Positions 1 through 64,000 of a stretch of DNA of 64,000 nucleotides are shown here, piece after piece (the stretch's first letter is position 1; the number at the start of each line of letters is the position of its first letter). Source of the stretch: an uncultured Bacteroidales bacterium (lineage in GTDB: Bacteria > Bacteroidota > Bacteroidia > Bacteroidales > UBA932); the NCBI GenBank assembly GCA_946403855.1, contig CAMJBH010000001.1, forward strand, positions 124,001 through 188,000. Reading direction: 5' to 3'. The position numbers were made by a program, and so were the translations under genes. Below the pieces are notes generated by a model, which had not been told where the DNA came from, made no database searches, and saw only the letters and a program-made list of their open reading frames with translations.

Positions 1-684
1 AATGATGTCAGCAAGGCCTATGGAGACAAACTGCTGTTCGAACATCTCAGCTTCGAACTTCCGCCGGCAGGAATCGTGGGCGTCATAGGCCCCAACGGTG
101 CAGGCAAGACCACGCTGTTCCGACTCATCATGGGCATAGAGCAACCCGATTCCGGAACCATCGAGATCGGCGACACGGTCAAGCTCTCCTACGTTGACCA
201 GCAGCACAAGAGCATCAACCCGGACCTCACGGTTTACGAAACCATAGCTGGCGGCCTGGACTGGATACGCATGGGCGGACGCGACGTCAATGCACGCAGC
301 TGGGTGAGCAGGTTCAACTTCAGCGGAGCCGACCAGGAAAAGCTCTGCGGCGTGCTGTCCGGAGGCGAACGCAACCGCCTGCACCTTGCCCTGACCCTCA
401 AGGACGAAGGCAATGTGCTGCTGCTCGACGAGCCGACCAACGATGTGGATGTCAATACAATACGCGCATTGGAAGAAGGCCTTGACGGCTTCGCGGGATG
501 CGCTGTAGTGGTGAGTCACGACCGCTGGTTCCTGGACCGCATCGCCACCCACATCCTGGCCTTTGAAGGAGACTCTCAGGTCTATTTCTTCGAAGGCAGC
601 TACTCCGAATACGAGGAGAACAAAAAGAAGCGCCTGGGCTCCGAAGAACCCAAACGCTTCAAATATAAGAAGTTGATGGATTAG
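1..684 (+). CDS. ettA: Energy-dependent translational throttle EttA-type ABC-F ATPase, 3' part
   Basis: The reading frame is open from base 1, so the gene begins upstream of the window; only the second ATPase half is present. Visible motifs are Walker [10 protein letters not shown] (bases 88-114), the ABC signature LSGGERNR (about 355-378), Walker [10 protein letters not shown] and the switch His in VVVSHDRW. The tail ending [13 protein letters not shown] matches the EttA subgroup of ABC-F proteins, whose C-terminus reads EPKRxKYKK. ABC-F proteins of this type bind the ribosomal E site and couple translation to the ATP/ADP state; they have no membrane domain. The gene converges on infB with only five bases between the stop codons. 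The EttA subgroup call is firm; the missing half could only change the exact subfamily. Confidence 0.93.
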
Positions 685-689
685 CCAGC

Positions 690-3479
690 TTACAACGTAC
701 GCTTGATTTCCACGATCTGGAAGGCTTCGATCACGTCGCCTTCTTTGATATCGTTATAGCCGGCTATACTCATACCACATTCCTTGCCTGCAGGGACTTC
801 CTTGACTGAGTCTTTGCCGATCTGCAGAGAACCGAGTTCGCCGGTGTAGATGACGATACCGTCGCGGATCAGGCGCACCTTGGACTTCTGGACCATCTTT
901 CCGTCGCGCATGATGCAACCTGCTATGGTGCCCACTTTGCTGATACGGAAGATCTGCTTGACCTCGGCGGTGGCGATGACCTCCTCCTTCTTCTCGGGTT
1001 CGAGCATACCCTCTATACCGTCTTTGACCTCATTGATACAGTCGTAGATGACGGAGTAAAGACGTATTTCGATACCTTCGCGGTCGGCGCTCTTGCGGGC
1101 TTCGGGGGTAGGACGTACCTGGAAACCTACGATAACGGCATCGGACGCTTCGGCCAGCAAGACGTCAGATTCGGAAATGGCACCCACGGCCTTGTGGATT
1201 ACATTCACGCGAACCTCCTCGGTGCTGAGCTTGATGAGAGAATCGGACAGGGCCTCTACGGAACCGTCCACATCGCCCTTGACGATGATGTTGAGCTCCT
1301 TGAAGTTGCCGATCGCAATGCGGCGGCCGATTTCCTCGAGGGTCATGTGCTTCTGGGTCTTGATGCCCTGGATGCGGATGAGCTGTTCACGCTTGGCTGC
1401 AATGCTCTTGGCTTCCTTCTCGTCTGCCATGACATTGAACTTCTCGCCTGCTGCAGGAGCCCCATTCAAGCCAAGCACTGACACAGGTGTGGAAGGGCCG
1501 GCATCCTGCACCTTCTGTCCACGTTCATTGAACATGCTCCTGATGCGTCCGTAATAACTTCCGCAAAGCACCACGTCGCCCTGATGCAAGGTTCCGTCCT
1601 GAACCAGAACGGTGGCCAGGTAGCCACGCCCCTTGTCGAGCGAAGACTCGATGACGGCGCCGCTGGCAAGCTTGTTGGGATTGGCCTTGAGCTCGAGCAA
1701 GTCTGTCTCGAGAAGCACCTTCTCCAACAGTTTGTCCACATTGATTCCCTTCTTGGCGGAAATCTCCTGGCACTGGTACTTACCGCCCCAGTCTTCTACC
1801 AGAATATTCATCTCCGACAGCTGGCGGCGAATCTTATCAGGATCTGCGCCAGGCTTATCTATCTTATTGATAGCGAATACCATGGGCACGTTGGCCGCCT
1901 GGGCATGATTGATTGCCTCAACAGTCTGCGGCATCACTGCATCGTCTGCTGCGATGATGATAATTGCAAGGTCGGTCATCTGGGCACCACGGGCACGCAT
2001 GGCGGTAAACGCCTCGTGACCAGGGGTATCCAGGAATGTTATCTTGCGGCCGTCCTCCAGCTTCACGCTGTAAGCTCCGATGTGCTGGGTAATACCGCCG
2101 GCCTCGCCTGCAATCACATTGGTCTTGCGGATATAGTCGAGCAGCGAGGTCTTGCCATGGTCAACATGTCCCATGACTGTAATGATGGGCTCACGCGGCT
2201 TGAGATCTTCGGGACGGTCGGGCTGCTCATTGGAATTGATTTCATTGGTCAGTTCCGCAGTCACGAATTCAACTTTATAGCCGAACTCTTCTGCCACCAG
2301 GACAAGTGTCTCAGCATCGAGACGCTGGTTGATGGACACCATAAGGCCAAGGCTCATACATGCGCCGATAACCTTCACGACAGGTGTATTGTTCATGAGT
2401 GTGGCCAGGTCGTTGACAGTCACGAACTCGGTCACTTTCAGAACCTTCTTCTCGGCGTCCAGCTCCATCTGCTCCTCCTGGCTGCGCTGGGCAGCCGCTT
2501 CCCTCTTCTCTTTACGGTACTTCGCGCCGAAGTTGTTCTTCTTGCCCTCGTTCATGCGGGCGTAAGTCTCCTTGACCTGCTTCTGTATCTCCTTCTGCAT
2601 CTCTTCCTGCTGCGCCTCGGTCATGGCTGGCTTAAGACGGTCGCGGTCACGGTCGCGCTTACGCTTACCCTGTCCCGGAGCGGGCTGGGAAGGTGCATTC
2701 TTGGGCTTATCCTTTTTGCCTGCGTTTCGGTCGATATTGGCTCCGGCCTTGGCAACGTCCACCTTCTGCGCGCCCTTGCCGATGCGTTCACGCTTGGCAG
2801 GTTTGCGGTCGAACTGGCTGAGGTCCACCTTGCCGACAACCTTGAACGGAGAAGAGTTGTCCTGCTTGGGGGCGGGTTCGGCGACAGGAGCCGGGGCAGG
2901 CTCGGGTGCAGGCGCAGGTTCCGGTGCAGGTGCAGGTTCCGGCTGAGGCTCGGGCACGGGCTCCGGCTCAGGTGCTGGAGCGGGCTGGGGCTCAGGTACG
3001 GGTTCCGGCTCGGGTGCAGGAGCGGGCTGAGGCTCGGGCTCCGGTTCCGGGGCAGGCTCCGGCTGAGGTTCGGGCACGGGCTCCGGCTCAGGTGCCGGTT
3101 CCGGCTCGGGTGCAGGAGCGGGCTGAGGTTCGGGCTCCGGTTCCGGGGCAGGCTCCGGCTTGGGCGAAGGTTTAGCCTTGCGCTCGAAGGTCGTGGACTT
3201 GATGGTCAATTCCTGCTCCTCTTCCTCTTCATCTTGACGTGAAAGCTTGCGGTTGGTTTTCTCAAGTATCTCTTTCACCTTGATATCAACCTGCTGGGCC
3301 TGTTCCAGAGCCTCTTTGTCTTTTCCGAACTGCTTCTGCAGGTCGGGCAGACATTCATCTGAAACTTTGGCGTTCGGGTTCTCTTCGACCTCGAAGCCCT
3401 TTTTCTGCAAAAAGGCCACAAGGTCGCTGAGACCGATGTTGAATTGCTTTAGTAATTTATTTATTCTTATTTCTGCCAT
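690..3479 (-). CDS. infB: Translation initiation factor IF-2
   Basis: This is a 929-residue IF-2, the GTPase that places initiator tRNA on the 30S subunit and promotes 50S joining. An IF2_N helical segment opens the protein, followed by a long low-complexity stretch of Pro-Glu-Pro-Ala repeats (about residues 104-206) and a basic linker. The G domain follows with GHVDHGKT (about 436-443), DTPGHE (about 484) and NKID (about 538), then IF2 domains II, III and the fMet-tRNA-binding C-terminal domain. The start ATG overlaps the nusA stop by one base (TAATG), so translation is probably coupled. The Pro/Glu repeat is encoded by near-identical DNA repeats and could vary in length between strains. Family assignment is certain. 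Confidence 0.98.
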
Positions 3480-4747
3480 TAGTCTTCAAATTCAGCTTTA
3501 AGTATCCGGAGTACATCTTCCACAGTCTCGTCGTCGAGGTCAGCGCGCTTTGCGATGTCCTCGGGATCGATAGCAAGTACGCTCTTGGCAGTGTCACATC
3601 CGATGCTCTTGAGCTTATCGATGACCCAGCCGTCGATTTCGTTGTCGAATTCGTCGAGAAGCACATCTTCTTCTCCGTCTTCGACCTCTGCCTTGGAAAG
3701 CTCCCTCCAGACCTCGATCTCGCGGCCTATGAGCTTACCGGCCAGCAGCACGTTCACACCGCCGCGGCCAATACCCTTCTTGACTTCGTCGGGCAGCATG
3801 TACACCTTGACCTTGTCTTCGGGGCTCTTGCCCATGTCGATGCTGGACACCATACCGGGAGAGAGGGCCCTCTGGATCATGAGCGAAGGATTTGCAGACC
3901 AGGGGATGACGTCGATGTTCTCGTTGCGGAGCTCGCGGACGATGCCCAGTATCCTGCTTCCCTTCACACCGATGCAGGCGCCGATAGGATCCACACGGTC
4001 GTCGTATGACTCTACAGCCACCTTGGCGCGGTCGCCTGGCACGCGGACCACCTTCTTGACGGTGATAAGACCGTCGGCGATTTCGGGCACTTCCTGCTCG
4101 AAAAGGCGCTCCAGGAACTCGTCGCTTGTACGGCTCAGGGTAATGTAAGGAGTGGTGTTGTTGCGCATCTCGACGCTCTTGATGATGGCGCGCACGGATT
4201 CGCTCTTCTTGAAGTGCTCACCGGGAATCTGCTCGGACTTGGGGATGTGGAGCTCGTTGCCGTCCTCGTCGAGAATCAGGACTTCCTTGCTCCATGTCTG
4301 ATACACTTCGCCGACGAAAATCTCACCCACCTTCTCGGAGTACTTCTTGTACACATTGGCCTTTTCGATGTCCATAATGCGTCCCTGAAGGTTCTGGCGG
4401 ATGTTCAGGATGCCGCGGCGGCCGAATGACGACAGGGGGAAGAGCTTGGCGTAGGAGTCGCCCACCTCGTAGTCGTCGTCGCCACTATCCTCGCGCACCT
4501 GCTCAAGGGTCATCTCGGCGTTGGGATTCTCGACTTCTTCTACGATTTCGAAGTTCTGATAAATCTCGCACGTACCCTTGTCAACGTTCACAATCACGTC
4601 AAAGTTGTCGGAACTGCCGAAGGTCTTGGCAATCTGTGTAAGGAATACATCCTTCAGAACGCCCATCATGACTGAGCGGTCGATGTTCTTTTCCTCCTTG
4701 AAGTCCTTGAAGGCATCAATGAGGGTGATAACTTTCTCTTTTTCCAT
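3479..4747 (-). CDS. nusA: Transcription termination/antitermination factor NusA
   Basis: The 422-residue protein has the NusA order: N-terminal RNA polymerase-binding domain, an S1 domain (roughly residues 130-200), two KH domains, and a C-terminal helix-hairpin-helix region near residues 370-420. NusA binds RNA polymerase and modulates pausing, termination and rRNA antitermination. The start codon overlaps the rimP stop codon by one base, and its own stop overlaps the infB start in the same TAATG manner, giving a coupled rimP-nusA-infB unit. This gene order is common in bacteria. Length is normal for Bacteroidota NusA, which lacks the two acidic repeats of the E. coli protein. Confidence 0.97.
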
Positions 4748-5019
4748 TATTCTTGTATAGTTTTCAATATTTCATCTGCTTCTTCGGCTCCTATGCCAAG
4801 AGAGCCCACTGTGAGGGCGTAGTCCTCGATGTTGCGGTCGAATGCAGCAAGGACCGCCCTGTGCACGTATTCGCAGTCTTCGAGATCCACCGGTGCGGAG
4901 TCCTTGTCGAGGGTAACTTCAAACACATTGTCATCGTCGTTAAAATCAACGGCGACCACGGTGCAGCCCCGCTCCTGCGCAGCCTTCAGCACCACTTTGT
5001 CAAATTCTTCTCTTTGCAT
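4747..5019 (-). CDS. rimP: RimP-like ribosome maturation factor, N-terminal domain only
   Basis: Position directly before nusA and the sequence pattern (VDLEDCEYVHRAVLAAFD, then YALTVGSLGIG) identify the RimP N-terminal alpha/beta domain. RimP assists 30S subunit maturation. Family members are usually about 150 residues and carry a second, SH3-like domain after the SxGI(G/D) turn; here the protein is 90 residues and ends about 17 residues past that turn. The stop codon overlaps the nusA ATG, so the missing domain is not hidden in a neighbouring frame. This is either a natural single-domain RimP or a truncation. Initiation at the ATG fits a promoter whose start point would lie about 45-50 bases upstream. 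Confidence 0.82.
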   Translation of the reverse strand: MQREEFDKVVLKAAQERGCTVVAVDFNDDDNVFEVTLDKDSAPVDLEDCEYVHRAVLAAFDRNIEDYALTVGSLGIGAEEADEILKTIQE

Positions 5020-5073
5020 ACTGTCCGGATAACAAAAATAGAAGCCCTTCGGCCTCTATCTTCAACACATCCG

Positions 5074-5105
5074 CAAATATAGTAATTTTGGGGCAAACAA
5101 CCAAA
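5074..5105 (-). promoter_or_regulatory. Promoter of the rimP-nusA-infB operon
   Basis: On the minus strand TTTG (5105-5102) is followed after exactly 20 bases by TATATTTG (5081-5074). This fits the Bacteroidota sigma-ABfr pattern TTTG-N19-21-TAnnTTTG. Transcription would begin near 5067, giving a leader of about 48 bases before rimP. The -33 element touches the outer edge of the large palindrome at 5105-5184. Confidence 0.7.
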
Positions 5106-5184
5106 TTTTTCAGAGGGCCCATTGCCTCCGGTGCCCTTTTCCCATGTTTTATGGGCACCGGAGGCAATGGGCCCTCTGAAAAAT
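5105..5184. repeat. Large palindrome with conserved loop (copy 1)
   Basis: Two 32-base arms (5105-5136 and 5153-5184) are perfectly complementary. They enclose the 16-base loop TTTTCCCATGTTTTAT (5137-5152, plus strand). The loop closely matches those at 11895-11963, 51289-51355 and 53825-53901, while the arms do not. It lies between divergent rimP and pnuC, and neither arm is followed by a U-tract on either strand, so it is not a standard terminator. A TAnnTTTG-like box just to its right (5189-5196) could drive pnuC. Confidence 0.9.
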
Positions 5185-5199
5185 GATTATATTTGCAAG

Positions 5200-5985
5200 G
5201 TGGACAACAAGACATTCAACAAGTACTTTTCTGCGTTCATCCTGATAGGGATGACTGTCGTAACCATTCTCGCAACCGCCCTCAAATTCGGCCCCGCCGA
5301 CACCCATGCCCGCTGGCTCCTGGTATTTGCGGCCTTCGGATCGCTCATGGGAGTGGCCGCCACCGTGGCTTCGGCAAGCGGCAAGATAATCACCTTCCTG
5401 TTCGGACTGCTGGACGTAAGCATCTACGGAGCCATGTGCCTGATTAATTGGAAAAACGGCAGTTCCGGGCTTGGCAACGCAGTGCTACATTTCATCTACT
5501 TCGTGCCCATGCAGTTCGTGGGTTTCTTCCAGTGGAAGCGGAGGGGCAACACCTCGGAGGGCAGCGTCAAGGCCCGAAGGCTGACGCCGAAGCAGCGATG
5601 GCTTGCATGCCTGGTGTTCCTCGCAGGGTCGGTGGTCACATACTTCATCATAGCCCACTTCGACAAATCCGCCGCCGACGCATTCATAAAAACGGCGGTA
5701 GTGCTCGACGTCCTGCCGCTGATGTGCAACATTATAGGCCAGGCACTGATGAGCACTGCCTACATGGAGCAATGGATTTTCTGGATAGGAGTCAATATTT
5801 TCTCGATAACCATGTGGGCGGTCACCCTGCACGGAGCGCCGGATTCCTCGTATGCCCTGATTTACATCATCAAGTACTCTTTCTACCTGCTCAACTCCGT
5901 CAACGGCCTCCGCAACTGGCTGAGGCTCTCGGGACCCTCGTTGAACAGCAGGTCCATCACCGACAGTCCGCCCACGAAGCCGTAG
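5200..5985 (+). CDS. pnuC: PnuC-family nicotinamide riboside (or related vitamin) transporter
   Basis: The protein has about seven hydrophobic membrane segments and the PnuC core, including the conserved WxxWxxxN-type segment around FWIGVNIFSITMW. PnuC proteins are facilitated-diffusion carriers for nicotinamide riboside; close relatives carry riboflavin or thiamine, so the substrate is uncertain. The open frame extends upstream through the palindrome to 5122, but I prefer the GTG at 5200 because membrane segment 1 starts soon after it and upstream residues are palindrome-encoded. A TATATTTG box at 5189-5196 would then give an almost leaderless mRNA; the ATG at 5167 inside the palindrome is the alternative. 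The last 34 codons overlap the convergent wbqC gene on the other strand. Confidence 0.85.
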   Translation: MDNKTFNKYFSAFILIGMTVVTILATALKFGPADTHARWLLVFAAFGSLMGVAATVASASGKIITFLFGLLDVSIYGAMCLINWKNGSSGLGNAVLHFIYFVPMQFVGFFQWKRRGNTSEGSVKARRLTPKQRWLACLVFLAGSVVTYFIIAHFDKSAADAFIKTAVVLDVLPLMCNIIGQALMSTAYMEQWIFWIGVNIFSITMWAVTLHGAPDSSYALIYIIKYSFYLLNSVNGLRNWLRLSGPSLNSRSITDSPPTKP

Positions 5986-6491
5986 CGTTCCCGAAAAACC
6001 TGCCAATAGGGGCGCACCTTAATCGGGCTCGGGCGCTTGGGGCTGAGGACGTCGCGCCAATCGTCCTGAACATCAGCGACATAGTCCACCGTAGGAAGTA
6101 TCTGCGGAGCGATGCCTATCTTGCGGCAGAAGAACTCGATAAGGTCCATATTCATGTCCCACAGGAACTCCCGCCTGCGCTCGAGGACAGCGAACAGCTC
6201 GTCCCTGTAGTATTCGAAAAAAGGTGAGCTATAGTAGGCACTGTCAATAGCATAGCAGTTCTGCCGCAGCCATGGGGTGCTCCAGTCAACACGGATTCGC
6301 GTAATGAGCCGCTCCCCGTCATGCGCCACCGGCACCCGCAGGTCCATGGGGCCGTTGGCTGTCAGGATTCTGCACCGGTTACGCCAGGTCTGCTTGCGGT
6401 AGCTCTCGCAAGCCTCGATATACACAATCGGATTCTCCGCCAGCAAGACAAAGAATCCGACAGGAGGAAACCAGGCTGTAGATAAGGTCAC
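5883..6491 (-). CDS. WbqC-like family protein
   Basis: The 202-residue protein has WbqC family hallmarks: an N-terminal LSTAWFPPVGFF, the segment YIEACESYRKQTWRNRC, and near the end LSVMDLLFNEGPESL. WbqC-like proteins are found in O-antigen clusters and, in Bacteroidota, commonly beside lpxA; the biochemical role is not settled. The start is GTG at 6491, overlapping the lpxA TAG by one base, which makes it the last gene of the lipid A operon. It contains no signal peptide and should be cytoplasmic. The 3' end overlaps pnuC antisense by 103 bases; the conserved LLFNEGPE motif lies within this overlap, so the overlap is real on the wbqC side. Confidence 0.87.
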   Translation of the reverse strand: MTLSTAWFPPVGFFVLLAENPIVYIEACESYRKQTWRNRCRILTANGPMDLRVPVAHDGERLITRIRVDWSTPWLRQNCYAIDSAYYSSPFFEYYRDELFAVLERRREFLWDMNMDLIEFFCRKIGIAPQILPTVDYVADVQDDWRDVLSPKRPSPIKVRPYWQVFRERYGFVGGLSVMDLLFNEGPESLSQLRRPLTELSR

Positions 6492-7303
6492 TACTCTACT
6501 CCGCCCTTGTCGTGAGAATCACCGGCGCGCACTATGCCGCGTTTGGAATTCTCAATAAAATTCAAGATTGTATCGCGCTCCAGCGATGCCGGGAAGCCTT
6601 CGCGCACGCGGGCCAGGGCATCTGAAAAATTGTAGCCCTGATAGTAAAGGACATCGTAGATATCCTTGATGGTGCGGATAGTATCCGAATCGAATCCCCT
6701 GCGACGCAGGCCGACCAGGTTGACTCCGGCATAGCAGATGGGAACGCGCCCGCAGATGGAATAAGGAGGAATATCCTTATTGACCGCAGTGCCGCCGCCG
6801 ACCATGGCGTGAGTGCCTATCTTGGAGAACTGATGCACTTTCGTACCGCCTCCGATAATGGCCCAGTCGTCCACGTCGGTCTCTCCGGCTATACCCACGT
6901 AACTCACCAGGATGCAGTGATTTCCGACCTTACAGTCATGTGCCACATGGACATAAGACATAATGAGGGTGTCACTTCCTATACGAGTCACGCCTTTTCC
7001 GCTGGCCTTGGTGCCACGGTTGATGGTAGCGCATTCGCGAATGTTGACCCTGTCGCCAATTTCGACCCACGTCACTTCGCCATCGAATTTAAGGTCCTGA
7101 GGGATGGCACCCACAACGGCTCCGGGGAACACATTGCAGTCACGGCCCATCTTGACGTACGAGAAGATGGTAGCATGAGGGAGTATCTTGGTGCCTTCGC
7201 CTATTTCTACATTATCGTCTATAAAAGCATAAGGCCCCACCTCGACATTTTCTGCCAGACGGGCGCCGGGATGTACTGTGGCTAAAGGATGAATGATTGC
7301 CAT
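6491..7303 (-). CDS. lpxA: UDP-N-acetylglucosamine acyltransferase LpxA
   Basis: LpxA transfers an R-3-hydroxyacyl chain to the 3-OH of UDP-GlcNAc, the first step of lipid A synthesis. The 270-residue sequence is a left-handed beta-helix with hexapeptide repeats (IGEGTKI, VEIGDRV), the LpxA segment IRECATINRGT, and the catalytic His in SYVHVAHDCKVG near residue 120. The C-terminal helical part (GLRRRGFDSDTIRTIKDIY) is also typical. It begins four bases after the lpxC stop codon and ends overlapping wbqC, so the genes are co-transcribed. Confidence 0.97.
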   Translation of the reverse strand: MAIIHPLATVHPGARLAENVEVGPYAFIDDNVEIGEGTKILPHATIFSYVKMGRDCNVFPGAVVGAIPQDLKFDGEVTWVEIGDRVNIRECATINRGTKASGKGVTRIGSDTLIMSYVHVAHDCKVGNHCILVSYVGIAGETDVDDWAIIGGGTKVHQFSKIGTHAMVGGGTAVNKDIPPYSICGRVPICYAGVNLVGLRRRGFDSDTIRTIKDIYDVLYYQGYNFSDALARVREGFPASLERDTILNFIENSKRGIVRAGDSHDKGGVE

Positions 7304-7307
7304 ATCG

Positions 7308-8207
7308 TTAAATATTACTTAAAACTTGTTTTGCGGCAAGCGTATTGAGGGCATGCCCGGGCTTGAAGGCCTCGATCCGGGCCTTCAGAAAGCCTCCGCA
7401 CAGACGCAGGTCTCCAAGTATGTCCAGAAGCTTGTGCCGAGCGCATTCGTCGGGGAAACGGAGCGCCGGGTCACATACATAGCCGTGATCGGGTAAATCA
7501 ACGGCCTTCTTGCCAAGTACGCGGGCCATCAGACGCGCCTGCCAGCGCCGGACGGGTTTTTCCACAACCACTATTGCATTGCCCACCTCTCCGCCACGGG
7601 CGAGACCGAGGCAAAGCAAAGGCAAAACTTCATGGAAAAAGCAGAAAGTGCGGCACGGAGCGATGTCGGCACGGTAATCGGACTCAGAGTCATAACGGAC
7701 TGTCTGAACGCCAATTACTTTGGAATTAAAATCTATCGTAACCTCAACGGAAGGATTCTCGGAAGGGACGATTTTAATCCAGGCCCCGCTCTTCTCGTTC
7801 CGCACTATGATTTCGTGGTCTATCTCTATCCACTGCCTGGGGGCATCCTGTTCCTGCAAGCCGTCCGGGGCAATGGCCTCCATGTAAGGAGCGGCACTGC
7901 CGTCGAGGATGGGCATTTCGCACGTATCGATATCTATGAAGGCATTATCGACGCCCAGACCGGTGAGGGCCGAAAGCAAATGCTCCACTGTGCCCACCTT
8001 GGCACAACCATTTACGAGAATGGTGCTTCGGCGAGTCCTGCCCACATTGGAAGCCACGGCAGGAATCTGCACGCCACCTTTGTCGGTGCGTACAAAAACG
8101 ATTCCTGTTCCAGCCGGAGCCGGGCGTAAAACGGCCCGTGAATACTTACCGGTGTGCAGCCCCTTGCCCTCGAATATATATTCTTTTTTAAGAGTTCGCT
8201 GATTCAT
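7308..8207 (-). CDS. lpxC: UDP-3-O-acyl-N-acetylglucosamine deacetylase LpxC, without FabZ
   Basis: LpxC removes the acetyl group in the committed step of lipid A synthesis. Zinc ligands and catalytic residues are visible: TVEHLLSAL (His near 75), HKLLDILGDL (His near 258, Asp near 262) and GHALNTLAAK (His near 285). In most Bacteroidota this protein is fused to a C-terminal FabZ dehydratase domain, for a total near 460 residues. Here the protein ends at 299 residues, four bases before lpxA, so the FabZ domain is absent and no remnant fits in the gap. A separate fabZ elsewhere would be needed. Confidence 0.96.
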   Translation of the reverse strand: MNQRTLKKEYIFEGKGLHTGKYSRAVLRPAPAGTGIVFVRTDKGGVQIPAVASNVGRTRRSTILVNGCAKVGTVEHLLSALTGLGVDNAFIDIDTCEMPILDGSAAPYMEAIAPDGLQEQDAPRQWIEIDHEIIVRNEKSGAWIKIVPSENPSVEVTIDFNSKVIGVQTVRYDSESDYRADIAPCRTFCFFHEVLPLLCLGLARGGEVGNAIVVVEKPVRRWQARLMARVLGKKAVDLPDHGYVCDPALRFPDECARHKLLDILGDLRLCGGFLKARIEAFKPGHALNTLAAKQVLSNI

Positions 8208-8257
8208 TATCGCGGCAAAGATAGGGATTATTTCCCGATTTGCCTAATCCTATGTAC

Positions 8258-9244
8258 TTACTCTCCGGACTGCTTGAATTTTGCGTAGGCTCGGAGATAA
8301 GTCTTATGGGCTATTCCGGGGTTGCCGTAGAAGGTCTGTCCTCCCTGACGGACATTGCCTATAATGGCGGATTTGGCGCAGACAGTGGTATTGTCGGCAA
8401 TACTGATGTGTCCCACAACGCCCACCTGGCCGCCAAGGATACAGGCCTCCCCTATCTTGGCGGAGCCTGCAATACCGCACTGGGCCGCCATTGCCGTGTT
8501 TTTACCGACAACCACATTGTGCGCAATCTGGCAGAGGTTGTCGATGCGGACTCCGTCGGCAATAATGGTAGATTCCATGGGCGCCTTGTCGATGGTGGTG
8601 TTGGATCCGATCTCGACGTCGTTGCCTATTATCACATTGCCCATGTGTTCAATCTTCTCCCAACTGCCGTCGGGCCGGCGGGAATTGCCGAAGCCGTCGT
8701 CTCCAATCACGCATCCTGCATGGAGTATGACCCTGTCTCCTATAACCATTCCCGGGAAGATATGGACTCCCTGATAGATAATGCAGTCCTTGCCTATCAC
8801 GGTACCCTCGCCTATGGTCACGTTGTCGTAGATTTTTGTCCTGTCGCCCACGCGGCAGTGCTTGCCAATAACCACGAAATTGCCCACCCAGACCTTTTTT
8901 CCGAGTTTAGCGCTCCAGGCTACTCTGCTGAGCAGACTCCTGTGGCGACGGTGCTTGCGCTTATGCTCAGTGACTATCTTTAAGAGCTGAGCCACAGCCG
9001 CATACGCATCTTGCACCCGTATCATGGTAGCCTGCACCGGCTGCTTGGGCTCAAAAGTGGAATTAACCAGCAAGACCGAAGCCTTGCTGGTATATACATA
9101 TTGTTCGTATTTAGGATTTGCAAAGAAACACAGCTGTCCAGGTTTCCCATGCTCTATCTTTGCGAAAGAAGTGACCACCACTTCGGGATTGCCCTCAACG
9201 GTACCGCCAAGGGCGGCCGCGAGTTCTTTAGCTGTCATCTCCAT
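8258..9244 (-). CDS. lpxD: UDP-3-O-(3-hydroxyacyl)glucosamine N-acyltransferase LpxD
   Basis: The third lipid A enzyme adds the second hydroxyacyl chain to the 2-amino group. The 328-residue sequence has the N-terminal uridine-binding domain (LPxD segment, FFANPKYEQYVY), then the hexapeptide beta-helix (IYDNVTIGEGTVIG, GDDGFGNSRRPDG) and the catalytic His in QIAHNVVVGKN. It starts one base after the stop of the upstream outer membrane protein gene and precedes lpxC by 50 bases. Length and motifs are standard. Confidence 0.96.
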   Translation of the reverse strand: MEMTAKELAAALGGTVEGNPEVVVTSFAKIEHGKPGQLCFFANPKYEQYVYTSKASVLLVNSTFEPKQPVQATMIRVQDAYAAVAQLLKIVTEHKRKHRRHRSLLSRVAWSAKLGKKVWVGNFVVIGKHCRVGDRTKIYDNVTIGEGTVIGKDCIIYQGVHIFPGMVIGDRVILHAGCVIGDDGFGNSRRPDGSWEKIEHMGNVIIGNDVEIGSNTTIDKAPMESTIIADGVRIDNLCQIAHNVVVGKNTAMAAQCGIAGSAKIGEACILGGQVGVVGHISIADNTTVCAKSAIIGNVRQGGQTFYGNPGIAHKTYLRAYAKFKQSGE

Positions 9245-9245
9245 A

Positions 9246-10937
9246 TCAGAATCTCCATCCGAGTGTCAGCAACACATCAAACATTTTTTTATCCAAACGC
9301 TCCAGCGGAGCCCCGATATTCAAGGATACCCCGTTTTTGTCTTTAGCGTCATAAGCTCCGTAATAATAAGGAGCATAATATGACACCGGGTATGAGGTCA
9401 TGCGCACGGCAAAGTCGGCGAAGAATGAACCTGGAGATGAATAACCGGCGCCCAAAGACACACCGTGGGTCAGGTTGTCGAAGTGACGGGAGCTGATCAG
9501 CTGCTGCTTGAAAGCTTCCGAGTTACCGAGGAACTCCACTGTTTCGGCTGTCACTCTGTTACCCTTCTCGTCTGTCCAGTATTTCTCCGGATCGGTGGTC
9601 AGAGAGTAGCCAGCACGCAGGGAGATGAACGGAAGGGGCTTTACCTCCACGCCCATGCGCACAGAGTGTGAAGACCCGCAGAAGGTTCTGTTGACCATGT
9701 TGACAGAAGCCCATGAATCGTCGTAGAAATGGTCTCCCGCATCGCTGTACTTCATGACGCTGTAGTCTGTGAGTTCATAATCGATGCTGAAAAGACCCAC
9801 TCCCGGAAGAGTATAAGCGATACCTGCATTCACCACATAGGGCGTACGGAGGTAATAATTGGCTTCTCCGACAGTTGATGTGCTGTTGCCGTCGAACTTC
9901 GAGTTCTCGTACTGGCTGGATGCCGAATATGCCCAGCGCTCCGATACTGCGAACTTAGTAGGGGTCTGGATGGCCGCGCCGATGCGGAGATGATCCGTAG
10001 GCAGGGCTATGAAACCGAACTTGGCATACACACCGTTGGCGTCGGTATTCAACGCGTAGGTATTGGTGGAGCTCACGTAGTTGGTAGTCTCCGTCTGAGT
10101 GTCGCTGACGAAAAAGGTCGTAGGGAACAGCTCAGGCTGCTGCGCGGCTTCGCCGAAGGTCTCGCTGCGGCGGTACTTTATCATGGGCAAGCCGATATTG
10201 AAACCGAAGTAGAACACATCCTGCACATTGAAGGCCAGGTTGAAGGCCATGTCGGTCTTGGTGCCGAAGGTGTTGTACACAGCCCTCTGCGAAAGAGCGC
10301 CGGGAACGTAGTGATAGGCCTCAGAAGGATCCAGCCTTTCGTTGGAACCCACGTAAATGTTGGAGCCGACAGGTCCGTACTCCCCGAACTGGTTGGCGTT
10401 GTAAGCAGCGTGCAGGTCGCGCGGGAGGCTGTTGTAGTCAAGTCCCCTGGCTCCGGAGGCAAGGCTTCCGAGGAAAGAGGTAGATGAGTTGGACCCCTGG
10501 CCGGTTGTGTAATTCAAATACGAATTGGTTGTATTGGCCACAAACCCCATGCTCACGCTCTTGACCCAGCTGGCCGGCCCGTTGAAATAAGTAAAACTGA
10601 GCCCGATATTAGGCATGTTGAACTTGGTATGGTCGGTCTTGAGGGGGCTGCCGAAGTTCTCCGATCCGTCCGGAGCATAGGAAGCCCCGGTCGAAGAGAA
10701 CAGCAGGCCCGGAGTGATGGTGAACTGGCTGTATGGCGACACAGCCGATCCTGCAGGATTGATGGTAACCGAACCGAGGTCTCCGCCAAGGGCTGTCATG
10801 GCATTGCCAAGGCCCATGGAGCGCGCCGTACCGTAATAGTGGTTGCGGCTCAGCATCTCGGCATAGTACATATCCTGGGCCCCGGCCGTAAGTGACAGGC
10901 CGACCGCTGCTATAGCTATAACGAAAAATCTTCTCAT
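9246..10937 (-). CDS. FadL/OmpP1-like outer membrane beta-barrel protein
   Basis: A Sec signal peptide (residues 1-20, ending LTAGA-QD) precedes a 540-residue beta-strand-rich sequence. The mature N-terminus (YYGTARSMGLGNAMTALGGD, then INPAG) is the hallmark of FadL/OmpP1-type transporters, where a small N-terminal plug carries the NPAG motif. The protein ends in Trp-Arg-Phe, an aromatic C-terminus typical of outer membrane barrels. FadL relatives move hydrophobic compounds across the outer membrane; the substrate is unknown. The stop is one base from the lpxD start, so it is the upstream member of the lipid A operon. A TACTTTTG box lies only four bases before the ATG (10942-10949), with no clear -33 element. 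Confidence 0.82.
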   Translation of the reverse strand: MRRFFVIAIAAVGLSLTAGAQDMYYAEMLSRNHYYGTARSMGLGNAMTALGGDLGSVTINPAGSAVSPYSQFTITPGLLFSSTGASYAPDGSENFGSPLKTDHTKFNMPNIGLSFTYFNGPASWVKSVSMGFVANTTNSYLNYTTGQGSNSSTSFLGSLASGARGLDYNSLPRDLHAAYNANQFGEYGPVGSNIYVGSNERLDPSEAYHYVPGALSQRAVYNTFGTKTDMAFNLAFNVQDVFYFGFNIGLPMIKYRRSETFGEAAQQPELFPTTFFVSDTQTETTNYVSSTNTYALNTDANGVYAKFGFIALPTDHLRIGAAIQTPTKFAVSERWAYSASSQYENSKFDGNSTSTVGEANYYLRTPYVVNAGIAYTLPGVGLFSIDYELTDYSVMKYSDAGDHFYDDSWASVNMVNRTFCGSSHSVRMGVEVKPLPFISLRAGYSLTTDPEKYWTDEKGNRVTAETVEFLGNSEAFKQQLISSRHFDNLTHGVSLGAGYSSPGSFFADFAVRMTSYPVSYYAPYYYGAYDAKDKNGVSLNIGAPLERLDKKMFDVLLTLGWRF

Positions 10938-10964
10938 AATGCAAAAGTATTAATGGTCAATACA

Positions 10965-11816
10965 CTACCTGCGGCCGCCGCCACCGCCGCCACTACCTCC
11001 GGAATGGCTTCCGCCGCCGGAATAGCCGCCACCGCCGCCACCTGAATAACCGCCGCCGGAATAGCTGCTGCTACTGCTGCGGGAAGAGGAGCTGCTGTAG
11101 GACGAGCTGCTGTAGGACGAGCTGCTGGGAGCAGAACTGCGGGAGTAATTGTAGCTGTCGCTGCCGCTTCTGCTGCTGCCCGAACGCCGGTAATTGGAAG
11201 AACCAGATGTCTGACGCACGCCCGAAGAAGAGCTGCCGACAGAAGAGGCCCTTACGCTGCGGGAACCAGAGCTCAGGCCGCCGGACCTGCGGAAATTATT
11301 GCCGCCGGTAAGATAGTTGCCCGGGTTGGCATAGCCAGTATTGGGCACAGGACGATAGTAGCCGGCATAGCCGTGATAATAAGGATAATAGTAGCTGTAC
11401 GGGGAATAATACCCGTAATAACCTATCCGGCCGTATCCCCACCAAGGGTCCCAATAAGGATCCCAGAACGGATCGCCCCAAGGGCCCCATGCATAGCTGC
11501 GATATCCCCAGTAGGGACTGTAATAACCCCAATAAGGGCTATAGCCCCAGTAAGGACCGTAGTAAGAATAAGGACTGCTGTAATTATAGCTGTAACCATA
11601 GTCATCGCTGCCGTACTGCTTGGTTTTCAAGCTGTCGGCCGCAATGTTCCTGGCCGCCATATCGCGGAAATCTTCCTCGCTGTACAGCTCTACCGGCGGT
11701 TGCGGCCGGTAATAGATCCCATCCGGGAAGCGCTGCTGCGAGGCATATTGAGCGGCAGTCCCGCAAGATGCCAATGCCAATATGGCAGGCAATAAAATAA
11801 TCAGGCTCCGTTTCAT
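10965..11816 (-). CDS. Low-complexity Tyr/Ser/Gly-rich lipoprotein
   Basis: The start is set at the ATG preceded by a strong Shine-Dalgarno; it gives a lipoprotein signal ending LALASC with the lipidated Cys near residue 18. A short acidic/helical segment (SEEDFRDMAARNIAADSL) follows, then a Tyr/Pro/Trp-rich region with YWGYSPYWGYYS-type repeats, a Ser-rich region and a Gly-rich tail ending GGGGGGRR. I cannot assign a function. Composition suggests an extended surface or periplasmic protein. It sits 27 bases upstream of the outer membrane barrel and may be the first gene of the lipid A operon. The frame is open upstream to 11873, but those 19 residues do not resemble a signal. Confidence 0.75.
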   Translation of the reverse strand: MKRSLIILLPAILALASCGTAAQYASQQRFPDGIYYRPQPPVELYSEEDFRDMAARNIAADSLKTKQYGSDDYGYSYNYSSPYSYYGPYWGYSPYWGYYSPYWGYRSYAWGPWGDPFWDPYWDPWWGYGRIGYYGYYSPYSYYYPYYHGYAGYYRPVPNTGYANPGNYLTGGNNFRRSGGLSSGSRSVRASSVGSSSSGVRQTSGSSNYRRSGSSRSGSDSYNYSRSSAPSSSSYSSSSYSSSSSRSSSSSYSGGGYSGGGGGGYSGGGSHSGGSGGGGGGRR

Positions 11817-11820
11817 TATG

Positions 11821-11831
11821 TTACCTCCTTT
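11821..11831 (-). promoter_or_regulatory. Strong Shine-Dalgarno before the Tyr/Ser/Gly-rich lipoprotein
   Basis: The minus strand reads AAAGGAGGTAA a few bases before the ATG at 11816. Bacteroidota genes rarely use such a strong anti-SD match, and no other start in this window that I inspected has one. It fixes the start of the 10965-11816 gene and suggests high-level translation. Confidence 0.7.
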
Positions 11832-11894
11832 GATAAAAGTTTGTATCTTTGCATCGCAACATTCGTGCCGCATAAAAGGCCGATGTTGCAGTCA

Positions 11895-11963
11895 TCCGGC
11901 CTGTGCCTTGCCTGTGGTCCATAAAACCTGGGCATAAGGACCACAGGCAAGGCACAGGCCGGA
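11895..11963. repeat. Large palindrome with conserved loop (copy 2)
   Basis: Two perfect 26-base arms (11895-11920 and 11938-11963) enclose a 17-base loop. Read on the minus strand the loop is TTATGCCCAGGTTTTAT, which aligns with the loops of the copies at 5105-5184, 51289-51355 and 53825-53901; the arms are unrelated to theirs. It lies between the divergent lipoprotein and proS genes, so it is not a terminator between them. Neither side has a U-tract. Confidence 0.9.
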
Positions 11964-12008
11964 CGGCAGAGCCGGTTCACGATACAAATTTGGCAAAAAA
12001 AACTAAAT

Positions 12009-13487
12009 ATGGCAAAAGAGGTTACAAAACGATCCGAAAATTATTCGCAGTGGTATAACGACCTGGCCCTGAAAGCCGACCTGGCCGAACAGTCCGCAGT
12101 ACGCGGATGCATGGTGATAAAGCCCTATGGCTATGCCATTTGGGAGAAGATGCAGTCCATCCTGGACAGCATGTTCAAGAAAACGGGAGTACAGAACGCA
12201 TACTTCCCTCTTTTCATTCCCAAGTCTTTCTTCAGCCGTGAGGCCGAACACGTGGCAGGATTCGCCAAAGAGTGCGCGGTGGTCACGCATCACCGTCTCA
12301 TGAACGCTCCCGACGGCAGCGGAGTGGTGGTAGATCCTTCGGCAAAACTCGAAGAAGAGTTGATAGTGCGTCCCACTTCCGAGACCATCATCTGGAACAC
12401 ATACAAAAACTGGATCACATCATGGAGGGATCTCCCTCTGCTGTGCAACCAGTGGTGCAATGTAGTGCGCTGGGAGATGCGCACCAGGCTTTTCCTGCGC
12501 ACAGCAGAATTCCTGTGGCAGGAGGGACACACCGCCCACGCCACAGCCGAAGAGGCCCAGGCCAAAGCGGAAGAGATGGTGCATGTGTATGCCGATTTTG
12601 CCCGTAACGTGATGGCCCTGCCGGTGATCATCGGGCACAAGAGTCCCAACGAGCGCTTCGCAGGGGCCATTGACACGCTCACGATTGAAGCCATGATGCA
12701 GGACGGAAAGGCACTGCAGGCCGGCACGTCCCACTTCCTGGGCCAGAATTTCGCAAAGAGTTTCGACGTTCAGTTCACCAACAAAGAAGGAAAGCAGGAG
12801 TATGTATGGGCCACATCCTGGGGCGTGAGTACCCGTCTGATGGGCGCCCTGATCATGGCTCACGGCGACGACAACGGCCTGGTACTGCCTCCCGCACTCG
12901 CTCCTATACAGGTTGTCATGGTGCCCATCTACCGCACCGACGAGGAGCTCTCTGCAGTGATGGCCGAATTCGAAAAAATCAAGGCCGGTCTGGAGGCCCT
13001 TGGCGTGAGCGTCAAGATCGACTCCCGCGACACCTTGCGTCCCGGCTTCAAATTTGCTGAATGGGAGCTCAAAGGTGTTCCCGTGCGCCTTGCCATGGGC
13101 GCCCGCGACCTTGCGGCAGGCACCGTGGAAGTTGCACGCCGCGACACGCTTACGAAAGAGACCATGCAGCTGGAGGGCATAGAATCTCACATCAAGAGCC
13201 TGCTCGACGACATCCAGCAGAGCATCTACAACAAGGCACTTGCCTTCCGCGACGCCAACGTGGAAAAGTGCGACGACTGGGAGGAGTTCAAGGTCAAGAT
13301 CCAGCAGGGCAAGTTCCTGCTCTGCCACTGGGACGGCACCACCGAGACCGAACAGGCCATAAAGGACGCCACCAAGGCAACGATACGTTGTATCCCCGTG
13401 GACAGCTATGTATGCAAGGAAGAAGGGAAGGATATTTTCTCCGGAAAACCTTCCTCTCAAAGGGTAGTATTTGCAATTTCTTATTGA
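12009..13487 (+). CDS. proS: Prolyl-tRNA synthetase, archaeal/eukaryal type
   Basis: This 492-residue class II synthetase charges tRNA-Pro. It lacks the editing insertion of the E. coli-type enzyme and has the compact archaeal/eukaryal layout: the N-terminal catalytic core with motif 2 ([25 protein letters not shown]), the anticodon-binding domain starting near VVMVPIYRT, and the C-terminal extension ending VFAISY. Bacteroidota normally carry this type. It is the first gene of a rightward group; DUF3078 begins one base after its stop. The upstream region holds palindrome copy 2 and a weak TATCTTTG box at 11844-11851, so the leader might include the hairpin. Confidence 0.96.
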
Positions 13488-13488
13488 T

Positions 13489-14484
13489 ATGAAGAAGTTT
13501 GTTATTATAGCGGGACTGCTTGTCCTGAGTGCCTGGGCATATGCTCAGGACGATGCCCAGAAAGCCGCCGCCGAGGCTGCGGCAGCATTGGTCGGAGCAC
13601 CCAAGGAAGAGGCCCCCGTGGCCAAGCCCAAGTACTGGACCACATCTTCCGTATTCGACCTCAGCCTCAACCAGACCTCCCTTACCAACTGGGCGGCGGG
13701 AGGATTCAACACTGTGACTCTCAGCGCCGGAATCGACGCCAAGGCCGGATACGCTAAGGAACTGTTGAGCTGGAACAACCGGCTTCAGCTGCAGTACGGA
13801 TTCATCTGGTCCCAGGACAAGGCGAACGTGCTCCAGAAGAGCAACGACCGTATCTACCTTGAAAGTAAGCTGGCGTACAAAACCGGCAAGGACAGCAAGT
13901 GGAACTATACCGCCAGCTATGACTTCCGTTCTCAGTTTACCAACACTTTCGGCAAATATATAGAGAAAGAAAGCGGCTCAGGCCAGTGGGAGGCCACAAA
14001 TCTTAAATCCGGATGGGTTTCACCCGCCTACAACAATATCGCAATAGGTATGGAGTGGAAGCCCAACGAGTGGTTCGACGTGAACATTTCGCCTCTCACC
14101 GGGAGCTTGACCATTTGTAACATACCAGAGCTCCGCAAGGGATACGGTATGCCTCTGATAGACGGAACCGAAGCCGACTACCGCAACCTGCTGTTCCAGT
14201 TCGGTGCTTCCGTGAAGGCCAATGCCAAGTTCGCCATCAACGACGTGTTCACCTATGAGACTCAGTTGGTTCTCTTCACCGACTACCTCAATAAGCCTTT
14301 CCTTCAGAACAGGGTCAACTGGGACAACAAGATCAGCTGGCAGATTGCCAAGTTCTTCAAGATCGGATTCAACACCTGGCTGATCTACGACCCTATCGTG
14401 CAAATAGACGGAGTGGCGAGTAAGGTCCAGTTCAAGGACTTCCTTGCTTTCAACTTCACCTACACCCTGGGCGGCAAGAAATGA
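13489..14484 (+). CDS. DUF3078 outer membrane-type protein
   Basis: The start at MKKFVII gives a clean Sec signal (ending WAYA-QDD), one base after the proS stop; the frame opens six codons earlier but those lie inside proS. After an Ala-rich linker (residues about 20-40) comes a beta-rich domain with the DUF3078 pattern W-T-SSVFDLSLNQTSLTNWAAGG and many aromatic alternations. DUF3078 proteins are Bacteroidota barrel-like proteins of unknown role. The 3' end overlaps tilS by four bases (ATGA), so the two are co-translated. Confidence 0.85.
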   Translation: MKKFVIIAGLLVLSAWAYAQDDAQKAAAEAAAALVGAPKEEAPVAKPKYWTTSSVFDLSLNQTSLTNWAAGGFNTVTLSAGIDAKAGYAKELLSWNNRLQLQYGFIWSQDKANVLQKSNDRIYLESKLAYKTGKDSKWNYTASYDFRSQFTNTFGKYIEKESGSGQWEATNLKSGWVSPAYNNIAIGMEWKPNEWFDVNISPLTGSLTICNIPELRKGYGMPLIDGTEADYRNLLFQFGASVKANAKFAINDVFTYETQLVLFTDYLNKPFLQNRVNWDNKISWQIAKFFKIGFNTWLIYDPIVQIDGVASKVQFKDFLAFNFTYTLGGKK

Positions 14485-15416
14485 GAGTACTTCTTGCAGT
14501 CAGCGGCGGCATAGATTCAATGTATATGTTGCATAGAGCCCCCGAGCTTTTCCCGGGGGCTTCTTTTGCTGTCGCGCACTGCAATTTCTGCCTTCGCGGG
14601 GCTGAATCCGACGGAGATGAAGCCTTCGTTCGGGAGCAGTGCCGCGAACTCGGGTTTAAGTGCCTGGTTAAACGGTTTGACACAAGATCACACGCTGCCG
14701 CCAATGGGATTTCCATTGAGATGGCGGCCCGCGAGCTCCGCTATGCCTGGTTCAGGGAATTGTGCCTTTCCGAAGGTTTTGAGGCCCTGGCCACGGCCCA
14801 CAATGCCAACGACAATGCCGAAACGCTCATTCTAAACCTTCTGAGAGGTACCGGCACCAAGGGGCTCCGGGGAATTCCTGACGCTCTCTCAGGAGAGGCC
14901 ATGACGGTGCTACGGCCACTGCTAGGAACCGGCAGGGACGATATTCAGCAATGGATGAAAGCCCATGGGCACAGCTGGCGCGAAGACAGCACCAACGCAG
15001 AGAATGACGCACGGCGGAATAAGATCCGCAATCAGGTCTTTCCTGTATTCAAAGAAATCAACCCTTCGTTCATAAAGACTCTTGGCGAAGACATGGCCAG
15101 AATTCGCCAGACAGACGACATTGCAGAAGATTACTTTCGGCAGGCAGCGAAAACGATTGTCAAAGAAAACGGCAAGACGCTGGAAATCAGCGTAGTTCCT
15201 CTCATCGGCCTAAAACACTGGCGCTACGTACTATGGCGCATCCTCGAAGACTGCGCCTTCAGTGCAGAGACCTTCGGCAAACTCTGCGCCCTTCTGGAGC
15301 GCTACCGCACCGAACCCATGGGCACTGTCACCTTGAGCGGAAAGACCTTTCAGTCTCCGGATTACATTCTCAAAGGCCGCAGGAAGCTCCTCGTCCTTGA
15401 AAAAAGAGATATATAA
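14481..15416 (+). CDS. tilS: tRNA(Ile)-lysidine synthase TilS, short form
   Basis: TilS attaches lysine to C34 of the AUA-reading tRNA-Ile, switching it from Met to Ile identity. The PP-loop SGGIDS is at residues 8-13, and HCNFCLRGAESDGDE and the segment ATAHNANDNAETLILNLLRGTGTKGLRGI are diagnostic. The protein is 311 residues; many bacterial forms, including typical Bacteroidota ones, run past 400 with an extra C-terminal TilS_C domain, so this is a reduced version. A short C-terminal barrel-like stretch (TVTLSGKTFQSPDYILKG) remains. It overlaps the DUF3078 gene and is followed two bases later by a regulator gene of different base composition. Confidence 0.93.
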   Translation: MRVLLAVSGGIDSMYMLHRAPELFPGASFAVAHCNFCLRGAESDGDEAFVREQCRELGFKCLVKRFDTRSHAAANGISIEMAARELRYAWFRELCLSEGFEALATAHNANDNAETLILNLLRGTGTKGLRGIPDALSGEAMTVLRPLLGTGRDDIQQWMKAHGHSWREDSTNAENDARRNKIRNQVFPVFKEINPSFIKTLGEDMARIRQTDDIAEDYFRQAAKTIVKENGKTLEISVVPLIGLKHWRYVLWRILEDCAFSAETFGKLCALLERYRTEPMGTVTLSGKTFQSPDYILKGRRKLLVLEKRDI

Positions 15417-15418
15417 TT

Positions 15419-17071
15419 ATGATTAATAAGATCTGCAGAATCATGCTGTTCACAGTCTGCCTCGCGTGTCTCTTTTCTTCTTGCGACCCGGTAGCTCCCA
15501 GTAAACAGCTCGACCGAATCAAGTCACTCATTGATGAGCATCCCGACAGCGCACTCGCCGCACTGCGATCCTTAGATACACTTCAATTTTCATCTGCCTG
15601 TTCACAGGCAAAGTATGCATTATTGTCTGCCATTGCTTTTGACAAGAATTATATTGATACGACTAATATCCGGGTCATAGAGCCTGCCCTAAAGTATTAC
15701 TCTCAGGTTAATGACAAAGAGCACTTGGCCAAAGCTTATTATTACAAAGGAAAGATGCTCGAAGTGGCTGGAGACAGGGACATGGCCGCAAACTGTTATT
15801 CTTTTGCTTACGATCTGGCCGAATCTACTAATAATTACAATATCAAAGGCTTAGTATGCGCCGCTTTATCCCGCATATACTCATATAATAGGAACTCCAA
15901 ACAGGAGTTATTGTTTGCCCAAAAAGCAGAGGAATGCTTCCGTCTGAATGGTGACGAGAAGAATGCCTGGATCATGCAAAGCATTATCCCAATGTGCTAC
16001 GCCAATACTTACCAATGGGAGATTTCAGACAGTCTCTACACTGTTTTCTTTGAACAGGAAATACTTGACACAACAATATTCGCAAACGCCTTGTTCAAAG
16101 CCGGTAAGACCAAAGTAAGGAAGGGTAGGCCGGAGCCCGACGTTGCTTGCGAATTGTTCGAGAAGGCGATTAAAATGGGCAAGAGTCCGACAGTAGACGA
16201 CTTCTCCGTTTATGTTTATGCTTTGGAACTGACCGGCAACAAAGATGGCGTGAATTCTTACCTTCCTGCACTCGAGCAACTGAAACACAACCCCAAGAAC
16301 GCCGGGACTGTAAATTTATGGGAATACAGATTATTCAAGCACAGAAAAGAATTCGAAAATGCCCTGTCGTGTTTCGAAGGGAGTATCGCAGCACAAGATT
16401 CTATGCTGATAGCAATTCTCGGTCATTCTCTTGAAAAGGTTCAAAAAGACTACTACGCCGAAAAATCGTCCAGATTAAGTGCTGAAAACAAAACCCAGAG
16501 AGTAACAATCATTTTGTTCATTATCATTGGCGCTCTTATATCGTCATTACTCATATGGATGATTTACAGAAGCCGTAACAAGTGGATAGAGAAAGCTGAG
16601 GAAGCGGCAAGCCTGAAGAATGATTTGGCTTTAATGGCGGCCGACAATGCAGAATCTAACAGTTCTTTGGCAAAACTCCGAAAAGATTATATTCAAACAT
16701 TCAAAGAACAGTTTACTATATTTGACGACCTGAGTTCAGCATATTGGTCCCCATCTAAACGGCACACTAAGGAAAGAACATTGAAAGTGGCTGTCAATGC
16801 CTTGGCTAAATTTTCAGAAGCCGGAAAGCTTGAACATATTATAAATTCCCACTTCGACAATGTCATGTCTAAGATTAGAGCCGATTTGCCAAATTTAAGC
16901 GAAAACTCATACAGAATCACTTGCTACTTGATTATCGGCTTCAGTCCCAAGACCATCGCAATTCTCATGAACATGAGCGTCGGATCTATCTATACAGCGA
17001 AGAATCGCATTAAAATCAGATTTGAGAACCTGAGTTCTTTCAATAAAGCTCAGTATCTTGAGCTAATCTAA
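15419..17071 (+). CDS. Membrane-spanning TPR regulator with cytoplasmic HTH
   Basis: The N-terminus has a lipoprotein-like signal (LACLFSSC, Cys near 22). About 330 residues of TPR-like helical repeats follow (e.g. AKAYYYKGKMLEVAGDRDMAA). A single membrane segment lies near residues 362-384, then a coiled coil (about 390-430), then a C-terminal LuxR-like helix-turn-helix (about 500-535, with YLIIGFSPKTIAILM and SVGSIYTAKNRIKIRF). The layout predicts an extracytoplasmic TPR sensor joined to a DNA-binding domain, as in other Bacteroidota TPR-LuxR-like regulators. Having both a lipobox and an internal membrane segment is odd. Its DNA is more AT-rich than tilS, which it follows by two bases, suggesting acquisition. 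The ligand and targets are unknown; the nearby tiny exported peptide is a candidate partner. Confidence 0.8.
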   Translation: MINKICRIMLFTVCLACLFSSCDPVAPSKQLDRIKSLIDEHPDSALAALRSLDTLQFSSACSQAKYALLSAIAFDKNYIDTTNIRVIEPALKYYSQVNDKEHLAKAYYYKGKMLEVAGDRDMAANCYSFAYDLAESTNNYNIKGLVCAALSRIYSYNRNSKQELLFAQKAEECFRLNGDEKNAWIMQSIIPMCYANTYQWEISDSLYTVFFEQEILDTTIFANALFKAGKTKVRKGRPEPDVACELFEKAIKMGKSPTVDDFSVYVYALELTGNKDGVNSYLPALEQLKHNPKNAGTVNLWEYRLFKHRKEFENALSCFEGSIAAQDSMLIAILGHSLEKVQKDYYAEKSSRLSAENKTQRVTIILFIIIGALISSLLIWMIYRSRNKWIEKAEEAASLKNDLALMAADNAESNSSLAKLRKDYIQTFKEQFTIFDDLSSAYWSPSKRHTKERTLKVAVNALAKFSEAGKLEHIINSHFDNVMSKIRADLPNLSENSYRITCYLIIGFSPKTIAILMNMSVGSIYTAKNRIKIRFENLSSFNKAQYLELI

Positions 17072-17102
17072 AAAGCAACCTTCTAACAATCAATACATTA
17101 TT

Positions 17103-17130
17103 AGCGCCGTGTTAAGAACTATTCGGCGCT
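17103..17130 (+). terminator. GC-rich hairpin after the TPR regulator
   Basis: AGCGCCG (17103-17109) pairs with CGGCGCT (17124-17130) around a 14-base loop, about 30 bases past the regulator stop. No good U-tract follows, so terminator function is plausible but not certain. Confidence 0.45.
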
Positions 17131-17232
17131 TGCCGTTCTATCATATTGATTATCAGCGCATTATATTTTAGAGTGTTAAAACAGTTTTGCTGGCTTTATC
17201 AAAATCTCTGCAATAACTTTGCACAAAAACGT

Positions 17233-17382
17233 ATGATGAAAAGATTATTTTTATTTGCATTGCTTTTGTGCGCGTGTTACACTGCTGCCGCACAGCAACA
17301 GATCAATGTTCCAATTACAGAGCAAAGTGAACAAGATCATACCGTAGGTCCCCGTTCACCAGCAATCATTCCAATTATGTAA
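17233..17382 (+). CDS. Tiny exported peptide (49 residues)
   Basis: Starting at the MM pair gives an N-terminal signal (KRLFLFALLLCACYTAAA) and a mature peptide of about 28-31 residues, QQQINVPITEQ...SPAIIPIM. The open frame begins upstream at 17146 but those residues look untranslated. A TAACTTTG box sits at 17214-17221. The sequence resembles the N-terminal part of small secreted Bacteroidota proteins (DUF3244-like, with NVPI and RSP..PI); those are usually longer, so this may be a truncated member, and a short in-phase-shifted tail (NFALGDATFK) directly after would fit a frameshift. A genuine short exported peptide is the alternative. Confidence 0.5.
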   Translation: MMKRLFLFALLLCACYTAAAQQQINVPITEQSEQDHTVGPRSPAIIPIM

Positions 17383-17460
17383 ATTTTGCTCTTGGAGATG
17401 CAACTTTTAAATAGTAAAAAACATCTACTAATTGTGATGTCTAATTAGCAAGCTTTTGTT

Positions 17461-18006
17461 ATGAATCGTTTTGGACTTATAAAGATATTTTTTATAATAA
17501 TCAGCTCAAGTTCTGTATTGTGCTCTTGTGATTACGAGGCCTACCGTTTTGAGCAATTCTCCCGGGAGTCATTGGCTAATTCAGTATGGAGCGCAGGTGA
17601 ATCAAATTGCGACTGTACAATCGACGGAGAAAGTGTAAAACATGCAAGATTTGAAGTGCTGCAAGGTAATGACGGGGATCATGTCAGACTCTCACTTTCC
17701 ATCTTAGATACTGACAAGCCGTTTTGTTTCCCCGCTGCAGGAGAGTGGGTACTCTCCGCGCAGGACATTGCACTGAGTGGAGCCATTTATGACGTTTCCT
17801 TTGAGCAGAGTACTTCCCTGAATTTTGCGGACCGCAGCGGGTCTGCTGAATCCTATAGCGAAAACGCCAAGGTGTCGGGTAACTTAAAGAACCTCACATT
17901 CACCAAGTTCTCTCCTTCGCCCATTATTGTCGGAAACATCAGCTATGAATGGACAAAGGACAACAAGGCGCACAAAATACTTGTCAGCCTAAAAGACCCA
18001 AGGTAG
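17461..18006 (+). CDS. Hypothetical lipoprotein
   Basis: The 181-residue protein has a lipoprotein signal ending SSSVLCSC. The mature part is beta-rich with the repeated theme of short polar strands (VRLSLSILD, YDVSFEQST, KVSGNLKNLTFTKF) and ends SLKDPR. I do not recognise a family; small Bacteroidota lipoproteins of this type with an immunoglobulin-like or lipocalin-like sandwich are common. It belongs to the AT-rich group after tilS, 78 bases after the tiny peptide, and converges on the dipeptidyl peptidase gene. Confidence 0.65.
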   Translation: MNRFGLIKIFFIIISSSSVLCSCDYEAYRFEQFSRESLANSVWSAGESNCDCTIDGESVKHARFEVLQGNDGDHVRLSLSILDTDKPFCFPAAGEWVLSAQDIALSGAIYDVSFEQSTSLNFADRSGSAESYSENAKVSGNLKNLTFTKFSPSPIIVGNISYEWTKDNKAHKILVSLKDPR

Positions 18007-18027
18007 GGCTACACTGGGATATAACAG

Positions 18028-20010
18028 CTACAACACGCCGTATTTACGGCCATAGTCGAGCATCTGCCCAAGGTAGTCGTCGGTGTAGCGGATCTCGTAA
18101 TCGGTGATCACGCCACCTTTCTCGACAGGGACTATTTCGGGATTGATGAAGCCTCCATAAGGTTTGAGATCCAGCGCGGCATAACGCTCCTTCACTTCGC
18201 GGTGAAGTGCCGGATCGATATTGACGGCATACGTCTCAACCAGCGCCTTGCCGGCGGCATAATCGCCCTCGGACTTGATACGCTGGATCTCTGCCAGGAG
18301 CCTTCCGAACAATCCGCGGAGAGCCTCATAATCAGTCACGACGAAGTAAGTCTTGCCGTCACGCACCCGCTTTTCGATGGCACCGCCGCCATTGTCAAAA
18401 CACCACTCGGCTATCAGCTTGCGGTCCTGCATGTGGGCCTCAGTATTAGGACGCCCGAGCTCTACGCGGTTGAACTGAACCATCAGGCCATTGCGAATAA
18501 AGGCATCGTATTCAGCCTTGTAGGCCTCTGCATCGGGCATAATACCCAGTTCGACAAGCTTAGGGTCGGCAGAATAATAGAGCCCGAACAAATCGGCACG
18601 TGCTTCCTCCAGAGTAGACGAAAACTCTCCCATGGCCGTGCTCGACACCCCCTTGAGCAACTGCCCGGAGCCATGTCCCAGACACTCGTGGAGGTCGGTA
18701 TGAATCTCGGAGGCATAGGAGCCGTATTTTTTGGAACGTGCTATTTCTGCCTCGTCCCATGCAAACTCGTTGAGCACACTGCGCGGCGACTCGTCTGCCG
18801 AGAAATCGTAGGCATGGGAAATATTGGCAATGGTCACGCTCTTGGAGCCGTAGTCGCAGCGTATCCAGTCGGCATTAGGCAGGTTGATGCCTATAGGGGT
18901 GGAAGGATATGAATCCCCCGCCAGGCATACAGCATTGATAACCTTGGCGCTTATACCCTTCACCTTAGCCTTCTTGAAACGCGGGTCAACGGGAGAATTG
19001 TCCTCAAACCACTGGGCATTGGCGCTAAGTATGGCGGAACGCTCCGAAGCCTTGGCATCCTTGATATTAACATGTCCTTCCCATGACCCTTTGCGCCCCA
19101 GAGGGTCGTTATAATCCTCGACGAAACCATTCACGAAGTCAACAGTGCCAAGCGTATCCCTCACCCACTCAATATTGAATTCATCCCACTTGCGCAGGTC
19201 GCCAGTCTTGTAATACTCTATCAGCAAGCCAAGAGCATTCTTCTGGATGTCATTCTCAGCAACTTTGCGGGCCAGTTCCAGCTCGGCGCATATCTTTTCG
19301 ATAGCGGGGCCGTAGATTCCACCCACCTTCCATGGCTTCTCTACTATCTGTCCGTCTTCCTTGACCACTTTCGTATTGAGGCCGTAAGATACCGGACGGT
19401 GATCGGCAGGATCCTCTATTGAAGCATAATACGCCTCTACCTCGTCCCGTGTCACGCCATCGTAGAAATTGACTGAAGATAGCTCTACAATATCTCCCTC
19501 GGAAGCAATACTCCGGCGCTGCGGGCATATTTCGGGCTTATATGCATAATCCAGCAAGAAATCAGCCTCAGAGGAACGCCCGACTGCATCCAGAAGCTTA
19601 GCAAAATAAGACCGCTCGCAAGCGGGGAAAAACTTGTCCTCGGCATAATGATGATGGATGCCGTTGCTGAAGAAAAGCCTCTTGGCGTATTCGGTAAAAG
19701 CTTCGAACTCACTGCATTTGCGGTCGCCGGCATAATTCTCCAGAACATCCTCTACAGCATGCCTGAGCGGCAGGTTATACTGGCAGTTCTGGTCCCACAA
19801 AATATCACGTCCCCACTTTGCAGCCTCTGCCAAGTGGTATGCGTACTCTTTCTGCTGAAGGCTGAGTTCGTCCCAGCCGGGCACCTGATAACGGATAACT
19901 TTTACATCAGCGAACTGATCTACCGTGTATTTAAAATTGGGGTCTTTCTGGCCGCACCCCGCCACCAACACAGCGGCCGAAACATACATTGTCATTTTCA
20001 GAAACTTCAT
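18028..20010 (-). CDS. Dipeptidyl-peptidase III family (M49) zinc lipoprotein
   Basis: The M49 signature is present: HECLGH (about residues 441-446) supplies two zinc His and the catalytic Glu, and EEARAD about 20 residues later supplies the third ligand. The protein has a lipoprotein signal (VLVAGCGQKD, Cys near 19), so it acts in the periplasm or at the cell surface, releasing dipeptides from the N-termini of peptides. Length (660) fits Bacteroidota members. It overlaps murI by four bases and is the last gene of the peptidoglycan-salvage-like operon, where trimming wall-derived or dietary peptides would make sense. Substrate is inferred only. Confidence 0.93.
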   Translation of the reverse strand: MKFLKMTMYVSAAVLVAGCGQKDPNFKYTVDQFADVKVIRYQVPGWDELSLQQKEYAYHLAEAAKWGRDILWDQNCQYNLPLRHAVEDVLENYAGDRKCSEFEAFTEYAKRLFFSNGIHHHYAEDKFFPACERSYFAKLLDAVGRSSEADFLLDYAYKPEICPQRRSIASEGDIVELSSVNFYDGVTRDEVEAYYASIEDPADHRPVSYGLNTKVVKEDGQIVEKPWKVGGIYGPAIEKICAELELARKVAENDIQKNALGLLIEYYKTGDLRKWDEFNIEWVRDTLGTVDFVNGFVEDYNDPLGRKGSWEGHVNIKDAKASERSAILSANAQWFEDNSPVDPRFKKAKVKGISAKVINAVCLAGDSYPSTPIGINLPNADWIRCDYGSKSVTIANISHAYDFSADESPRSVLNEFAWDEAEIARSKKYGSYASEIHTDLHECLGHGSGQLLKGVSSTAMGEFSSTLEEARADLFGLYYSADPKLVELGIMPDAEAYKAEYDAFIRNGLMVQFNRVELGRPNTEAHMQDRKLIAEWCFDNGGGAIEKRVRDGKTYFVVTDYEALRGLFGRLLAEIQRIKSEGDYAAGKALVETYAVNIDPALHREVKERYAALDLKPYGGFINPEIVPVEKGGVITDYEIRYTDDYLGQMLDYGRKYGVL

Positions 20011-20753
20011 ATCAAAGTAAACAGTTTTTTCAAGCTTTCATCGCTGCCGGAAGCATACAGCTCAACTCCCGGGTCAGAATCGGAAAGGTCTGTGCCATTT
20101 TGTGACAAGACATCTTTCAGACGCCTTGCCACAGCAGGCGCAGGGTCTATGAAGTTCACGCCGGAAGGGGCCATGCGCTTCATCAGAGGGAGCAAAAAAG
20201 GATAATGAGTGCAACCGAGCACTATTGTGTCCGCTCCTGCCGCCAGAAGCGGCTCAAGGCTGGAGCGCACCACCGCCTCGGCGTGCGGACCCTCAAGTTC
20301 CAGGTTCTCCACAAGTTCGACGAAGCCCCGTCCCACCTGCTCTTCGATACGTATGTGGCTCCCATACTTGCCTCTGGTATCCAGATACTTAGGCGCCTTC
20401 AGAGTACCGGCGGTGGCCAGAACACCAACCACTCCGGACTTGGTGCCCGTAGCAGCAGGCTTCACTGCAGGTTCCATTCCCACAAAAGGAATGCTGTATT
20501 CAGCCCTGAGCGTAGAGATGGCGGCGGCAGTAGCCGTATTGCACGCCACCACAACCGCACTCACGCCTTTGGACAGCATAAAATCGCTTATGACCCTGGC
20601 ACGGTCTATAATGTATTGCGGAGACTTTTCTCCATAGGGACAATGGGCATTGTCGGACCAGTAAATATAACGTTCATCAGGGAGAATCTTCCGAATCTCC
20701 CTGAGAACTGAAAGTCCGCCCGAACCCGAGTCGAATATCCCTATACGAGCCAT
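20007..20753 (-). CDS. murI: Glutamate racemase MurI
   Basis: MurI makes D-glutamate for peptidoglycan. The 248-residue sequence shows IGIFDSGSGGLSVLREI at the start, the first catalytic Cys in VVACNTATA (Cys71) and the second in LGCTHYPF (near residue 183). These act as the acid-base pair. It follows the DUF6515 gene by three bases and overlaps the dipeptidyl peptidase III gene, within an operon otherwise concerned with wall fragment salvage. Confidence 0.96.
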   Translation of the reverse strand: MARIGIFDSGSGGLSVLREIRKILPDERYIYWSDNAHCPYGEKSPQYIIDRARVISDFMLSKGVSAVVVACNTATAAAISTLRAEYSIPFVGMEPAVKPAATGTKSGVVGVLATAGTLKAPKYLDTRGKYGSHIRIEEQVGRGFVELVENLELEGPHAEAVVRSSLEPLLAAGADTIVLGCTHYPFLLPLMKRMAPSGVNFIDPAPAVARRLKDVLSQNGTDLSDSDPGVELYASGSDESLKKLFTLI

Positions 20754-20756
20754 CCG

Positions 20757-22133
20757 TTATGAGATCAACTGACCTAGTACCTCAAAGCATGCAGTGCCTT
20801 CGGCGCTGATTGTCATGCGATAGACGGTATCGTCAACTTTGTAGTAGGTATTGCCGCCAAGCTCAATGATTTCGAAATCTTCGGGCAGTCTGTCCACTAT
20901 GGCTCCGGCAGGAGGGACAATAACCGTGTACTGTCCGCCGGCACCCTTGGTGTAGAACACGCCGTCGTTGTAGAAATATTCGAGGCCTGCATCGGCATAG
21001 CTCTGCACGAGCCCGAGGCTCTGCGCCAGCGAACTTGATGCCGCTGCCATGTTGGCATTCATCGCAATGGTCTGGTTCTGCTGGGCAATCAGGGCATTGT
21101 TAGCAGCAATGGTGCTGTTCTGCTCCTGGATTGTGCGTGCATTGTCGTTAATCGTATTGTAGTAATACAGATTATCGAAATAGTATGCAAAGCGGCAGGC
21201 GGTATAGACTGCATCGGCAAGAGGGGTAAAGATGTAGCCGAAAGGAGGACGGCACACCCAGTATCTGCCAGAGTAATACCTGTACCAGATATCGTTGTAG
21301 AAGTAGTAGTCGCGGCCCCAGAAGTGGCGAAGCTCGTAGTGAGGAGGAGGCGCGGGCAGATAGTGCCCGTAGTGATGATGTCCTGCCATGTGGAAGTGAG
21401 CGGGGTTGCCTCTGAGGGCCATGGGCTCACGATGATGGTGATACATCGCACGGCCGGGGCTGGGGTTCACATGGACGCGTCCTGCACCGGGCACCATTCC
21501 GGTATGCTGGCCGGGCGAAGGCCTTACTGCGCTGTGGCTGCGGGGACGGTCGGAACGGGTGCCGTACACACCGTCAGCATAGCTGCGGGTGGACGGGCGT
21601 ACCGCCGAACGTCTGGCACCATCAAGGCTGCTGCCGGAACGAACAGCGCTGCCGGAACGAACAGCACTACCGGAACGGACCGGGGCGCCGGATGCCACAT
21701 GTGCACCGGAATTAACGGCGCTGCCGGAACGGACGGCACTGCCGGAACGAACAGGAGCGCCGGATGCCACATGTGCGCCGGACGAGACACGTGCGCCGCG
21801 GTCACGGACGTCGCTCATGCGGGTAGAACCGCCGCTCACGCTGCCGGCCGATGAACGGACTCCTGCGCTGGGTCTGCTGACGCTGCTGCTACCACTGTAG
21901 CTGCCGCTGGAACGGCTGCTTATGTGACTTCCGCCTGAAGGGCGGCTATAAGAACCTGAAGAACGGCTGAAAGATCCACCGCTGCTGCGGTTTGATCCGC
22001 CGTGATATGAAGAACCGCTGCTGTGCGAATGTGATCCGCCGCTGCGGGATTGGCCACAAACCTGGGCACCGGGAAGGAAAGCGAAGATGGCGGCTGCCGT
22101 CATCATTGCTGCAAATCTTGTCAAGTGTTTCAT
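20757..22133 (-). CDS. DUF6515-like secreted protein with Ser/Gly/Arg repeats
   Basis: A signal peptide (residues 1-28) is followed by a Ser/Gly-rich low-complexity region, then near residues 115-165 tandem repeats built on SGAPVRSGSAVRSG with a 24-residue period. Next comes a His/Pro-rich part, then a conserved Tyr-rich block (YELRHFWGRDYYFYNDIWYRYY) and a C-terminal domain ending in short beta strands (AGGQYTVIVPPAGAIVDRLP). The latter region is the part shared with DUF6515 proteins, whose role is unknown. The repeats are near-identical at the DNA level (72-bp period), so copy number may vary. It lies between namZ and murI in a tight operon. Confidence 0.72.
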   Translation of the reverse strand: MKHLTRFAAMMTAAAIFAFLPGAQVCGQSRSGGSHSHSSGSSYHGGSNRSSGGSFSRSSGSYSRPSGGSHISSRSSGSYSGSSSVSRPSAGVRSSAGSVSGGSTRMSDVRDRGARVSSGAHVASGAPVRSGSAVRSGSAVNSGAHVASGAPVRSGSAVRSGSAVRSGSSLDGARRSAVRPSTRSYADGVYGTRSDRPRSHSAVRPSPGQHTGMVPGAGRVHVNPSPGRAMYHHHREPMALRGNPAHFHMAGHHHYGHYLPAPPPHYELRHFWGRDYYFYNDIWYRYYSGRYWVCRPPFGYIFTPLADAVYTACRFAYYFDNLYYYNTINDNARTIQEQNSTIAANNALIAQQNQTIAMNANMAAASSSLAQSLGLVQSYADAGLEYFYNDGVFYTKGAGGQYTVIVPPAGAIVDRLPEDFEIIELGGNTYYKVDDTVYRMTISAEGTACFEVLGQLIS

Positions 22134-22145
22134 AAGGCAGTGGTA

Positions 22146-23399
22146 TTAATTGTAAATCCAATACTTTTGAGCCAGTGACCTGAAGGCCGGGATGTCTGCG
22201 TTCCAATAAGGAAGGATATCATCAACCTTGAATCGCTTGCTGAATTCCTTACTGACAAAATCCGTTCCACAAACTTTGTTGAACATCCCGACACGTCCCT
22301 CAGACAGCTCAAAGGGATTTTTTTTGTACAATTCATACACCGCCTGCATCACGTAGAACTGAATCAAAGTGAGCGGCGCCGCCTCGTAATCAGTGAAATA
22401 ATACTGCACCCCATGTATGAGCTTCTTGGCGCTGCTGCCATAGAAGGGTGTGTAATGCACCGCCCTCCATGCCACGCCGGGCACACGGTAGCTGTCAAGA
22501 CGCTCTTTAAGGGCCTCTGCATCAATCCATTCGGCAGCAAATGCGTCGAAGGGTATGGTGTATCCTATTCCAATATTCAGGTAATTGTTGAATTCTCCCA
22601 CCAGACCGGCGCAGGGATAGCATATCGCACTGCGCGGATAAGGGATGTTCGGCGAAGGCATGACCCATGGAAGCCCCGTCTGCTCGTAAGTCATGCTGCG
22701 GTGCCACCCCTCCATGGGGATGACTATCAGATTGCACTTTAGAGGCAGCTGGTCTCCCTTCTGCCCGCAGTTTAGCCCCTCTTCGTTGATCATCACCGCC
22801 AGCTCGCCGACCGTGAGGCCGTATATATACGGAATCCGGTACTGGCTCACATACGAATGGAAGCCTTTGCGCACCAGGTTGCCTTCCATCTTGAGGCCGC
22901 CGAGCGGGTTGGGCCGGTCGAGCACCATGACAGTGATGCCAAGGGACGCGCAAGTGCGCATGGCAAGGCCCAGGCAGCTTATGAAAGTATAGGACCTGGA
23001 GCCCACGTCTTGAATGTCGTACACAAGTACATCTATCCCCTTCATCATCTCGGGAGTGGCCTGTCTCGTGGCTCCGTAGAGCGAGTGCACCGGAAGACCG
23101 GTAGCATCGTCTTTGCCCGACTCCACCTTGCCGCCTGCCCAGATGTCGCCGCGTACCCCATGTTCCGGTGCGAACAGAGCCACCAGGTTGACGTTTTCAC
23201 GGAGTATGTCTATGGTGGAGCGCATCTGGGAATCAACGCCGCTGGGATTGGTGAGAAGCCCCACGCGCTTCCCTTTCAGGCCTTCAAAATCCCGCTCGCG
23301 CAGAACTTCTATTCCAGGTTTGACACGTGCAAAAGTTGCAACGCTTATTGCAAGCGCCGCCGCACAAAGAAAGTAACGAAGAAGGTTGCGAGACAGCAT
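22146..23399 (-). CDS. namZ: NamZ-family (DUF1343) exo-beta-N-acetylmuramidase
   Basis: The protein matches the DUF1343 family, whose B. subtilis and Tannerella members (NamZ) release MurNAc from the non-reducing end of wall fragments. Visible are GLKGKRVGLLTNPSGVD, LFAPEHGVRGD, VYDIQDVGSRSYTFI, VLDRPNPLGG and the tail around GMFNKVCGTDF. The start at 23399 gives a Sec signal ending SVATFA; the frame is open further upstream only because it lies in the ampG 3' region. It overlaps ampG by 55 bases. Location beside AmpG fits MurNAc recovery in the periplasm. Confidence 0.92.
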   Translation of the reverse strand: MLSRNLLRYFLCAAALAISVATFARVKPGIEVLRERDFEGLKGKRVGLLTNPSGVDSQMRSTIDILRENVNLVALFAPEHGVRGDIWAGGKVESGKDDATGLPVHSLYGATRQATPEMMKGIDVLVYDIQDVGSRSYTFISCLGLAMRTCASLGITVMVLDRPNPLGGLKMEGNLVRKGFHSYVSQYRIPYIYGLTVGELAVMINEEGLNCGQKGDQLPLKCNLIVIPMEGWHRSMTYEQTGLPWVMPSPNIPYPRSAICYPCAGLVGEFNNYLNIGIGYTIPFDAFAAEWIDAEALKERLDSYRVPGVAWRAVHYTPFYGSSAKKLIHGVQYYFTDYEAAPLTLIQFYVMQAVYELYKKNPFELSEGRVGMFNKVCGTDFVSKEFSKRFKVDDILPYWNADIPAFRSLAQKYWIYN

Positions 23400-24604
23400 A
23401 GCATTACAAGTATGAAAAATCCAACATATCCCAAAGCCTCCTGCAAGTATCCGGCCACAAGTCCGGGAAGCATCATGGACAGTGCCATGAAAGCCGTGCA
23501 AATGGCATAGTGGGAGGTCTTGAGGGGTCCCTCCGAGAAATGCATCATATAGAGCATGTAGGCCGAGAATCCATAGCCGTAGCCGAACTGGTCAAGCACC
23601 ACGCACGCTCCGACGATCCATATATTCGAAGGCTGGAAAATGCTCATGAACAGATAGACAGAGCACGGCAATGCCAGCGACAAAGCCATTGGCCACAGGC
23701 ACTTGCGAAGGCCGCTCCGGGCCACTGACAGTCCACCCAGGATGCCCCCGGCCAGCAGGGCGATGACGCCGAAAGTGCCATAGACCAGGCCGAACATGTC
23801 GGTACTCAGGCCCAGCCCCCCAGCCTCGACCGGGTCTTTGAAGAAGGGGAATAGCATCTTCACGGAGAAGGCCTCCGGGAGCCTGTAGAGAAGCATGAAT
23901 GCTATGGCAAGCCAGACACCCTTTTTGCGGAAGAACGAACTGAACGCCGCTCCGAACTCACGTGCGACGTCGGCGGCATTGCGCACCTCGCCAGCACTTC
24001 TGTCATCATCCGGCTTGGGCAGGATAAAAGCGTGATACAGGGCAAGCAGCAGCAATATTCCGGCAGATACCAACATAGTCACCGACCAGGCCGAAGGGAT
24101 ATTGCCCATACGTTTTTCCAGAATTCCGGCCATGACCACCAGCACCCCTTGTCCGAACACTGAAGCGATTCTGTAGAAGGTGCTTCTGATGCCCACAAAC
24201 GCCGACTGACGTTTCGCATCAAGTGCCAGCATGTAGAATCCATCCGCTGCGATATCGTGTGTCGCCGAAGCGAAAGCGGCTATGATGAACAGTATCAGGG
24301 TGACGGTAAACGTGGTCATCTGCACCGAAGCAGCCACAAGACCTATGGCCGCAAGCATGATGAACTGCATGGTCACAATCCACCAGCGTTTGCTGCGAAA
24401 TATATCTACGAACGGACTCCAGAGGGGCTTAACGACCCATGGAATGCTTATGAGGCTGGTGAGGAGAGCAAGGGTTCCGTTGTCCATGCCCATATCTTTG
24501 AACATGATCAAGGATATGGTATTCACTATAAAATACGGGATGCCCTCTACGAAATAAAGCGTAGGAACCCAAAGCCACGGAGTTTTATTCTGAGATTTCT
24601 GCAC
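23345..24604 (-). CDS. ampG: AmpG-family muropeptide/MurNAc permease
   Basis: The 419-residue protein has about twelve membrane segments and the AmpG pattern LYFVEGIPYFIV...MFKDMG near the start, then ATHDIAADGFYM and later YGYGFSAYMLYMMHFSEGPLKTSHYAI. AmpG imports muropeptides into the cytoplasm; in Tannerella and relatives this family is tied to MurNAc uptake. The start overlaps the SpoIID-fusion gene by 20 bases and the 3' end overlaps namZ, so all three are co-transcribed. Exact substrate is inferred from context. Confidence 0.9.
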   Translation of the reverse strand: MQKSQNKTPWLWVPTLYFVEGIPYFIVNTISLIMFKDMGMDNGTLALLTSLISIPWVVKPLWSPFVDIFRSKRWWIVTMQFIMLAAIGLVAASVQMTTFTVTLILFIIAAFASATHDIAADGFYMLALDAKRQSAFVGIRSTFYRIASVFGQGVLVVMAGILEKRMGNIPSAWSVTMLVSAGILLLLALYHAFILPKPDDDRSAGEVRNAADVAREFGAAFSSFFRKKGVWLAIAFMLLYRLPEAFSVKMLFPFFKDPVEAGGLGLSTDMFGLVYGTFGVIALLAGGILGGLSVARSGLRKCLWPMALSLALPCSVYLFMSIFQPSNIWIVGACVVLDQFGYGYGFSAYMLYMMHFSEGPLKTSHYAICTAFMALSMMLPGLVAGYLQEALGYVGFFILVMLCCLATFFVTFFVRRRLQ

Positions 24605-26684
24605 CCCTGTAATAAAAATTTAAGATTTGTTTGTAGTCAAAGCCCTTCTCGGCCATCACAGCGGCGCCAATCTGGCACAGTCCCACGCCGTGGCCCCATC
24701 CGCGCCCTCGAAGGACAAAATCTCCATGGTCCATGGCGACTTCGAAGTTGGAACTCTTTAGATGCGAACTGCTGAGAGCGCGCCTTATCGCAAGCTCTTT
24801 GCCTATCGTGCGGGACTGCTTGGACCCGGTGATTTTCAGATACTTGATCCTTCCGGAGGCCCCACGTTCGACTGGTTCCAGAGATTCAATCAGTCCAAAA
24901 TCTACACCTGTACGTTCTTTGACCAGCGCAGACAACGCATCGGGAGTGTAACGCTGTTCCCACTCGTAGAAATCTTCAGTCTCCAGGTCGTAATCATTGA
25001 GCACTTTGGCGAGCAGGGATTTGTCGCTGCAATTGCAATACGGATCTTCGACACTCTGCAGGTAAGGATAGTCGCGGTCTTCCCAGCAAGTGCTGAAAAG
25101 CTCGGTGCGCCCTCCGCAGCATTTGGAGAAACGAGTGTCGCATATCTTGCCGCCGAAGCGCAGCACCTGCCCCCATGTCTGGTCTATCGCTTTGCGGACG
25201 GTCTCCCCCACCGCAAGCGTAAGCCCTTGGTAGCGCTGGCAATGGTCGTCGGCGCAAACGTCGTAATTGCTGTGCGGAACTGCAGACTCCGCCAGTTCCG
25301 GGTGGCGGCGTCCTTCCATCCGGGCCAGAGCCCAGCTGCGGGATATCACCGCATGGGCTTTGAGGAATTCCAGCGACGCCCCGGCGCTCATCTCCGAAGA
25401 AATGACGCTCAGCAGATAGTCTTCGAGCCCCAAGCGGTTGATTGCAGTCACGTTGTCGCCTTCGGCGATGAACTTCAGGGATCCGGCAAACTTTTGATTC
25501 TGAGTTCTTTGCCAGTGGAAGTCGATGCCGATGGGAACGTTGTACAAAATAAAGGTGGGCTCGGCGAACAGCGTGGACCTGGTGATGGAGTCGAAATACA
25601 GTTCATCGTACAGGGTGCCGTTGTAGTTTATTCGCCCGTCTTTGACGCTTACCTGCTGGGGACCCGCGCCGTCCGAAATGATCTCAAACTCAATCTGCGG
25701 GGCCGAGAGTATTCCGATTTCAATTTCCGGCTGCCGCCTGGTGAGCCTGAAATGAATCATCTTTTCATCTTCTTCGCTGATACTGACTTCGGAGAGCATC
25801 TCTTCCAGCATAGACGGGGTGGCTTTCTCGTAGTCCTCTTGCCTGGGTGCCACAAACACTCCGGCCATCTCGGCTGCGCCGGGACCTATGGTCAGGTGAT
25901 CGGGACCGTCGGAATAATAATGATGCGAACGCAATTCGCTGCGCATCACAACCATAAGCCTATATTCCTTCTCCGCCGCCCTGTACCATGCATACAGATT
26001 GAAACGGGGCTCAAGACCCGGATCCTTCACGGGGCAGCAGTCCAGGAACTGATAGAACAGTTTGGCCAGCGACTTGGTGGTCTGCGCCTTTATGCAATAT
26101 ACTCCGCGTGTAAAATGAGGATAATGGTACAGCTTGGCATCTTTCACCTCTGAAAGGGCAGCATCGGGAGCGTCAAGGAACTGATCTACAGCAACTTCAA
26201 GCGGCAGTGACTTGCGCGGGACAGCCTGGAAATGAAGGTGGTCGGGAGCAGAGGCGCCGCTTTTGGGACCATTGTAATAAACTGTATAGGTCTGGTACTT
26301 GAATGCAAAATCGAGCATATCCGGCAGATGATGCCAGATAGCTTGCGGCAGATGCTCCTCGCGGGCTATTACCAGGTGTTTGCGGAAAATAGGGAAAGGA
26401 TTGATCTGTATATTGTACTTGCGGCCTTTGCGTCCCTCGAATTTCAAATGGAACTGCTCCGGCGGCCGGTTTTCCACACACAGGAAGCAAGGGCGCGCGG
26501 CAAGTGCCGCTTCGTCTATATTGGCGGTGCTGGAGGCTATGCGCTCAGGGTTGAACTGTATTTTGGACTGCAGTCCGCCTATATTCAACGAACGGCTCTG
26601 CATGGTCTTGAGAGCCCTGAAATTCGCAGCAGCCAGAGGCCACACGGACAACTGGTCTTGAATGAATTTGTTCAGTTCATCCAT
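24585..26684 (-). CDS. Fusion of a DUF4922 HIT/GalT-like domain with a SpoIID/LytB domain
   Basis: The N-terminal half (about residues 1-320) resembles DUF4922 and has the histidine-triad-type motif HLHFQ (about 147-151), the HxHxQ pattern used by Ap4A phosphorylase and GDP-galactose phosphorylase for covalent nucleotidyl transfer. It also has a Cys pair, CFLC, near residue 65. The C-terminal half (about 330-699) is a SpoIID/LytB domain: GLEDYLLSVISSEMSAGAS, AHAVISRSWAL, TRFSKCCGGRTE and RGWGHGVGLCQIGA. SpoIID cleaves denuded glycan strands. The protein has no signal peptide, which sits oddly with a wall-cleaving domain, unless it acts on imported fragments. It lies between a NUDIX gene and ampG. 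Enzymatic roles of both halves here are inferred. Confidence 0.85.
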   Translation of the reverse strand: MDELNKFIQDQLSVWPLAAANFRALKTMQSRSLNIGGLQSKIQFNPERIASSTANIDEAALAARPCFLCVENRPPEQFHLKFEGRKGRKYNIQINPFPIFRKHLVIAREEHLPQAIWHHLPDMLDFAFKYQTYTVYYNGPKSGASAPDHLHFQAVPRKSLPLEVAVDQFLDAPDAALSEVKDAKLYHYPHFTRGVYCIKAQTTKSLAKLFYQFLDCCPVKDPGLEPRFNLYAWYRAAEKEYRLMVVMRSELRSHHYYSDGPDHLTIGPGAAEMAGVFVAPRQEDYEKATPSMLEEMLSEVSISEEDEKMIHFRLTRRQPEIEIGILSAPQIEFEIISDGAGPQQVSVKDGRINYNGTLYDELYFDSITRSTLFAEPTFILYNVPIGIDFHWQRTQNQKFAGSLKFIAEGDNVTAINRLGLEDYLLSVISSEMSAGASLEFLKAHAVISRSWALARMEGRRHPELAESAVPHSNYDVCADDHCQRYQGLTLAVGETVRKAIDQTWGQVLRFGGKICDTRFSKCCGGRTELFSTCWEDRDYPYLQSVEDPYCNCSDKSLLAKVLNDYDLETEDFYEWEQRYTPDALSALVKERTGVDFGLIESLEPVERGASGRIKYLKITGSKQSRTIGKELAIRRALSSSHLKSSNFEVAMDHGDFVLRGRGWGHGVGLCQIGAAVMAEKGFDYKQILNFYYRGAEISE

Positions 26685-26685
26685 A

Positions 26686-27246
26686 TCAAAGAAGAGCTAA
26701 CAAACTTTGTTTGATTTTCGAGAACTCATATTCGAAGTTTGGGGTGAGCACGTCCTTCCCATAGGCGTCTTCGATTTCTTTCAGGCTCCACCACTTGCCA
26801 TCGCACACCTCGTTCCCGTCGGGCTTGAGATCGAAGTTCCCCACCGTTCCAAAAGTGTTCACGAGTTCTTTTTCCGTGGGTGATTCATAAATATATGTTG
26901 CCAGCAGGACAGGATTGAAGTCATAGAACCCCAATTCTTCTCCGGCTTCCCGGAAAAGAGCCTCCTGCAGGTATTCTCCGTATGTCACATGTCCGCCGAC
27001 TGCCGTATCCCAGTATAAAGGAAGGAGTGTTTTCGAAGCTGCACGCCTCTGCAGATATACCCGCCCGTACCGGTCGATGATATGCAGGTGCACCACCGGA
27101 TGGAGCAATTTGGTTCCGGAATGGCAGGATGATCTGGACGCCCTCCCGATGACCGTCCCCATAGGTTCAACCACAGGGACCATTTCCCGGGAGCCTTTGT
27201 CGCTAGAAGCCAGCGGGGCTATATTAACGGGGTAAACTAAGTCCAT
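26686..27246 (-). CDS. NUDIX hydrolase
   Basis: The Nudix box is complete near residues 84-107: Gly, five residues, Glu, seven residues, then REAGEELGF. The sequence before it (HLHIIDRYGRVYLQRRAASK) resembles IPP isomerase-like/YfcD-type NUDIX proteins. The substrate, a nucleoside diphosphate linked to something, cannot be read from sequence. It is one base upstream of the DUF4922-SpoIID gene and overlaps the HU-like gene by 23 bases, so it belongs to the operon. Residues before about 50 are weakly conserved and a later start is possible. Confidence 0.88.
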   Translation of the reverse strand: MDLVYPVNIAPLASSDKGSREMVPVVEPMGTVIGRASRSSCHSGTKLLHPVVHLHIIDRYGRVYLQRRAASKTLLPLYWDTAVGGHVTYGEYLQEALFREAGEELGFYDFNPVLLATYIYESPTEKELVNTFGTVGNFDLKPDGNEVCDGKWWSLKEIEDAYGKDVLTPNFEYEFSKIKQSLLALL

Positions 27247-27997
27247 CTTCAGGGTAGTTGATTATTGCAAGTTCTTCCTGGTTGTAGAGTATCCGGTCTG
27301 TTGAGCCGGGAGCAAGCCGCGACACAAGCACAAATGCCAGCAGCAGTGCAAACAAGACTCCTGCGGCGCCTGCCGTCCAGGCCAGGACCCTGTTCTTGCG
27401 GCGCTTCGGGGCGGCAGTTTCGGCCGGCTGGGGCGCTTCGGCTGGTTTTGTCGGTTCGGTCGTCTCTGGCGTTGGCGTCGTTTCGACAGTTTCGGTTGCT
27501 TCGGCAGTTGTATTGGCAGTGGCCGCCTCCACTGAAGGGCCGGCAGGCAAAATATCCGGCAGAGAAATATGAACGTGAGACTTCAGCGACACGGGAGCCA
27601 ACCCGCACGCCTCCGGAGAAATATCCAAATCTTCATCGGCGACGAAAAAGAGATAGTTCTCCTTTGTGGCCCTCAAACGTCCCAGTCCCGGAAGCTCGAG
27701 CACTTTTTCTCGGCGAAGAGTGTCCGCCAAATCGCTCAAGTATGCACTGATAATGGCATCGGCCTGGCCCTCCTCAATCTGAGGATTACTGCCTGCATAA
27801 AGAGCGGCGAGAAGCCCGTCGCTGGTCTCAGTGCCGGAAAACGTGAGCCTCCTGTAAGGCGGATTAATAGTATATCCACGGTCGGAAAAAGATGCCGGCA
27901 TATCCTCGGCCACAAAGGTCCCCAGCCCCGGAAGGGCCAAGGAATCATGGTCAAGGATAAGTTCCTTAATCATTCCGGACAAAATAGACACATCCAT
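27224..27997 (-). CDS. HU-CCDC81-type membrane protein
   Basis: Two HU-like domains appear in tandem at residues about 1-65 and 70-145 (LALPGLGTFVAE, VLELPGLGRLRATKENY). A Pro/Thr/Glu-rich linker and a single membrane segment near residues 206-230 follow, then a short periplasmic tail. Bacteroidota HU-CCDC81 proteins usually end in a SPOR domain that binds denuded peptidoglycan; here the tail is about 25 residues and the SPOR domain is missing. The promoter sits so close (28005-28012) that the mRNA would be almost leaderless. Membership in a wall-salvage operon suits a cell-wall-linked role, which is inference. Confidence 0.78.
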   Translation of the reverse strand: MDVSILSGMIKELILDHDSLALPGLGTFVAEDMPASFSDRGYTINPPYRRLTFSGTETSDGLLAALYAGSNPQIEEGQADAIISAYLSDLADTLRREKVLELPGLGRLRATKENYLFFVADEDLDISPEACGLAPVSLKSHVHISLPDILPAGPSVEAATANTTAEATETVETTPTPETTEPTKPAEAPQPAETAAPKRRKNRVLAWTAGAAGVLFALLLAFVLVSRLAPGSTDRILYNQEELAIINYPEDGLSLPR

Positions 27998-28004
27998 AAC
28001 AAGG

Positions 28005-28036
28005 CAAATTTAACAATAATCTACGATACCCACAAA
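28005..28036 (-). promoter_or_regulatory. Promoter of the wall-salvage operon
   Basis: On the minus strand TTTG (28036-28033), 20 bases, then TAAATTTG (28012-28005) is an exact Bacteroidota-type promoter. The -7 box ends seven bases before the ATG of the HU-like gene, which implies a leader of a few bases at most. Confidence 0.65.
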
Positions 28037-28057
28037 TCAAAAAAAACAACAAAAAAA

Positions 28058-28088
28058 TTTGCATTTCCAAAAATTCAGAGTAACTTTG
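28058..28088 (+). promoter_or_regulatory. Promoter of tRNA-Asn
   Basis: TTTG (28058-28061), 19 bases, TAACTTTG (28081-28088) matches the Bacteroidota consensus about 30 bases upstream of the tRNA 5' end. Confidence 0.75.
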
Positions 28089-28118
28089 CAATCCCGTTAG
28101 GAATAACGGTACAAATAT

Positions 28119-28192
28119 TCCTCCTTAGCTCAGTTGGTTAGAGCACCTGACTGTTAATCAGGGGGTCCTGGGTTCAAGTCCCCGAGGGGGAG
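28119..28192 (+). tRNA. tRNA-Asn (anticodon GTT)
   Basis: A complete 74-nt cloverleaf is visible. The acceptor TCCTCCT pairs with AGGGGGA, the anticodon stem CCTGA/TCAGG holds loop CTGTTAA with anticodon GTT, and the T loop is TTCAAGT. The T stem has one U-C mismatch. CCA is not encoded. Confidence 0.96.
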
Positions 28193-28194
28193 CA

Positions 28195-28239
28195 AAAGCG
28201 GACAAATTGCTAAAATCAGCAGTTTGTCCGCTTTCTTTT
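28195..28239. terminator. Bidirectional intrinsic terminator after tRNA-Asn
   Basis: AAAGCGGACAAA (28195-28206) pairs with TTTGTCCGCTTT (28223-28234), followed by CTTTT. On the minus strand the same hairpin is followed by TTTT-GC, so it can also end the convergent metallophosphoesterase gene. Confidence 0.85.
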
Positions 28240-28277
28240 ATGAGCGATCATTTTGCTCCGGCCAGAGTCTCATCTGG

Positions 28278-29990
28278 TCAAAGCTGTTCTGTAAGGGTGC
28301 GTGTTATCTTGTCGCAGGTGTAAACCTTCGTCTCTCCGCTGCCAGGGAACCTGGATCTCGCAACGACCTTCCAACCGCTGAGTTCAGAGGCGGGGTGGTC
28401 AAGTTTGATGTACCACCAGTTCTCGGAACGGTCCCAATGGTATTTCCAGTTGGTACGGATGCCCGGGATGTTGTCATTTGCAAGATGGCTGTGGGCGCAA
28501 TAATCATAGATACGTTTATTGGCAAAACTCATCGTGCGGGTAGTGCCTCCCTGCTCCAAAGTCACTTCCCAATCTTCGTTGCCGTCGTAGATGTGGGCCA
28601 ACAAATAATAGCCGTCAGCGAAAAGGGATTCGTTCTCCCATGCATACTGACGGGACCAGTCGCCGGGTTTGTCATAGACGTCCTTGGAATCATATACACG
28701 CATCTGATCCTCGGCGTCATGGACACAGACGTACTTCCACGAGGAAAAATCATTGCCTTTGACCTGATAGACGTAGAAGCCGGCCGGAGAACTGTCGGGG
28801 CCGTACATTGAGTACCAGAAGTTACCCATCGGGACGCCATGGATGCGCTCTACTACAGGATTACCGTTCTTGGACTTGACCTTGGTGTACTTGTACGTTT
28901 CGCAGATATGGGCATGTCCCGACAGGATATACGCACTGTGGAAAGCAGCCATCTGATCGAGCATGTCTTCCCTGTGGGGAATATTCTCGAAGCCCCTTAT
29001 GTGGCAATGCTCACATACGACTATCATCTTGGAAGCCTTGTCTTTAACAAATGACAGGTCCTTCATGAACCATTTCCATACATCATCCGAAAGACCGCTC
29101 TGGCCCTGCCCGGAAAGGGCTGTGCCGGAGTTCGACGGTTGCTTCTGGGAGATATAGTTGTCGAGAACGACGAAGTGGACGGCTCCGACATTGAAGGAAT
29201 AGCAGACAGGTCCGAAAGTGTTTGTAAAATCGAGGCCGGTGCCCAAATCGAATCCGTCCGTTCCGCTCTGAGCGCTGTTGCCCAGACGGGCATTGTGGTC
29301 ATGGTTCCCTATGACGGTGAAAAAAGGCAGCCGTTGTCCGTTCCCGCAGTCGGCACTTCCAAGAGCATCCTTGGCATAGCCGAAAGTCTCGGGATCCTTG
29401 GCGTTGTTGATTATGTCGCCCAGACTGATGCCGAATGCAGGCCCGGCAGGGGCGTTGTCTTTGAAATACTGCCCGATACGTGCCATGGCTCCCTTTTTGA
29501 ACTGCGCAGCGGTTGCAGCATCACGAATATGAATATCCCCCAGCACGGCAAAGGAAAAAGCGGATGAAGAGGCGCTTAACTTCTTTAGCTTGAAGTCGTT
29601 TCTAATATCCGAGGCCGAAGGGTCAATCTTTCGGTAGAAGGCGGGCAGACCGGAAGATTTGTCCTGCTCTATCGCGTACCCGGCCGGGAGGCTGTAAAAG
29701 ACATGCGTAGCACGAGTATCCGCTTTGGTCTGATACACACCGTTTTCGTCTGTCAGCACGTAACGGTAACCGTCAGATACAGGAACATTCCCCAAAGGAT
29801 GTCCATCGGTGTCACAGATCAAGCCGTACAAATTGTGGCCTTCCAGGATTTTCGTTCCGTTCACGACCCTGGAGTCCGTCTCCACGTCTGGTTTACCGGT
29901 CTCGGAACCTGTCTCCGAGCCCAGTACATTGTCACAAGAGCAAAGTGCCGCCAGAGCGACTACAAGGCTGAAAATAAAACGTCTGTTCAT
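28278..29990 (-). CDS. Secreted lipoprotein metallophosphoesterase (calcineurin type)
   Basis: The start at MNRRFIF gives a lipoprotein signal (LVVALAALCSC). A short Ig-like N-terminal domain (MetallophosN, YGLICDTDGHPLGNVPVSDG) precedes the calcineurin-like core, which has the metal motifs VLGDIHI, LGDII, GNHDH (near residue 228), CEHCH and SGHAH. A beta-sandwich C-terminal domain (MetallophosC) ends the protein. All metal ligands look intact. It is a paralogue of the gene at 42915-44627. The substrate is a phosphoester of unknown type; the neighbouring glycerophosphodiester genes hint at an organophosphate. A terminator separates it from the upstream barrel gene. Confidence 0.85.
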   Translation of the reverse strand: MNRRFIFSLVVALAALCSCDNVLGSETGSETGKPDVETDSRVVNGTKILEGHNLYGLICDTDGHPLGNVPVSDGYRYVLTDENGVYQTKADTRATHVFYSLPAGYAIEQDKSSGLPAFYRKIDPSASDIRNDFKLKKLSASSSAFSFAVLGDIHIRDAATAAQFKKGAMARIGQYFKDNAPAGPAFGISLGDIINNAKDPETFGYAKDALGSADCGNGQRLPFFTVIGNHDHNARLGNSAQSGTDGFDLGTGLDFTNTFGPVCYSFNVGAVHFVVLDNYISQKQPSNSGTALSGQGQSGLSDDVWKWFMKDLSFVKDKASKMIVVCEHCHIRGFENIPHREDMLDQMAAFHSAYILSGHAHICETYKYTKVKSKNGNPVVERIHGVPMGNFWYSMYGPDSSPAGFYVYQVKGNDFSSWKYVCVHDAEDQMRVYDSKDVYDKPGDWSRQYAWENESLFADGYYLLAHIYDGNEDWEVTLEQGGTTRTMSFANKRIYDYCAHSHLANDNIPGIRTNWKYHWDRSENWWYIKLDHPASELSGWKVVARSRFPGSGETKVYTCDKITRTLTEQL

Positions 29991-30006
29991 ACTTTTAAGT
30001 TTATAA

Positions 30007-30046
30007 AAGCCCATCCCCCACCGACAGGCGGCGCTGGGATGGGCTT
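30007..30046 (-). terminator. Intrinsic terminator after the GDPD operon
   Basis: On the minus strand AAGCCCATCCC (30046-30036) pairs with GGGATGGGCTT (30017-30007), followed by TTATAA. It lies 20 bases after the stop of the small barrel gene and just before the metallophosphoesterase start. Confidence 0.75.
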
Positions 30047-30068
30047 AACTGCTACTAAGTACTAAAAA

Positions 30069-30539
30069 TTAAAAGTTGTAGTACAAGCCTGTCGATATCG
30101 TATTGTCGATGCCTAAGGTGAAGACGTTGCCGGAATTGTAGGACAACTCACCGACGTGAGCGACAAGCGAAAGTTTCTCGTTGAGCGGAAGGCTCAAGCC
30201 GGGATATATGCCTATCTCCCACACCGCGTCAACGTTCTTTGTCTTGCTGAACATGAACGAGCCGTCGGCAAATATAGACACCTTGCCTATTTTCAGGAAG
30301 TTGTAACGTGCATAAGGAGCAAATCCTATGGTATTGCCTCCGGTGAAGGCCGTCAGCTCGAGGGTAGCACCTACCGCAAACTGATCGTTGATAACATATC
30401 CAACTTCAGGTTGGAAACTGAACACCGATGACTTGGAATTGCCATTGCTTGAGAAGCCAAGGCTTCCTCCGGCATAGAACTGGGCGTGAGCCGCTGTTGC
30501 CATCATGATGGCGAACAAAACAATAAATAACTTTTTCAT
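30069..30539 (-). CDS. Small outer membrane beta-barrel protein
   Basis: The 156-residue protein has a Sec signal ending TAAHA-QF and a mature part of alternating strands (FYAGGSLGFS, FSFQPEVGYVI, TIGFAPYARYNFL) ending LYYNF, a typical barrel terminus. This fits the OmpA/OmpW-like eight-strand barrels common in Bacteroidota. It follows the OPA transporter by 18 bases and precedes a terminator, so it may be the third gene of the glycerophosphodiester operon. Confidence 0.8.
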   Translation of the reverse strand: MKKLFIVLFAIMMATAAHAQFYAGGSLGFSSNGNSKSSVFSFQPEVGYVINDQFAVGATLELTAFTGGNTIGFAPYARYNFLKIGKVSIFADGSFMFSKTKNVDAVWEIGIYPGLSLPLNEKLSLVAHVGELSYNSGNVFTLGIDNTISTGLYYNF

Positions 30540-30557
30540 ATCACAAAATAATAATTA

Positions 30558-31970
30558 TCAAATCTGTTGTTGTTTACGCTTCCAGTTGAAAATGGGAAGC
30601 AGGAATGAAATCACGGCCGATCCAAGCCAGAACCAACTTACATACGTAAAATCATGGACACCGTTTACAATGTTGTTGTCAAGCAGCAGACCGGTCACCA
30701 CGTTCTGAAGGCCGGCGGCGGCATAGGAAGCCATGCCGACGATACCGAGTGCAGCACCGGTAGCCTTACGGGGCACCAGATCCACCGCCATGAGTCCGCC
30801 AATGAAGCTGATAAGGACACCGATGGCAATTCCGAACAGCACCATGGCAAGGATGTTCACCCACTTGGCCGGACCGCCGAACAGGAACAATGCCAGGGCA
30901 ATGGACTCGAGGATACCGGCTACGAAAGCGGGATACTTCCTGTCACCTTTGAACAGCACGTCGGAAAGCCACCCGGACACCACTGTTCCTATGATTCCGA
31001 AGATAGGGTTCACGCCGATTATGGCAGCGGCTCCGGCAAGGTCGTAGCCCTTAGCTTCCTGCAGGAAGATGGTTCCCCACTCGTTGATAGCATAACGGCT
31101 CATGTACATGAATGCACTGGACAGGGCCAGAATCCACACTCCGGGGTTCTTTATGACAGCTTTCTGAAGCCGCCTGGTCTCTTTCTGAGCAGCCTGGCGG
31201 GCATCGGCAGCATTGGCGAGAATAGTCTCACGGTCCCTTTCATAGTCCTCGGCGCTCTTCTCGCCGGACAGCACTTCCACTGGAGGGAGTCCGTTGCTTT
31301 CGGTAGTATCATGCAGCAGCAGGATCACCAGCAGCACGCCCAGCGCACCGGCCAGGGCAGCGCCGAAGAAGCCCCACTTCCAGCCGAAAGACGCGACAAT
31401 GGCTCCGACGAAAATGAACGACAGGCCTTCGCCGATATTGTGCGACGAGCTGAATATGCCATAGTAGGTTCCACGGACCTTCAGCGGGAACCAGCGGGAC
31501 AGCGAAATGATGGCAGGGGGCGCGCCCATGGACTGAGCCCACCCGTTGATAGCCCAGAAGATGCAGAAGGATACAAAGAGCACAGTATTGGCAATGGTGC
31601 CGTTAAGTGCGCTGACCCCAAGGACGCCCATTATCAAGTTCATGGTGGCCGATATAATCAGACCTGTGGCCATGAAGCGCTTGATATTGGACCCGTCGGC
31701 GAGGAAGCCGTTCACCAGCTTGCCCACGGCATAGGTCCAATAAAGACATGCACCTATTATACCCAACTGAGTAGCATTCAGCAGGCCCGCATCGATAAGC
31801 GGCTGCTTCATTACGCCCATCGAAAGACGGCAGACGTAATAGAGGGCATAGCCCAGCGTGGCGGCTATGAAAGTCTGAAGGCGCTTGCTTTTATAGACTT
31901 TATCAACCTTCTCTGCAGGGACTTTCTGAGCTGCAGGTTCACTTATTCTATAAAAATCCAGCAAGGCCAT
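30558..31970 (-). CDS. GlpT/UhpT-family organophosphate:phosphate antiporter
   Basis: The 470-residue protein has twelve predicted membrane segments and OPA-family signatures: RLQTFIAATLGYALYYVCR, SMGVMKQPLI, INGWAQSMGAPP, and WGTIFLQEAKG. OPA antiporters exchange glycerol-3-phosphate or hexose phosphates for phosphate. The gene lies three bases after a glycerophosphodiesterase gene, so glycerol-3-phosphate is the natural substrate. A long charged loop (residues about 225-275) divides the halves. Confidence 0.9.
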   Translation of the reverse strand: MALLDFYRISEPAAQKVPAEKVDKVYKSKRLQTFIAATLGYALYYVCRLSMGVMKQPLIDAGLLNATQLGIIGACLYWTYAVGKLVNGFLADGSNIKRFMATGLIISATMNLIMGVLGVSALNGTIANTVLFVSFCIFWAINGWAQSMGAPPAIISLSRWFPLKVRGTYYGIFSSSHNIGEGLSFIFVGAIVASFGWKWGFFGAALAGALGVLLVILLLHDTTESNGLPPVEVLSGEKSAEDYERDRETILANAADARQAAQKETRRLQKAVIKNPGVWILALSSAFMYMSRYAINEWGTIFLQEAKGYDLAGAAAIIGVNPIFGIIGTVVSGWLSDVLFKGDRKYPAFVAGILESIALALFLFGGPAKWVNILAMVLFGIAIGVLISFIGGLMAVDLVPRKATGAALGIVGMASYAAAGLQNVVTGLLLDNNIVNGVHDFTYVSWFWLGSAVISFLLPIFNWKRKQQQI

Positions 31971-31973
31971 AGG

Positions 31974-32942
31974 TTACAGGGTATGACGGCCCTTCTTGGT
32001 GAGCCAGTTAATTAGGAGCTCGGGACGGTCGGTCTGGATCATGGACACGCCTTTGTCGAGGTACTGCTGATACACATCACCCGGATCTTTGGCTACGAAA
32101 GCAGCGTCGTCGTCATTACCATAGCCGCCGCACAATGAGGCCCAAATGGTGTTCACCCATATCTTGGATCCCTGGTCGAGTATCTTGCGGCAGGCATCAT
32201 CGAAGGCTCCGTCGTCGTTGTTCTGCCAGCACACCTCATAGGCCAGAGGAACAACTCCCTGCTCCAGATAAGAATTGAACAGGGCGATGCCGGCGGGACG
32301 CTGGATGTCCACTATAGGCATGTACATCATATTGTGCTCATAGGCTGCTTCGTGGGCCGCCACTACCTCTATCGGCTTCTTGCCTTTTATGAGGATCTGG
32401 TCGGTCACGCCAAGCTCTTCGGTGAGCTCAAGCACCTGGTCGTAAAACTCATAACCCTGGTCCACATTGACACAGATCCTGTCTTTGCAGCACAGAAGCG
32501 CCTCGCGCAGAGTCGGCATGCGAAGGGTATCGATAACCACATTGTGTGCCCTCTTGAGGCTCAGTTTCTTAATCTCTTCGAGCGTCAGGTCCTTCACTTT
32601 TGCGCTCTTGCCGGGTTCGTTCTTGAACACGCTGCTGAAATTGGTACAGCGGCTGACCGTAGCATCGTGGCTGAGCACCAGCACGGAGTCGGCGGTCATC
32701 TTGAGGTCCAGCTCCATGATGTCGGCGCCCATGCGGATAATACTCTCTATGGCCGGGATGGAATTCTCGGGGAAGTTGCGCCAGTCGCCGCGGTGGCATG
32801 TAACCACGACGTATTTGGAGTTTGGATCATGAATCTGTGCTGCAATAGCTTCAGCTCGGTTTGCATACTTGGTAGTGCTGCCGGTACAAGACATAAAAAC
32901 GGCAGCTACTAAAGACAGAACAAGAAATGAATGATACTTCAT
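31974..32942 (-). CDS. Glycerophosphodiester phosphodiesterase lipoprotein
   Basis: A lipoprotein signal (AAVFMSC, Cys at 19) leads into a GDPD TIM barrel. The catalytic motifs are visible: CHRGDWRNFPENSIPAIESI (HRG and PEN), MELDLKMTADSVLVLSHD (E-D-x and SHD), and NVDQGYE. The C-terminal MIQTDRPELLINWL is the usual QTDxP end. It hydrolyses glycerophosphodiesters to glycerol-3-phosphate and an alcohol outside the cytoplasm, feeding the OPA transporter downstream. A TAACTTTG box at 32970-32963 is a likely -7 element but lacks a clear -33. Confidence 0.93.
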   Translation of the reverse strand: MKYHSFLVLSLVAAVFMSCTGSTTKYANRAEAIAAQIHDPNSKYVVVTCHRGDWRNFPENSIPAIESIIRMGADIMELDLKMTADSVLVLSHDATVSRCTNFSSVFKNEPGKSAKVKDLTLEEIKKLSLKRAHNVVIDTLRMPTLREALLCCKDRICVNVDQGYEFYDQVLELTEELGVTDQILIKGKKPIEVVAAHEAAYEHNMMYMPIVDIQRPAGIALFNSYLEQGVVPLAYEVCWQNNDDGAFDDACRKILDQGSKIWVNTIWASLCGGYGNDDDAAFVAKDPGDVYQQYLDKGVSMIQTDRPELLINWLTKKGRHTL

Positions 32943-33010
32943 AATAATTCAAGATTAGATTACAAAGTTACTGTTTTTTTTAATACAATTGAGCATGGCT
33001 CATTTTTTTG

Positions 33011-33056
33011 CACATAACACGAGCCAGGGGGTGCTGCGAACGGCACCCCCTGGCTC
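33011..33056. repeat. 46-bp hairpin repeat, left copy
   Basis: This is an exact copy of 33890-33935. It contains the palindrome GAGCCAGGGGGTGC (33021-33034), loop TGCGAACG, and GCACCCCCTGGCTC (33043-33056). The two copies flank the AT-rich DUF5034 gene in direct orientation. Confidence 0.85.
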
Positions 33057-33077
33057 AACAACAGATTCTGTCCTACA

Positions 33078-33710
33078 TCAGAAAGAACCAGGTATAACAC
33101 CTGAGAACTTATTTCCGAAATAATCCTCTATTATAACTTCGCCAGATCGCAAGGGTTTTCTTAATCCATTTTCGTCTTCTTTCACTTCTATATTAATTCC
33201 CTCATTTATCGAATTATCGTATGTTGTATCGTATGGCGGCTCATTGCCCGGATAGTAATCAACAAGCATTATGCCCCCATATTCTTCTATTTTATCCAAT
33301 GGAATTTCGATATAGTTTTCTTTATAATAAAAACAAGCTAATACAACATCATTTAATGATGATCCGGCAGGGTGGTCTTTGTCAAAATCTTCTAGCGTAA
33401 CCACATCTATTTTCTTAATACGCCAATCTATCAGGGACCAATGATTATACCGCATCTTTATATGTAATCCCCTTTTATGAAACCAACCTTTGATTGCCAA
33501 GGTTGAATCCAAGCCGCTGTAGTATTCCCGACTCAAAAAGTCAAACGAAGGATCAAACTCTACTTCCGGCTTAATCGTACTTTCTATTGTCGTTACCGAC
33601 TTTACTTTATACACCTTATAACACTCATCGTTACGATATTCTTCCTTATAGTGGCATGATGTCGCCACCATTGAAAAGAGCACGATGGCAAATAATACTT
33701 TGCTTCTCAT
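33078..33710 (-). CDS. DUF5034-like lipoprotein in an AT-rich cassette
   Basis: A lipoprotein signal (LFSMVATSC, Cys at 19) precedes a 190-residue beta-rich domain with strands such as VKSVTTIESTI and WSLIDWRIKKIDVVT. It resembles the DUF5034 lipoproteins of Bacteroidota; function is unknown. The gene and its upstream region are markedly more AT-rich than neighbours, use many AAA/ATA/TTA codons, and lie between two identical 46-bp hairpin repeats, which suggests acquisition. A TTTG-N20-CATCTTTG promoter precedes it. Confidence 0.72.
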   Translation of the reverse strand: MRSKVLFAIVLFSMVATSCHYKEEYRNDECYKVYKVKSVTTIESTIKPEVEFDPSFDFLSREYYSGLDSTLAIKGWFHKRGLHIKMRYNHWSLIDWRIKKIDVVTLEDFDKDHPAGSSLNDVVLACFYYKENYIEIPLDKIEEYGGIMLVDYYPGNEPPYDTTYDNSINEGINIEVKEDENGLRKPLRSGEVIIEDYFGNKFSGVIPGSF

Positions 33711-33794
33711 ATGTATAAATGTTTTAATTATTTATAGGTTTTTCTATTGTCATATAATTTATGAATCTCCTTATTAGGCGTCATTTTAGCCATG

Positions 33795-33826
33795 CAAAGA
33801 TGAGGCGGGCTTAATTATTTTGCAAA
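33795..33826 (-). promoter_or_regulatory. Promoter of the DUF5034-like gene
   Basis: On the minus strand TTTG (33826-33823), 20 bases, CATCTTTG (33802-33795) matches the Bacteroidota pattern at all but one position. The leader would be about 75-80 bases. Confidence 0.55.
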
Positions 33827-33837
33827 TTAATCTTGGT

Positions 33838-33879
33838 GAACACGACATTTTAGGGGTTGAACACGACATTTTGGAGGTT
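33838..33879. repeat. 21-bp tandem repeat
   Basis: GAACACGACATTTTAGGGGTT (33838-33858) is followed directly by a second 21-bp unit (33859-33879) that differs at two positions (GG-AG). It lies between the DUF5034 promoter and the right hairpin repeat. It could be the remnant of a transposon end; no transposase is present. Confidence 0.75.
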
Positions 33880-33889
33880 GAAGCCTCGA

Positions 33890-33935
33890 CACATAACACG
33901 AGCCAGGGGGTGCTGCGAACGGCACCCCCTGGCTC
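33890..33935. repeat. 46-bp hairpin repeat, right copy
   Basis: This is identical over 46 bases to 33011-33056, including the flank CACATAACAC and the palindrome with loop TGCGAACG. It is in the same orientation as the left copy. Confidence 0.85.
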
Positions 33936-33950
33936 GAATAAGGCTCAAAA

Positions 33951-33988
33951 CGCTCCAAGGGGTGCACAATCCGGCACCCCTTGGAACG
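33951..33988. repeat. Related hairpin
   Basis: TCCAAGGGGTGC (33954-33965), loop ACAATCCG, GCACCCCTTGGA (33974-33985), plus two further pairs outside a mismatch. The inner stem GGGGTGC/GCACCCC and the eight-base loop size are the same as in the 46-bp repeats; the outer stem differs. It sits just after the GH31 stop and could act as its terminator, though no U-tract follows on that strand. Confidence 0.6.
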
Positions 33989-34000
33989 AGTACGTCAATC

Positions 34001-36424
34001 TTAATTGGCTACAAGCTCCACTCTCAGAACCTCCGAGACCGGAGATTCGGGAAGGGTGACCACTGTCCGCCCACCTCCGGAACACACGGCGGAGGCTTCC
34101 AGCGGCTTGCCGTTCACCAGCACCTTGTGCGGGGCATGGTTCACGCCCTCCAGCACGAGGCTCAGCCGGCGGCTTTCCGGAGCGCCTTTCCAACTTCCTT
34201 TCCTGGAACCGATGGTCAGCAAAGTCTTCTTGCCCGACACGCTCTTCTCTATCTGGGTAGAAGCAAATTCACTGTCGTAGGCCTGCGAAATGCCGTCGTC
34301 TTCGTAGTGGATTATCTTGCAAGAGGTCTTGCCGGGAACGATCAGCAAGCGAAGCTCGTTATTCTTCTCCTGCAGGTTGGTAATTCCCTCGGGAGCCATG
34401 GGGATAACGGCACCTGCTTTTACGAACCAGGGATTCTGGTCCAATGAATAGCGGAGCGAATGCACCTTGCCACCGCCAAGCAGATTGCCGTGCGCCATAT
34501 CGTACCACTCACCCTTGGGGAGCCAGACTTTGCGGGGTGCGGTTCCGTCGGCTCCCACAGGTTCCATGATTGCGGTAGCCAGAATATTGTCTCCGAAGTA
34601 GTATTCTTCGTTCCATTCATAAGCCTCCGAAATCTCGGGATGATAGTAATAGAGCGGACGGCACATGGAGACTCCGCTTTGATGTGCCTGACGTGCAGCA
34701 TCATAGATGTATGGAGTCAGATCGTAACGGAGCTTGATCGCCGCCTTCAGATACTCATAATGATCGGGATAGATCCAGATACGGCAGTCCAGGTCGGCAC
34801 TCTGGGTGGAATGTGTCTTGAAAATGGGCGTAAAAACGCCGAACTGCATCCAGCGGGTGTAGAGCTCAGGGTCGCGCGGGCCCTTCTTTTCTTTGTGCTG
34901 CATGTGCCCGCCGATATCGTGGCCCCAGTAGCCATAGCCCACATTGGAGGCCGTGGATGTGAAATAAGGCAGGAACTTGAGCACTGACCATTCCGTGTAT
35001 GTATCTCCCGAGAAACCAAGTTGGTAGCGGTGACTGCCCAAGCCGCCCCAACGGTGGTAAATGAGCGGACGCGGGGCATCAAGGCCCAGCGAGCGGGTCT
35101 GGCGCAGCTTGTCGTTCCAGAAGCTGTAGTTGCACCAGAAAGTATTCGAAAGGTCCTTCACATAACGGCTCTGGCGCCACTGCTGCCAGTCGAGCCACCA
35201 GAAATCAACTCCCTGACGTTCAAGCGGATGGATAACCGAATTGAAATAGGCGTCGGCCCATGCCTGCTGGTCCAGACGGAATGGAACGGGAGCGCGCCAG
35301 CCGGGGCGTCCGACAGCTTCTTTGAGGCCGGCGAACTGGTAGCCGCCCTCCGGGTAAATATAGTCCTTGGGGCCGTCATAGTCGTCGGTACGTGACAGAT
35401 AGTCCTCCACAAAGCGCGAATAGCAATCCTCGTAGGGACGTATGCCCGATGCAGGGTGAAGATTGAGGGCTGTCTTGAAGCCCTTAGAGTGCAGTTCCGC
35501 AAGGAGCCCTTCCGGATCGGGGATGAGGTCCCTGTTCCAAGTGTAACCGGTCCAGCCGCGACGCTGGTCGAATTCGTCGCGTCCAAGGCGTTCGTTCATG
35601 GGCTTCCAGGTCTCGTGCCAGTCCATATCGATGATGAACACGTCGGCGGGGATGCCGCGAGAACGCATGTCATCGGCCAGCTGGATTATTTCCTGGTCGG
35701 TGTATATCCAATATCGGCTCCACCAGTAGCCGAACACATATTTCGGAGGCATGGGAATGTCGCCGGCGACCTTGGTAAAATCTTTCAGGGCAGCGAGATA
35801 GTCGTGGCCGTAAGCGAAGATGTACCAGTCGTAGCGCTCCCCTTCCGGCCTTTCACACACCCATTCGCCCCAGTCGGAAGAGTCCGTCTGAAGCAGATGG
35901 CGCGAACTTTCATCCACTATGGCCCATCCGTCGCGGGAGAGGATGCCGTTCTCCAACTCCTTCTCATGATGGCTCAGGCGGTCCCATCCATTGCAGCCGT
36001 CAAGCGTACGGGTGGTGCCTTTGAGATTGCCTGACGGTTCGTCGCCGGGATGCCAGGCCACGGTCTTGCCGTTTAGCTTGAAGCTTACGGTCAGGTTGTC
36101 CGGAGCGAACTTGCCGCCTTTGTAGGTCAGTGTAAGCTTGTCCGTTTTGATGGTTATGCCATTGCCAGCGGCCTGCGACTTGAAGGCCGGAACAGGCAGG
36201 CGGCGGTTTATGATGGCAAGGCTGGCCCGATCTTCGAACTGCCCATCTGCAGACCATTCCATGCGGATGAGGCGGTCGGTAAGGACTGTGAAGCGGGCGT
36301 TGCCGTAAATCACTGTTGCTTCGGGGTCAGCTTGCGGATCCTGAGGCGTAAGCGATTCAGCATACACATTATTCAATGAAATGGTGGCGAGGATGGCCAC
36401 TATAAACAAAGAGAACTTTTTCAT
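34001..36424 (-). CDS. Secreted GH31 alpha-glucosidase-type glycoside hydrolase
   Basis: The 807-residue protein has a Sec signal (ISLNNVYA), an N-terminal beta-sandwich, the GH31 TIM barrel and C-terminal sandwiches. The catalytic nucleophile is in WWLDWQQW (Asp near 410) and the acid/base in FSGDTYTEW (Asp near 473); [15 protein letters not shown] and DMDWHETW are also typical. GH31 enzymes cleave alpha-linked glucose, xylose or galactose; the WLDWQQ form belongs to a subgroup I cannot name with confidence. It stands alone, with no SusC/D pair nearby. A TATATTTG box at 36448-36441 would give a short leader. Confidence 0.92.
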
Positions 36425-36598
36425 TGGTAATCAGTTTTCACAAATATAGTAATTATTCTGCATTTCTCTGCCGCCGTCACCCCGTCGGGAAAGAAATCCG
36501 AATTATCTGTCCAGCTGACAGAAACACGCAGAAGGATAAAGGTAGCTTCCGGCGATACCTGAAGATCAGGGAGAGAGTCTTTCCGCTGCTCTGGGGGC

Positions 36599-36627
36599 TT
36601 GTCTTTCAAAAGAGTTTTGTACCTTTG
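36599..36627 (+). promoter_or_regulatory. Promoter of the UvrA-like gene
   Basis: TTG (36599-36601), 18 bases, TACCTTTG (36620-36627) matches the Bacteroidota pattern, with a slightly short spacer. It would start transcription about 35 bases before the ATG at 36671. Bases 36425-36598 between the divergent genes hold no other gene I can support. Confidence 0.55.
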
Positions 36628-36670
36628 GGCCTGTATTCCGTCAGGAGTGCCCCAAATACAACCCGCACAC

Positions 36671-39127
36671 ATGCCCAAATACATAGAAGTCAGGGGCGCA
36701 AAAGCCCACAATCTCAAAAACATAGACGTTGACATCCCCCTCGGGAAAATCGTAGGCATTGCCGGAGTCTCCGGTTCCGGCAAATCATCACTGGCCCTGG
36801 GAGTGCTGTACGCCGAAGGTTCAAGGCGCTATCTGGAGTCACTTTCGACCTACACGCGCCGCCGCATGACACAGGCCTCCCGCGCCATGGTGGACGAAGT
36901 GCGCTACGTCCCGGCGTCTCTGGCCCTTCACCAACGGCCGGGCGTACCTGGCATACGCAGCACATTCGGCACCATGTCCGAACTCCTCAACAGCCTCAGG
37001 CTCATGTTCTCGCGTCTCGCCAACCACCGCTGCCCCAACGGGCACTACCTGGAGCCTACCCTGGACGTGGCGGCAGAGCAGCCCATTTTCTGCCCAGTGT
37101 GCGGAGAGAGGGTCTATCCCCCTGGAGCAGAGCAGCTTGCCTTCAACAGCGAAGGGGCCTGCCGCACCTGCTCCGGCACCGGAATAATACGCACAGTGGA
37201 CGAATCCACCCTGGTTCCCGATGACTCCCTCACGATTGACCAGGGAGCCGTGGCCCCATGGGGTTCGCTCATGTGGTCCCTCATGAAAGACATAGCCCGC
37301 GAGATGGGCGTACGCACCGACGTCCCGTTCAGGGACCTTACGCCCGAAGAAAAAGAAATCGTGTACCACGGGCCCGCCGAGAAACGTCACATCATCTACA
37401 AAAACGAGAAAACCAACGGTTTTGCAGAGATGGACTTCACCTACTACAGCGCCGTGTACTCCGTGCAGAACGCCCTTGCCAAGGTCAAAGACGAGGCGGG
37501 AATGAAGCGCCTGGAGAAGTTTCTCAAAGAAGATGTCTGTCCCGACTGCGGAGGCACCCGCCTGTCCGAGGCTGCAAGGGCTCCCCGCCTTAGGGGCATC
37601 AGCCTTGCCGACGCCTGCAAGATGACGTTGTCTGAACTCATCGAGTGGGTGGCGGGAGTGCCGGCTTCGCTCCCCGAGCCCATGAGGCCGATGGCAGAAC
37701 GCATCTGCGAGTCTTTCAACGACACGGCACGGCGGCTCGTAGATCTGGGCCTGAGTTACCTGTCGCTGGACAGGGCGGCATCGACTTTGAGCACCGGAGA
37801 ACGCCAGAGGGTACAGCTCGCAAGGGCCGTACGCAACCGCACCACCGGAGTGCTGTACGTTCTGGACGAGCCCTCCATAGGCCTGCATCCTTCTAACATT
37901 GAAGGACTTACAGGAGTCATGGACGACCTTGTAGCCGACGGCAACACAGTGGTGCTGGTGGATCATGATACACAGGTACTCGAGCACGCCGACTGGATAA
38001 TCGAACTGGGGCCGGAGGCAGGAGCCGGCGGAGGAAAGCTCATCGCGCAGGGCACCCCTGAGTCGCTCAAGTCGATGCCCGGCTCACGCATCGCACCCTT
38101 CCTGAGCGCAGGCGTGCCCGTGAAGGAACGCGCCGCCGACCTGTTTGCAGAAGGTTCAATTTCCATGCGCACAGGCGCCATACACACCGTACATCCGCTG
38201 GACGTCAGTTTCCCCAAGGGACGCCTGAGCGTCGTCACCGGCGTATCGGGGTCAGGCAAGACCACCATGATACTGGAGAGCCTCGTGCCAGGGGTGGCAG
38301 CATGGGCGGAAGGACGCAAAATGCCTGCGCACGTGCTGGAAGTAAGCGCCCCCGGCATCAAGCATATCAAACTGATAGACGCCACCCCAATAGGCATCAA
38401 TGTGCGCTCTACAGTAGCCACTTACGCCGGCATCCACGACGAACTCCGCAAAGTGTACGCACGCGCCGACGGCGCCAAGGCAGGAGGCTGGAAGGCGGGC
38501 GACTTTTCCTACAACACCGGACGCCTCCGCTGCCCCGTATGCGACGGCACCGGCAGCATAAGCCTGGACGTACAGTTCCTGCCCGACGTGGACATCCCCT
38601 GTCCCGACTGCCACGGCTCACGCTATTCCCGCGAGGCATTCGAGATTCGCCGCAACGGCGGCAACTCGCTCCCGGAATTGATGGAAATGAGCGTAGATGA
38701 AGCACTTGAGGCATGCGCGGACCTCCCACTGGTACGCAGCCGCCTGCAGGTCCTGCACGACCTCGGACTTGGCTACCTAACCCTAGGCGAAGCCACGCCC
38801 AGCCTTTCGGGAGGCGAAGCGCAGAGGCTCAAGCTTGCAAGCGAAATGGGGCGCGGGCAGGCCGACAGCGTGTTCGTTTTCGACGAACCCACAATCGGCT
38901 TGCACCCACTTGATGTACAGACACTTATGGAAGTGTTCAGACACCTCATCGGCAACGGCGCGACGGTCATTGTCATAGAACATGACCTCGACGTGATACG
39001 CAGCGCCGATTACGTCGTGGACATGGGGCCCGGCGGAGGTGTGCAAGGCGGACGCATAGTCGCCTGCGGTGCACCTTCGGAGATCGCAAAAAACCAGGAC
39101 AGCGTCACGGGACGCTATCTGGTCTAA
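36671..39127 (+). CDS. UvrA-like ATPase lacking part of UvrA (UvrA2 class)
   Basis: The 818-residue protein has two ABC ATPase modules with Walker [10 protein letters not shown] (residues 32-40) and GVSGSGKTT (near 525), two signature/Walker B sets ([14 protein letters not shown] with [28 protein letters not shown] with [13 protein letters not shown]), and the zinc module CPVCDGTG...CPDCHG (about 620-650). Canonical UvrA is about 940 residues with a UvrB-binding insertion after the first Walker A; that insertion is shortened here, as in UvrA2/DrrC-type paralogues linked to drug tolerance. The start is the ATG at 36671. It converges on an FAD gene with overlapping stop codons (CTAA). A normal uvrA should exist elsewhere. 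Confidence 0.88.
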
Positions 39128-40962
39128 CGGTCTTCGGCCTGATGGCCTGTACGGTCAACCTGGTGGTAGAACTGTGTATAAGGCACGTCGGTACGGCCTG
39201 CTCCCTTCTTCATGAGAGCCACAAGGTCCTCGAAGTTAGTTTTGTAGATGTCGCGGGGAAGCAACTTCTTGCCCACGCACACGCTGGCGGCCAGGCCCAC
39301 CACTTCGCCCATCATGGCGCAGGTACGCATCACACGCACTGATCCAAGGGCGATGTGAGTAACGCTTATATCGCGTCCGGCCATGAACATATTGGGTATG
39401 TCGGCGCTGTACAGGCAGCGGTAAGGTATTGCATAGGGATCGATGGGGACAAGCTTACCAATGCTCATCCATTCCTCTCCGGGATACTTGCCGGCATTGC
39501 GCGGGTCGGGATAATGCTGGTCGATGCGCCAGGTCGTGGTGCAGGTGCCGTCGGGATAAGGGATGGGACGGGTGAGATCCTGCTCGCGAAGTATCAGGTC
39601 GCCCACGATGCGGCGGCTTTCCCTCTTGCCGCTCACGTGGCTTACCCAAGTGAGGTGGGTGCACTCCCAATCTTCCTTCTTGGCCAGACGGTTCTTGCAA
39701 TAAGAGAAAGTGCTGTAAGCCACGTACATACCGTAGTCGCGTATCTTCTCGGCATCGGCAATCTGGTCGTCGTTCATGCCCACTTCCCAATACCAGTTGG
39801 CACGGTGCACAGGTTCCACCGTCTCCTCGTCTAGCTTGAGGCCCCAGTCGAGGCTGTCGGGGAAGGTGCATGGGGTATTCCAGTCTTCGCAGTACCACTC
39901 AATGCTCACGCCCATGGTGTAGCCGTCCGCTTTCTCGGGAGCAAGGCTCTCGCCAAATTCGCTGCGGGCCTCACGTCCCATCATGGTGCGGGCTCCGGCA
40001 AGTACGGCCAAGTGGGCGTCGCCGGTGCAGTCGGAGAACACATAGCCGCTCACGCGGATGCGGTTCTGGCGGGTAGCCTCGACAGCCTCTACCGCCTTGA
40101 TGCAACCATTCTCCATCTCCACTTTATCGACGGTAAAACCTGCAAACAAAGTGATGTTGGGCTCCGCAGCTATCACGTCCCATTTCTTCCAATCTTGATA
40201 GTGATGAGCACCGCGGGCATTTCCTATGCGGTCCGGGCCTATTTCGTTAAGTATATATCCCAGAGAAGGATACGGAGGCATGTTGATCTGCCCGCCAAGG
40301 CCGACTCGGACTTCGGAACTGTTGTTGCCGCCCAGGATATAGCGGTCCTGCAGAAGGGCCACTTTGCTGCCGTTGCGGGCGGCGGCTATGGCTGCACAAA
40401 GTCCCGACATGCCCGCTCCGACGATAACGAAATCGAAGTTTCCCTTGTCTTCCACGGGGCTGGGCAGCAGTTCGGCACGCAAGGCCTTATAGTCTTTCAG
40501 GCTGCGCCCGGGAGTCTCGGAAGTGGTGGTGAGCAGAATGGCGTCGCAGCGGCCGTCCAGGCCGGTCTGGTCGTGAAGGGCAAGAGTATGCTCTCCGGCA
40601 GACAGAAAATAAGTACCGCCTTTCTGCCAATACCATGCTGCGCGTTGGGCACGTGTGTCGCCGGGACAGCCGATACCGAATTCGGAATCATCGGGGGCTC
40701 CGTCAAGCTTCACCTGGAAGATGCCGGGGGTTTTGCCCTCGCTCCAGAAAGCCGTCCAGTTCTTGGTACGCACCCAAAGGGTATAGTTTCCATCTGCTGG
40801 AATCTGTATCCGGGTGATTGCATCTTTCTTGAGAGGCTCACCTATACCGTGGGCCAGCAGGTAGCTGGATCCCATCTGAAGCACAAACTGTTGTTCTACT
40901 GTCCAGTCGCCAAGGTCGTCAAAAGTGGTGGCGAGGACCATCAGGGAATTAGATTTATCCAT
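39124..40962 (-). CDS. FAD-dependent oxidoreductase with N-terminal beta-sandwich domain
   Basis: Residues 1-165 look like a carbohydrate-binding-type beta-sandwich (IQIPADGNYTLWVRTKNW, GIFQVKLDGAPDD). From about residue 175 an FAD-binding Rossmann fold begins (FVIVGAGMSGLCAAIAAARNG), with NNSSEVRVG, DCTGDAHLAVLAGA and the C-terminal FMAGRDISVTHIALGSVRVM segment of the FAD_oxidored (PF12831) family. No signal peptide is visible, so it is probably cytoplasmic. Bacteroidota members are often mis-annotated as xanthan lyase; the substrate is not known. The start overlaps the DUF456 stop (TAATG), and the stop overlaps that of the UvrA-like gene. Confidence 0.84.
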   Translation of the reverse strand: MDKSNSLMVLATTFDDLGDWTVEQQFVLQMGSSYLLAHGIGEPLKKDAITRIQIPADGNYTLWVRTKNWTAFWSEGKTPGIFQVKLDGAPDDSEFGIGCPGDTRAQRAAWYWQKGGTYFLSAGEHTLALHDQTGLDGRCDAILLTTTSETPGRSLKDYKALRAELLPSPVEDKGNFDFVIVGAGMSGLCAAIAAARNGSKVALLQDRYILGGNNSSEVRVGLGGQINMPPYPSLGYILNEIGPDRIGNARGAHHYQDWKKWDVIAAEPNITLFAGFTVDKVEMENGCIKAVEAVEATRQNRIRVSGYVFSDCTGDAHLAVLAGARTMMGREARSEFGESLAPEKADGYTMGVSIEWYCEDWNTPCTFPDSLDWGLKLDEETVEPVHRANWYWEVGMNDDQIADAEKIRDYGMYVAYSTFSYCKNRLAKKEDWECTHLTWVSHVSGKRESRRIVGDLILREQDLTRPIPYPDGTCTTTWRIDQHYPDPRNAGKYPGEEWMSIGKLVPIDPYAIPYRCLYSADIPNMFMAGRDISVTHIALGSVRVMRTCAMMGEVVGLAASVCVGKKLLPRDIYKTNFEDLVALMKKGAGRTDVPYTQFYHQVDRTGHQAEDR

Positions 40963-41453
40963 TATAGAAATGCATATTTAACTATCAACCAAGCCATGAC
41001 TCCGGATGCCATAAGCTTAAGGCCGGTACCGAGCATGAAACCTATGAATGCACCAATGCCTGCCTTGAATGCAGGCCACATGCCTTTGTTGTTTACCATA
41101 AGCTCACCCAGGAAAGCTCCGAGCAAGGAACCGAGTATTATGCCGATCGGGGGCACCAGCATGCCGACGATAAGGCCTATCAAAGCACCGGTGGAGGCCG
41201 CTTTGTGACCACCGGTCATGGCCGTAGTCTTGACCGGTATAATGTAGTCGAGGATACTCACCACAATGGTAATACCCAACCATATGAGGAGCGTTGTAAT
41301 GGTCATGGGATCGGGTCTCTCACCAACTTTGTCGGCGAAAAAGACCAGCAGCATGCCCACCCAGCTGAGCGGCGGGCCCGGAAGCCCGGGCATAATGCTT
41401 CCGATTATACCAACGATGGCGCAAATAACTGCAAAAACAATAAGCACAACCAT
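40962..41453 (-). CDS. DUF456 membrane protein
   Basis: The 163-residue protein is almost all hydrophobic, with about five membrane segments and the DUF456 features IMPGLPGPPLSWVGMLL near the start and a Gly-rich segment GLIVGMLVPPIGIILGSLLGAFLGE. The function of DUF456 is not known. It is translationally coupled to the FAD oxidoreductase downstream and divergent, by 44 bases, from the second FAD oxidoreductase. Confidence 0.88.
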   Translation of the reverse strand: MVVLIVFAVICAIVGIIGSIMPGLPGPPLSWVGMLLVFFADKVGERPDPMTITTLLIWLGITIVVSILDYIIPVKTTAMTGGHKAASTGALIGLIVGMLVPPIGIILGSLLGAFLGELMVNNKGMWPAFKAGIGAFIGFMLGTGLKLMASGVMAWLIVKYAFL

Positions 41454-41497
41454 AACGCGAAATTAGTAATTATTTCTTATTTTTGTGAATTAGTACA

Positions 41498-42826
41498 ATG
41501 GATTTTTTTTGCTATAACAAACACATACCCGTCGCAGGCAATTACGACGTGGTAGTCTGCGGTGGCGGGCCTGCCGGATTCATAGCGGCCATTGCGGCCG
41601 CACGCAGCGGTGCACACACCGCCCTGATCGAACAATACGGATTCCTTGGCGGTATGGCCACTTCAGGTCTGGTGGCACCGCTGAGCGTCTTTACCTACAA
41701 CGGTGAGAAAGTCATCGGGGGCATACCCTGGGAGTTCTGCGAACGTCTGCAGGCCATGGGCGGCGGCCTCATCGAGAAGCCTCTGGGCAACGTGGCCTTC
41801 GAACCAGAGCTATACAAACTATGCTGCCAGCGCATGGCAATTGAGGCCGGAGTCAAGCTGCACCTCCATTCTTACCTCTGCGGCTGCGAATGCCGGGAAG
41901 GCCGCATCGAAGCCATATTCATAGACAACAAAAACGGCACCGAGGCCATCAGAGCCAAGGTTTTTATAGATGCCACCGGAGATGCCGACCTCGCGCATTT
42001 CGCCCTCGTGCCCATGCAGCCCTCCGAGGGCCGTCCTTTGCAGCCCATGTCCACTTACTTCGTACTCAGCGGCGTAGATACATCGACGCCCCGTATGCAG
42101 CAGGCCATGCACCACAACCGCCAGGGAGTCAACTGCCATTGCGAGGAAATCCGCTCCGAGCTCATCTCCCATAAAGACGAATGGGGCATCCCGGAATTCG
42201 GCGGCCCCTGGTTCTGCACCACCCTGCAGCCCGGCGTAGTGACGGTCAACATGACGCGCACTGCCGCCGACGCCACATCGGCCGGCGACCTTACCCGGGC
42301 CGAATGCGAGCTGCGCGAACAGGTTTTCAAGATGGCCGGTGTGCTGAAAGAGCATTTCCAGGAGTTCAAGAACAGCTACGTGAGCGCCGTCGCCGTGCAG
42401 GCCGGAATAAGGGAAACAAGGCGCATCTGCGGAGCCCACACAATCACCGGAGAGGAATACGTGAGCGCCTTCCGTTATCCCGACAGTGTCAGTCGCGGGG
42501 CGCACCCGATCGACATACACGTGGCAAACGGCCCTGCGCAGAACGTCACCTTCCTCAAGACTCCGGCATACGTTCCCTACCGGGCGCTGTATGCACCGGG
42601 ATTCCCGAACCTGCTCGTAGCCGGCAGGTGCATTAGCGCCGACAAGACAGCTTTCGCATCGCTCCGGGTACAGGCTTCCTGCATGGGCACCGGACAGGCC
42701 GCAGGCGAAGCGGCGGCAATGGCTGCAGAAGGCGGCCTCAGCGTGGACGGCATTGATGTGAGCAGGCTGCAAGAGCGCCTCCGCCGGCTCGGTGCTGTAA
42801 TAGGTGGCGCGCAACCCCCTCATTAA
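41498..42826 (+). CDS. FAD-dependent oxidoreductase (FAD_oxidored family)
   Basis: The FAD motif lies at residues about 16-38 (YDVVVCGGGPAGFIAAIAAARSG), followed by GFLGGMATSGLVAPL, DATGDADLAHFA and, near the end, LLVAGRCISADKTAFASLRVQASCMGTGQ, all typical of PF12831. It is related to the gene at 39124-40962 but lacks the extra N-terminal domain. No signal peptide. A TATTTTTG box at 41478-41485 puts the start of transcription a few bases before the ATG. It heads a rightward set with a metallophosphoesterase, an SSF symporter and a secreted protein, so its substrate may be what the symporter imports. Confidence 0.87.
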   Translation: MDFFCYNKHIPVAGNYDVVVCGGGPAGFIAAIAAARSGAHTALIEQYGFLGGMATSGLVAPLSVFTYNGEKVIGGIPWEFCERLQAMGGGLIEKPLGNVAFEPELYKLCCQRMAIEAGVKLHLHSYLCGCECREGRIEAIFIDNKNGTEAIRAKVFIDATGDADLAHFALVPMQPSEGRPLQPMSTYFVLSGVDTSTPRMQQAMHHNRQGVNCHCEEIRSELISHKDEWGIPEFGGPWFCTTLQPGVVTVNMTRTAADATSAGDLTRAECELREQVFKMAGVLKEHFQEFKNSYVSAVAVQAGIRETRRICGAHTITGEEYVSAFRYPDSVSRGAHPIDIHVANGPAQNVTFLKTPAYVPYRALYAPGFPNLLVAGRCISADKTAFASLRVQASCMGTGQAAGEAAAMAAEGGLSVDGIDVSRLQERLRRLGAVIGGAQPPH

Positions 42827-42840
42827 CAGACACATCCACA

Positions 42841-42872
42841 ATTTGCCTGCAAGGAAAAAGATGCAGGCAAAT
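42841..42872 (+). terminator. Hairpin after the FAD oxidoreductase
   Basis: ATTTGCCTGCA (42841-42851) and TGCAGGCAAAT (42862-42872) form an 11-bp stem around loop AGGAAAAAGA. There is no U-tract, so it may be an attenuator or a processing site between the FAD and phosphoesterase genes. Confidence 0.5.
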
Positions 42873-42914
42873 CACGTAATCCACTGACAGATAATACATT
42901 ACACGCCACCGTAT

Positions 42915-44627
42915 ATGAAAAAGTTTTTCTTCTTTCTGCTATTGTGCACGATTCTTGTTCCGGCAAGCGCCGCTAAACAGCATCTGCCCAAGGGCACAAC
43001 AATATGGGGACAAGTTATCAGAGACGGCGTTCCCATGGCCGGAGTGGTCATTTCCGACGGCGTGGAACTCACCACTACCGACAAAAAGGGGTTCTACTAT
43101 CTTAAATCCGAGAAAAAAGAGGGCAGCGTATTTGTCAGCATCCCCTCCTGCACGGAAGTGGAGACAATAAACGGCATGCCGAAGTTCTGGCAGAGACTTT
43201 CGGAACCGGCCGCCAGCCCCGAAAGGCACGACTTCACACTGAAGAGCGTTGACAATACCAACTACACGCTCATTGCAGTGTCCGACCTCCATCTGGCCGG
43301 AGTATTCGACGACTTCATCCAGTTCCGCCAGATATTCATGCCCCGTTTCATGGAAGAATACGACAAGGCCAAGGCAAAAGGCCCTGTTTATTGCATCAAC
43401 GGCGGCGACAGCACCTACGACCGTTACTGGTACGAATACGGCTTCCCCATCGAGGAGTTTCCAAAGGTGTTGGCAGACAATAATTTCCCGGTGCCCATGT
43501 TCCACGTGATGGGTAATCACGACAACGACGGCGGCATCCCGCGCGAAGGCGACCACGATTTTACTGCTGCAGAACGCTACCGCCGCACCATGGGGCCCAC
43601 ACACTATTCTTTCAATCTCGGAAACCACCATTACGTAGTTCTCGACAATGTGGTGTACCTCAACAGCAAAGGGCGCATCGACACCTACGAGGGCATAACC
43701 GGCAAGCGCGACCACGAGCACTACTTCACCAAGGAACAGCTGGACTGGCTGGTAAAAGACCTAGCCACGGTCAAGGACAAGACCGCACCGCTGTTCGTGA
43801 GCTTCCATGTGCCTACCATGCGTTACAAGGGAGGTCTCACCGGCAAGCCCATCGAGAGCCGTTTCAAGAAGGAAGGAGCAGATCCTGACGAACTCCTGCG
43901 CGAATTCACCGCACTGTTCAGAGGTTTCTCCGAGGTTCATTTCATCTCCGGCCACGCACATCAGAACCTGCCGTGCAAAGGATCTGACGACACGTCCAAA
44001 TTCCCCGACATTGCCAATATCTTCGAGCACAACATTTCGGGTGCCTGCGGCTGCTGGTGGCAGACTCACGCCCACAGCGGCCTGTCGCTTGGACCTGACG
44101 GAGCCCCTGCAGGTTTCGAAGTGTTCCCTGTAAACGGAAACAATGTGGAATGGTACTTCGTGTCCAACGACGACGGCGCCGAAAAGCAGTTCCGGGTGTT
44201 CGACATGAACTCTGTACGCGAGTACTACCGAAGCGACTACGCACTCAGGACCATGATGCGGCACTACCCCAACCGCATCGACTATTCCAATATCGAAGAC
44301 AACATGCTGCTGATAGGAGTATGGGCATGGCAGAGCGACTGGACGCTGAGCGTCTCAGAAAACGGAGTGGAACTGCCTGTGGAGCACCGCAAGAGCGAAA
44401 ATCCACAGTTCACGCTGGACTACCATCTACCCAAGGCATCATGGGACGACAACGGCAAGGCCCGCTGGCCTGCAAAATATGACAATGCAGCCCTGCACCC
44501 CAACTACTTCTGGGCTAAAGCCAGTTCGCCTGAGTCAACTATCATCGTAAAGGTTACCGACAGTTTCGGCCGGCAGTACACCGAGGTCGTGGAACGTCCC
44601 AAGGCATTCGGGAAGTTAATGCGCTAA
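42915..44627 (+). CDS. Secreted metallophosphoesterase (calcineurin type)
   Basis: The signal peptide is Sec-type (LVPASA-AKQ). The domain order matches the 28278-29990 paralogue: a MetallophosN sandwich (GQVIRDGVPMAGVVISDG), a calcineurin core with AVSDLHL, INGGDST, MGNHDND, SFHVP and SGHAHQ, and a MetallophosC sandwich. All metal ligands are kept. Its product is periplasmic or surface-exposed. It precedes the SSF symporter by six bases, so cleavage of a phosphorylated compound and uptake of the dephosphorylated product is a reasonable guess. Confidence 0.85.
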   Translation: MKKFFFFLLLCTILVPASAAKQHLPKGTTIWGQVIRDGVPMAGVVISDGVELTTTDKKGFYYLKSEKKEGSVFVSIPSCTEVETINGMPKFWQRLSEPAASPERHDFTLKSVDNTNYTLIAVSDLHLAGVFDDFIQFRQIFMPRFMEEYDKAKAKGPVYCINGGDSTYDRYWYEYGFPIEEFPKVLADNNFPVPMFHVMGNHDNDGGIPREGDHDFTAAERYRRTMGPTHYSFNLGNHHYVVLDNVVYLNSKGRIDTYEGITGKRDHEHYFTKEQLDWLVKDLATVKDKTAPLFVSFHVPTMRYKGGLTGKPIESRFKKEGADPDELLREFTALFRGFSEVHFISGHAHQNLPCKGSDDTSKFPDIANIFEHNISGACGCWWQTHAHSGLSLGPDGAPAGFEVFPVNGNNVEWYFVSNDDGAEKQFRVFDMNSVREYYRSDYALRTMMRHYPNRIDYSNIEDNMLLIGVWAWQSDWTLSVSENGVELPVEHRKSENPQFTLDYHLPKASWDDNGKARWPAKYDNAALHPNYFWAKASSPESTIIVKVTDSFGRQYTEVVERPKAFGKLMR

Positions 44628-44633
44628 AGACAC

Positions 44634-46397
44634 ATGGGGACTCTTGACCTGGTAGTACTTTTGCTGTATTTTGCCGGCCTGGTGGCGGTGAGCTTGATGC
44701 TCGGAAGAAGCATCAAGAATTCGGAAGACATGTTCATCGCCGGGCGCAACTCATCGTGGTGGCTGTCCGGCGTGTCATCATACATGACTATTTTCTCCGC
44801 CAGCACCTTCGTGGTCTGGGGCGGCGTGGCCTACAAGTCCGGGCTCACAGCAGTCATGGTCGCCATCATGCTGGGCTTTTCGTCGCTCATCGTAAGCCGC
44901 TGGATTGCAGGACGTTGGCGCCGCCTGTCAATAAAATCGCCCGGAGAGTATCTGACCATACGCTTCGGACATGGCACGCTCAGGTTCTACACCGTGGCGG
45001 GTATTGTGGGCCGCGGCATCCATACGGCCGTCGCCTTATACGCCGTGGCCGTGATCACCTGCGCCTTGATCCAGGTGCCCGAAGGGAGCATTTTCGCATC
45101 TACCGGCATGCCGGGCGATTCGGCGCCGGGGGGCCTAAGCATATGGTGGGCGCTGGCGGCACTGGGCAGCATCACCCTGCTCTACACCATCGCAGGCGGC
45201 TTCCCTGCCGTCCTCATGACCGACTTCATACAGTTCGGAGTGCTGCTCGCGGTAGTGGTTTTCATGGTGCCGCTGTCCCTCCATGCCGCCGGCGGCGCGG
45301 AAGCTTTCCTACAGAAGGCAGGTGACATTCCCGGCTTCTTCTCCCCAACTTCCCCCACATACAGCTGGATATGGCTTGTGTTGTGGATGTGCCTGCATGT
45401 GGCAATGATAGGCGGCGACTGGCCCTTCGTACAGCGTTACATCAGCGTGCCCACCGTATCTGACGCCCGCAAAAGCACTGCGCTCATAGGTGTGCTGTAT
45501 CTGCTTACCCCGCTCATCTGGTACCTGCCCACCATGGCGTACCGTACCATTGAGCCCGGTCCAGGGATGGATGTAGATCCGGCAGCAATGACACGCCTCG
45601 GAGAAAGCGCCTACGTGAACATGAGCAAGATGGTGCTGATGACGGGCATGGTGGGAATGATGCTGGCGGCGATGCTTTCGGCCACCCTGAGCAATGTGTC
45701 CGGCACTCTGAACGTATATGCAAATGTGTACACCTACGAAATCTGGGGAAGCCGCCACAAGGGGGCAACGGAGAAGCAGCGCATTCGCGCGGGACGCCTC
45801 TTCACACTTGTCTTTGGTCTGATTATCATCGGTATAGCCATGCTCGTACCGCTTGCCGGCGGTGCTGAAAAGGTGGTGGTGATGGTCATTACCATGGTGC
45901 TCTGCCCGCTGTACATTCCATCCATCTGGGGTCTTTTCAGCAAGCGCCTGAGCGGTGGACGGCTGGTGCTCGCCATGTTTGTTTCATGGGCGCTGGGATT
46001 CACTGCCCGGTTCAGCATTCCCGAATCCGTGATGAGCCCCAGCCTGATTGAGTCGGTGTCCGGCTGCGTGATTCCAGTGCTGATCCTGGCCATAATGGAG
46101 CTTTGGTGCAAGGCGCACGGGATCGACTCGCGCGGGTACGAGGCTCTGGAGGCCCACATAGGCCCTAAGGCCGAGCAGGAACCGGGCCCGGAGGTCAAGG
46201 CGGCCACAAGGCAGTATTCAGATCTGGCCATGAAGTGCTTCCTGTCCACTCTCGGAGCCATTGCCCTGCTACTTTGCGGCCTGCTAATCGCGGGCGATAC
46301 CAAAGTATTGGCAGTCAAGGGCATAGTCATTGCTTTCATTGCGGCAATCGCATTGTTTATAACAGGATATATAGTTTTCAGAATCAAACGAAAATGA
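44634..46397 (+). CDS. Sodium:solute symporter (SSF family)
   Basis: The 587-residue protein has about 14 membrane segments and SSF features: GRSIKNSEDMFIAGRNSSWWLSG near the start, GGFPAVLMTDFIQFGVL, and the late ATLSNVSGTLNVYANVYTYEIW. SSF carriers move sugars, inositol, sialic acid, vitamins or amino acids with sodium. The closest look is to the sugar/inositol branch found in Bacteroidota catabolic loci, but the substrate cannot be read. Its stop overlaps the next start (ATGA). Confidence 0.9.
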   Translation: MGTLDLVVLLLYFAGLVAVSLMLGRSIKNSEDMFIAGRNSSWWLSGVSSYMTIFSASTFVVWGGVAYKSGLTAVMVAIMLGFSSLIVSRWIAGRWRRLSIKSPGEYLTIRFGHGTLRFYTVAGIVGRGIHTAVALYAVAVITCALIQVPEGSIFASTGMPGDSAPGGLSIWWALAALGSITLLYTIAGGFPAVLMTDFIQFGVLLAVVVFMVPLSLHAAGGAEAFLQKAGDIPGFFSPTSPTYSWIWLVLWMCLHVAMIGGDWPFVQRYISVPTVSDARKSTALIGVLYLLTPLIWYLPTMAYRTIEPGPGMDVDPAAMTRLGESAYVNMSKMVLMTGMVGMMLAAMLSATLSNVSGTLNVYANVYTYEIWGSRHKGATEKQRIRAGRLFTLVFGLIIIGIAMLVPLAGGAEKVVVMVITMVLCPLYIPSIWGLFSKRLSGGRLVLAMFVSWALGFTARFSIPESVMSPSLIESVSGCVIPVLILAIMELWCKAHGIDSRGYEALEAHIGPKAEQEPGPEVKAATRQYSDLAMKCFLSTLGAIALLLCGLLIAGDTKVLAVKGIVIAFIAAIALFITGYIVFRIKRK

Positions 46398-47347
46398 AAC
46401 GAGTCTTTTTAGCTGCCTTTATGCTCTGTTTTGGCCTGGCGGCAGCGGCGCAGAGCTTCGGCGGACTTCAGATGGAGCCCGATTGTTCGGAGTTTATTGT
46501 CAAGAAGGGCCGCGGACGCGCCCAGCAGGGCATGGAGATCTACAAGCGTTATATTTTCTCGCTGGAAGATGGCGGACACGTAAACGTCTATGACTTCAAG
46601 AAGGCGGGCGGCGTGCCCATCGCAGGATTCGAACTGGGCTCGGCGTGCAAGGACAACCATGCCAACAATGCCGAATTCGGCATAGAGAAAAAACGCGGAG
46701 CGTCTTTCCCCCTGCTCTATGTGTCGGTGGGAAAGGTTGGATGCGACATCGAATGGACATGTTTTGTGGAAAGCATAAAGCGCTGCGGCAAGAAGTTCAC
46801 AAGCGAACTGGTGCAGAAAATCACCCTGGACGTCAGCGGATTTGCCGCCAAGGGCTACGAGCCGATTTTCGGCAGCCCAAGCTGGCTGATAGACCGGGAG
46901 CGCAAGTCTCTCTGGGTGTTCTCCGCCCACCAAAGGACCATACGTAGCGTAACCCTGCGGGCCGAAGACAATTTCTACATTGCCTACAGATTCCGCATTC
47001 CCTCGCTCTCCGAGGGCCCGGAGGTCGTGCTCACCGTGGATGACCTTCTGCAGCAGGTGATTTTCCCGTATGAGACATGGTTCACCCAGTCCGGATGCAT
47101 GCAGGACGGCAAGATATTCTACTGCTTCGGGGTAGGAGAAATCGACCCTGAGGGACGCCCGTCCCGAATCAGGGTTTACGACACCGACAGCGGCACCATA
47201 GTCGCCAAATATGACCTCAACGCCGAAATACCTCTGGAGATGGAAGATCTGGTGATCCGTGACGGCTGGATTTACGTCAACACCAATTCCAGCCCCAAGC
47301 GCGGCCAGGGCGACCCTATCATCTACAAACTTTCTATGCCGAAGTAG
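46394..47347 (+). CDS. Secreted protein of unknown function
   Basis: The ATG at 46394, overlapping the symporter stop, gives a Sec signal (LCFGLAAAA-QSF) and a 300-residue mature protein. The mature part is beta-rich with repeated strand pairs and aromatic ends (LYVSVGKVGCDIEWTCFVE, LWVFSAHQRTIRSVTL, IFYCFGVGEIDPEGRP, RIRVYDTDSGTIVAKYDL), suggesting a small beta-propeller. I do not recognise the family. As the last gene of the FAD/phosphoesterase/SSF set it may bind or sense the same compound. Confidence 0.7.
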   Translation: MKRVFLAAFMLCFGLAAAAQSFGGLQMEPDCSEFIVKKGRGRAQQGMEIYKRYIFSLEDGGHVNVYDFKKAGGVPIAGFELGSACKDNHANNAEFGIEKKRGASFPLLYVSVGKVGCDIEWTCFVESIKRCGKKFTSELVQKITLDVSGFAAKGYEPIFGSPSWLIDRERKSLWVFSAHQRTIRSVTLRAEDNFYIAYRFRIPSLSEGPEVVLTVDDLLQQVIFPYETWFTQSGCMQDGKIFYCFGVGEIDPEGRPSRIRVYDTDSGTIVAKYDLNAEIPLEMEDLVIRDGWIYVNTNSSPKRGQGDPIIYKLSMPK

Positions 47348-47356
47348 AAAAAATAG

Positions 47357-47388
47357 TTTGGTAGTCTCAAAATTAATTTATACCTTTG
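47357..47388 (+). promoter_or_regulatory. Promoter of tRNA-Glu and rpsT
   Basis: TTTG (47357-47360), 20 bases, TACCTTTG (47381-47388) is an exact match to the Bacteroidota consensus, about 38 bases before the tRNA. Confidence 0.75.
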
Positions 47389-47425
47389 CAGTCCCTATTC
47401 CGTAGTGCGGATTGGGGTTGTGTCT

Positions 47426-47500
47426 GGTGGGTTCGTATAACGGCTAGTACTCAAGATTTTCATTCTTGCAATAGGAGTTCGATTCTCCTACCCACTACCA
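47426..47500 (+). tRNA. tRNA-Glu (anticodon TTC)
   Basis: The acceptor GGTGGGT pairs with ACCCACT (first pair G-U). The anticodon stem CAAGA/TCTTG holds loop TTTTCAT with anticodon TTC, the T loop is TTCGATT, and CCA is encoded at 47498-47500. Confidence 0.95.
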
Positions 47501-47519
47501 AATATTAAAAATAAAGACA

Positions 47520-47774
47520 ATGGCAAATACAGCATCCGCTAAGAAGGCCGATCGCCAAAGCGAAAGGCACCGCCTGCATAATAGGTATTATGCTCGCACC
47601 ACACGTAACGCAATTCGCGATATTCGCAACACTACAGACAAGGCTGAGGCCGAAAAGAATGCCCCCAAGGTGTATGCAATGATCGACAAGCTCGCAAAGA
47701 TCGGAGTCATCCACAAGAACAAGGCTTCCAATCTCAAGAGCGGAATTCAGGTTTACATCAACAAACTTTCATAG
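47520..47774 (+). CDS. rpsT: 30S ribosomal protein S20
   Basis: The 84-residue basic protein matches S20: an Ala/Lys-rich N-terminus (NTASAKKADRQSERHRLHNR), then helices with RDIRNTTDKAEAEKNAPKVYAMIDKLAKIGVIHKNKASNLKSG. S20 binds 16S rRNA early in 30S assembly. It starts 19 bases after tRNA-Glu and probably shares its promoter, and it ends at a clear terminator. Length is normal. Confidence 0.96.
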   Translation: MANTASAKKADRQSERHRLHNRYYARTTRNAIRDIRNTTDKAEAEKNAPKVYAMIDKLAKIGVIHKNKASNLKSGIQVYINKLS

Positions 47775-47780
47775 TTCCCG

Positions 47781-47810
47781 AAGACGCGTTCCCGACGCGT
47801 CTTATTTTTC
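47781..47810 (+). terminator. Intrinsic terminator after rpsT
   Basis: AAGACGCG (47781-47788) pairs with CGCGTCTT (47796-47803) around loop TTCCCGA, followed by ATTTTTC. Confidence 0.88.
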
Positions 47811-47819
47811 TGACGAAGA

Positions 47820-47893
47820 CGGGATGTAGCGCAGTTGGCTAGCGCACCACGTTCGGGACGTGGGGGTCGTCCGTTCGAGTCGGATCATCCCGA
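47820..47893 (+). tRNA. tRNA-Pro (anticodon CGG)
   Basis: The acceptor CGGGATG pairs with CATCCCG, with the C1-G72 pair usual for bacterial tRNA-Pro. The D arm is GCGC/GCGC, the anticodon stem CCACG/CGTGG holds loop TTCGGGA with anticodon CGG, and the T loop is TTCGAGT. The discriminator is A and CCA is not encoded. Confidence 0.96.
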
Positions 47894-47930
47894 CAGAAAA
47901 AGCTCCAGGTGACTGGAGCTTTTTCTGTCG
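47891..47930 (+). terminator. Strong intrinsic terminator after tRNA-Pro
   Basis: An 18-bp perfect stem (47891-47908 with 47913-47930) is capped by the GNRA-type tetraloop GTGA and includes a run of Ts. Its left arm begins inside the tRNA 3' end (CGA), so the tRNA and terminator are mutually exclusive in folding at that point. Confidence 0.85.
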
Positions 47931-47973
47931 GGATAATCGACTATCCCCCTGCTCCCCCAGGGGACTGGAGCTT

Positions 47974-48075
47974 TTTTCCGCTGCCCCCGGCAGCATTTCA
48001 CCCTGCTTTTTGACGCCGGAGGCTCTTTTCCGCTGCCCCCGGCAGCATTTCACCATGCTTTTTGACGCCGGAGGC
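47974..48075. repeat. Tandem 50-bp hairpin repeat
   Basis: Two 50-base units (47974-48023 and 48026-48075) differ at one position and are separated by TC. Each contains GCTGCC-CCC-GGCAGC. On the minus strand GCCTCCGGC can pair with GCCGGGGGC, leaving a loop region with AAAAAGCATGGTGAAATG that resembles the loop of the four large palindromes read on the same strand (AAAACATGGGAAAA in copy 1). They precede the WG-repeat gene by 39 bases. Confidence 0.8.
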
Positions 48076-48114
48076 AACAACGGGTACGGAAATAATGACT
48101 ATCTTTACGGCTGT

Positions 48115-49962
48115 ATGAAAAGAATCAACTCTACCATAGCCATAGCGGCGCTGCTACTCATCTCCATGACTGTCTGGGCGCAGGACCTCAAGCCCGCCAA
48201 GGACAAGGCCACCAAACTTTTTGGTTATCAAGATAAAAGCAAAAACTGGGTCATAGAACCCACATTCAACGCCGCGAAGCGCTTCATAGGTGGCTTTGCC
48301 ATCGTGGAACAAAACGGGCGCAAAGGCCTCATCGACACCGAGGGCGCCTGGGTCTTGAAGCCGGAATACGACGATATAGATAAATTCGACAAGGCAGGCC
48401 TGTGCGAAGTCATGCGCAAAGACGGCAAGACCAAGCTGCGCGGCGTCGCCAACACCAGCGGAGAGCTTGTAATCCCCGTAGAATGCCTCGCTGTGAATAT
48501 CAACCGTTCCGAGAGCCTGATCACGGCGCAGCGCTACGTAGAAGTGCCCAGAATAGGGAACAAGCCCATGTGGGGAGTGTACGACTTTGAAGGAAACGAG
48601 ATATTCGCCCCGGCATTTTCTTCTTCCCCATCGTTCCGCAACGGCAAAGGCATTGCTAAATCGGCCTACGACGGCCTTATGGGAATCATAGGGAACGACG
48701 GACAGACGCTGTTGCCCTTCGAGAATCTCGCCGTTTCCTACTCTGGAGGCGGGTTCAACGTGCTGACCTCCGAATTTGTGGCCTGCTACTACGACTCCCG
48801 GATGTTCAAGAATTCCGAATTCGCATATCCAGGCTACGTTGCCCCGTACGACCCGGCCTCAGACCCGGTACGTCTTGCCGCCTGGGGGAACGGGGTCATT
48901 GGCATGCGCCTGCACCGCAACACCCTAAAAGCCATAAATATAGGTCAGGACAGCAGAGGCCGCAGCGCCTTGTGCAGCGACCTGCGCCTGGACTGGAACT
49001 ACGGCCGCTTCGTGCGTCTGGAACCTTGCCGTGACCAGGAAGACAGACCTGGCGCCATGCTGAACCCTGAGGACGGGCTGTTCTACACAGTTAAAGCAAT
49101 CTTGTACGAAGCCGACGGGCGCTTCGTCGAAGAAGTGTCGCGCTGGGGCTGGCTGGAGGCAGAGTGTGCCGACGGCATCATCTACAACGCAGAAGGCGCA
49201 GAAACCTGGATCGCGATGAAAGACATCAACTGCTCCGCCAGGCCGTCGTTCTCCATTCAGCTAACAGGATACCGCCAGATAGACCACAGCGACGTGCTCG
49301 GTGGCCTGGGACTGCACAGCTACGACATTAGCCGCATGCTCGACCCCGGCTACGCAGCAAGGCGCTGCAGCGAAATACGTCAGGCCGAGAACGTGGGTAT
49401 CAGCTCATATCTGCCTCGCCCCGCCCCGGACCTCAAAAATATCCGCATAATAGACAACGCCATGCGTCTGCCGTTATTCAGACATCACTTCGGCATGGGC
49501 GAAGTCGTAAACTGCAAGGTAAAGGCTTCGGAGAACGGTGCCGACCTGGAGCTTTCCGACCGTCTGATACTGCCGTTCGAAGACTCTTTCTCGGACACCG
49601 GCTTCTCCATGAAGGGTGAAGAGGAGATTTACTGGGGGCCCAACAACGCCCGCACCGTCATGCTGAGCCTTGAGCCAGCAGAAGGCGGAAAGAATGCCCC
49701 CGGCACAAGCGACGATGTGTTCGGGAGCGAGCGCAACTTTGTGATAGTGATTGCATTATACGAAGAGGACGGCAGCTACCTGCGCACCCTTGGAGTCGTT
49801 CCATACGTAGATTATGCGTCAAGCGATGCCCTCGTATTCGACAGGCTCGGAATAGCTCTTGTGAACAGACCCGGCCAGAGAAGCATAAGGAACATCCCCG
49901 CCGTGCCTGCCAACCTTTCGGCGCTAAAGAACCTGACGCCCGACTTCCGTCACAGGCGCTAG
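48115..49962 (+). CDS. Secreted WG-repeat protein
   Basis: The start at MKRINS gives a Sec signal (LISMTVWA-QDL); the frame is open back to 47860, but that part runs through the repeats. The first 250 residues hold WG-type repeats (WVIEPTFNAAKRFIGGFAIVEQNGRKGLIDTEG, WGVYDFEGNEIFAP) that form short beta units. The C-terminal 350 residues, beta-rich, are not recognised. WG-repeat proteins are often surface-located in Bacteroidota, with unknown roles. A TATCTTTA box lies at about 48099-48106. The gene converges on miaB with two bases between stops. Confidence 0.75.
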   Translation: MKRINSTIAIAALLLISMTVWAQDLKPAKDKATKLFGYQDKSKNWVIEPTFNAAKRFIGGFAIVEQNGRKGLIDTEGAWVLKPEYDDIDKFDKAGLCEVMRKDGKTKLRGVANTSGELVIPVECLAVNINRSESLITAQRYVEVPRIGNKPMWGVYDFEGNEIFAPAFSSSPSFRNGKGIAKSAYDGLMGIIGNDGQTLLPFENLAVSYSGGGFNVLTSEFVACYYDSRMFKNSEFAYPGYVAPYDPASDPVRLAAWGNGVIGMRLHRNTLKAINIGQDSRGRSALCSDLRLDWNYGRFVRLEPCRDQEDRPGAMLNPEDGLFYTVKAILYEADGRFVEEVSRWGWLEAECADGIIYNAEGAETWIAMKDINCSARPSFSIQLTGYRQIDHSDVLGGLGLHSYDISRMLDPGYAARRCSEIRQAENVGISSYLPRPAPDLKNIRIIDNAMRLPLFRHHFGMGEVVNCKVKASENGADLELSDRLILPFEDSFSDTGFSMKGEEEIYWGPNNARTVMLSLEPAEGGKNAPGTSDDVFGSERNFVIVIALYEEDGSYLRTLGVVPYVDYASSDALVFDRLGIALVNRPGQRSIRNIPAVPANLSALKNLTPDFRHRR

Positions 49963-49964
49963 AG

Positions 49965-51275
49965 TCAGGGAACCAGACGGCAGAAAAGCGTAGCCTGGGT
50001 GCAATCCAGCACCTCGACTTGCACGAAATCACCCGCCTTGTGGGCGGTGTCGGGCCATATGCACATCTTGCTGTTGCCGGCGCGGCCGCAAAGCTCTTCC
50101 GGATTACGTTTGGAAGGGCCTTCCACCAAAACCGTGAACACTTTTCCCACATCTTTGCGGTTGCTTTCCAGCGACAGGCGGTTCTGGAGGGCGATAATCT
50201 CTTCCAGGCGGCGGTTCTTCACTTCCTGCGGCACATCGTCGGGATATTTGCGCGCCGCCAGAGTGCCCGGACGTTCGGAATAATAGAACATGTAGGCGGC
50301 GTCGAAGCCAACTTCTTCGAAGAGGCTCAGGGTATCGCGGTGGTCTTCCTCTGTTTCTGAGCAGAATCCAGCAATGACATCGGTAGATATGGCACAGTCC
50401 GGCATGTATCTGCGGATTGCGGCAACACGGTCGAGATACCACTCCCTGGTATAGCGCCGGCGCATTTTCTCGAGCATACGGTCGGAACCCGACTGAACTG
50501 GTAGATGGATATGATGGCAGATATTGTCGTGAGAAGCCATGACCTGCAGCACTTCGTCGGAAATATCCTGCGGATTGGACGTCGAAAAGCGCACCCGCAT
50601 TCCGGGGCAGGCTTCGGCGACCATCTTCAGAAGACCGGCGAAATTGCAATCCTGATAATTGTACGAATCGACATTCTGTCCCAGCAGGGTCACTTCTTTA
50701 TAGCCGCCGGCAGCGCACTCGCATGCTTCCCGGACTATGGAATGATAGTCCCTGCTGCGTTCTGCTCCGCGCGTATAAGGCACTACACAGTAAGAACATA
50801 CGTTATTGCATCCCCTCATGATGGAAATAAACGCAGACACACCGTTGCGGTCGAGGCGCACCGGCTTGATGTCGGCATAGGTCTCCTCTCGCGAGAGTTC
50901 CACATTGACCTGGGGCATGCCGGGACCGGCGTTCTGTATGAGCAACGGGAGGGAGCGGTAGGCGTCGGGACCGGCCACGATGTCCACTTTGCCGGTATCG
51001 GTCAGTTGCTCTTTGAGGCGTTCCGCCATGCAGCCGAGTATGCCCACAAGCACTCCCGGCCGCTGGCGCTTCTGCTGCCAGAACACCTCGATACGGCCCA
51101 GGATACGCTGCTCGGCATTGTCGCGCACGGAGCAGGTATTGGCCATGATGATGTCGGCCTCGGACATATCTTCGGTGCGTTCGTAACCGTGCTTTCCAAG
51201 CAGGGAGAATATGACTTCGGTGTCAGCTACATTCATCTGACAACCGTAGGTCTCTATATATACTTTCTTCTTCAT
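49965..51275 (-). CDS. miaB: tRNA-2-methylthio-N6-dimethylallyladenosine synthase MiaB
   Basis: MiaB is a radical-SAM methylthiotransferase that modifies A37 of tRNAs reading UNN codons. The start is the MKKKVYIETYGCQMN ATG; the frame is open upstream only through palindrome copy 3. The UPF0004 Cys set is at YGCQMN, NTCSVRD and LGCMAE, the radical-SAM cluster at CNNVCSYC (about residues 154-161), and a TRAM domain closes the protein. Length (436) is normal. The palindrome at 51289-51355 lies 13 bases upstream and would be in its leader if transcription starts within the M23 gene. Confidence 0.96.
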   Translation of the reverse strand: MKKKVYIETYGCQMNVADTEVIFSLLGKHGYERTEDMSEADIIMANTCSVRDNAEQRILGRIEVFWQQKRQRPGVLVGILGCMAERLKEQLTDTGKVDIVAGPDAYRSLPLLIQNAGPGMPQVNVELSREETYADIKPVRLDRNGVSAFISIMRGCNNVCSYCVVPYTRGAERSRDYHSIVREACECAAGGYKEVTLLGQNVDSYNYQDCNFAGLLKMVAEACPGMRVRFSTSNPQDISDEVLQVMASHDNICHHIHLPVQSGSDRMLEKMRRRYTREWYLDRVAAIRRYMPDCAISTDVIAGFCSETEEDHRDTLSLFEEVGFDAAYMFYYSERPGTLAARKYPDDVPQEVKNRRLEEIIALQNRLSLESNRKDVGKVFTVLVEGPSKRNPEELCGRAGNSKMCIWPDTAHKAGDFVQVEVLDCTQATLFCRLVP

Positions 51276-51288
51276 CGATTTTTTCAGC

Positions 51289-51355
51289 CGGCCGGCAGTG
51301 TGCCCCGAGCCCCATAAAACTTGGGTAAAAGGGGCTCGGGGCACACTGCCGGCCG
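51289..51355. repeat. Large palindrome with conserved loop (copy 3)
   Basis: Two perfect 25-base arms (51289-51313 and 51331-51355) enclose a 17-base loop, TTTTACCCAAGTTTTAT on the minus strand. The loop matches those of copies 1, 2 and 4; the arms do not. It lies between the M23 peptidase stop (nine bases away) and miaB. No U-tract follows on the minus strand, so it is not a typical terminator of the M23 gene. Confidence 0.9.
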
Positions 51356-51364
51356 ACCTGACAA

Positions 51365-52399
51365 TTATTTGACACGGATCTTGCGGCCGAGGCTCAAAAT
51401 GGTAGTGGGCTTGAGGCCGCTGTTGAGAGAGCAGATCTTGGACACTGTGGTACCGTACTTCTTGGCGATTCCGGAAAGCGTATCTCCGGAACGGATGGTA
51501 TGATACTTCATGGCTGCGCGCTCCTTGGCGATACGCTCCTCTTCGGCCTTGATTTGCTCTTCGGTCATGTACAGCTCTTCCTCGTCGTCTATGGAGTCCG
51601 GCACGTAGCTGCTGTAGGGAGAAAGGTAGCTGCGCTTAAGCACAAACACGTTCTTGCGGAGCTCTCCCCTCTCAAAGTCCACTATCCACTCGGGATCGAA
51701 AGCATGGCCGCAGTAACGGGTCTCGAAATGGAGATGCGGGCCGCTGCTGCGCCCAGTGGAGCCGCCCAGACCGAGCAGGTCGCCGGCGTGGACCCACTGC
51801 CCTGGAATCACATCCATACGTGACAGGTGGCCGTAGAGGGTCTCCAGCCCGTTTTCGTGGCGCACCACTATGCACAGGCCGTAACCCTTGTGCCGCTCAG
51901 CCAGACGCACCCGTCCGTCGAAAGCACAATAGACCGGAGTCCCTGTAGGATAGGGCACATCGCAGCCGGTATGCCTGCGTCCGCGGCGCAGTCCGAATTT
52001 AGAAAAGACCTTGCCTTTGTGGGGGCAGACAAAACGGCTCACCGAGTCCACCAGGCAGATGGTCACACGGTAAGGAATGCTGTCAAGGGGCGTCCCTACA
52101 TAGGGATTCACTATATGCTCACGCCAGTCCTCGGTGAACAGGTCGTCCTCGGCAAGAGCCTCGACATTCTTTATCAGATACCAAGTGTTGTCGTCGCGAA
52201 GGACTATCTGCACACGGCCGTCGCCCACATCGAGGGTATCGACCGCCGCCCCTTTGCCTTTGGCAAAAAGGGTAAAATCAGGAGTTATATCGTCCGGACG
52301 GGTGAGGGTATCGGGAGGCGCGGTGGCCAGGCTGTCGGTCTGGGCCACTGCGAACTTACATAGTATCAGGCTAAGGATCAGTACACAAAAACGTTTCAT
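51365..52399 (-). CDS. Secreted M23 metallopeptidase with C-terminal LysM
   Basis: A Sec signal (LCKFAVA-QTD) precedes a 345-residue protein. The M23 LytM fold has HTGCDVPYP (His near 143, Asp near 147) and HLHFE (near 219), matching the HxxxD and HxH zinc motifs. A LysM domain closes the protein (about 298-342, YHTIRSGDTLSGIAKKYGTTVSKIC), which would anchor it to peptidoglycan. Active M23 enzymes cut peptide cross-links during division or growth. The start overlaps the phosphohexomutase stop by one base. Confidence 0.93.
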   Translation of the reverse strand: MKRFCVLILSLILCKFAVAQTDSLATAPPDTLTRPDDITPDFTLFAKGKGAAVDTLDVGDGRVQIVLRDDNTWYLIKNVEALAEDDLFTEDWREHIVNPYVGTPLDSIPYRVTICLVDSVSRFVCPHKGKVFSKFGLRRGRRHTGCDVPYPTGTPVYCAFDGRVRLAERHKGYGLCIVVRHENGLETLYGHLSRMDVIPGQWVHAGDLLGLGGSTGRSSGPHLHFETRYCGHAFDPEWIVDFERGELRKNVFVLKRSYLSPYSSYVPDSIDDEEELYMTEEQIKAEEERIAKERAAMKYHTIRSGDTLSGIAKKYGTTVSKICSLNSGLKPTTILSLGRKIRVK

Positions 52400-53763
52400 C
52401 AGGCTCTCACTCCTCCGAATTGTTTCTCAATGATTTCCTGGACTTTGGCAATCTTTTCCTGAAGCACCTCGTCTTTGGTAGCTTCGCAGATGAAACGAAG
52501 ATAAGGCTCGGTATTGGACGGCCTGATGTTGAACCACCAGTCGGGAAATTCGGCCCTGTAGCCGTCAAAGTCCATGAACGCCTCGGCCTTCTCCTGTCCC
52601 AGGAAATAATCGCGCACGGCGTCCATTGCGCCCTTCTTGTCATCTACCCGGAAATTGATTTCTCCGGAATTCTTGTAACGGGCTATCTTGTCTATTTCTC
52701 CGCTCAGCGTGAGGCCCTTGGCCTTGAGTGCAGACACGATGCGCAGCACTATGATGGAGGCCAGCATGCCGCTGTCGGAATAGAAGAAATCTTTGAAATA
52801 GTAGTGGCCGGCAAGTTCTCCGCCCCACAGTCCGTCGATTTCGCGAAGTTTGGGAGCAGCGAAGGCACGGCCCACCCTCCAGGTGTGCATCTCGGCACCG
52901 TAGGCCGAAAGGAACTCCCCTACAGCCTTGGAACTGCGGATCTCCTGCAACACTCGGGGGTTCTTTGCTCCGCGTTCGTCGCAGAAATAGTAGGCCATGA
53001 GGGCGATGATAAGGTCGGGAGCCACAAAACGGGCCTTTTCGTCCACGAACATCACCCTGTCGGCGTCGCCGTCATAGATGACGCCCACGTCTGCCCCGAC
53101 CTTGCGGACCAGCTGCTTGAGAGGTTCTACATTCTTGGGGATGAGAGGATTGGGCTCATGGTTGGGGAAGCGCCCGTCCAGGGTATCGAACAAATATGAA
53201 GGCTGGTCGCCGTAAATTTGCTTCACGTAGAGGCTGGACATGCCGTTGGAGCAGTCCATGGCAATATTCAGGTTGCTGTAGTCTCCCTTGAACTTGAGCA
53301 GGAAGTCTATATAGTCCTGGCGGATGTCACGCTCGTGCACGCGTCCGGGCACATCGGCCACAGGCGTGGGGCGTCCTTCGTCTATCCACTGTTTGATCTG
53401 GCCCAGGCCGGTGTCCAGACCGACCGGGAGCGCATTCTCACGGGACACTTTCATGCCGTTGTACTCAGCGGGATTGTGCGAGGCCGTGATCTGCACAGAA
53501 GCCTTGAAACCGTAGTTGGCAGTGCCGAAATAGACCATGGGAGTACTGCTCAGACCTACGTCGTAAACGTCTGCTCCTGCATCGGTTATGCCCTTTAGCA
53601 GATAGTCGTGAATCTCCTGTGATGAAGTTCTGCAGTCTCTTCCTACAAGTACTTCCTTTGCACCGAGAAGCCCGGGGAGAAAGTAGCCCACCTTGTAGGC
53701 CGTCTCCTTGTCGAAATCTACGTTATAGATTCCGCGTATGTCATAAGCGTGAAATGCTCCCAT
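52399..53763 (-). CDS. Phosphomannomutase/phosphoglucomutase family protein
   Basis: The phosphohexomutase signatures are present: the phosphoserine loop TASHNPAEYNGMK (near residue 95), the metal loop DGDADR (near 232), the sugar-binding GELAGHYYF and the C-terminal phosphate loop RPSNTEPYLRFICEA. The family converts mannose or glucose 6-phosphate to the 1-phosphate for nucleotide sugar and envelope synthesis; ManB versus Pgm activity is not decided by sequence. It is coupled to the M23 peptidase gene downstream. A TACATTTG promoter box lies upstream. Confidence 0.9.
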   Translation of the reverse strand: MGAFHAYDIRGIYNVDFDKETAYKVGYFLPGLLGAKEVLVGRDCRTSSQEIHDYLLKGITDAGADVYDVGLSSTPMVYFGTANYGFKASVQITASHNPAEYNGMKVSRENALPVGLDTGLGQIKQWIDEGRPTPVADVPGRVHERDIRQDYIDFLLKFKGDYSNLNIAMDCSNGMSSLYVKQIYGDQPSYLFDTLDGRFPNHEPNPLIPKNVEPLKQLVRKVGADVGVIYDGDADRVMFVDEKARFVAPDLIIALMAYYFCDERGAKNPRVLQEIRSSKAVGEFLSAYGAEMHTWRVGRAFAAPKLREIDGLWGGELAGHYYFKDFFYSDSGMLASIIVLRIVSALKAKGLTLSGEIDKIARYKNSGEINFRVDDKKGAMDAVRDYFLGQEKAEAFMDFDGYRAEFPDWWFNIRPSNTEPYLRFICEATKDEVLQEKIAKVQEIIEKQFGGVRA

Positions 53764-53787
53764 AATATTAAAACTTTACGTATCCAA

Positions 53788-53820
53788 CAAATGTAAGAAA
53801 AAAAATTCACAGTTCCGCAA
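53788..53820 (-). promoter_or_regulatory. Promoter of the phosphohexomutase gene
   Basis: On the minus strand TTG (53820-53818), 22 bases, TACATTTG (53795-53788) resembles the Bacteroidota consensus with a long spacer. Transcription would begin about 20 bases before the ATG. The palindrome at 53825 lies just upstream. Confidence 0.5.
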
Positions 53821-53824
53821 TGTA

Positions 53825-53901
53825 CGGATAATAAACTGCTACGCTACGGAGCCCTTTTGTCTATGTTTTACGGGCTCCGTAGCGCAGCAGTTTATTATCC
53901 G
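53825..53901. repeat. Large palindrome with conserved loop (copy 4)
   Basis: Two 30-base arms (53825-53854 and 53872-53901), with a single A-C mismatch, enclose a 17-base loop TTTTGTCTATGTTTTAC on the plus strand. The loop matches copies 1-3. It begins just past the folD stop and lies upstream of the phosphohexomutase promoter. There is no U-tract on the minus strand after it. Confidence 0.9.
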
Positions 53902-53902
53902 C

Positions 53903-54751
53903 CTATTGCCTGGCCTTGAAGCAGCGGATTGTGTTTTTCATCAGCATGGCGATGGTCATGGGCCCCACTCCTCCGGGGACAGGGGTTATCCAGGAGGCCT
54001 TTTCGGCGCAGGAAGCAAAGTCCACGTCCCCGCAAAGCTTCCCTTCTGCAGTGCGGTTGATGCCCACGTCTATCACTATTGCGCCCGGCTTGAGCATCTC
54101 GCCCGTGATGAGACCGGGCCTGCCCACCGCAGCCACCAGAATGTCGGCCTGACGGGTTACCGAAGCAAGATCTGCCGTACGGGAATGCGCTATGACCACC
54201 GTGGCATTACGGTCCAGAAGCAATTTGGCTACTGGCTTCCCCACAATATTGCTGCGTCCCACGACCACTGCGGTTTTACCGCAGATTTCCGTTTCCGTGC
54301 TGTCGAGGAGCCGCATCACTCCGGCAGGAGTGCACGGAACGATGCAGTCTTTCCCGAGCCACAGGCCGGACACGTTGGACGGATGGAAGCCGTCCACATC
54401 CTTCTCGGGCGCTATGGCATAAATCACTTTTTCTTCATCGATATGCTTCGGGAGCGGCAGCTGGACCAGGATTCCGTCCACTGCATCATCGGCATTCAGT
54501 TCCGCGATGCGCTCCAGAAGCGCAGCTTCGGAGACATCCGCCGGAAGCTCGATAAGCCGCGATTCCATTCCTGTGTAGGCGGCCGCCTTCACCTTGTTGC
54601 GGACATACACCTGACTGGCGGGGTTTTCGCCCACAATGATCACGCACAGGCATGGCTTGCGGCCATACTTTGCCTCAAGTTCTATAACTTCCGAGCGCAC
54701 TTCGTCCTTGACGACGGCACTCAGTGCCTTTCCATCCAGTATCTCTGCCAT
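53903..54751 (-). CDS. folD: Bifunctional methylenetetrahydrofolate dehydrogenase/cyclohydrolase FolD
   Basis: FolD makes 10-formyl-THF, which PurN and PurH use, so its place at the end of the purine operon is fitting. The sequence has VIIVGENPASQVYVRNK with the catalytic Tyr-Lys, PLPKHID, DVDGFHPSN, the NADP motif VVGRSNIVGKPVA and the C-terminal TPVPGGVGPMTIAMLM. The start is the ATG at 54751, two bases from the purD stop; upstream codons lie in the purD end. Length (282) is standard. Confidence 0.96.
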   Translation of the reverse strand: MAEILDGKALSAVVKDEVRSEVIELEAKYGRKPCLCVIIVGENPASQVYVRNKVKAAAYTGMESRLIELPADVSEAALLERIAELNADDAVDGILVQLPLPKHIDEEKVIYAIAPEKDVDGFHPSNVSGLWLGKDCIVPCTPAGVMRLLDSTETEICGKTAVVVGRSNIVGKPVAKLLLDRNATVVIAHSRTADLASVTRQADILVAAVGRPGLITGEMLKPGAIVIDVGINRTAEGKLCGDVDFASCAEKASWITPVPGGVGPMTIAMLMKNTIRCFKARQ

Positions 54752-54752
54752 A

Positions 54753-56000
54753 TTACTCATCCAGCGCACAATGCGCTATGTCTTTTCGGTAAAACAAATT
54801 GTCGCACTTCACCTTCTCCACTTCACGATACACATTTTCTCGTGCCCGGGCCACGTCTTCCCCGCTGCCGACAACCATCAGGACGCGGCCGCCTGCCGTG
54901 ACAAGGCGTCCGTCACGCAAGGCGGTTCCCATGTGGTAAACCTTGGTTCCTACGCCCTCCAGGCCAATTTCGAAGCCTTTTTCATACTTGCCGGGGTATC
55001 CTTTGGACGCGAGCACCACGCCGAGGGTCACCCCATCCCTCCAGACCGGCTGCGATGCGGGACGGCCCGATGCCACCGCATCAAAGATATCGAAAATATC
55101 ACTTTCCAACAAAGGAAGCACCACTTCGGTCTCGGGATCGCCGAACCTGGCGTTGAACTCAATGACCTTTATGCCGTCTGGCGTTTTCATGAGGCCTCCA
55201 TAGAGCACTCCGCTCAGCGGGCAGCCTTTTGCAGCCATTGCCGCGGCGGTCTTGCACATTATGTTCTTGAAAGCAAACTCCCTGTCCTCTTCGGTGATAA
55301 ACGGAAGGCCGGTATAAGCGCCCATCCCGCCGGTGTTGGGACCTTCGTCACCGTCGAAAGCCCTCTTATGGTCTTGAGAAAGAGGCATGGGATAGACCCT
55401 GTCGCCGTCCACGAAGCAGAGAAATGAAAACTCCGGCCCGGACAGATAGTCCTCGATCACTACCTTTCCCTTGCCGAAGGTGGCATCGAGCAGCATATCG
55501 GAAAGCGCGGCACGGGCCTGGGCGGAATCCTGCGCAATGACTACCCCTTTGCCGGCAGCCAGCCCGTCATACTTGATGACAGCCGGGAAAGGCCGGCCGC
55601 ACACATACTCAAGGGCCTCATCATAGGAATCGAAGCTCTTGTACGCAGCGGTGGGAATGCCATATTCGGCCATAAGTTCCTTAGCGAATTCCTTGGAGCT
55701 CTCGATACGGGTAGCAGCTTTCGTGTGTCCGAATATCTTGAGCCCGGACGCGCGGAAAGCATCCACTATGCCTGCGGCCAGCGAAGCTTCCGGTCCCACT
55801 ACCGTGAGGTCGATCCGATTTTCGAGCGCGAAAGCCTTCAGGCCTTCCACATCGGTATCCTTAAGGCCCACGTTTACGGCCTGCTCCCCTATTCCGGCGT
55901 TGCCAGGAGCACAATAGATTGTGTCCACCTGCGGGCTGCGGCTCAGCGCATCCACTATTGCATGCTCACGGCCTCCGGAGCCTACTACAAGTACTTTCAT
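54753..56000 (-). CDS. purD: Phosphoribosylamine-glycine ligase PurD
   Basis: PurD joins phosphoribosylamine and glycine. It has KVLVVGSGGREHAIVDAL at the N-terminus, VGPEASLAAGIVD, the ATP-grasp core (VIKYDGLAAGKGVVIA, EEYLSGPEFSFLCF-like EDYLSGPEF) and EFNARFGDPETEVVLPLL. Length (415) is normal. The start at 56000 follows the purH stop by four bases; the open frame extends into purH only by chance. Confidence 0.96.
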   Translation of the reverse strand: MKVLVVGSGGREHAIVDALSRSPQVDTIYCAPGNAGIGEQAVNVGLKDTDVEGLKAFALENRIDLTVVGPEASLAAGIVDAFRASGLKIFGHTKAATRIESSKEFAKELMAEYGIPTAAYKSFDSYDEALEYVCGRPFPAVIKYDGLAAGKGVVIAQDSAQARAALSDMLLDATFGKGKVVIEDYLSGPEFSFLCFVDGDRVYPMPLSQDHKRAFDGDEGPNTGGMGAYTGLPFITEEDREFAFKNIMCKTAAAMAAKGCPLSGVLYGGLMKTPDGIKVIEFNARFGDPETEVVLPLLESDIFDIFDAVASGRPASQPVWRDGVTLGVVLASKGYPGKYEKGFEIGLEGVGTKVYHMGTALRDGRLVTAGGRVLMVVGSGEDVARARENVYREVEKVKCDNLFYRKDIAHCALDE

Positions 56001-56004
56001 ATTA

Positions 56005-57534
56005 TCAGTGTTTAAAATGGCGTACGCCTGTGAACAGCATGACAATACCGAGCTCATCGGCCTTGGCTATGGCTTCGGCGTCGCGTATGCTGCCTCCGGG
56101 CTGCACAATGGCACATACACCGTACTGTGCGGCGAGGGCTACCGTGTCGTCAAACGGCAGGAAACCGTCCGAGGCCAGAATGAGGCCTTCGGTGAAGCCG
56201 GCTGCACGGGCCTCTTCCAGAGCTATATGGGCGGACCCCACACGGTTTGTCTGGCCGGCGCCTATGCCTATGGTGTGGCCGTCGCGCACAACCGCTATCG
56301 CATTGGATTTGACGTGCTTGACTATCTTCCAGCCGAACTCCAGGTCTTTCATCATCGCTTCTGTCGGACGCTTTTGGGTGACGCACATTTGGGCGGACAC
56401 AGCCTCAACCTGAGTGTCAAGCTGCTGCACCAGCAGACCGCCGGCAACTCCGACATACTGCGGAACGGGTGCGTCCGAAGGGGTCATATCCACCTTGAGC
56501 ACGCGAAGGTTCTTTTTGGCGGAAAGTATTTCCAGGGCCTCGGGGGTGTATGAAGGAGCAATCACAATCTCCAGGAATATGGGTTTCATGCCCAGAGCCA
56601 CCTCTGCGGTAAGTTCCCTGTTCACTCCCACGATGCCTCCGTAAATGCTCACTTTGTCTGCCTCGTAAGCCGCCTGCCAGGCCTCTTCTATAGTGGCTCC
56701 AACCGCAGCGCCGCAGGGATTCATGTGCTTGAGCGCGAGGCAGAAAGGCTCGCTGAAATCGCGGAGCACGTTAAGGGCCGCGTTGGCATCCTGTATGTTA
56801 TTATAAGACAGCTCCTTGCCCTGTATCTGCTCGGCAAATGCAAGAGAATAAGGCACAGGCTTCATGTCCGAATAGAAGGCTGCCTGCTGATGGGGGTTCT
56901 CTCCATAGCGGAGGCTCTGCTTGAAGTCGAATTCCAGGAACAGCTTTTCGGGAAGCCCGGCCTGGGCACGCATATAAGTAGCAATGCAGCTGTCGTATTC
57001 GGCCGTGTGGGTATATGCCTTGGCGGACAGCTTAAGGCGGGTTGCGTCTGAAGTCTTGCCGCTGACGCGGAGTTCCGAAAGCACTGCGTCGTAATCGGAC
57101 GGATCGCAGACGATGGTGACATCTTTCCAGTTCTTGGCCGCCGAACGCACCATGGACGGACCGCCGATGTCGATGTTCTCTATCGCATCTTCAAGTGTCA
57201 CGCCCTCCTTGGCTATGGTCTGGCGGAACGGGTACAGGTTCACGCACACAAGGTCGATTGTCTCTATACCGTTCTCGGCAAGGGTTTCCATGTGCGCAGG
57301 TATGTCCCTGCGGGCCAGGATGCCGCCGTGCACCTTGGGGTGCAAGGTCTTGACTCGGCCGTCCAGAATCTCCGGGAAGCCGGTGACTTCACTGATGCCT
57401 ATGGTCTTCACGCCTTCGCTCTCAAGAAGCTTCTGAGTGCCTCCAGTTGCTATTATTTCCCATCCAAGTTCAGCAAGGCCCTTCACGAAGGGCACCAGGC
57501 CTGTCTTGTCGCTTACGCTTACTAACGCTCTCAT
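56005..57534 (-). CDS. purH: Bifunctional AICAR formyltransferase/IMP cyclohydrolase PurH
   Basis: PurH performs the last two steps to IMP. The N-terminal MGS-like cyclohydrolase domain has SVSDKTGLVPFVKGL, IATGGTQKLL and DGRVKTLHPKVHGGILARRD; the formyltransferase domain has NPHQQAAFY, KHMNPCGAA and DGFLPFDDT. Length (509) fits. It overlaps purN by four bases. Several of the normal formyltransferase features (KHxNPCG, SDGFLPF) are present, so both activities look intact. Confidence 0.96.
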   Translation of the reverse strand: MRALVSVSDKTGLVPFVKGLAELGWEIIATGGTQKLLESEGVKTIGISEVTGFPEILDGRVKTLHPKVHGGILARRDIPAHMETLAENGIETIDLVCVNLYPFRQTIAKEGVTLEDAIENIDIGGPSMVRSAAKNWKDVTIVCDPSDYDAVLSELRVSGKTSDATRLKLSAKAYTHTAEYDSCIATYMRAQAGLPEKLFLEFDFKQSLRYGENPHQQAAFYSDMKPVPYSLAFAEQIQGKELSYNNIQDANAALNVLRDFSEPFCLALKHMNPCGAAVGATIEEAWQAAYEADKVSIYGGIVGVNRELTAEVALGMKPIFLEIVIAPSYTPEALEILSAKKNLRVLKVDMTPSDAPVPQYVGVAGGLLVQQLDTQVEAVSAQMCVTQKRPTEAMMKDLEFGWKIVKHVKSNAIAVVRDGHTIGIGAGQTNRVGSAHIALEEARAAGFTEGLILASDGFLPFDDTVALAAQYGVCAIVQPGGSIRDAEAIAKADELGIVMLFTGVRHFKH

Positions 57535-58091
57535 TTTATCAATTTTGCTATTGTTTCAACGTATAACTGATGTTCTATCTTCTGTCCTATCCGGTGGACC
57601 TCTTCCGGGTCGTCGCCATCGTACTCAAAAGCCTTCTGGGCTATAATCTTGCCGCCGTCGAGGTCGGAATTCACCCAATGGATGCTGATGCCGTACACCT
57701 TGACACCATATTCTACCGCCTGCTCCACCGCGTGGGCGCCCTTGAAGGCAGGAAGCAGGGACGGATGAATATTGATAATGCGTCCTTCATATGCTCCCAG
57801 CAGCACATCCCCCACTATCCTCATGTAGCCGGCAAGGCAGACAAGATCCACTCCGGCCTCATCCAGCAGACGAACTATTTCGGTCTCGAATGCCGCTTTC
57901 GAAGGGTAGTCTTTAGGCGAAAAAACGAATGACGGTATGCCTCTGTCCGCAGCCTTTCCAACCACTGCGGCAGAAGGCTTGTCGCACACCATCAGCACAA
58001 CGGAGGCATCCAGCCTGCCGTCGGCACAAGCATCGGCTATGGCCTCGAAATTACTGCCTGTCCCGCTTGCGAATACTGCCAGTTTCTTCAT
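57531..58091 (-). CDS. purN: Phosphoribosylglycinamide formyltransferase PurN
   Basis: PurN formylates GAR with 10-formyl-THF. The sequence begins MKKLAVFASGTGSNFEAI and has INIHPSLLPAFKGAHAVEQAV (catalytic His near 107) and the later Asp in DLDGGKII. The ATG at 58091 is chosen; a TTG nine bases earlier is in frame but less likely. Length is 186 residues. It overlaps purH at its 3' end. Confidence 0.95.
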   Translation of the reverse strand: MKKLAVFASGTGSNFEAIADACADGRLDASVVLMVCDKPSAAVVGKAADRGIPSFVFSPKDYPSKAAFETEIVRLLDEAGVDLVCLAGYMRIVGDVLLGAYEGRIINIHPSLLPAFKGAHAVEQAVEYGVKVYGISIHWVNSDLDGGKIIAQKAFEYDGDDPEEVHRIGQKIEHQLYVETIAKLIK

Positions 58092-58100
58092 GAAGCTCAA

Positions 58101-59126
58101 CTACTTAATGACAACTCCAGGGCAATCTGTGACACGTCCTATGACAGAGGCTTTCTCGCCGCATGCTTGGAGAATCGATATCGCTTTATCTGCTTCCGCC
58201 TCATCCAGCACGGCCACCATTCCTATGCCCATGTTGAAGATGTTGAACATTTCGCGGTGAGGCACCGCCCCCCATTTCTCAAGCATGCGGAAAACCGGTA
58301 GTATTTCCCAGCTACCTTCCTGAATCTCAAGGCCTTGGCCTTCATGCAGGACCCGTGGGATATTCTCGTCGAATCCGCCTCCGGTAATGTGACAGATACC
58401 ATGCACGTCGCATTCGCGTATGACCTGCAGCATCTGCCTAACATAGATTTTGGTAGGGGTCAGGAGTACGTCGCCGAGCAGCCTTCCTCCGAACTCGGGT
58501 ATGACATCGGTATAGGACAGGCCGGCATCGGCAACAATCTTGCGCACAAGGCTGAAGCCGTTGGAGTGCACACCGCTGGAGGCAACACCCACCAGCACAT
58601 CTCCGGTCCGGACTTTGGAACCATCTATAAGCTTGGACTTTTCGACCACTCCCGTGGTGTAGCCGGCGATGTCATATTCCCCGTCAGCGTACATTCCGGG
58701 CATCTCGGCCGTCTCTCCTCCCACCAGGGCACATCCGGCCTGGCGGCAACCTTCCGCCACTCCGGCAACGATGGCCTCAACCTTCGAAGGCACATTGTGT
58801 CCGAGGGCCACATAATCCAGGAAGATGAGCGGCTCCGCGCCCTGCGCCAGCACGTCGTTCACGCACATAGCCACGGCATCGATACCTATCGTGTCGTGCT
58901 TGTCCATGGCAAAGGCTATTTTGAGCTTGGTGCCCACTCCGTCGGTGCCGCTGACAAGCACAGGTTCTTTGATATTCAGGGCGGAGAGGTCGAACATGCC
59001 TCCGAAAGAGCCGATGTTTCCCATGGAGCCGGGGCGCACCGTAGATGCGACATGCTGCTTTATCCTCCTTACAACCTCATAGCCGGCTTCGAGGTTCACG
59101 CCGGCCTTTTCGTAAGACTGTGCCAT
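58101..59126 (-). CDS. purM: Phosphoribosylformylglycinamidine cyclo-ligase PurM
   Basis: PurM closes the imidazole ring to give AIR. The 341-residue sequence has [13 protein letters not shown], the metal and nucleotide loops in [36 protein letters not shown] and the C-terminal [17 protein letters not shown]. All typical motifs are present and the length is standard. It starts just two bases from the purF stop. Confidence 0.97.
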
Positions 59127-59128
59127 GA

Positions 59129-60487
59129 TTATTCTTTGATGATATTATCGTCGTACAACAATGTAGGGTATTCTCCGGTAAAACATGCCTGGCATGGATC
59201 GGCGCAGCCGAAGCAGGAGTCACGGGTAGATTCCGGACTCAGGTAGCCCAGCGAATCGGCCTCTATGGCCTTGCAGGCCTCCTCGAGGGTGCGGTGCGAA
59301 CAGAGCAGTTCCTCGGGTGTGGAGGTGTCCACTCCATAATGGCAGGTAAAACGCATCATGGGACTTGCAATTCGCACATGCACCTGCGCGGCTCCGGCTT
59401 CGCGGAGAAGCTTCACTATCTTCAGGCAGGTGGTGCCGCGCACGATGGAATCATCCACAAGGGCGATGCGCTTGCCGTTCACAATGCTGCGCACGGGCGA
59501 GAGCTTCATCTTGACACCGAGCTCGCGCATGCTCTGGACGGGCTGGATGAAGGTCCTTCCCACATATTTATGTTTGACCAGGCCCATTTCGAAGGGAATC
59601 CCGCTCTCCTCGGCATAGCCGATTGCGGCGCTCAGTCCCGACTCGGGTACGCCCACAACTATATCCGCATCCGCCGGACACTCCCGGTACAGGCGGCGCC
59701 CCGCTTCTTTGCGGTAGGCATGCACATTACAGCCGTCGATATCGCTGTCGGGGCGTGCGAAATAGATATAATCCATAGCACACATGCGGTGGCGCGAGAA
59801 ACGGGAGTAAAGGGTGCTGCGCAGTCCGTTTTCATCGAACGACACTATCTCGCCGGGCTGAACGTCACGGATAAATTCAGCCCCCATGATGCCGAATGCG
59901 CAGGACTCGCTGCTCACCACGTAGCCGTCGCCCAAGCGTCCGATGCAGAGCGGCTTGATGCCGTATTTGTCGCGGCAAGCGTAAACGCGGCTGCGGGTCA
60001 TGATGACGAAGGAAAAACCTCCCTCCATCATGTTAAGCGCCTTTACGATGCGTTCTATGCGGTCTTCGTTGTAGTTTTTCTTGATAAGGTGCGCAAGCAG
60101 TTCACTGTCGGTATCGGTCTGGAAGATTGTCCCATGCTTCTCGAGATAATCGGCGATCTGCCTGGAGTTCACCAGATTTCCTTCGCCGGCGACGACGAAG
60201 TTCCCGCTCTTGTGGCGGAAAAACAGAGGCTCCACATTCTCGGGTCCGGCGCTGGAGGCATTTGCATACTTCACGCTGCCGACCCCCATATAGCCCTTGA
60301 GGCCGGATACCTGCCCGTTCGTAAAAATTTCGCTCAGCAGGCCCTGGCCACGATAGCGGTAAGACTTCCCGTTTTCGTCGAAGGTGGCTATTCCGCCGCC
60401 TTCCTGTCCCCGGTGCTGCAGATTGTGGAGACCGTAATAAATGTAGGTAGAAGCGTCTTTGACGCCATATACTGCAAGTACACCCAT
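59129..60487 (-). CDS. purF: Amidophosphoribosyltransferase PurF with degenerate glutaminase site
   Basis: PurF makes phosphoribosylamine from PRPP. The PRPP domain is intact ([37 protein letters not shown]) and likely iron-sulphur cysteines remain (SCFGC...CQACFTG). The N-terminal glutaminase domain aligns throughout, but the invariant N-terminal Cys nucleophile is missing: the family's CGVxxxxG reads Met-Gly-Val-Leu-Ala-Val-Tyr-Gly at the start codon. The glutamine-binding GHVRYxT is GSVKYAN and the oxyanion HNGN is GEGN. The two bases before the start are within two codons of the purC stop, so no Cys is hidden upstream. Predicted to need free ammonia or a partner glutaminase. Total length (452) is close to normal. 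Confidence 0.9.
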
Positions 60488-60489
60488 AT

Positions 60490-61212
60490 CTACTTTGTCA
60501 AAATGTTTTCCAGTCTTTCAAGAACAGTGCGGTACGATGCCACCACGTCGCTGAGGTCCAGGCGGAAACGGTCTTTGTCCAGCCTGTCGCCCGTAGTCTC
60601 GTCCCAAAGGCGGCATGTGTCCGGACTGATTTCGTCCGAGAGGATGAGCTCTCCGGTGTCGGAAGTGCGCCCAAACTCCAGCTTCATGTCCACCAGTTCT
60701 ATACCAGCCTCATGGAAGAGCCGCTCAAGGAGAGATCCCGCCTTGCGCGCCACAGCGACCATGATGTCCAGTTCTTCGTATGAAGCCAGCCCCAACGCCA
60801 CCGCATGGTGCTTATTGATGATTGGATTGTCCAGGGCGTCATCGTTATACTGCAGATCGACGATGGTATTTCCAGGACAGAATCCATCCTCTACTCCCAA
60901 GCGTACTGCAAGGGTCCCTGCAATCCTTTTGCGCCAGAACACTTCGATAGGAATCACCTCTATCTTGCGGCAAAGCTGCTCACGCTCGCCGGCCTGCTCT
61001 ATGAAGTGCGTACGCACGCCGTTCTGATTCAGATACCCCAGCAGCAAGGCGGAAATGCGGTTCGTGATGATGCCTTTCCCCTCAAAACGGGCGCGCTTGA
61101 TGCTGTTGTAGGCAAGGGTCACATCCTTGTAGTGGAAGATGACCTTATGTGGATCTTCGGTCGCAAAGACTTGCTTTTCGTTTCCGTCAAATACCAATTC
61201 TTTTTTTATCAT
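60490..61212 (-). CDS. purC: SAICAR synthase PurC
   Basis: PurC adds aspartate to CAIR. The sequence has KELVFDGNEKQVFATEDPHKVIFHYKDVTLAYN, RKIEVIPIEVFWRKRIAGTLAVRLG, the metal motif VDMKLEFG and ILSDEISPDTCRLWD. Length (240) is normal for the short form. It overlaps purL by four bases and ends two bases before purF. Confidence 0.96.
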   Translation of the reverse strand: MIKKELVFDGNEKQVFATEDPHKVIFHYKDVTLAYNSIKRARFEGKGIITNRISALLLGYLNQNGVRTHFIEQAGEREQLCRKIEVIPIEVFWRKRIAGTLAVRLGVEDGFCPGNTIVDLQYNDDALDNPIINKHHAVALGLASYEELDIMVAVARKAGSLLERLFHEAGIELVDMKLEFGRTSDTGELILSDEISPDTCRLWDETTGDRLDKDRFRLDLSDVVASYRTVLERLENILTK

Positions 61213-64000
61213 ATCTTTCTGAAATAATTCACGGCGTTATCAAATATAGGCTGGCTGCAATTGCCGGAGATGTTCTTGAACAGATTGCGCTCATAGCGCT
61301 CGCTGTGCCCCATCTTGCCGAGGATATGTCCGTCGGGGCTCAGTATGCCTTCTATGTCGAAGTCGGAGCCGTTGGGATTGTCCACGTAGCGGAAGGCCAC
61401 CTGGCCCTTTGCGAACAGCTCGCGGGCGAGTTCCGCATTCACCACGAACTTGCCCTCGCCATGGCTGAAAGCGACAGAATGCCTCTCCCCAGCTTTGAAA
61501 GAAGACAGCCATGGGGAGTCCGTTGACACCACTTCCGTCGAAGCTATCAGCGAGACATGACGGTTTATGTCGTTGCGGAAGAGCGTTGGAGAATCTTCCG
61601 TGACACACCCGGGCTTGCCGTAAGGAAGCAGTCCGCTCTTAACCAGGGCCTGGAAACCGTTGCAGATTCCGAGGATCAAGCCGCCGCGGGCGAGCAGCCC
61701 GGTGATGGCCTCGCTCACCTTGGCATTCGCAATGACGTCCGCGATGAACTTTCCGCTGCCGTCAGGTTCGTCGCCGGAAGAAAAACCGCCGCTGAAGACA
61801 AGTATATGGCTGGCGGAAATCCTTTCTGCAAGGCCGTCGATGGAACGCATCACATCTTCGGGCGTGAGGTTTCTGAAAATGAACGGCTGCACCTGCGCGC
61901 CGGCAGTGCGGAATGCCTTGGCCGTGTCGAAGTCGCAGTTTGTCCCCGGGAAAACGGGAAGGCACACCACCGGATGCTCTACCGGATCTCCCGGATAGGA
62001 TGCCGCGGCCTTGCCGCTCGCCGGTGCTTCTATTTCGATCCTGGCGCCGGCGCCATTCACGCGAGGAGGATATAACTTGAAATAACGCGACTCGTATGCC
62101 TCTTCGAGCACTTCGAGCGCCATTTTGCTTCCATTAATGCAGATTCCGCCGTCGGTCACTTCGCCAAGCAGCTGAGCAGAAGGGAAATCCAGCTGCTCCG
62201 TACTCTCCACAAGCACAGAACCGTAGCCCAGCGAGAAAAGTGTCTCTTCGGGACATTCGACTTTGACCCCGAGAGCATTTCCAAGGCTCATCTTCACAAG
62301 GCCCTCGGCCACGCCGCCGTAAGACAGCGACCATGCGCTCACAATGGCGCCGGAACTGATTTTTGAATGAATATAATTCCAGTTCTGTTTGAGGGCCTCC
62401 GTGTCGGGCATGTAATTGTCCAGAGGCGTATGACGTATCAGCCAGATGCTGTTTCCGGCCTTCTTGAATTCTGGAGATATGACCTCCCGCGCATCCACGG
62501 TGGTAATGCCGAAGGCTACCAGGGTGGGAGGAACATGAATGTGCTCAAACGTTCCGCTCATGGAGTCTTTCCCGCCTATGGAAGGCAAGCCCAGGGCCGC
62601 CTGCATCTTCAAGGTACCCAGAAGAGAGGCAAGAGGCTTGCCCCAGCTGTGAGGATCGGAAGTCATCCTTTCGAAATACTCCTGATACGAGAAGCGCATC
62701 CCGGACCAGTCTGCGCCCGAACAAACGACTTTGGTACAAGCTTCTACCACCGAATATGCCGCAGCATGATAGGGACTCCAGAGAGCCAGGTCGGGATTAT
62801 AGCCCCAGGCCATTACGCTGGCGGTATCTGTATATCCGTTTACCGGCAGTTTCTGGACGGAGACCTGAGTTTCGGTGGCCTGACGGCGCCCGCCGTAGGG
62901 CATGAGCACGGTGGAACGGCCGATAGTGGAATCGAACATTTCCACAAGGCCCTTTTGCGACGCTACGTTTGCCGAGCCCATCAGCCGGGTCATCTTTTCC
63001 TCGAGCGCAACGCCTTCATATTCACGCCTGAAGGGGTTGCATTCCGCTACTGCGGCAACGGCGGCGCGGGCATAGTGCTTGGCTCCGGCGCTGTCGATAA
63101 ACTCACGGGACAGATCGCAGACCAGGCTTCCGCCATTATACATGCGCATGCGGCCGGTGCCGGTCACATCCGCCACATGAGTCACTTCTACATTGTCGGC
63201 GGCGCACAAGCTGCAGAATTCATCTACATCTTTCGCCTCGACCACCACGGCCATTCTCTCCTGCGATTCGCTGATGGCCAGCTCGGTGGCATTCAGGCCG
63301 GCATACTTGACCGGGACCCTGTCCAGGTGTATGTCCAGACCGCCGGCCAGCTCTCCAATCGCCACGCTCACGCCGCCGGCGCCGAAGTCGTTGCTCTTCT
63401 TGATGAGGCGCGTAACTTCCGGACGGCGGAAAAGTCTCTGGAGCTGGCGCTCTTCGGGAGCATTTCCCTTCTGGACCTCGCTGCCGCAGGTTTCGAGCGA
63501 GGACTCCGTGTGTTCTTTCGACGAGCCGGTGGCTCCGCCAATGCCGTCACGGCCTGTACGTCCTCCTAGCAGCAGCACGGCATCGCCTGATGCGGGACTC
63601 TCCCTCCTAACGTCGGAGGCCTTTACCGCTCCAACTACCGCTCCGATTTCCATTCTCTTGGCGGTATAGCCCTCGGAGTAGATTTCGCGCACGTGCGTAG
63701 TTGCAAGCCCTATTTGGTTGCCGTAGCTGGAATAGCCTCCGGCGGCCTTGCGGCTGATGAGCCTCTGGGGAAGCTTGCCGGGAATGGTATCGGCAACCGG
63801 CGTGAGTATGTCTCCGGCTCCGGTGACACGCATCGCCTGATATACATACGCCCTGCCGGACAAGGGGTCGCGTATAGCGCCTCCCAGGCAGGTCGCCGCT
63901 CCGCCGAAAGGTTCGATTTCGGTAGGATGGTTGTGTGTTTCGTTCTTGAACTGCAGCAGCCATTTCTGCTTCTGACCGTCAACATCGACGTTCACGAAGA
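61209..64000 (-). CDS. purL: Phosphoribosylformylglycinamidine synthase PurL, 3' part
   Basis: The frame is open to the window edge, so the N-terminal quarter is missing; the GTG at 63995 is internal. This is the large, single-chain PurL. Present are KNETHNHPTEIEPFGGAATCLGGAIRD, the two synthetase lobes, and the C-terminal glutaminase: LPVFPGTNCDFDTAKAF, the Cys nucleophile in GICNGFQAL and the His in FSHGEGKF. Its glutaminase triad is intact, unlike that of PurF in the same operon. As first gene of the cluster it presumably carries the operon promoter, outside the window. Confidence 0.95.
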   Translation of the reverse strand, partial: FVNVDVDGQKQKWLLQFKNETHNHPTEIEPFGGAATCLGGAIRDPLSGRAYVYQAMRVTGAGDILTPVADTIPGKLPQRLISRKAAGGYSSYGNQIGLATTHVREIYSEGYTAKRMEIGAVVGAVKASDVRRESPASGDAVLLLGGRTGRDGIGGATGSSKEHTESSLETCGSEVQKGNAPEERQLQRLFRRPEVTRLIKKSNDFGAGGVSVAIGELAGGLDIHLDRVPVKYAGLNATELAISESQERMAVVVEAKDVDEFCSLCAADNVEVTHVADVTGTGRMRMYNGGSLVCDLSREFIDSAGAKHYARAAVAAVAECNPFRREYEGVALEEKMTRLMGSANVASQKGLVEMFDSTIGRSTVLMPYGGRRQATETQVSVQKLPVNGYTDTASVMAWGYNPDLALWSPYHAAAYSVVEACTKVVCSGADWSGMRFSYQEYFERMTSDPHSWGKPLASLLGTLKMQAALGLPSIGGKDSMSGTFEHIHVPPTLVAFGITTVDAREVISPEFKKAGNSIWLIRHTPLDNYMPDTEALKQNWNYIHSKISSGAIVSAWSLSYGGVAEGLVKMSLGNALGVKVECPEETLFSLGYGSVLVESTEQLDFPSAQLLGEVTDGGICINGSKMALEVLEEAYESRYFKLYPPRVNGAGARIEIEAPASGKAAASYPGDPVEHPVVCLPVFPGTNCDFDTAKAFRTAGAQVQPFIFRNLTPEDVMRSIDGLAERISASHILVFSGGFSSGDEPDGSGKFIADVIANAKVSEAITGLLARGGLILGICNGFQALVKSGLLPYGKPGCVTEDSPTLFRNDINRHVSLIASTEVVSTDSPWLSSFKAGERHSVAFSHGEGKFVVNAELARELFAKGQVAFRYVDNPNGSDFDIEGILSPDGHILGKMGHSERYERNLFKNISGNCSQPIFDNAVNYFRKI

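Follow-up and report, generated by a model that had tools for sequence, protein, structure and literature searches.

In rolling-circle replication origins of the geminivirus type, a conserved loop is recognised within a variable stem that needs only to pair. REP and REPIN elements with their RAYT genes are described, in the cited parts of the respective reports, as short, many-copy, mostly intergenic palindromes found in related species only, for which recognition of single-stranded DNA has been proposed (PMC6006769, PMC8266576, PMC3733652); their stems are given there as short, with 6-13 bp in the GTAG families and 8-9 bp in the CGTC families, and the loop as usually short (PMC3733652). MITEs and other miniature mobile palindromes are small, non-coding and dispersed, and are present or absent at orthologous sites (PMC10969869, PMC2229807). 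For inverted repeats in general, template switching has been reported to homogenise the arms and to invert the spacer, repeatedly at one site (PMC8604942), and to be able to maintain hairpins, loop inversions included (PMC8794818). The quasipalindromes treated in the portions cited, with arms made identical, inverted spacers and repeated flips, are isolated repeats, unrelated to one another, whose spacers are short (2-5 bases in the yeast table; PMC8604942, PMC8794818, PMC7202029).

The hairpins described here came to attention as four palindromes in a 64-kb window, by which we mean the whole stretch of DNA analysed. The original prediction of four long palindromes around a conserved loop was confirmed on both counts: each hairpin is found with the arm length and pairing that had been given for it, and the loops, 16-17 bases long, can be aligned when written in motif orientation (Table 1). 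A scan of the window for hairpins with arms of at least 18 returned these four and one terminator-like hairpin with a 4-base loop.

Table 1. Coordinates, loops and genomic setting of the four hairpins in the window.
Hairpin	Position	Strand	Arms	Pairing	Loop	Flanking genes	Orthologous sites
1	5105..5184	+	5105-5136 / 5153-5184	32 bp, perfect	5137-5152, TTTTCCCATGTTTTAT	RimP-like gene and pnuC, divergent, on either side	hairpin in G118 (loop in same orientation) and G119 (loop inverted)
2	11895..11963	-	11895-11920 / 11938-11963	26 bp, perfect	11921-11937, TTATGCCCAGGTTTTAT on minus strand	proS on one side, minus-strand gene without family match on the other	imperfect hairpin in G023 and G063; none in G064, G117, G118, G119
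3	51289..51355	-	51289-51313 / 51331-51355	25 bp, perfect	51314-51330, TTTTACCCAAGTTTTAT on minus strand	miaB and upstream M23-peptidase-like gene	hairpin in G119 (loop flipped)
4	53825..53901	+	53825-53854 / 53872-53901	30 bp, one A·C mismatch	53855-53871, TTTTGTCTATGTTTTAC	folD and phosphohexomutase gene	G119 site without hairpin

The same window holds, at 33021-33056 and 33899-33936, two near-identical hairpins of another kind (GAGCCAGGGGGTGC / loop TGCGAACG) around a 210-aa open reading frame without a Pfam match, with a further hairpin-like stretch directly behind the second; none of 426 loci contained the 32-base core of these two.

The observation is real, and the family is far larger than the four cases. 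A covariance model was built from 17 source-genome hairpins with 16-base loops (MAFFT alignment A2; alignment A1, with 28 hairpins, was excluded from model building since its gap fell at the outer end), and it recovered 54 distinct hairpins from the source assembly, which is 82% complete (E <= 0.001; 60 rows, 6 of them both-strand duplicates). A search with the loop pattern and an inspection of the flanking arms had been proposed along with the original prediction: with one mismatch allowed, the pattern matched the source genome at 36 places and its reversed control at 1, and 35 of the 36, compared by hand, coincide with covariance-model matches, the exception (C11:61333) having weak arms. A chance origin of the association between loop and arms is therefore rejected. 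When 733,564 bases, chosen mostly for holding family matches, were scanned with no requirement for the loop, 138 hairpins (arm score at least 18) overlapped family members and 9 lay outside, of which 2-3 look by eye like members with a drifted loop.

Unless stated otherwise, the counts below refer to 149 hairpins from 12 genomes with arms of at least 18 and loops of 13-19 bases, loose loop-scan matches in L212, L215 and L207 being left out; the tests for foot motifs and target-site duplications used 144 of them, five having incomplete flanks, and the list of sites shared between genomes was drawn from a wider hairpin set minus L212 and L215. Another comparison of orthologous sites, from which the L121/L274 case below is taken, covered the full set, where L212 and L215 form one more pair. 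A number of contigs break off within a hairpin, which palindromes would lead one to expect, and the copies with 50-bp arms near contig ends in L152 and L154 may be assembly echoes. Hairpins with identical arms and a single different loop base occur, on the other hand, in assemblies of different origin (RUG13810 L132/L185 and RGIG9677 L147/L187), which argues against an assembly artefact.

Covariance-model matches were present in 13 of 101 genomes of the genus, the source included, under stricter filters with 50 candidates scored per genome. With more candidates scored, G023 gave 20 rows, G064 16 and G063 8, and the genomes reached through exact matches gave 47 (RGIG9266), 23 (RUG11144) and 5 (RUG12750), both-strand duplicates included in all six figures. 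Those relatives that have named records are metagenome assemblies of rumen or omasum Bacteroidales. An order-wide sample of 393 genomes, searched at low sensitivity with 13 candidates scored per genome, returned the source genome as its only match. In 379 kb from six relatives with few or no matches we found hairpins with 3-10-base loops, the known copies of G011 and G103, and a single hairpin next to the G103 copy. In six other genomes and two viral contigs, exact 20-base matches to the loop lack complementary flanks, and the viral model matches span 20 loop bases only; the idea that the loop motif by itself marks a broader element of bacteria or phages was accordingly discarded. Related hairpins with other loops, such as TTTTTACTTGGTTTTAT, were seen at L408:9796-9944 (G103), L166 (G090), L167 (G011), L129 (source) and L260 (G118), and may represent a second type of loop used in other species. 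At L212:2942-2989 and L215:3329-3376, G023 and G063 share an orthologous hairpin with identical arms and a different loop.

What identifies a member of the family is the loop, with the consensus TTTT-(n)-CCCA-w-G-TTTTA-y and a CC/GG closure in almost every copy; it is 16 or 17 bases long in 131 of 149 hairpins. Loop identity is 0.815 between orthologues and 0.756 between unrelated copies, compared with 0.482 after shuffling; this conservation is partly built in and overstated, because detection requires the loop motif or the model, and both loop and stem. The arms, 20-32 long in 141 hairpins, are close to CTCCGGGGCCC in consensus at positions 1-11 from the loop, carry only 0-0.15 bits of information at positions 13-29, and rise to a T-rich 0.39-0.62 bits at positions 30-31, where only the 46 and 27 longest arms contribute. 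Identity of the outer arms is 0.431 between orthologues and 0.295 between unrelated copies, and within the same genome 86 of 2392 pairs of outer arms score at least 7, against 20 when shuffled. The earlier statement that the arms share no sequence is thus contradicted by both the apical consensus and this resemblance, which indicates arms of common ancestry that have since diverged. No near-identical pair was seen among the 51 source-genome copies compared, the best agreeing in about 22 of 29 stem pairs, and there is therefore no sign of a recent burst.

These properties set the hairpins apart from the described systems. Compared with REP and REPIN elements, the arms and loops are long, identity resides in the 16-17-base loop, the stem drifts and the loop flips, and a GTAG or CGTC foot is lacking: within 20 nt upstream of 144 hairpins, GTAG occurs at 9 and CGTC at 4, with about 9-10 expected per 4-mer for equal base frequencies. 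Unlike MITEs, they have no conserved outer termini, as the low information of the outer arm demonstrates, and no target-site duplication was found, the longest direct repeat in the flanks averaging 3.22 against 3.19 in a mispaired control (144 hairpins); nor is any base strongly preferred in the 12 positions on either side of the same hairpins. The likeness to rolling-circle origins lies in a stem that merely pairs around a loop that would be recognised, but here there are many chromosomal copies and no linked replication gene. In contrast to the quasipalindrome cases, a whole interspersed family with one conserved loop is involved.

Pairing of the arms is nearly complete: 4049 of 4209 arm pairs are Watson-Crick pairs, and 63 of the 149 hairpins are perfect. 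Among the 160 mismatches, G·T (53) does not outnumber A·C (61; others 46), and RNA wobble is therefore not what maintains the pairing. The 17-sequence model alignment showed 95% pairing and a covariation score of 0.993, compared with 0.195 when shuffled. In 12 alignable stem comparisons, which were picked by hand (13 counted, one of less than half identity omitted, and one of those kept being a pair of source-genome copies), 58 changes affected both sides (32 transversions, 26 transitions) and 17 one side only. Across 45 orthologous pairs, not independent of each other, the arms pair at 95% within a hairpin, whereas the 5' arm of one species pairs with the 3' arm of the other at 51%; for the outer part of the arm the figures are 95 and 43%. 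Taken together, the paired changes, the difference between pairing within and across species and the lack of a G·T excess show that both arms change together at the level of DNA, and homogenised arms with paired multi-base changes are what template switching leaves behind. The paired changes are not biased toward transitions, although the mismatches are, a pattern not predicted by conversion of one base followed by copying alone; stem segments taken over from other copies may also play a part in the change of the arms.

The loop, in turn, is inverted between species. Its orientation is clear in 148 of the 149 hairpins (margin below 4 in the remaining one), and 25 sites carry hairpins whose flanks on both sides are orthologous across two to five genomes; 12 of these show an inverted loop in at least one genome, or 11 of 24 if one ambiguous site, where two hairpins lie side by side, is excluded. 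Such an inversion of the spacer within an otherwise unchanged repeat, again a mark of template switching, is cleanest between L121 of the source and L274 of G119, where 23 of 26 stem pairs are identical around an inverted loop. Three species share an almost unchanged stem foot at 5105 and differ in the upper stem, and one of them has the loop turned round; by eye, the imperfect G063 hairpin at 11895 also seems to have its loop turned. Against template switching, the loop never flips at the L020 site, which is common to five genomes, and a single switch event between near-identical strains was not caught, two of the alignable hairpins in the closest pair compared (G023/G063, about 90% flank identity) having almost unchanged stems and no flip.

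Hairpins are also present or absent at orthologous sites. The 11895 site is free of a hairpin in G064, G117, G118 and G119 (0, 8, 13 and 35 bp between the aligned ends), the 53825 site in G119 (34 bp), the L023-1986 site in G023 (3 bp), and the L114-5964 site in G023, G063, G064, G117 and G118, with an apparent half hairpin in G119. Since the 11895 hairpin is common to the source, G023 and G063 and missing from relatives with more similar flanks, the comparison points to loss at this site. At L362 (G064), orthologous to L116:2052-2124 where the source has a family hairpin, a long palindrome was noticed by eye whose loop seemingly contains two small hairpins. When the source arms were sought in 12 hairpin-free orthologous stretches, the G119 remnant included, the best local scores were 4-7.5, compared with 26-30 for the arms themselves; L023 against G023 is a marginal exception (one arm 7.0, shuffled 95th percentile 6.0), one arm of 11895 against G119 lies just at the 95th percentile, and the remaining comparisons are within chance. 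With essentially no trace of an arm at the hairpin-free stretches compared, formation of the stems from nearby DNA, by copying at insertion, is unsupported.

The interpretation that accompanied the original prediction, a regulatory hairpin or else a mobile or recombination site with a stem newly formed out of neighbouring DNA, template switching being the example given, therefore stands in part only. Template switching as the cause of the perfect arms is supported by the absence of a G·T preference, the paired changes and the loop inversions; the origin of stems from neighbouring DNA is opposed both by the hairpin-free sites and by the family likeness that paralogous arms retain, and a regulatory RNA hairpin is disfavoured for reasons given below. 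The best reading is a family of REP-like palindromic repeats that is specific to this lineage and identified by its loop, and in which template switching homogenises the arms and inverts the loops; on balance we consider it likely that this process keeps the arms of these short dispersed DNA palindromes (loop about 16-17, arms about 20-32) complementary and flips the loop. At a replication fork, the nascent strand would copy one arm, fold back or jump to the partner strand, and then copy the other arm, so that a change in one arm would be written into the other, and a jump spanning the loop would bring the loop out inverted. The loop itself is probably the recognition target of a putative protein, one that would bind or cut DNA at an extruded hairpin or cruciform and so constrain the loop sequence; since a cruciform displays both the loop and its complement, each on its own strand, flipping would not matter. 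The copies may once have spread as REP-like non-autonomous elements and would now be mostly old. More tentatively, as a possibility to which we give somewhat less than even weight, the hairpins could act as loop-addressed landmarks throughout the genome, where a putative protein reads the loop of the extruded cruciform, any complementary stem suffices, and replication renews the stem and flips the loop; the sites would then remain nearly perfect hairpins even as their stem sequences are replaced in the course of evolution.

The alternative that fares best holds that natural selection for a DNA cruciform presenting the loop to a protein maintains the pairing, with template switching playing a minor part. 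A conserved loop above a drifting stem in several species would fit this, as would the equivalence that both loop orientations should have in a cruciform. But compensated transversions (32 of the 58 paired changes) would require unfit intermediates at some 50 loci, loop inversions are not produced by selection alone, and the absence of hairpins from some orthologous sites shows that those sites are not essential, so we hold this alternative to be unlikely, if the most serious of those considered.

Mobilisation as REP/REPIN-type elements by the RAYT (TnpA-REP, Y1 HUH) transposases of the genus is less likely still. The patterns of presence and absence make mobility plausible, and to this extent the earlier suggestion of a mobile or recombination site holds, but no jump was demonstrated, and a search of the RAYT/Y1 genes revealed no protein partner or mobilising enzyme for the hairpins. 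Y1/RAYT genes were detected in 18 of 21 genomes tested (above the cut-off in 15), and RAYT-like genes near the query clade are present in each of the seven genomes that are the main bearers of the hairpins; TnpA-REP has been described as dependent in some cases on its hairpin's loop (PMC8266576), and the mainly Bacteroidetes subclass 2.6 has flanking atypical structures that are copied elsewhere in the genome (PMC6006769). Against this, hand counts place genes of the same kind (E <1e-40) in 4 of 9 low-copy genomes and in 14 of 22 genus genomes outside the hairpin matches (two of these 22, G022 and G024, are not shown by name in the search for the hairpins). A tree of 25 RAYT entries was disregarded, as at least two of them (L198 and L207) had been read in a wrong frame. 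Moreover, of 21 RAYT loci searched with the model, family hairpins occur at L226 of G119 alone, apart from one weak 28-bit match at L216, so that the RAYT genes examined, this one distant case apart, are not flanked by the family as they would be in a REPtron, and the hairpins lack the GTAG or CGTC foot. At L226 (G119:C9:4661-5366) the RAYT gene is split over two frames, and its contig also carries two family hairpins upstream, the nearer one 1.6 kb away. Several RAYT genes (L208, L222, L416, L418 and L420) instead adjoin a short hairpin of their own, with arms of 12-22 and loops of 6-12, within about 190 bp; these are unlike the conserved-loop family and are candidate cognate REPs. RAYT as the mobiliser is thus unsupported, and is kept as a rival.

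Structured RNA elements (regulatory leaders, small RNAs or RNase III sites) selected on the transcript have strong covariation with a conserved loop as their classic signature, which the hairpins show. Against this reading stand the lack of a preference for wobble pairs and the arrangement relative to genes. According to our home-made gene calls, with one duplicate removed, 28 source copies lie between codirectional, 13 between divergent and 9 between convergent genes, and one at a contig edge (12, 3 and 2 for the window's intergenic gaps of at least 60 bases); the claim that every copy lies 5' of a gene thus fails genome-wide for the 9 convergent of 50 classified source copies, and placement does not track gene orientation. 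Five of the 149 hairpins, none from the source genome, sit within an open reading frame, where coding signal is seen to either side of the hairpin. The mixed orientation of the loop noted among the first four recurs at the 28 codirectional source sites, where a hand count gave 13 loops running with the genes and 15 against them, and at 11-12 of the 25 shared sites the loop flips between species. A comparison with Rfam, also proposed earlier, gave no family match for the hairpins at the gathering score, in the window (two tRNAs only) or at 12 further loci; similarly, a literature search in a limited collection did not find the family described. As the main reading, an RNA element was therefore rejected, and we regard it as improbable. 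Ordinary bidirectional terminators sharing a loop by chance, suggested by G+C-rich hairpins in intergenic spaces, are highly improbable and were set aside, as had been anticipated, because the loop is long and conserved, 13 of 50 source copies lie between divergent genes and a T-rich tract (at least 6 of 8) follows the stem at only 6 of 290 ends, compared with 3 further out.

Palindromic repeat families in the literature examined are defined by a conserved stem or foot; in the family described here it is the loop that is conserved and the stem that is free. Through it, hairpin correction and loop inversion in bacteria can be followed in dozens of parallel natural records. The family also calls for caution: although strong covariation usually counts as proof that an RNA is functional, it can originate at the level of DNA, and the lack of a G·T preference together with a flipping loop distinguishes the two. 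If a loop-binding protein exists, it would represent a new system of DNA recognition by sequence plus structure in relatives of common rumen bacteria.
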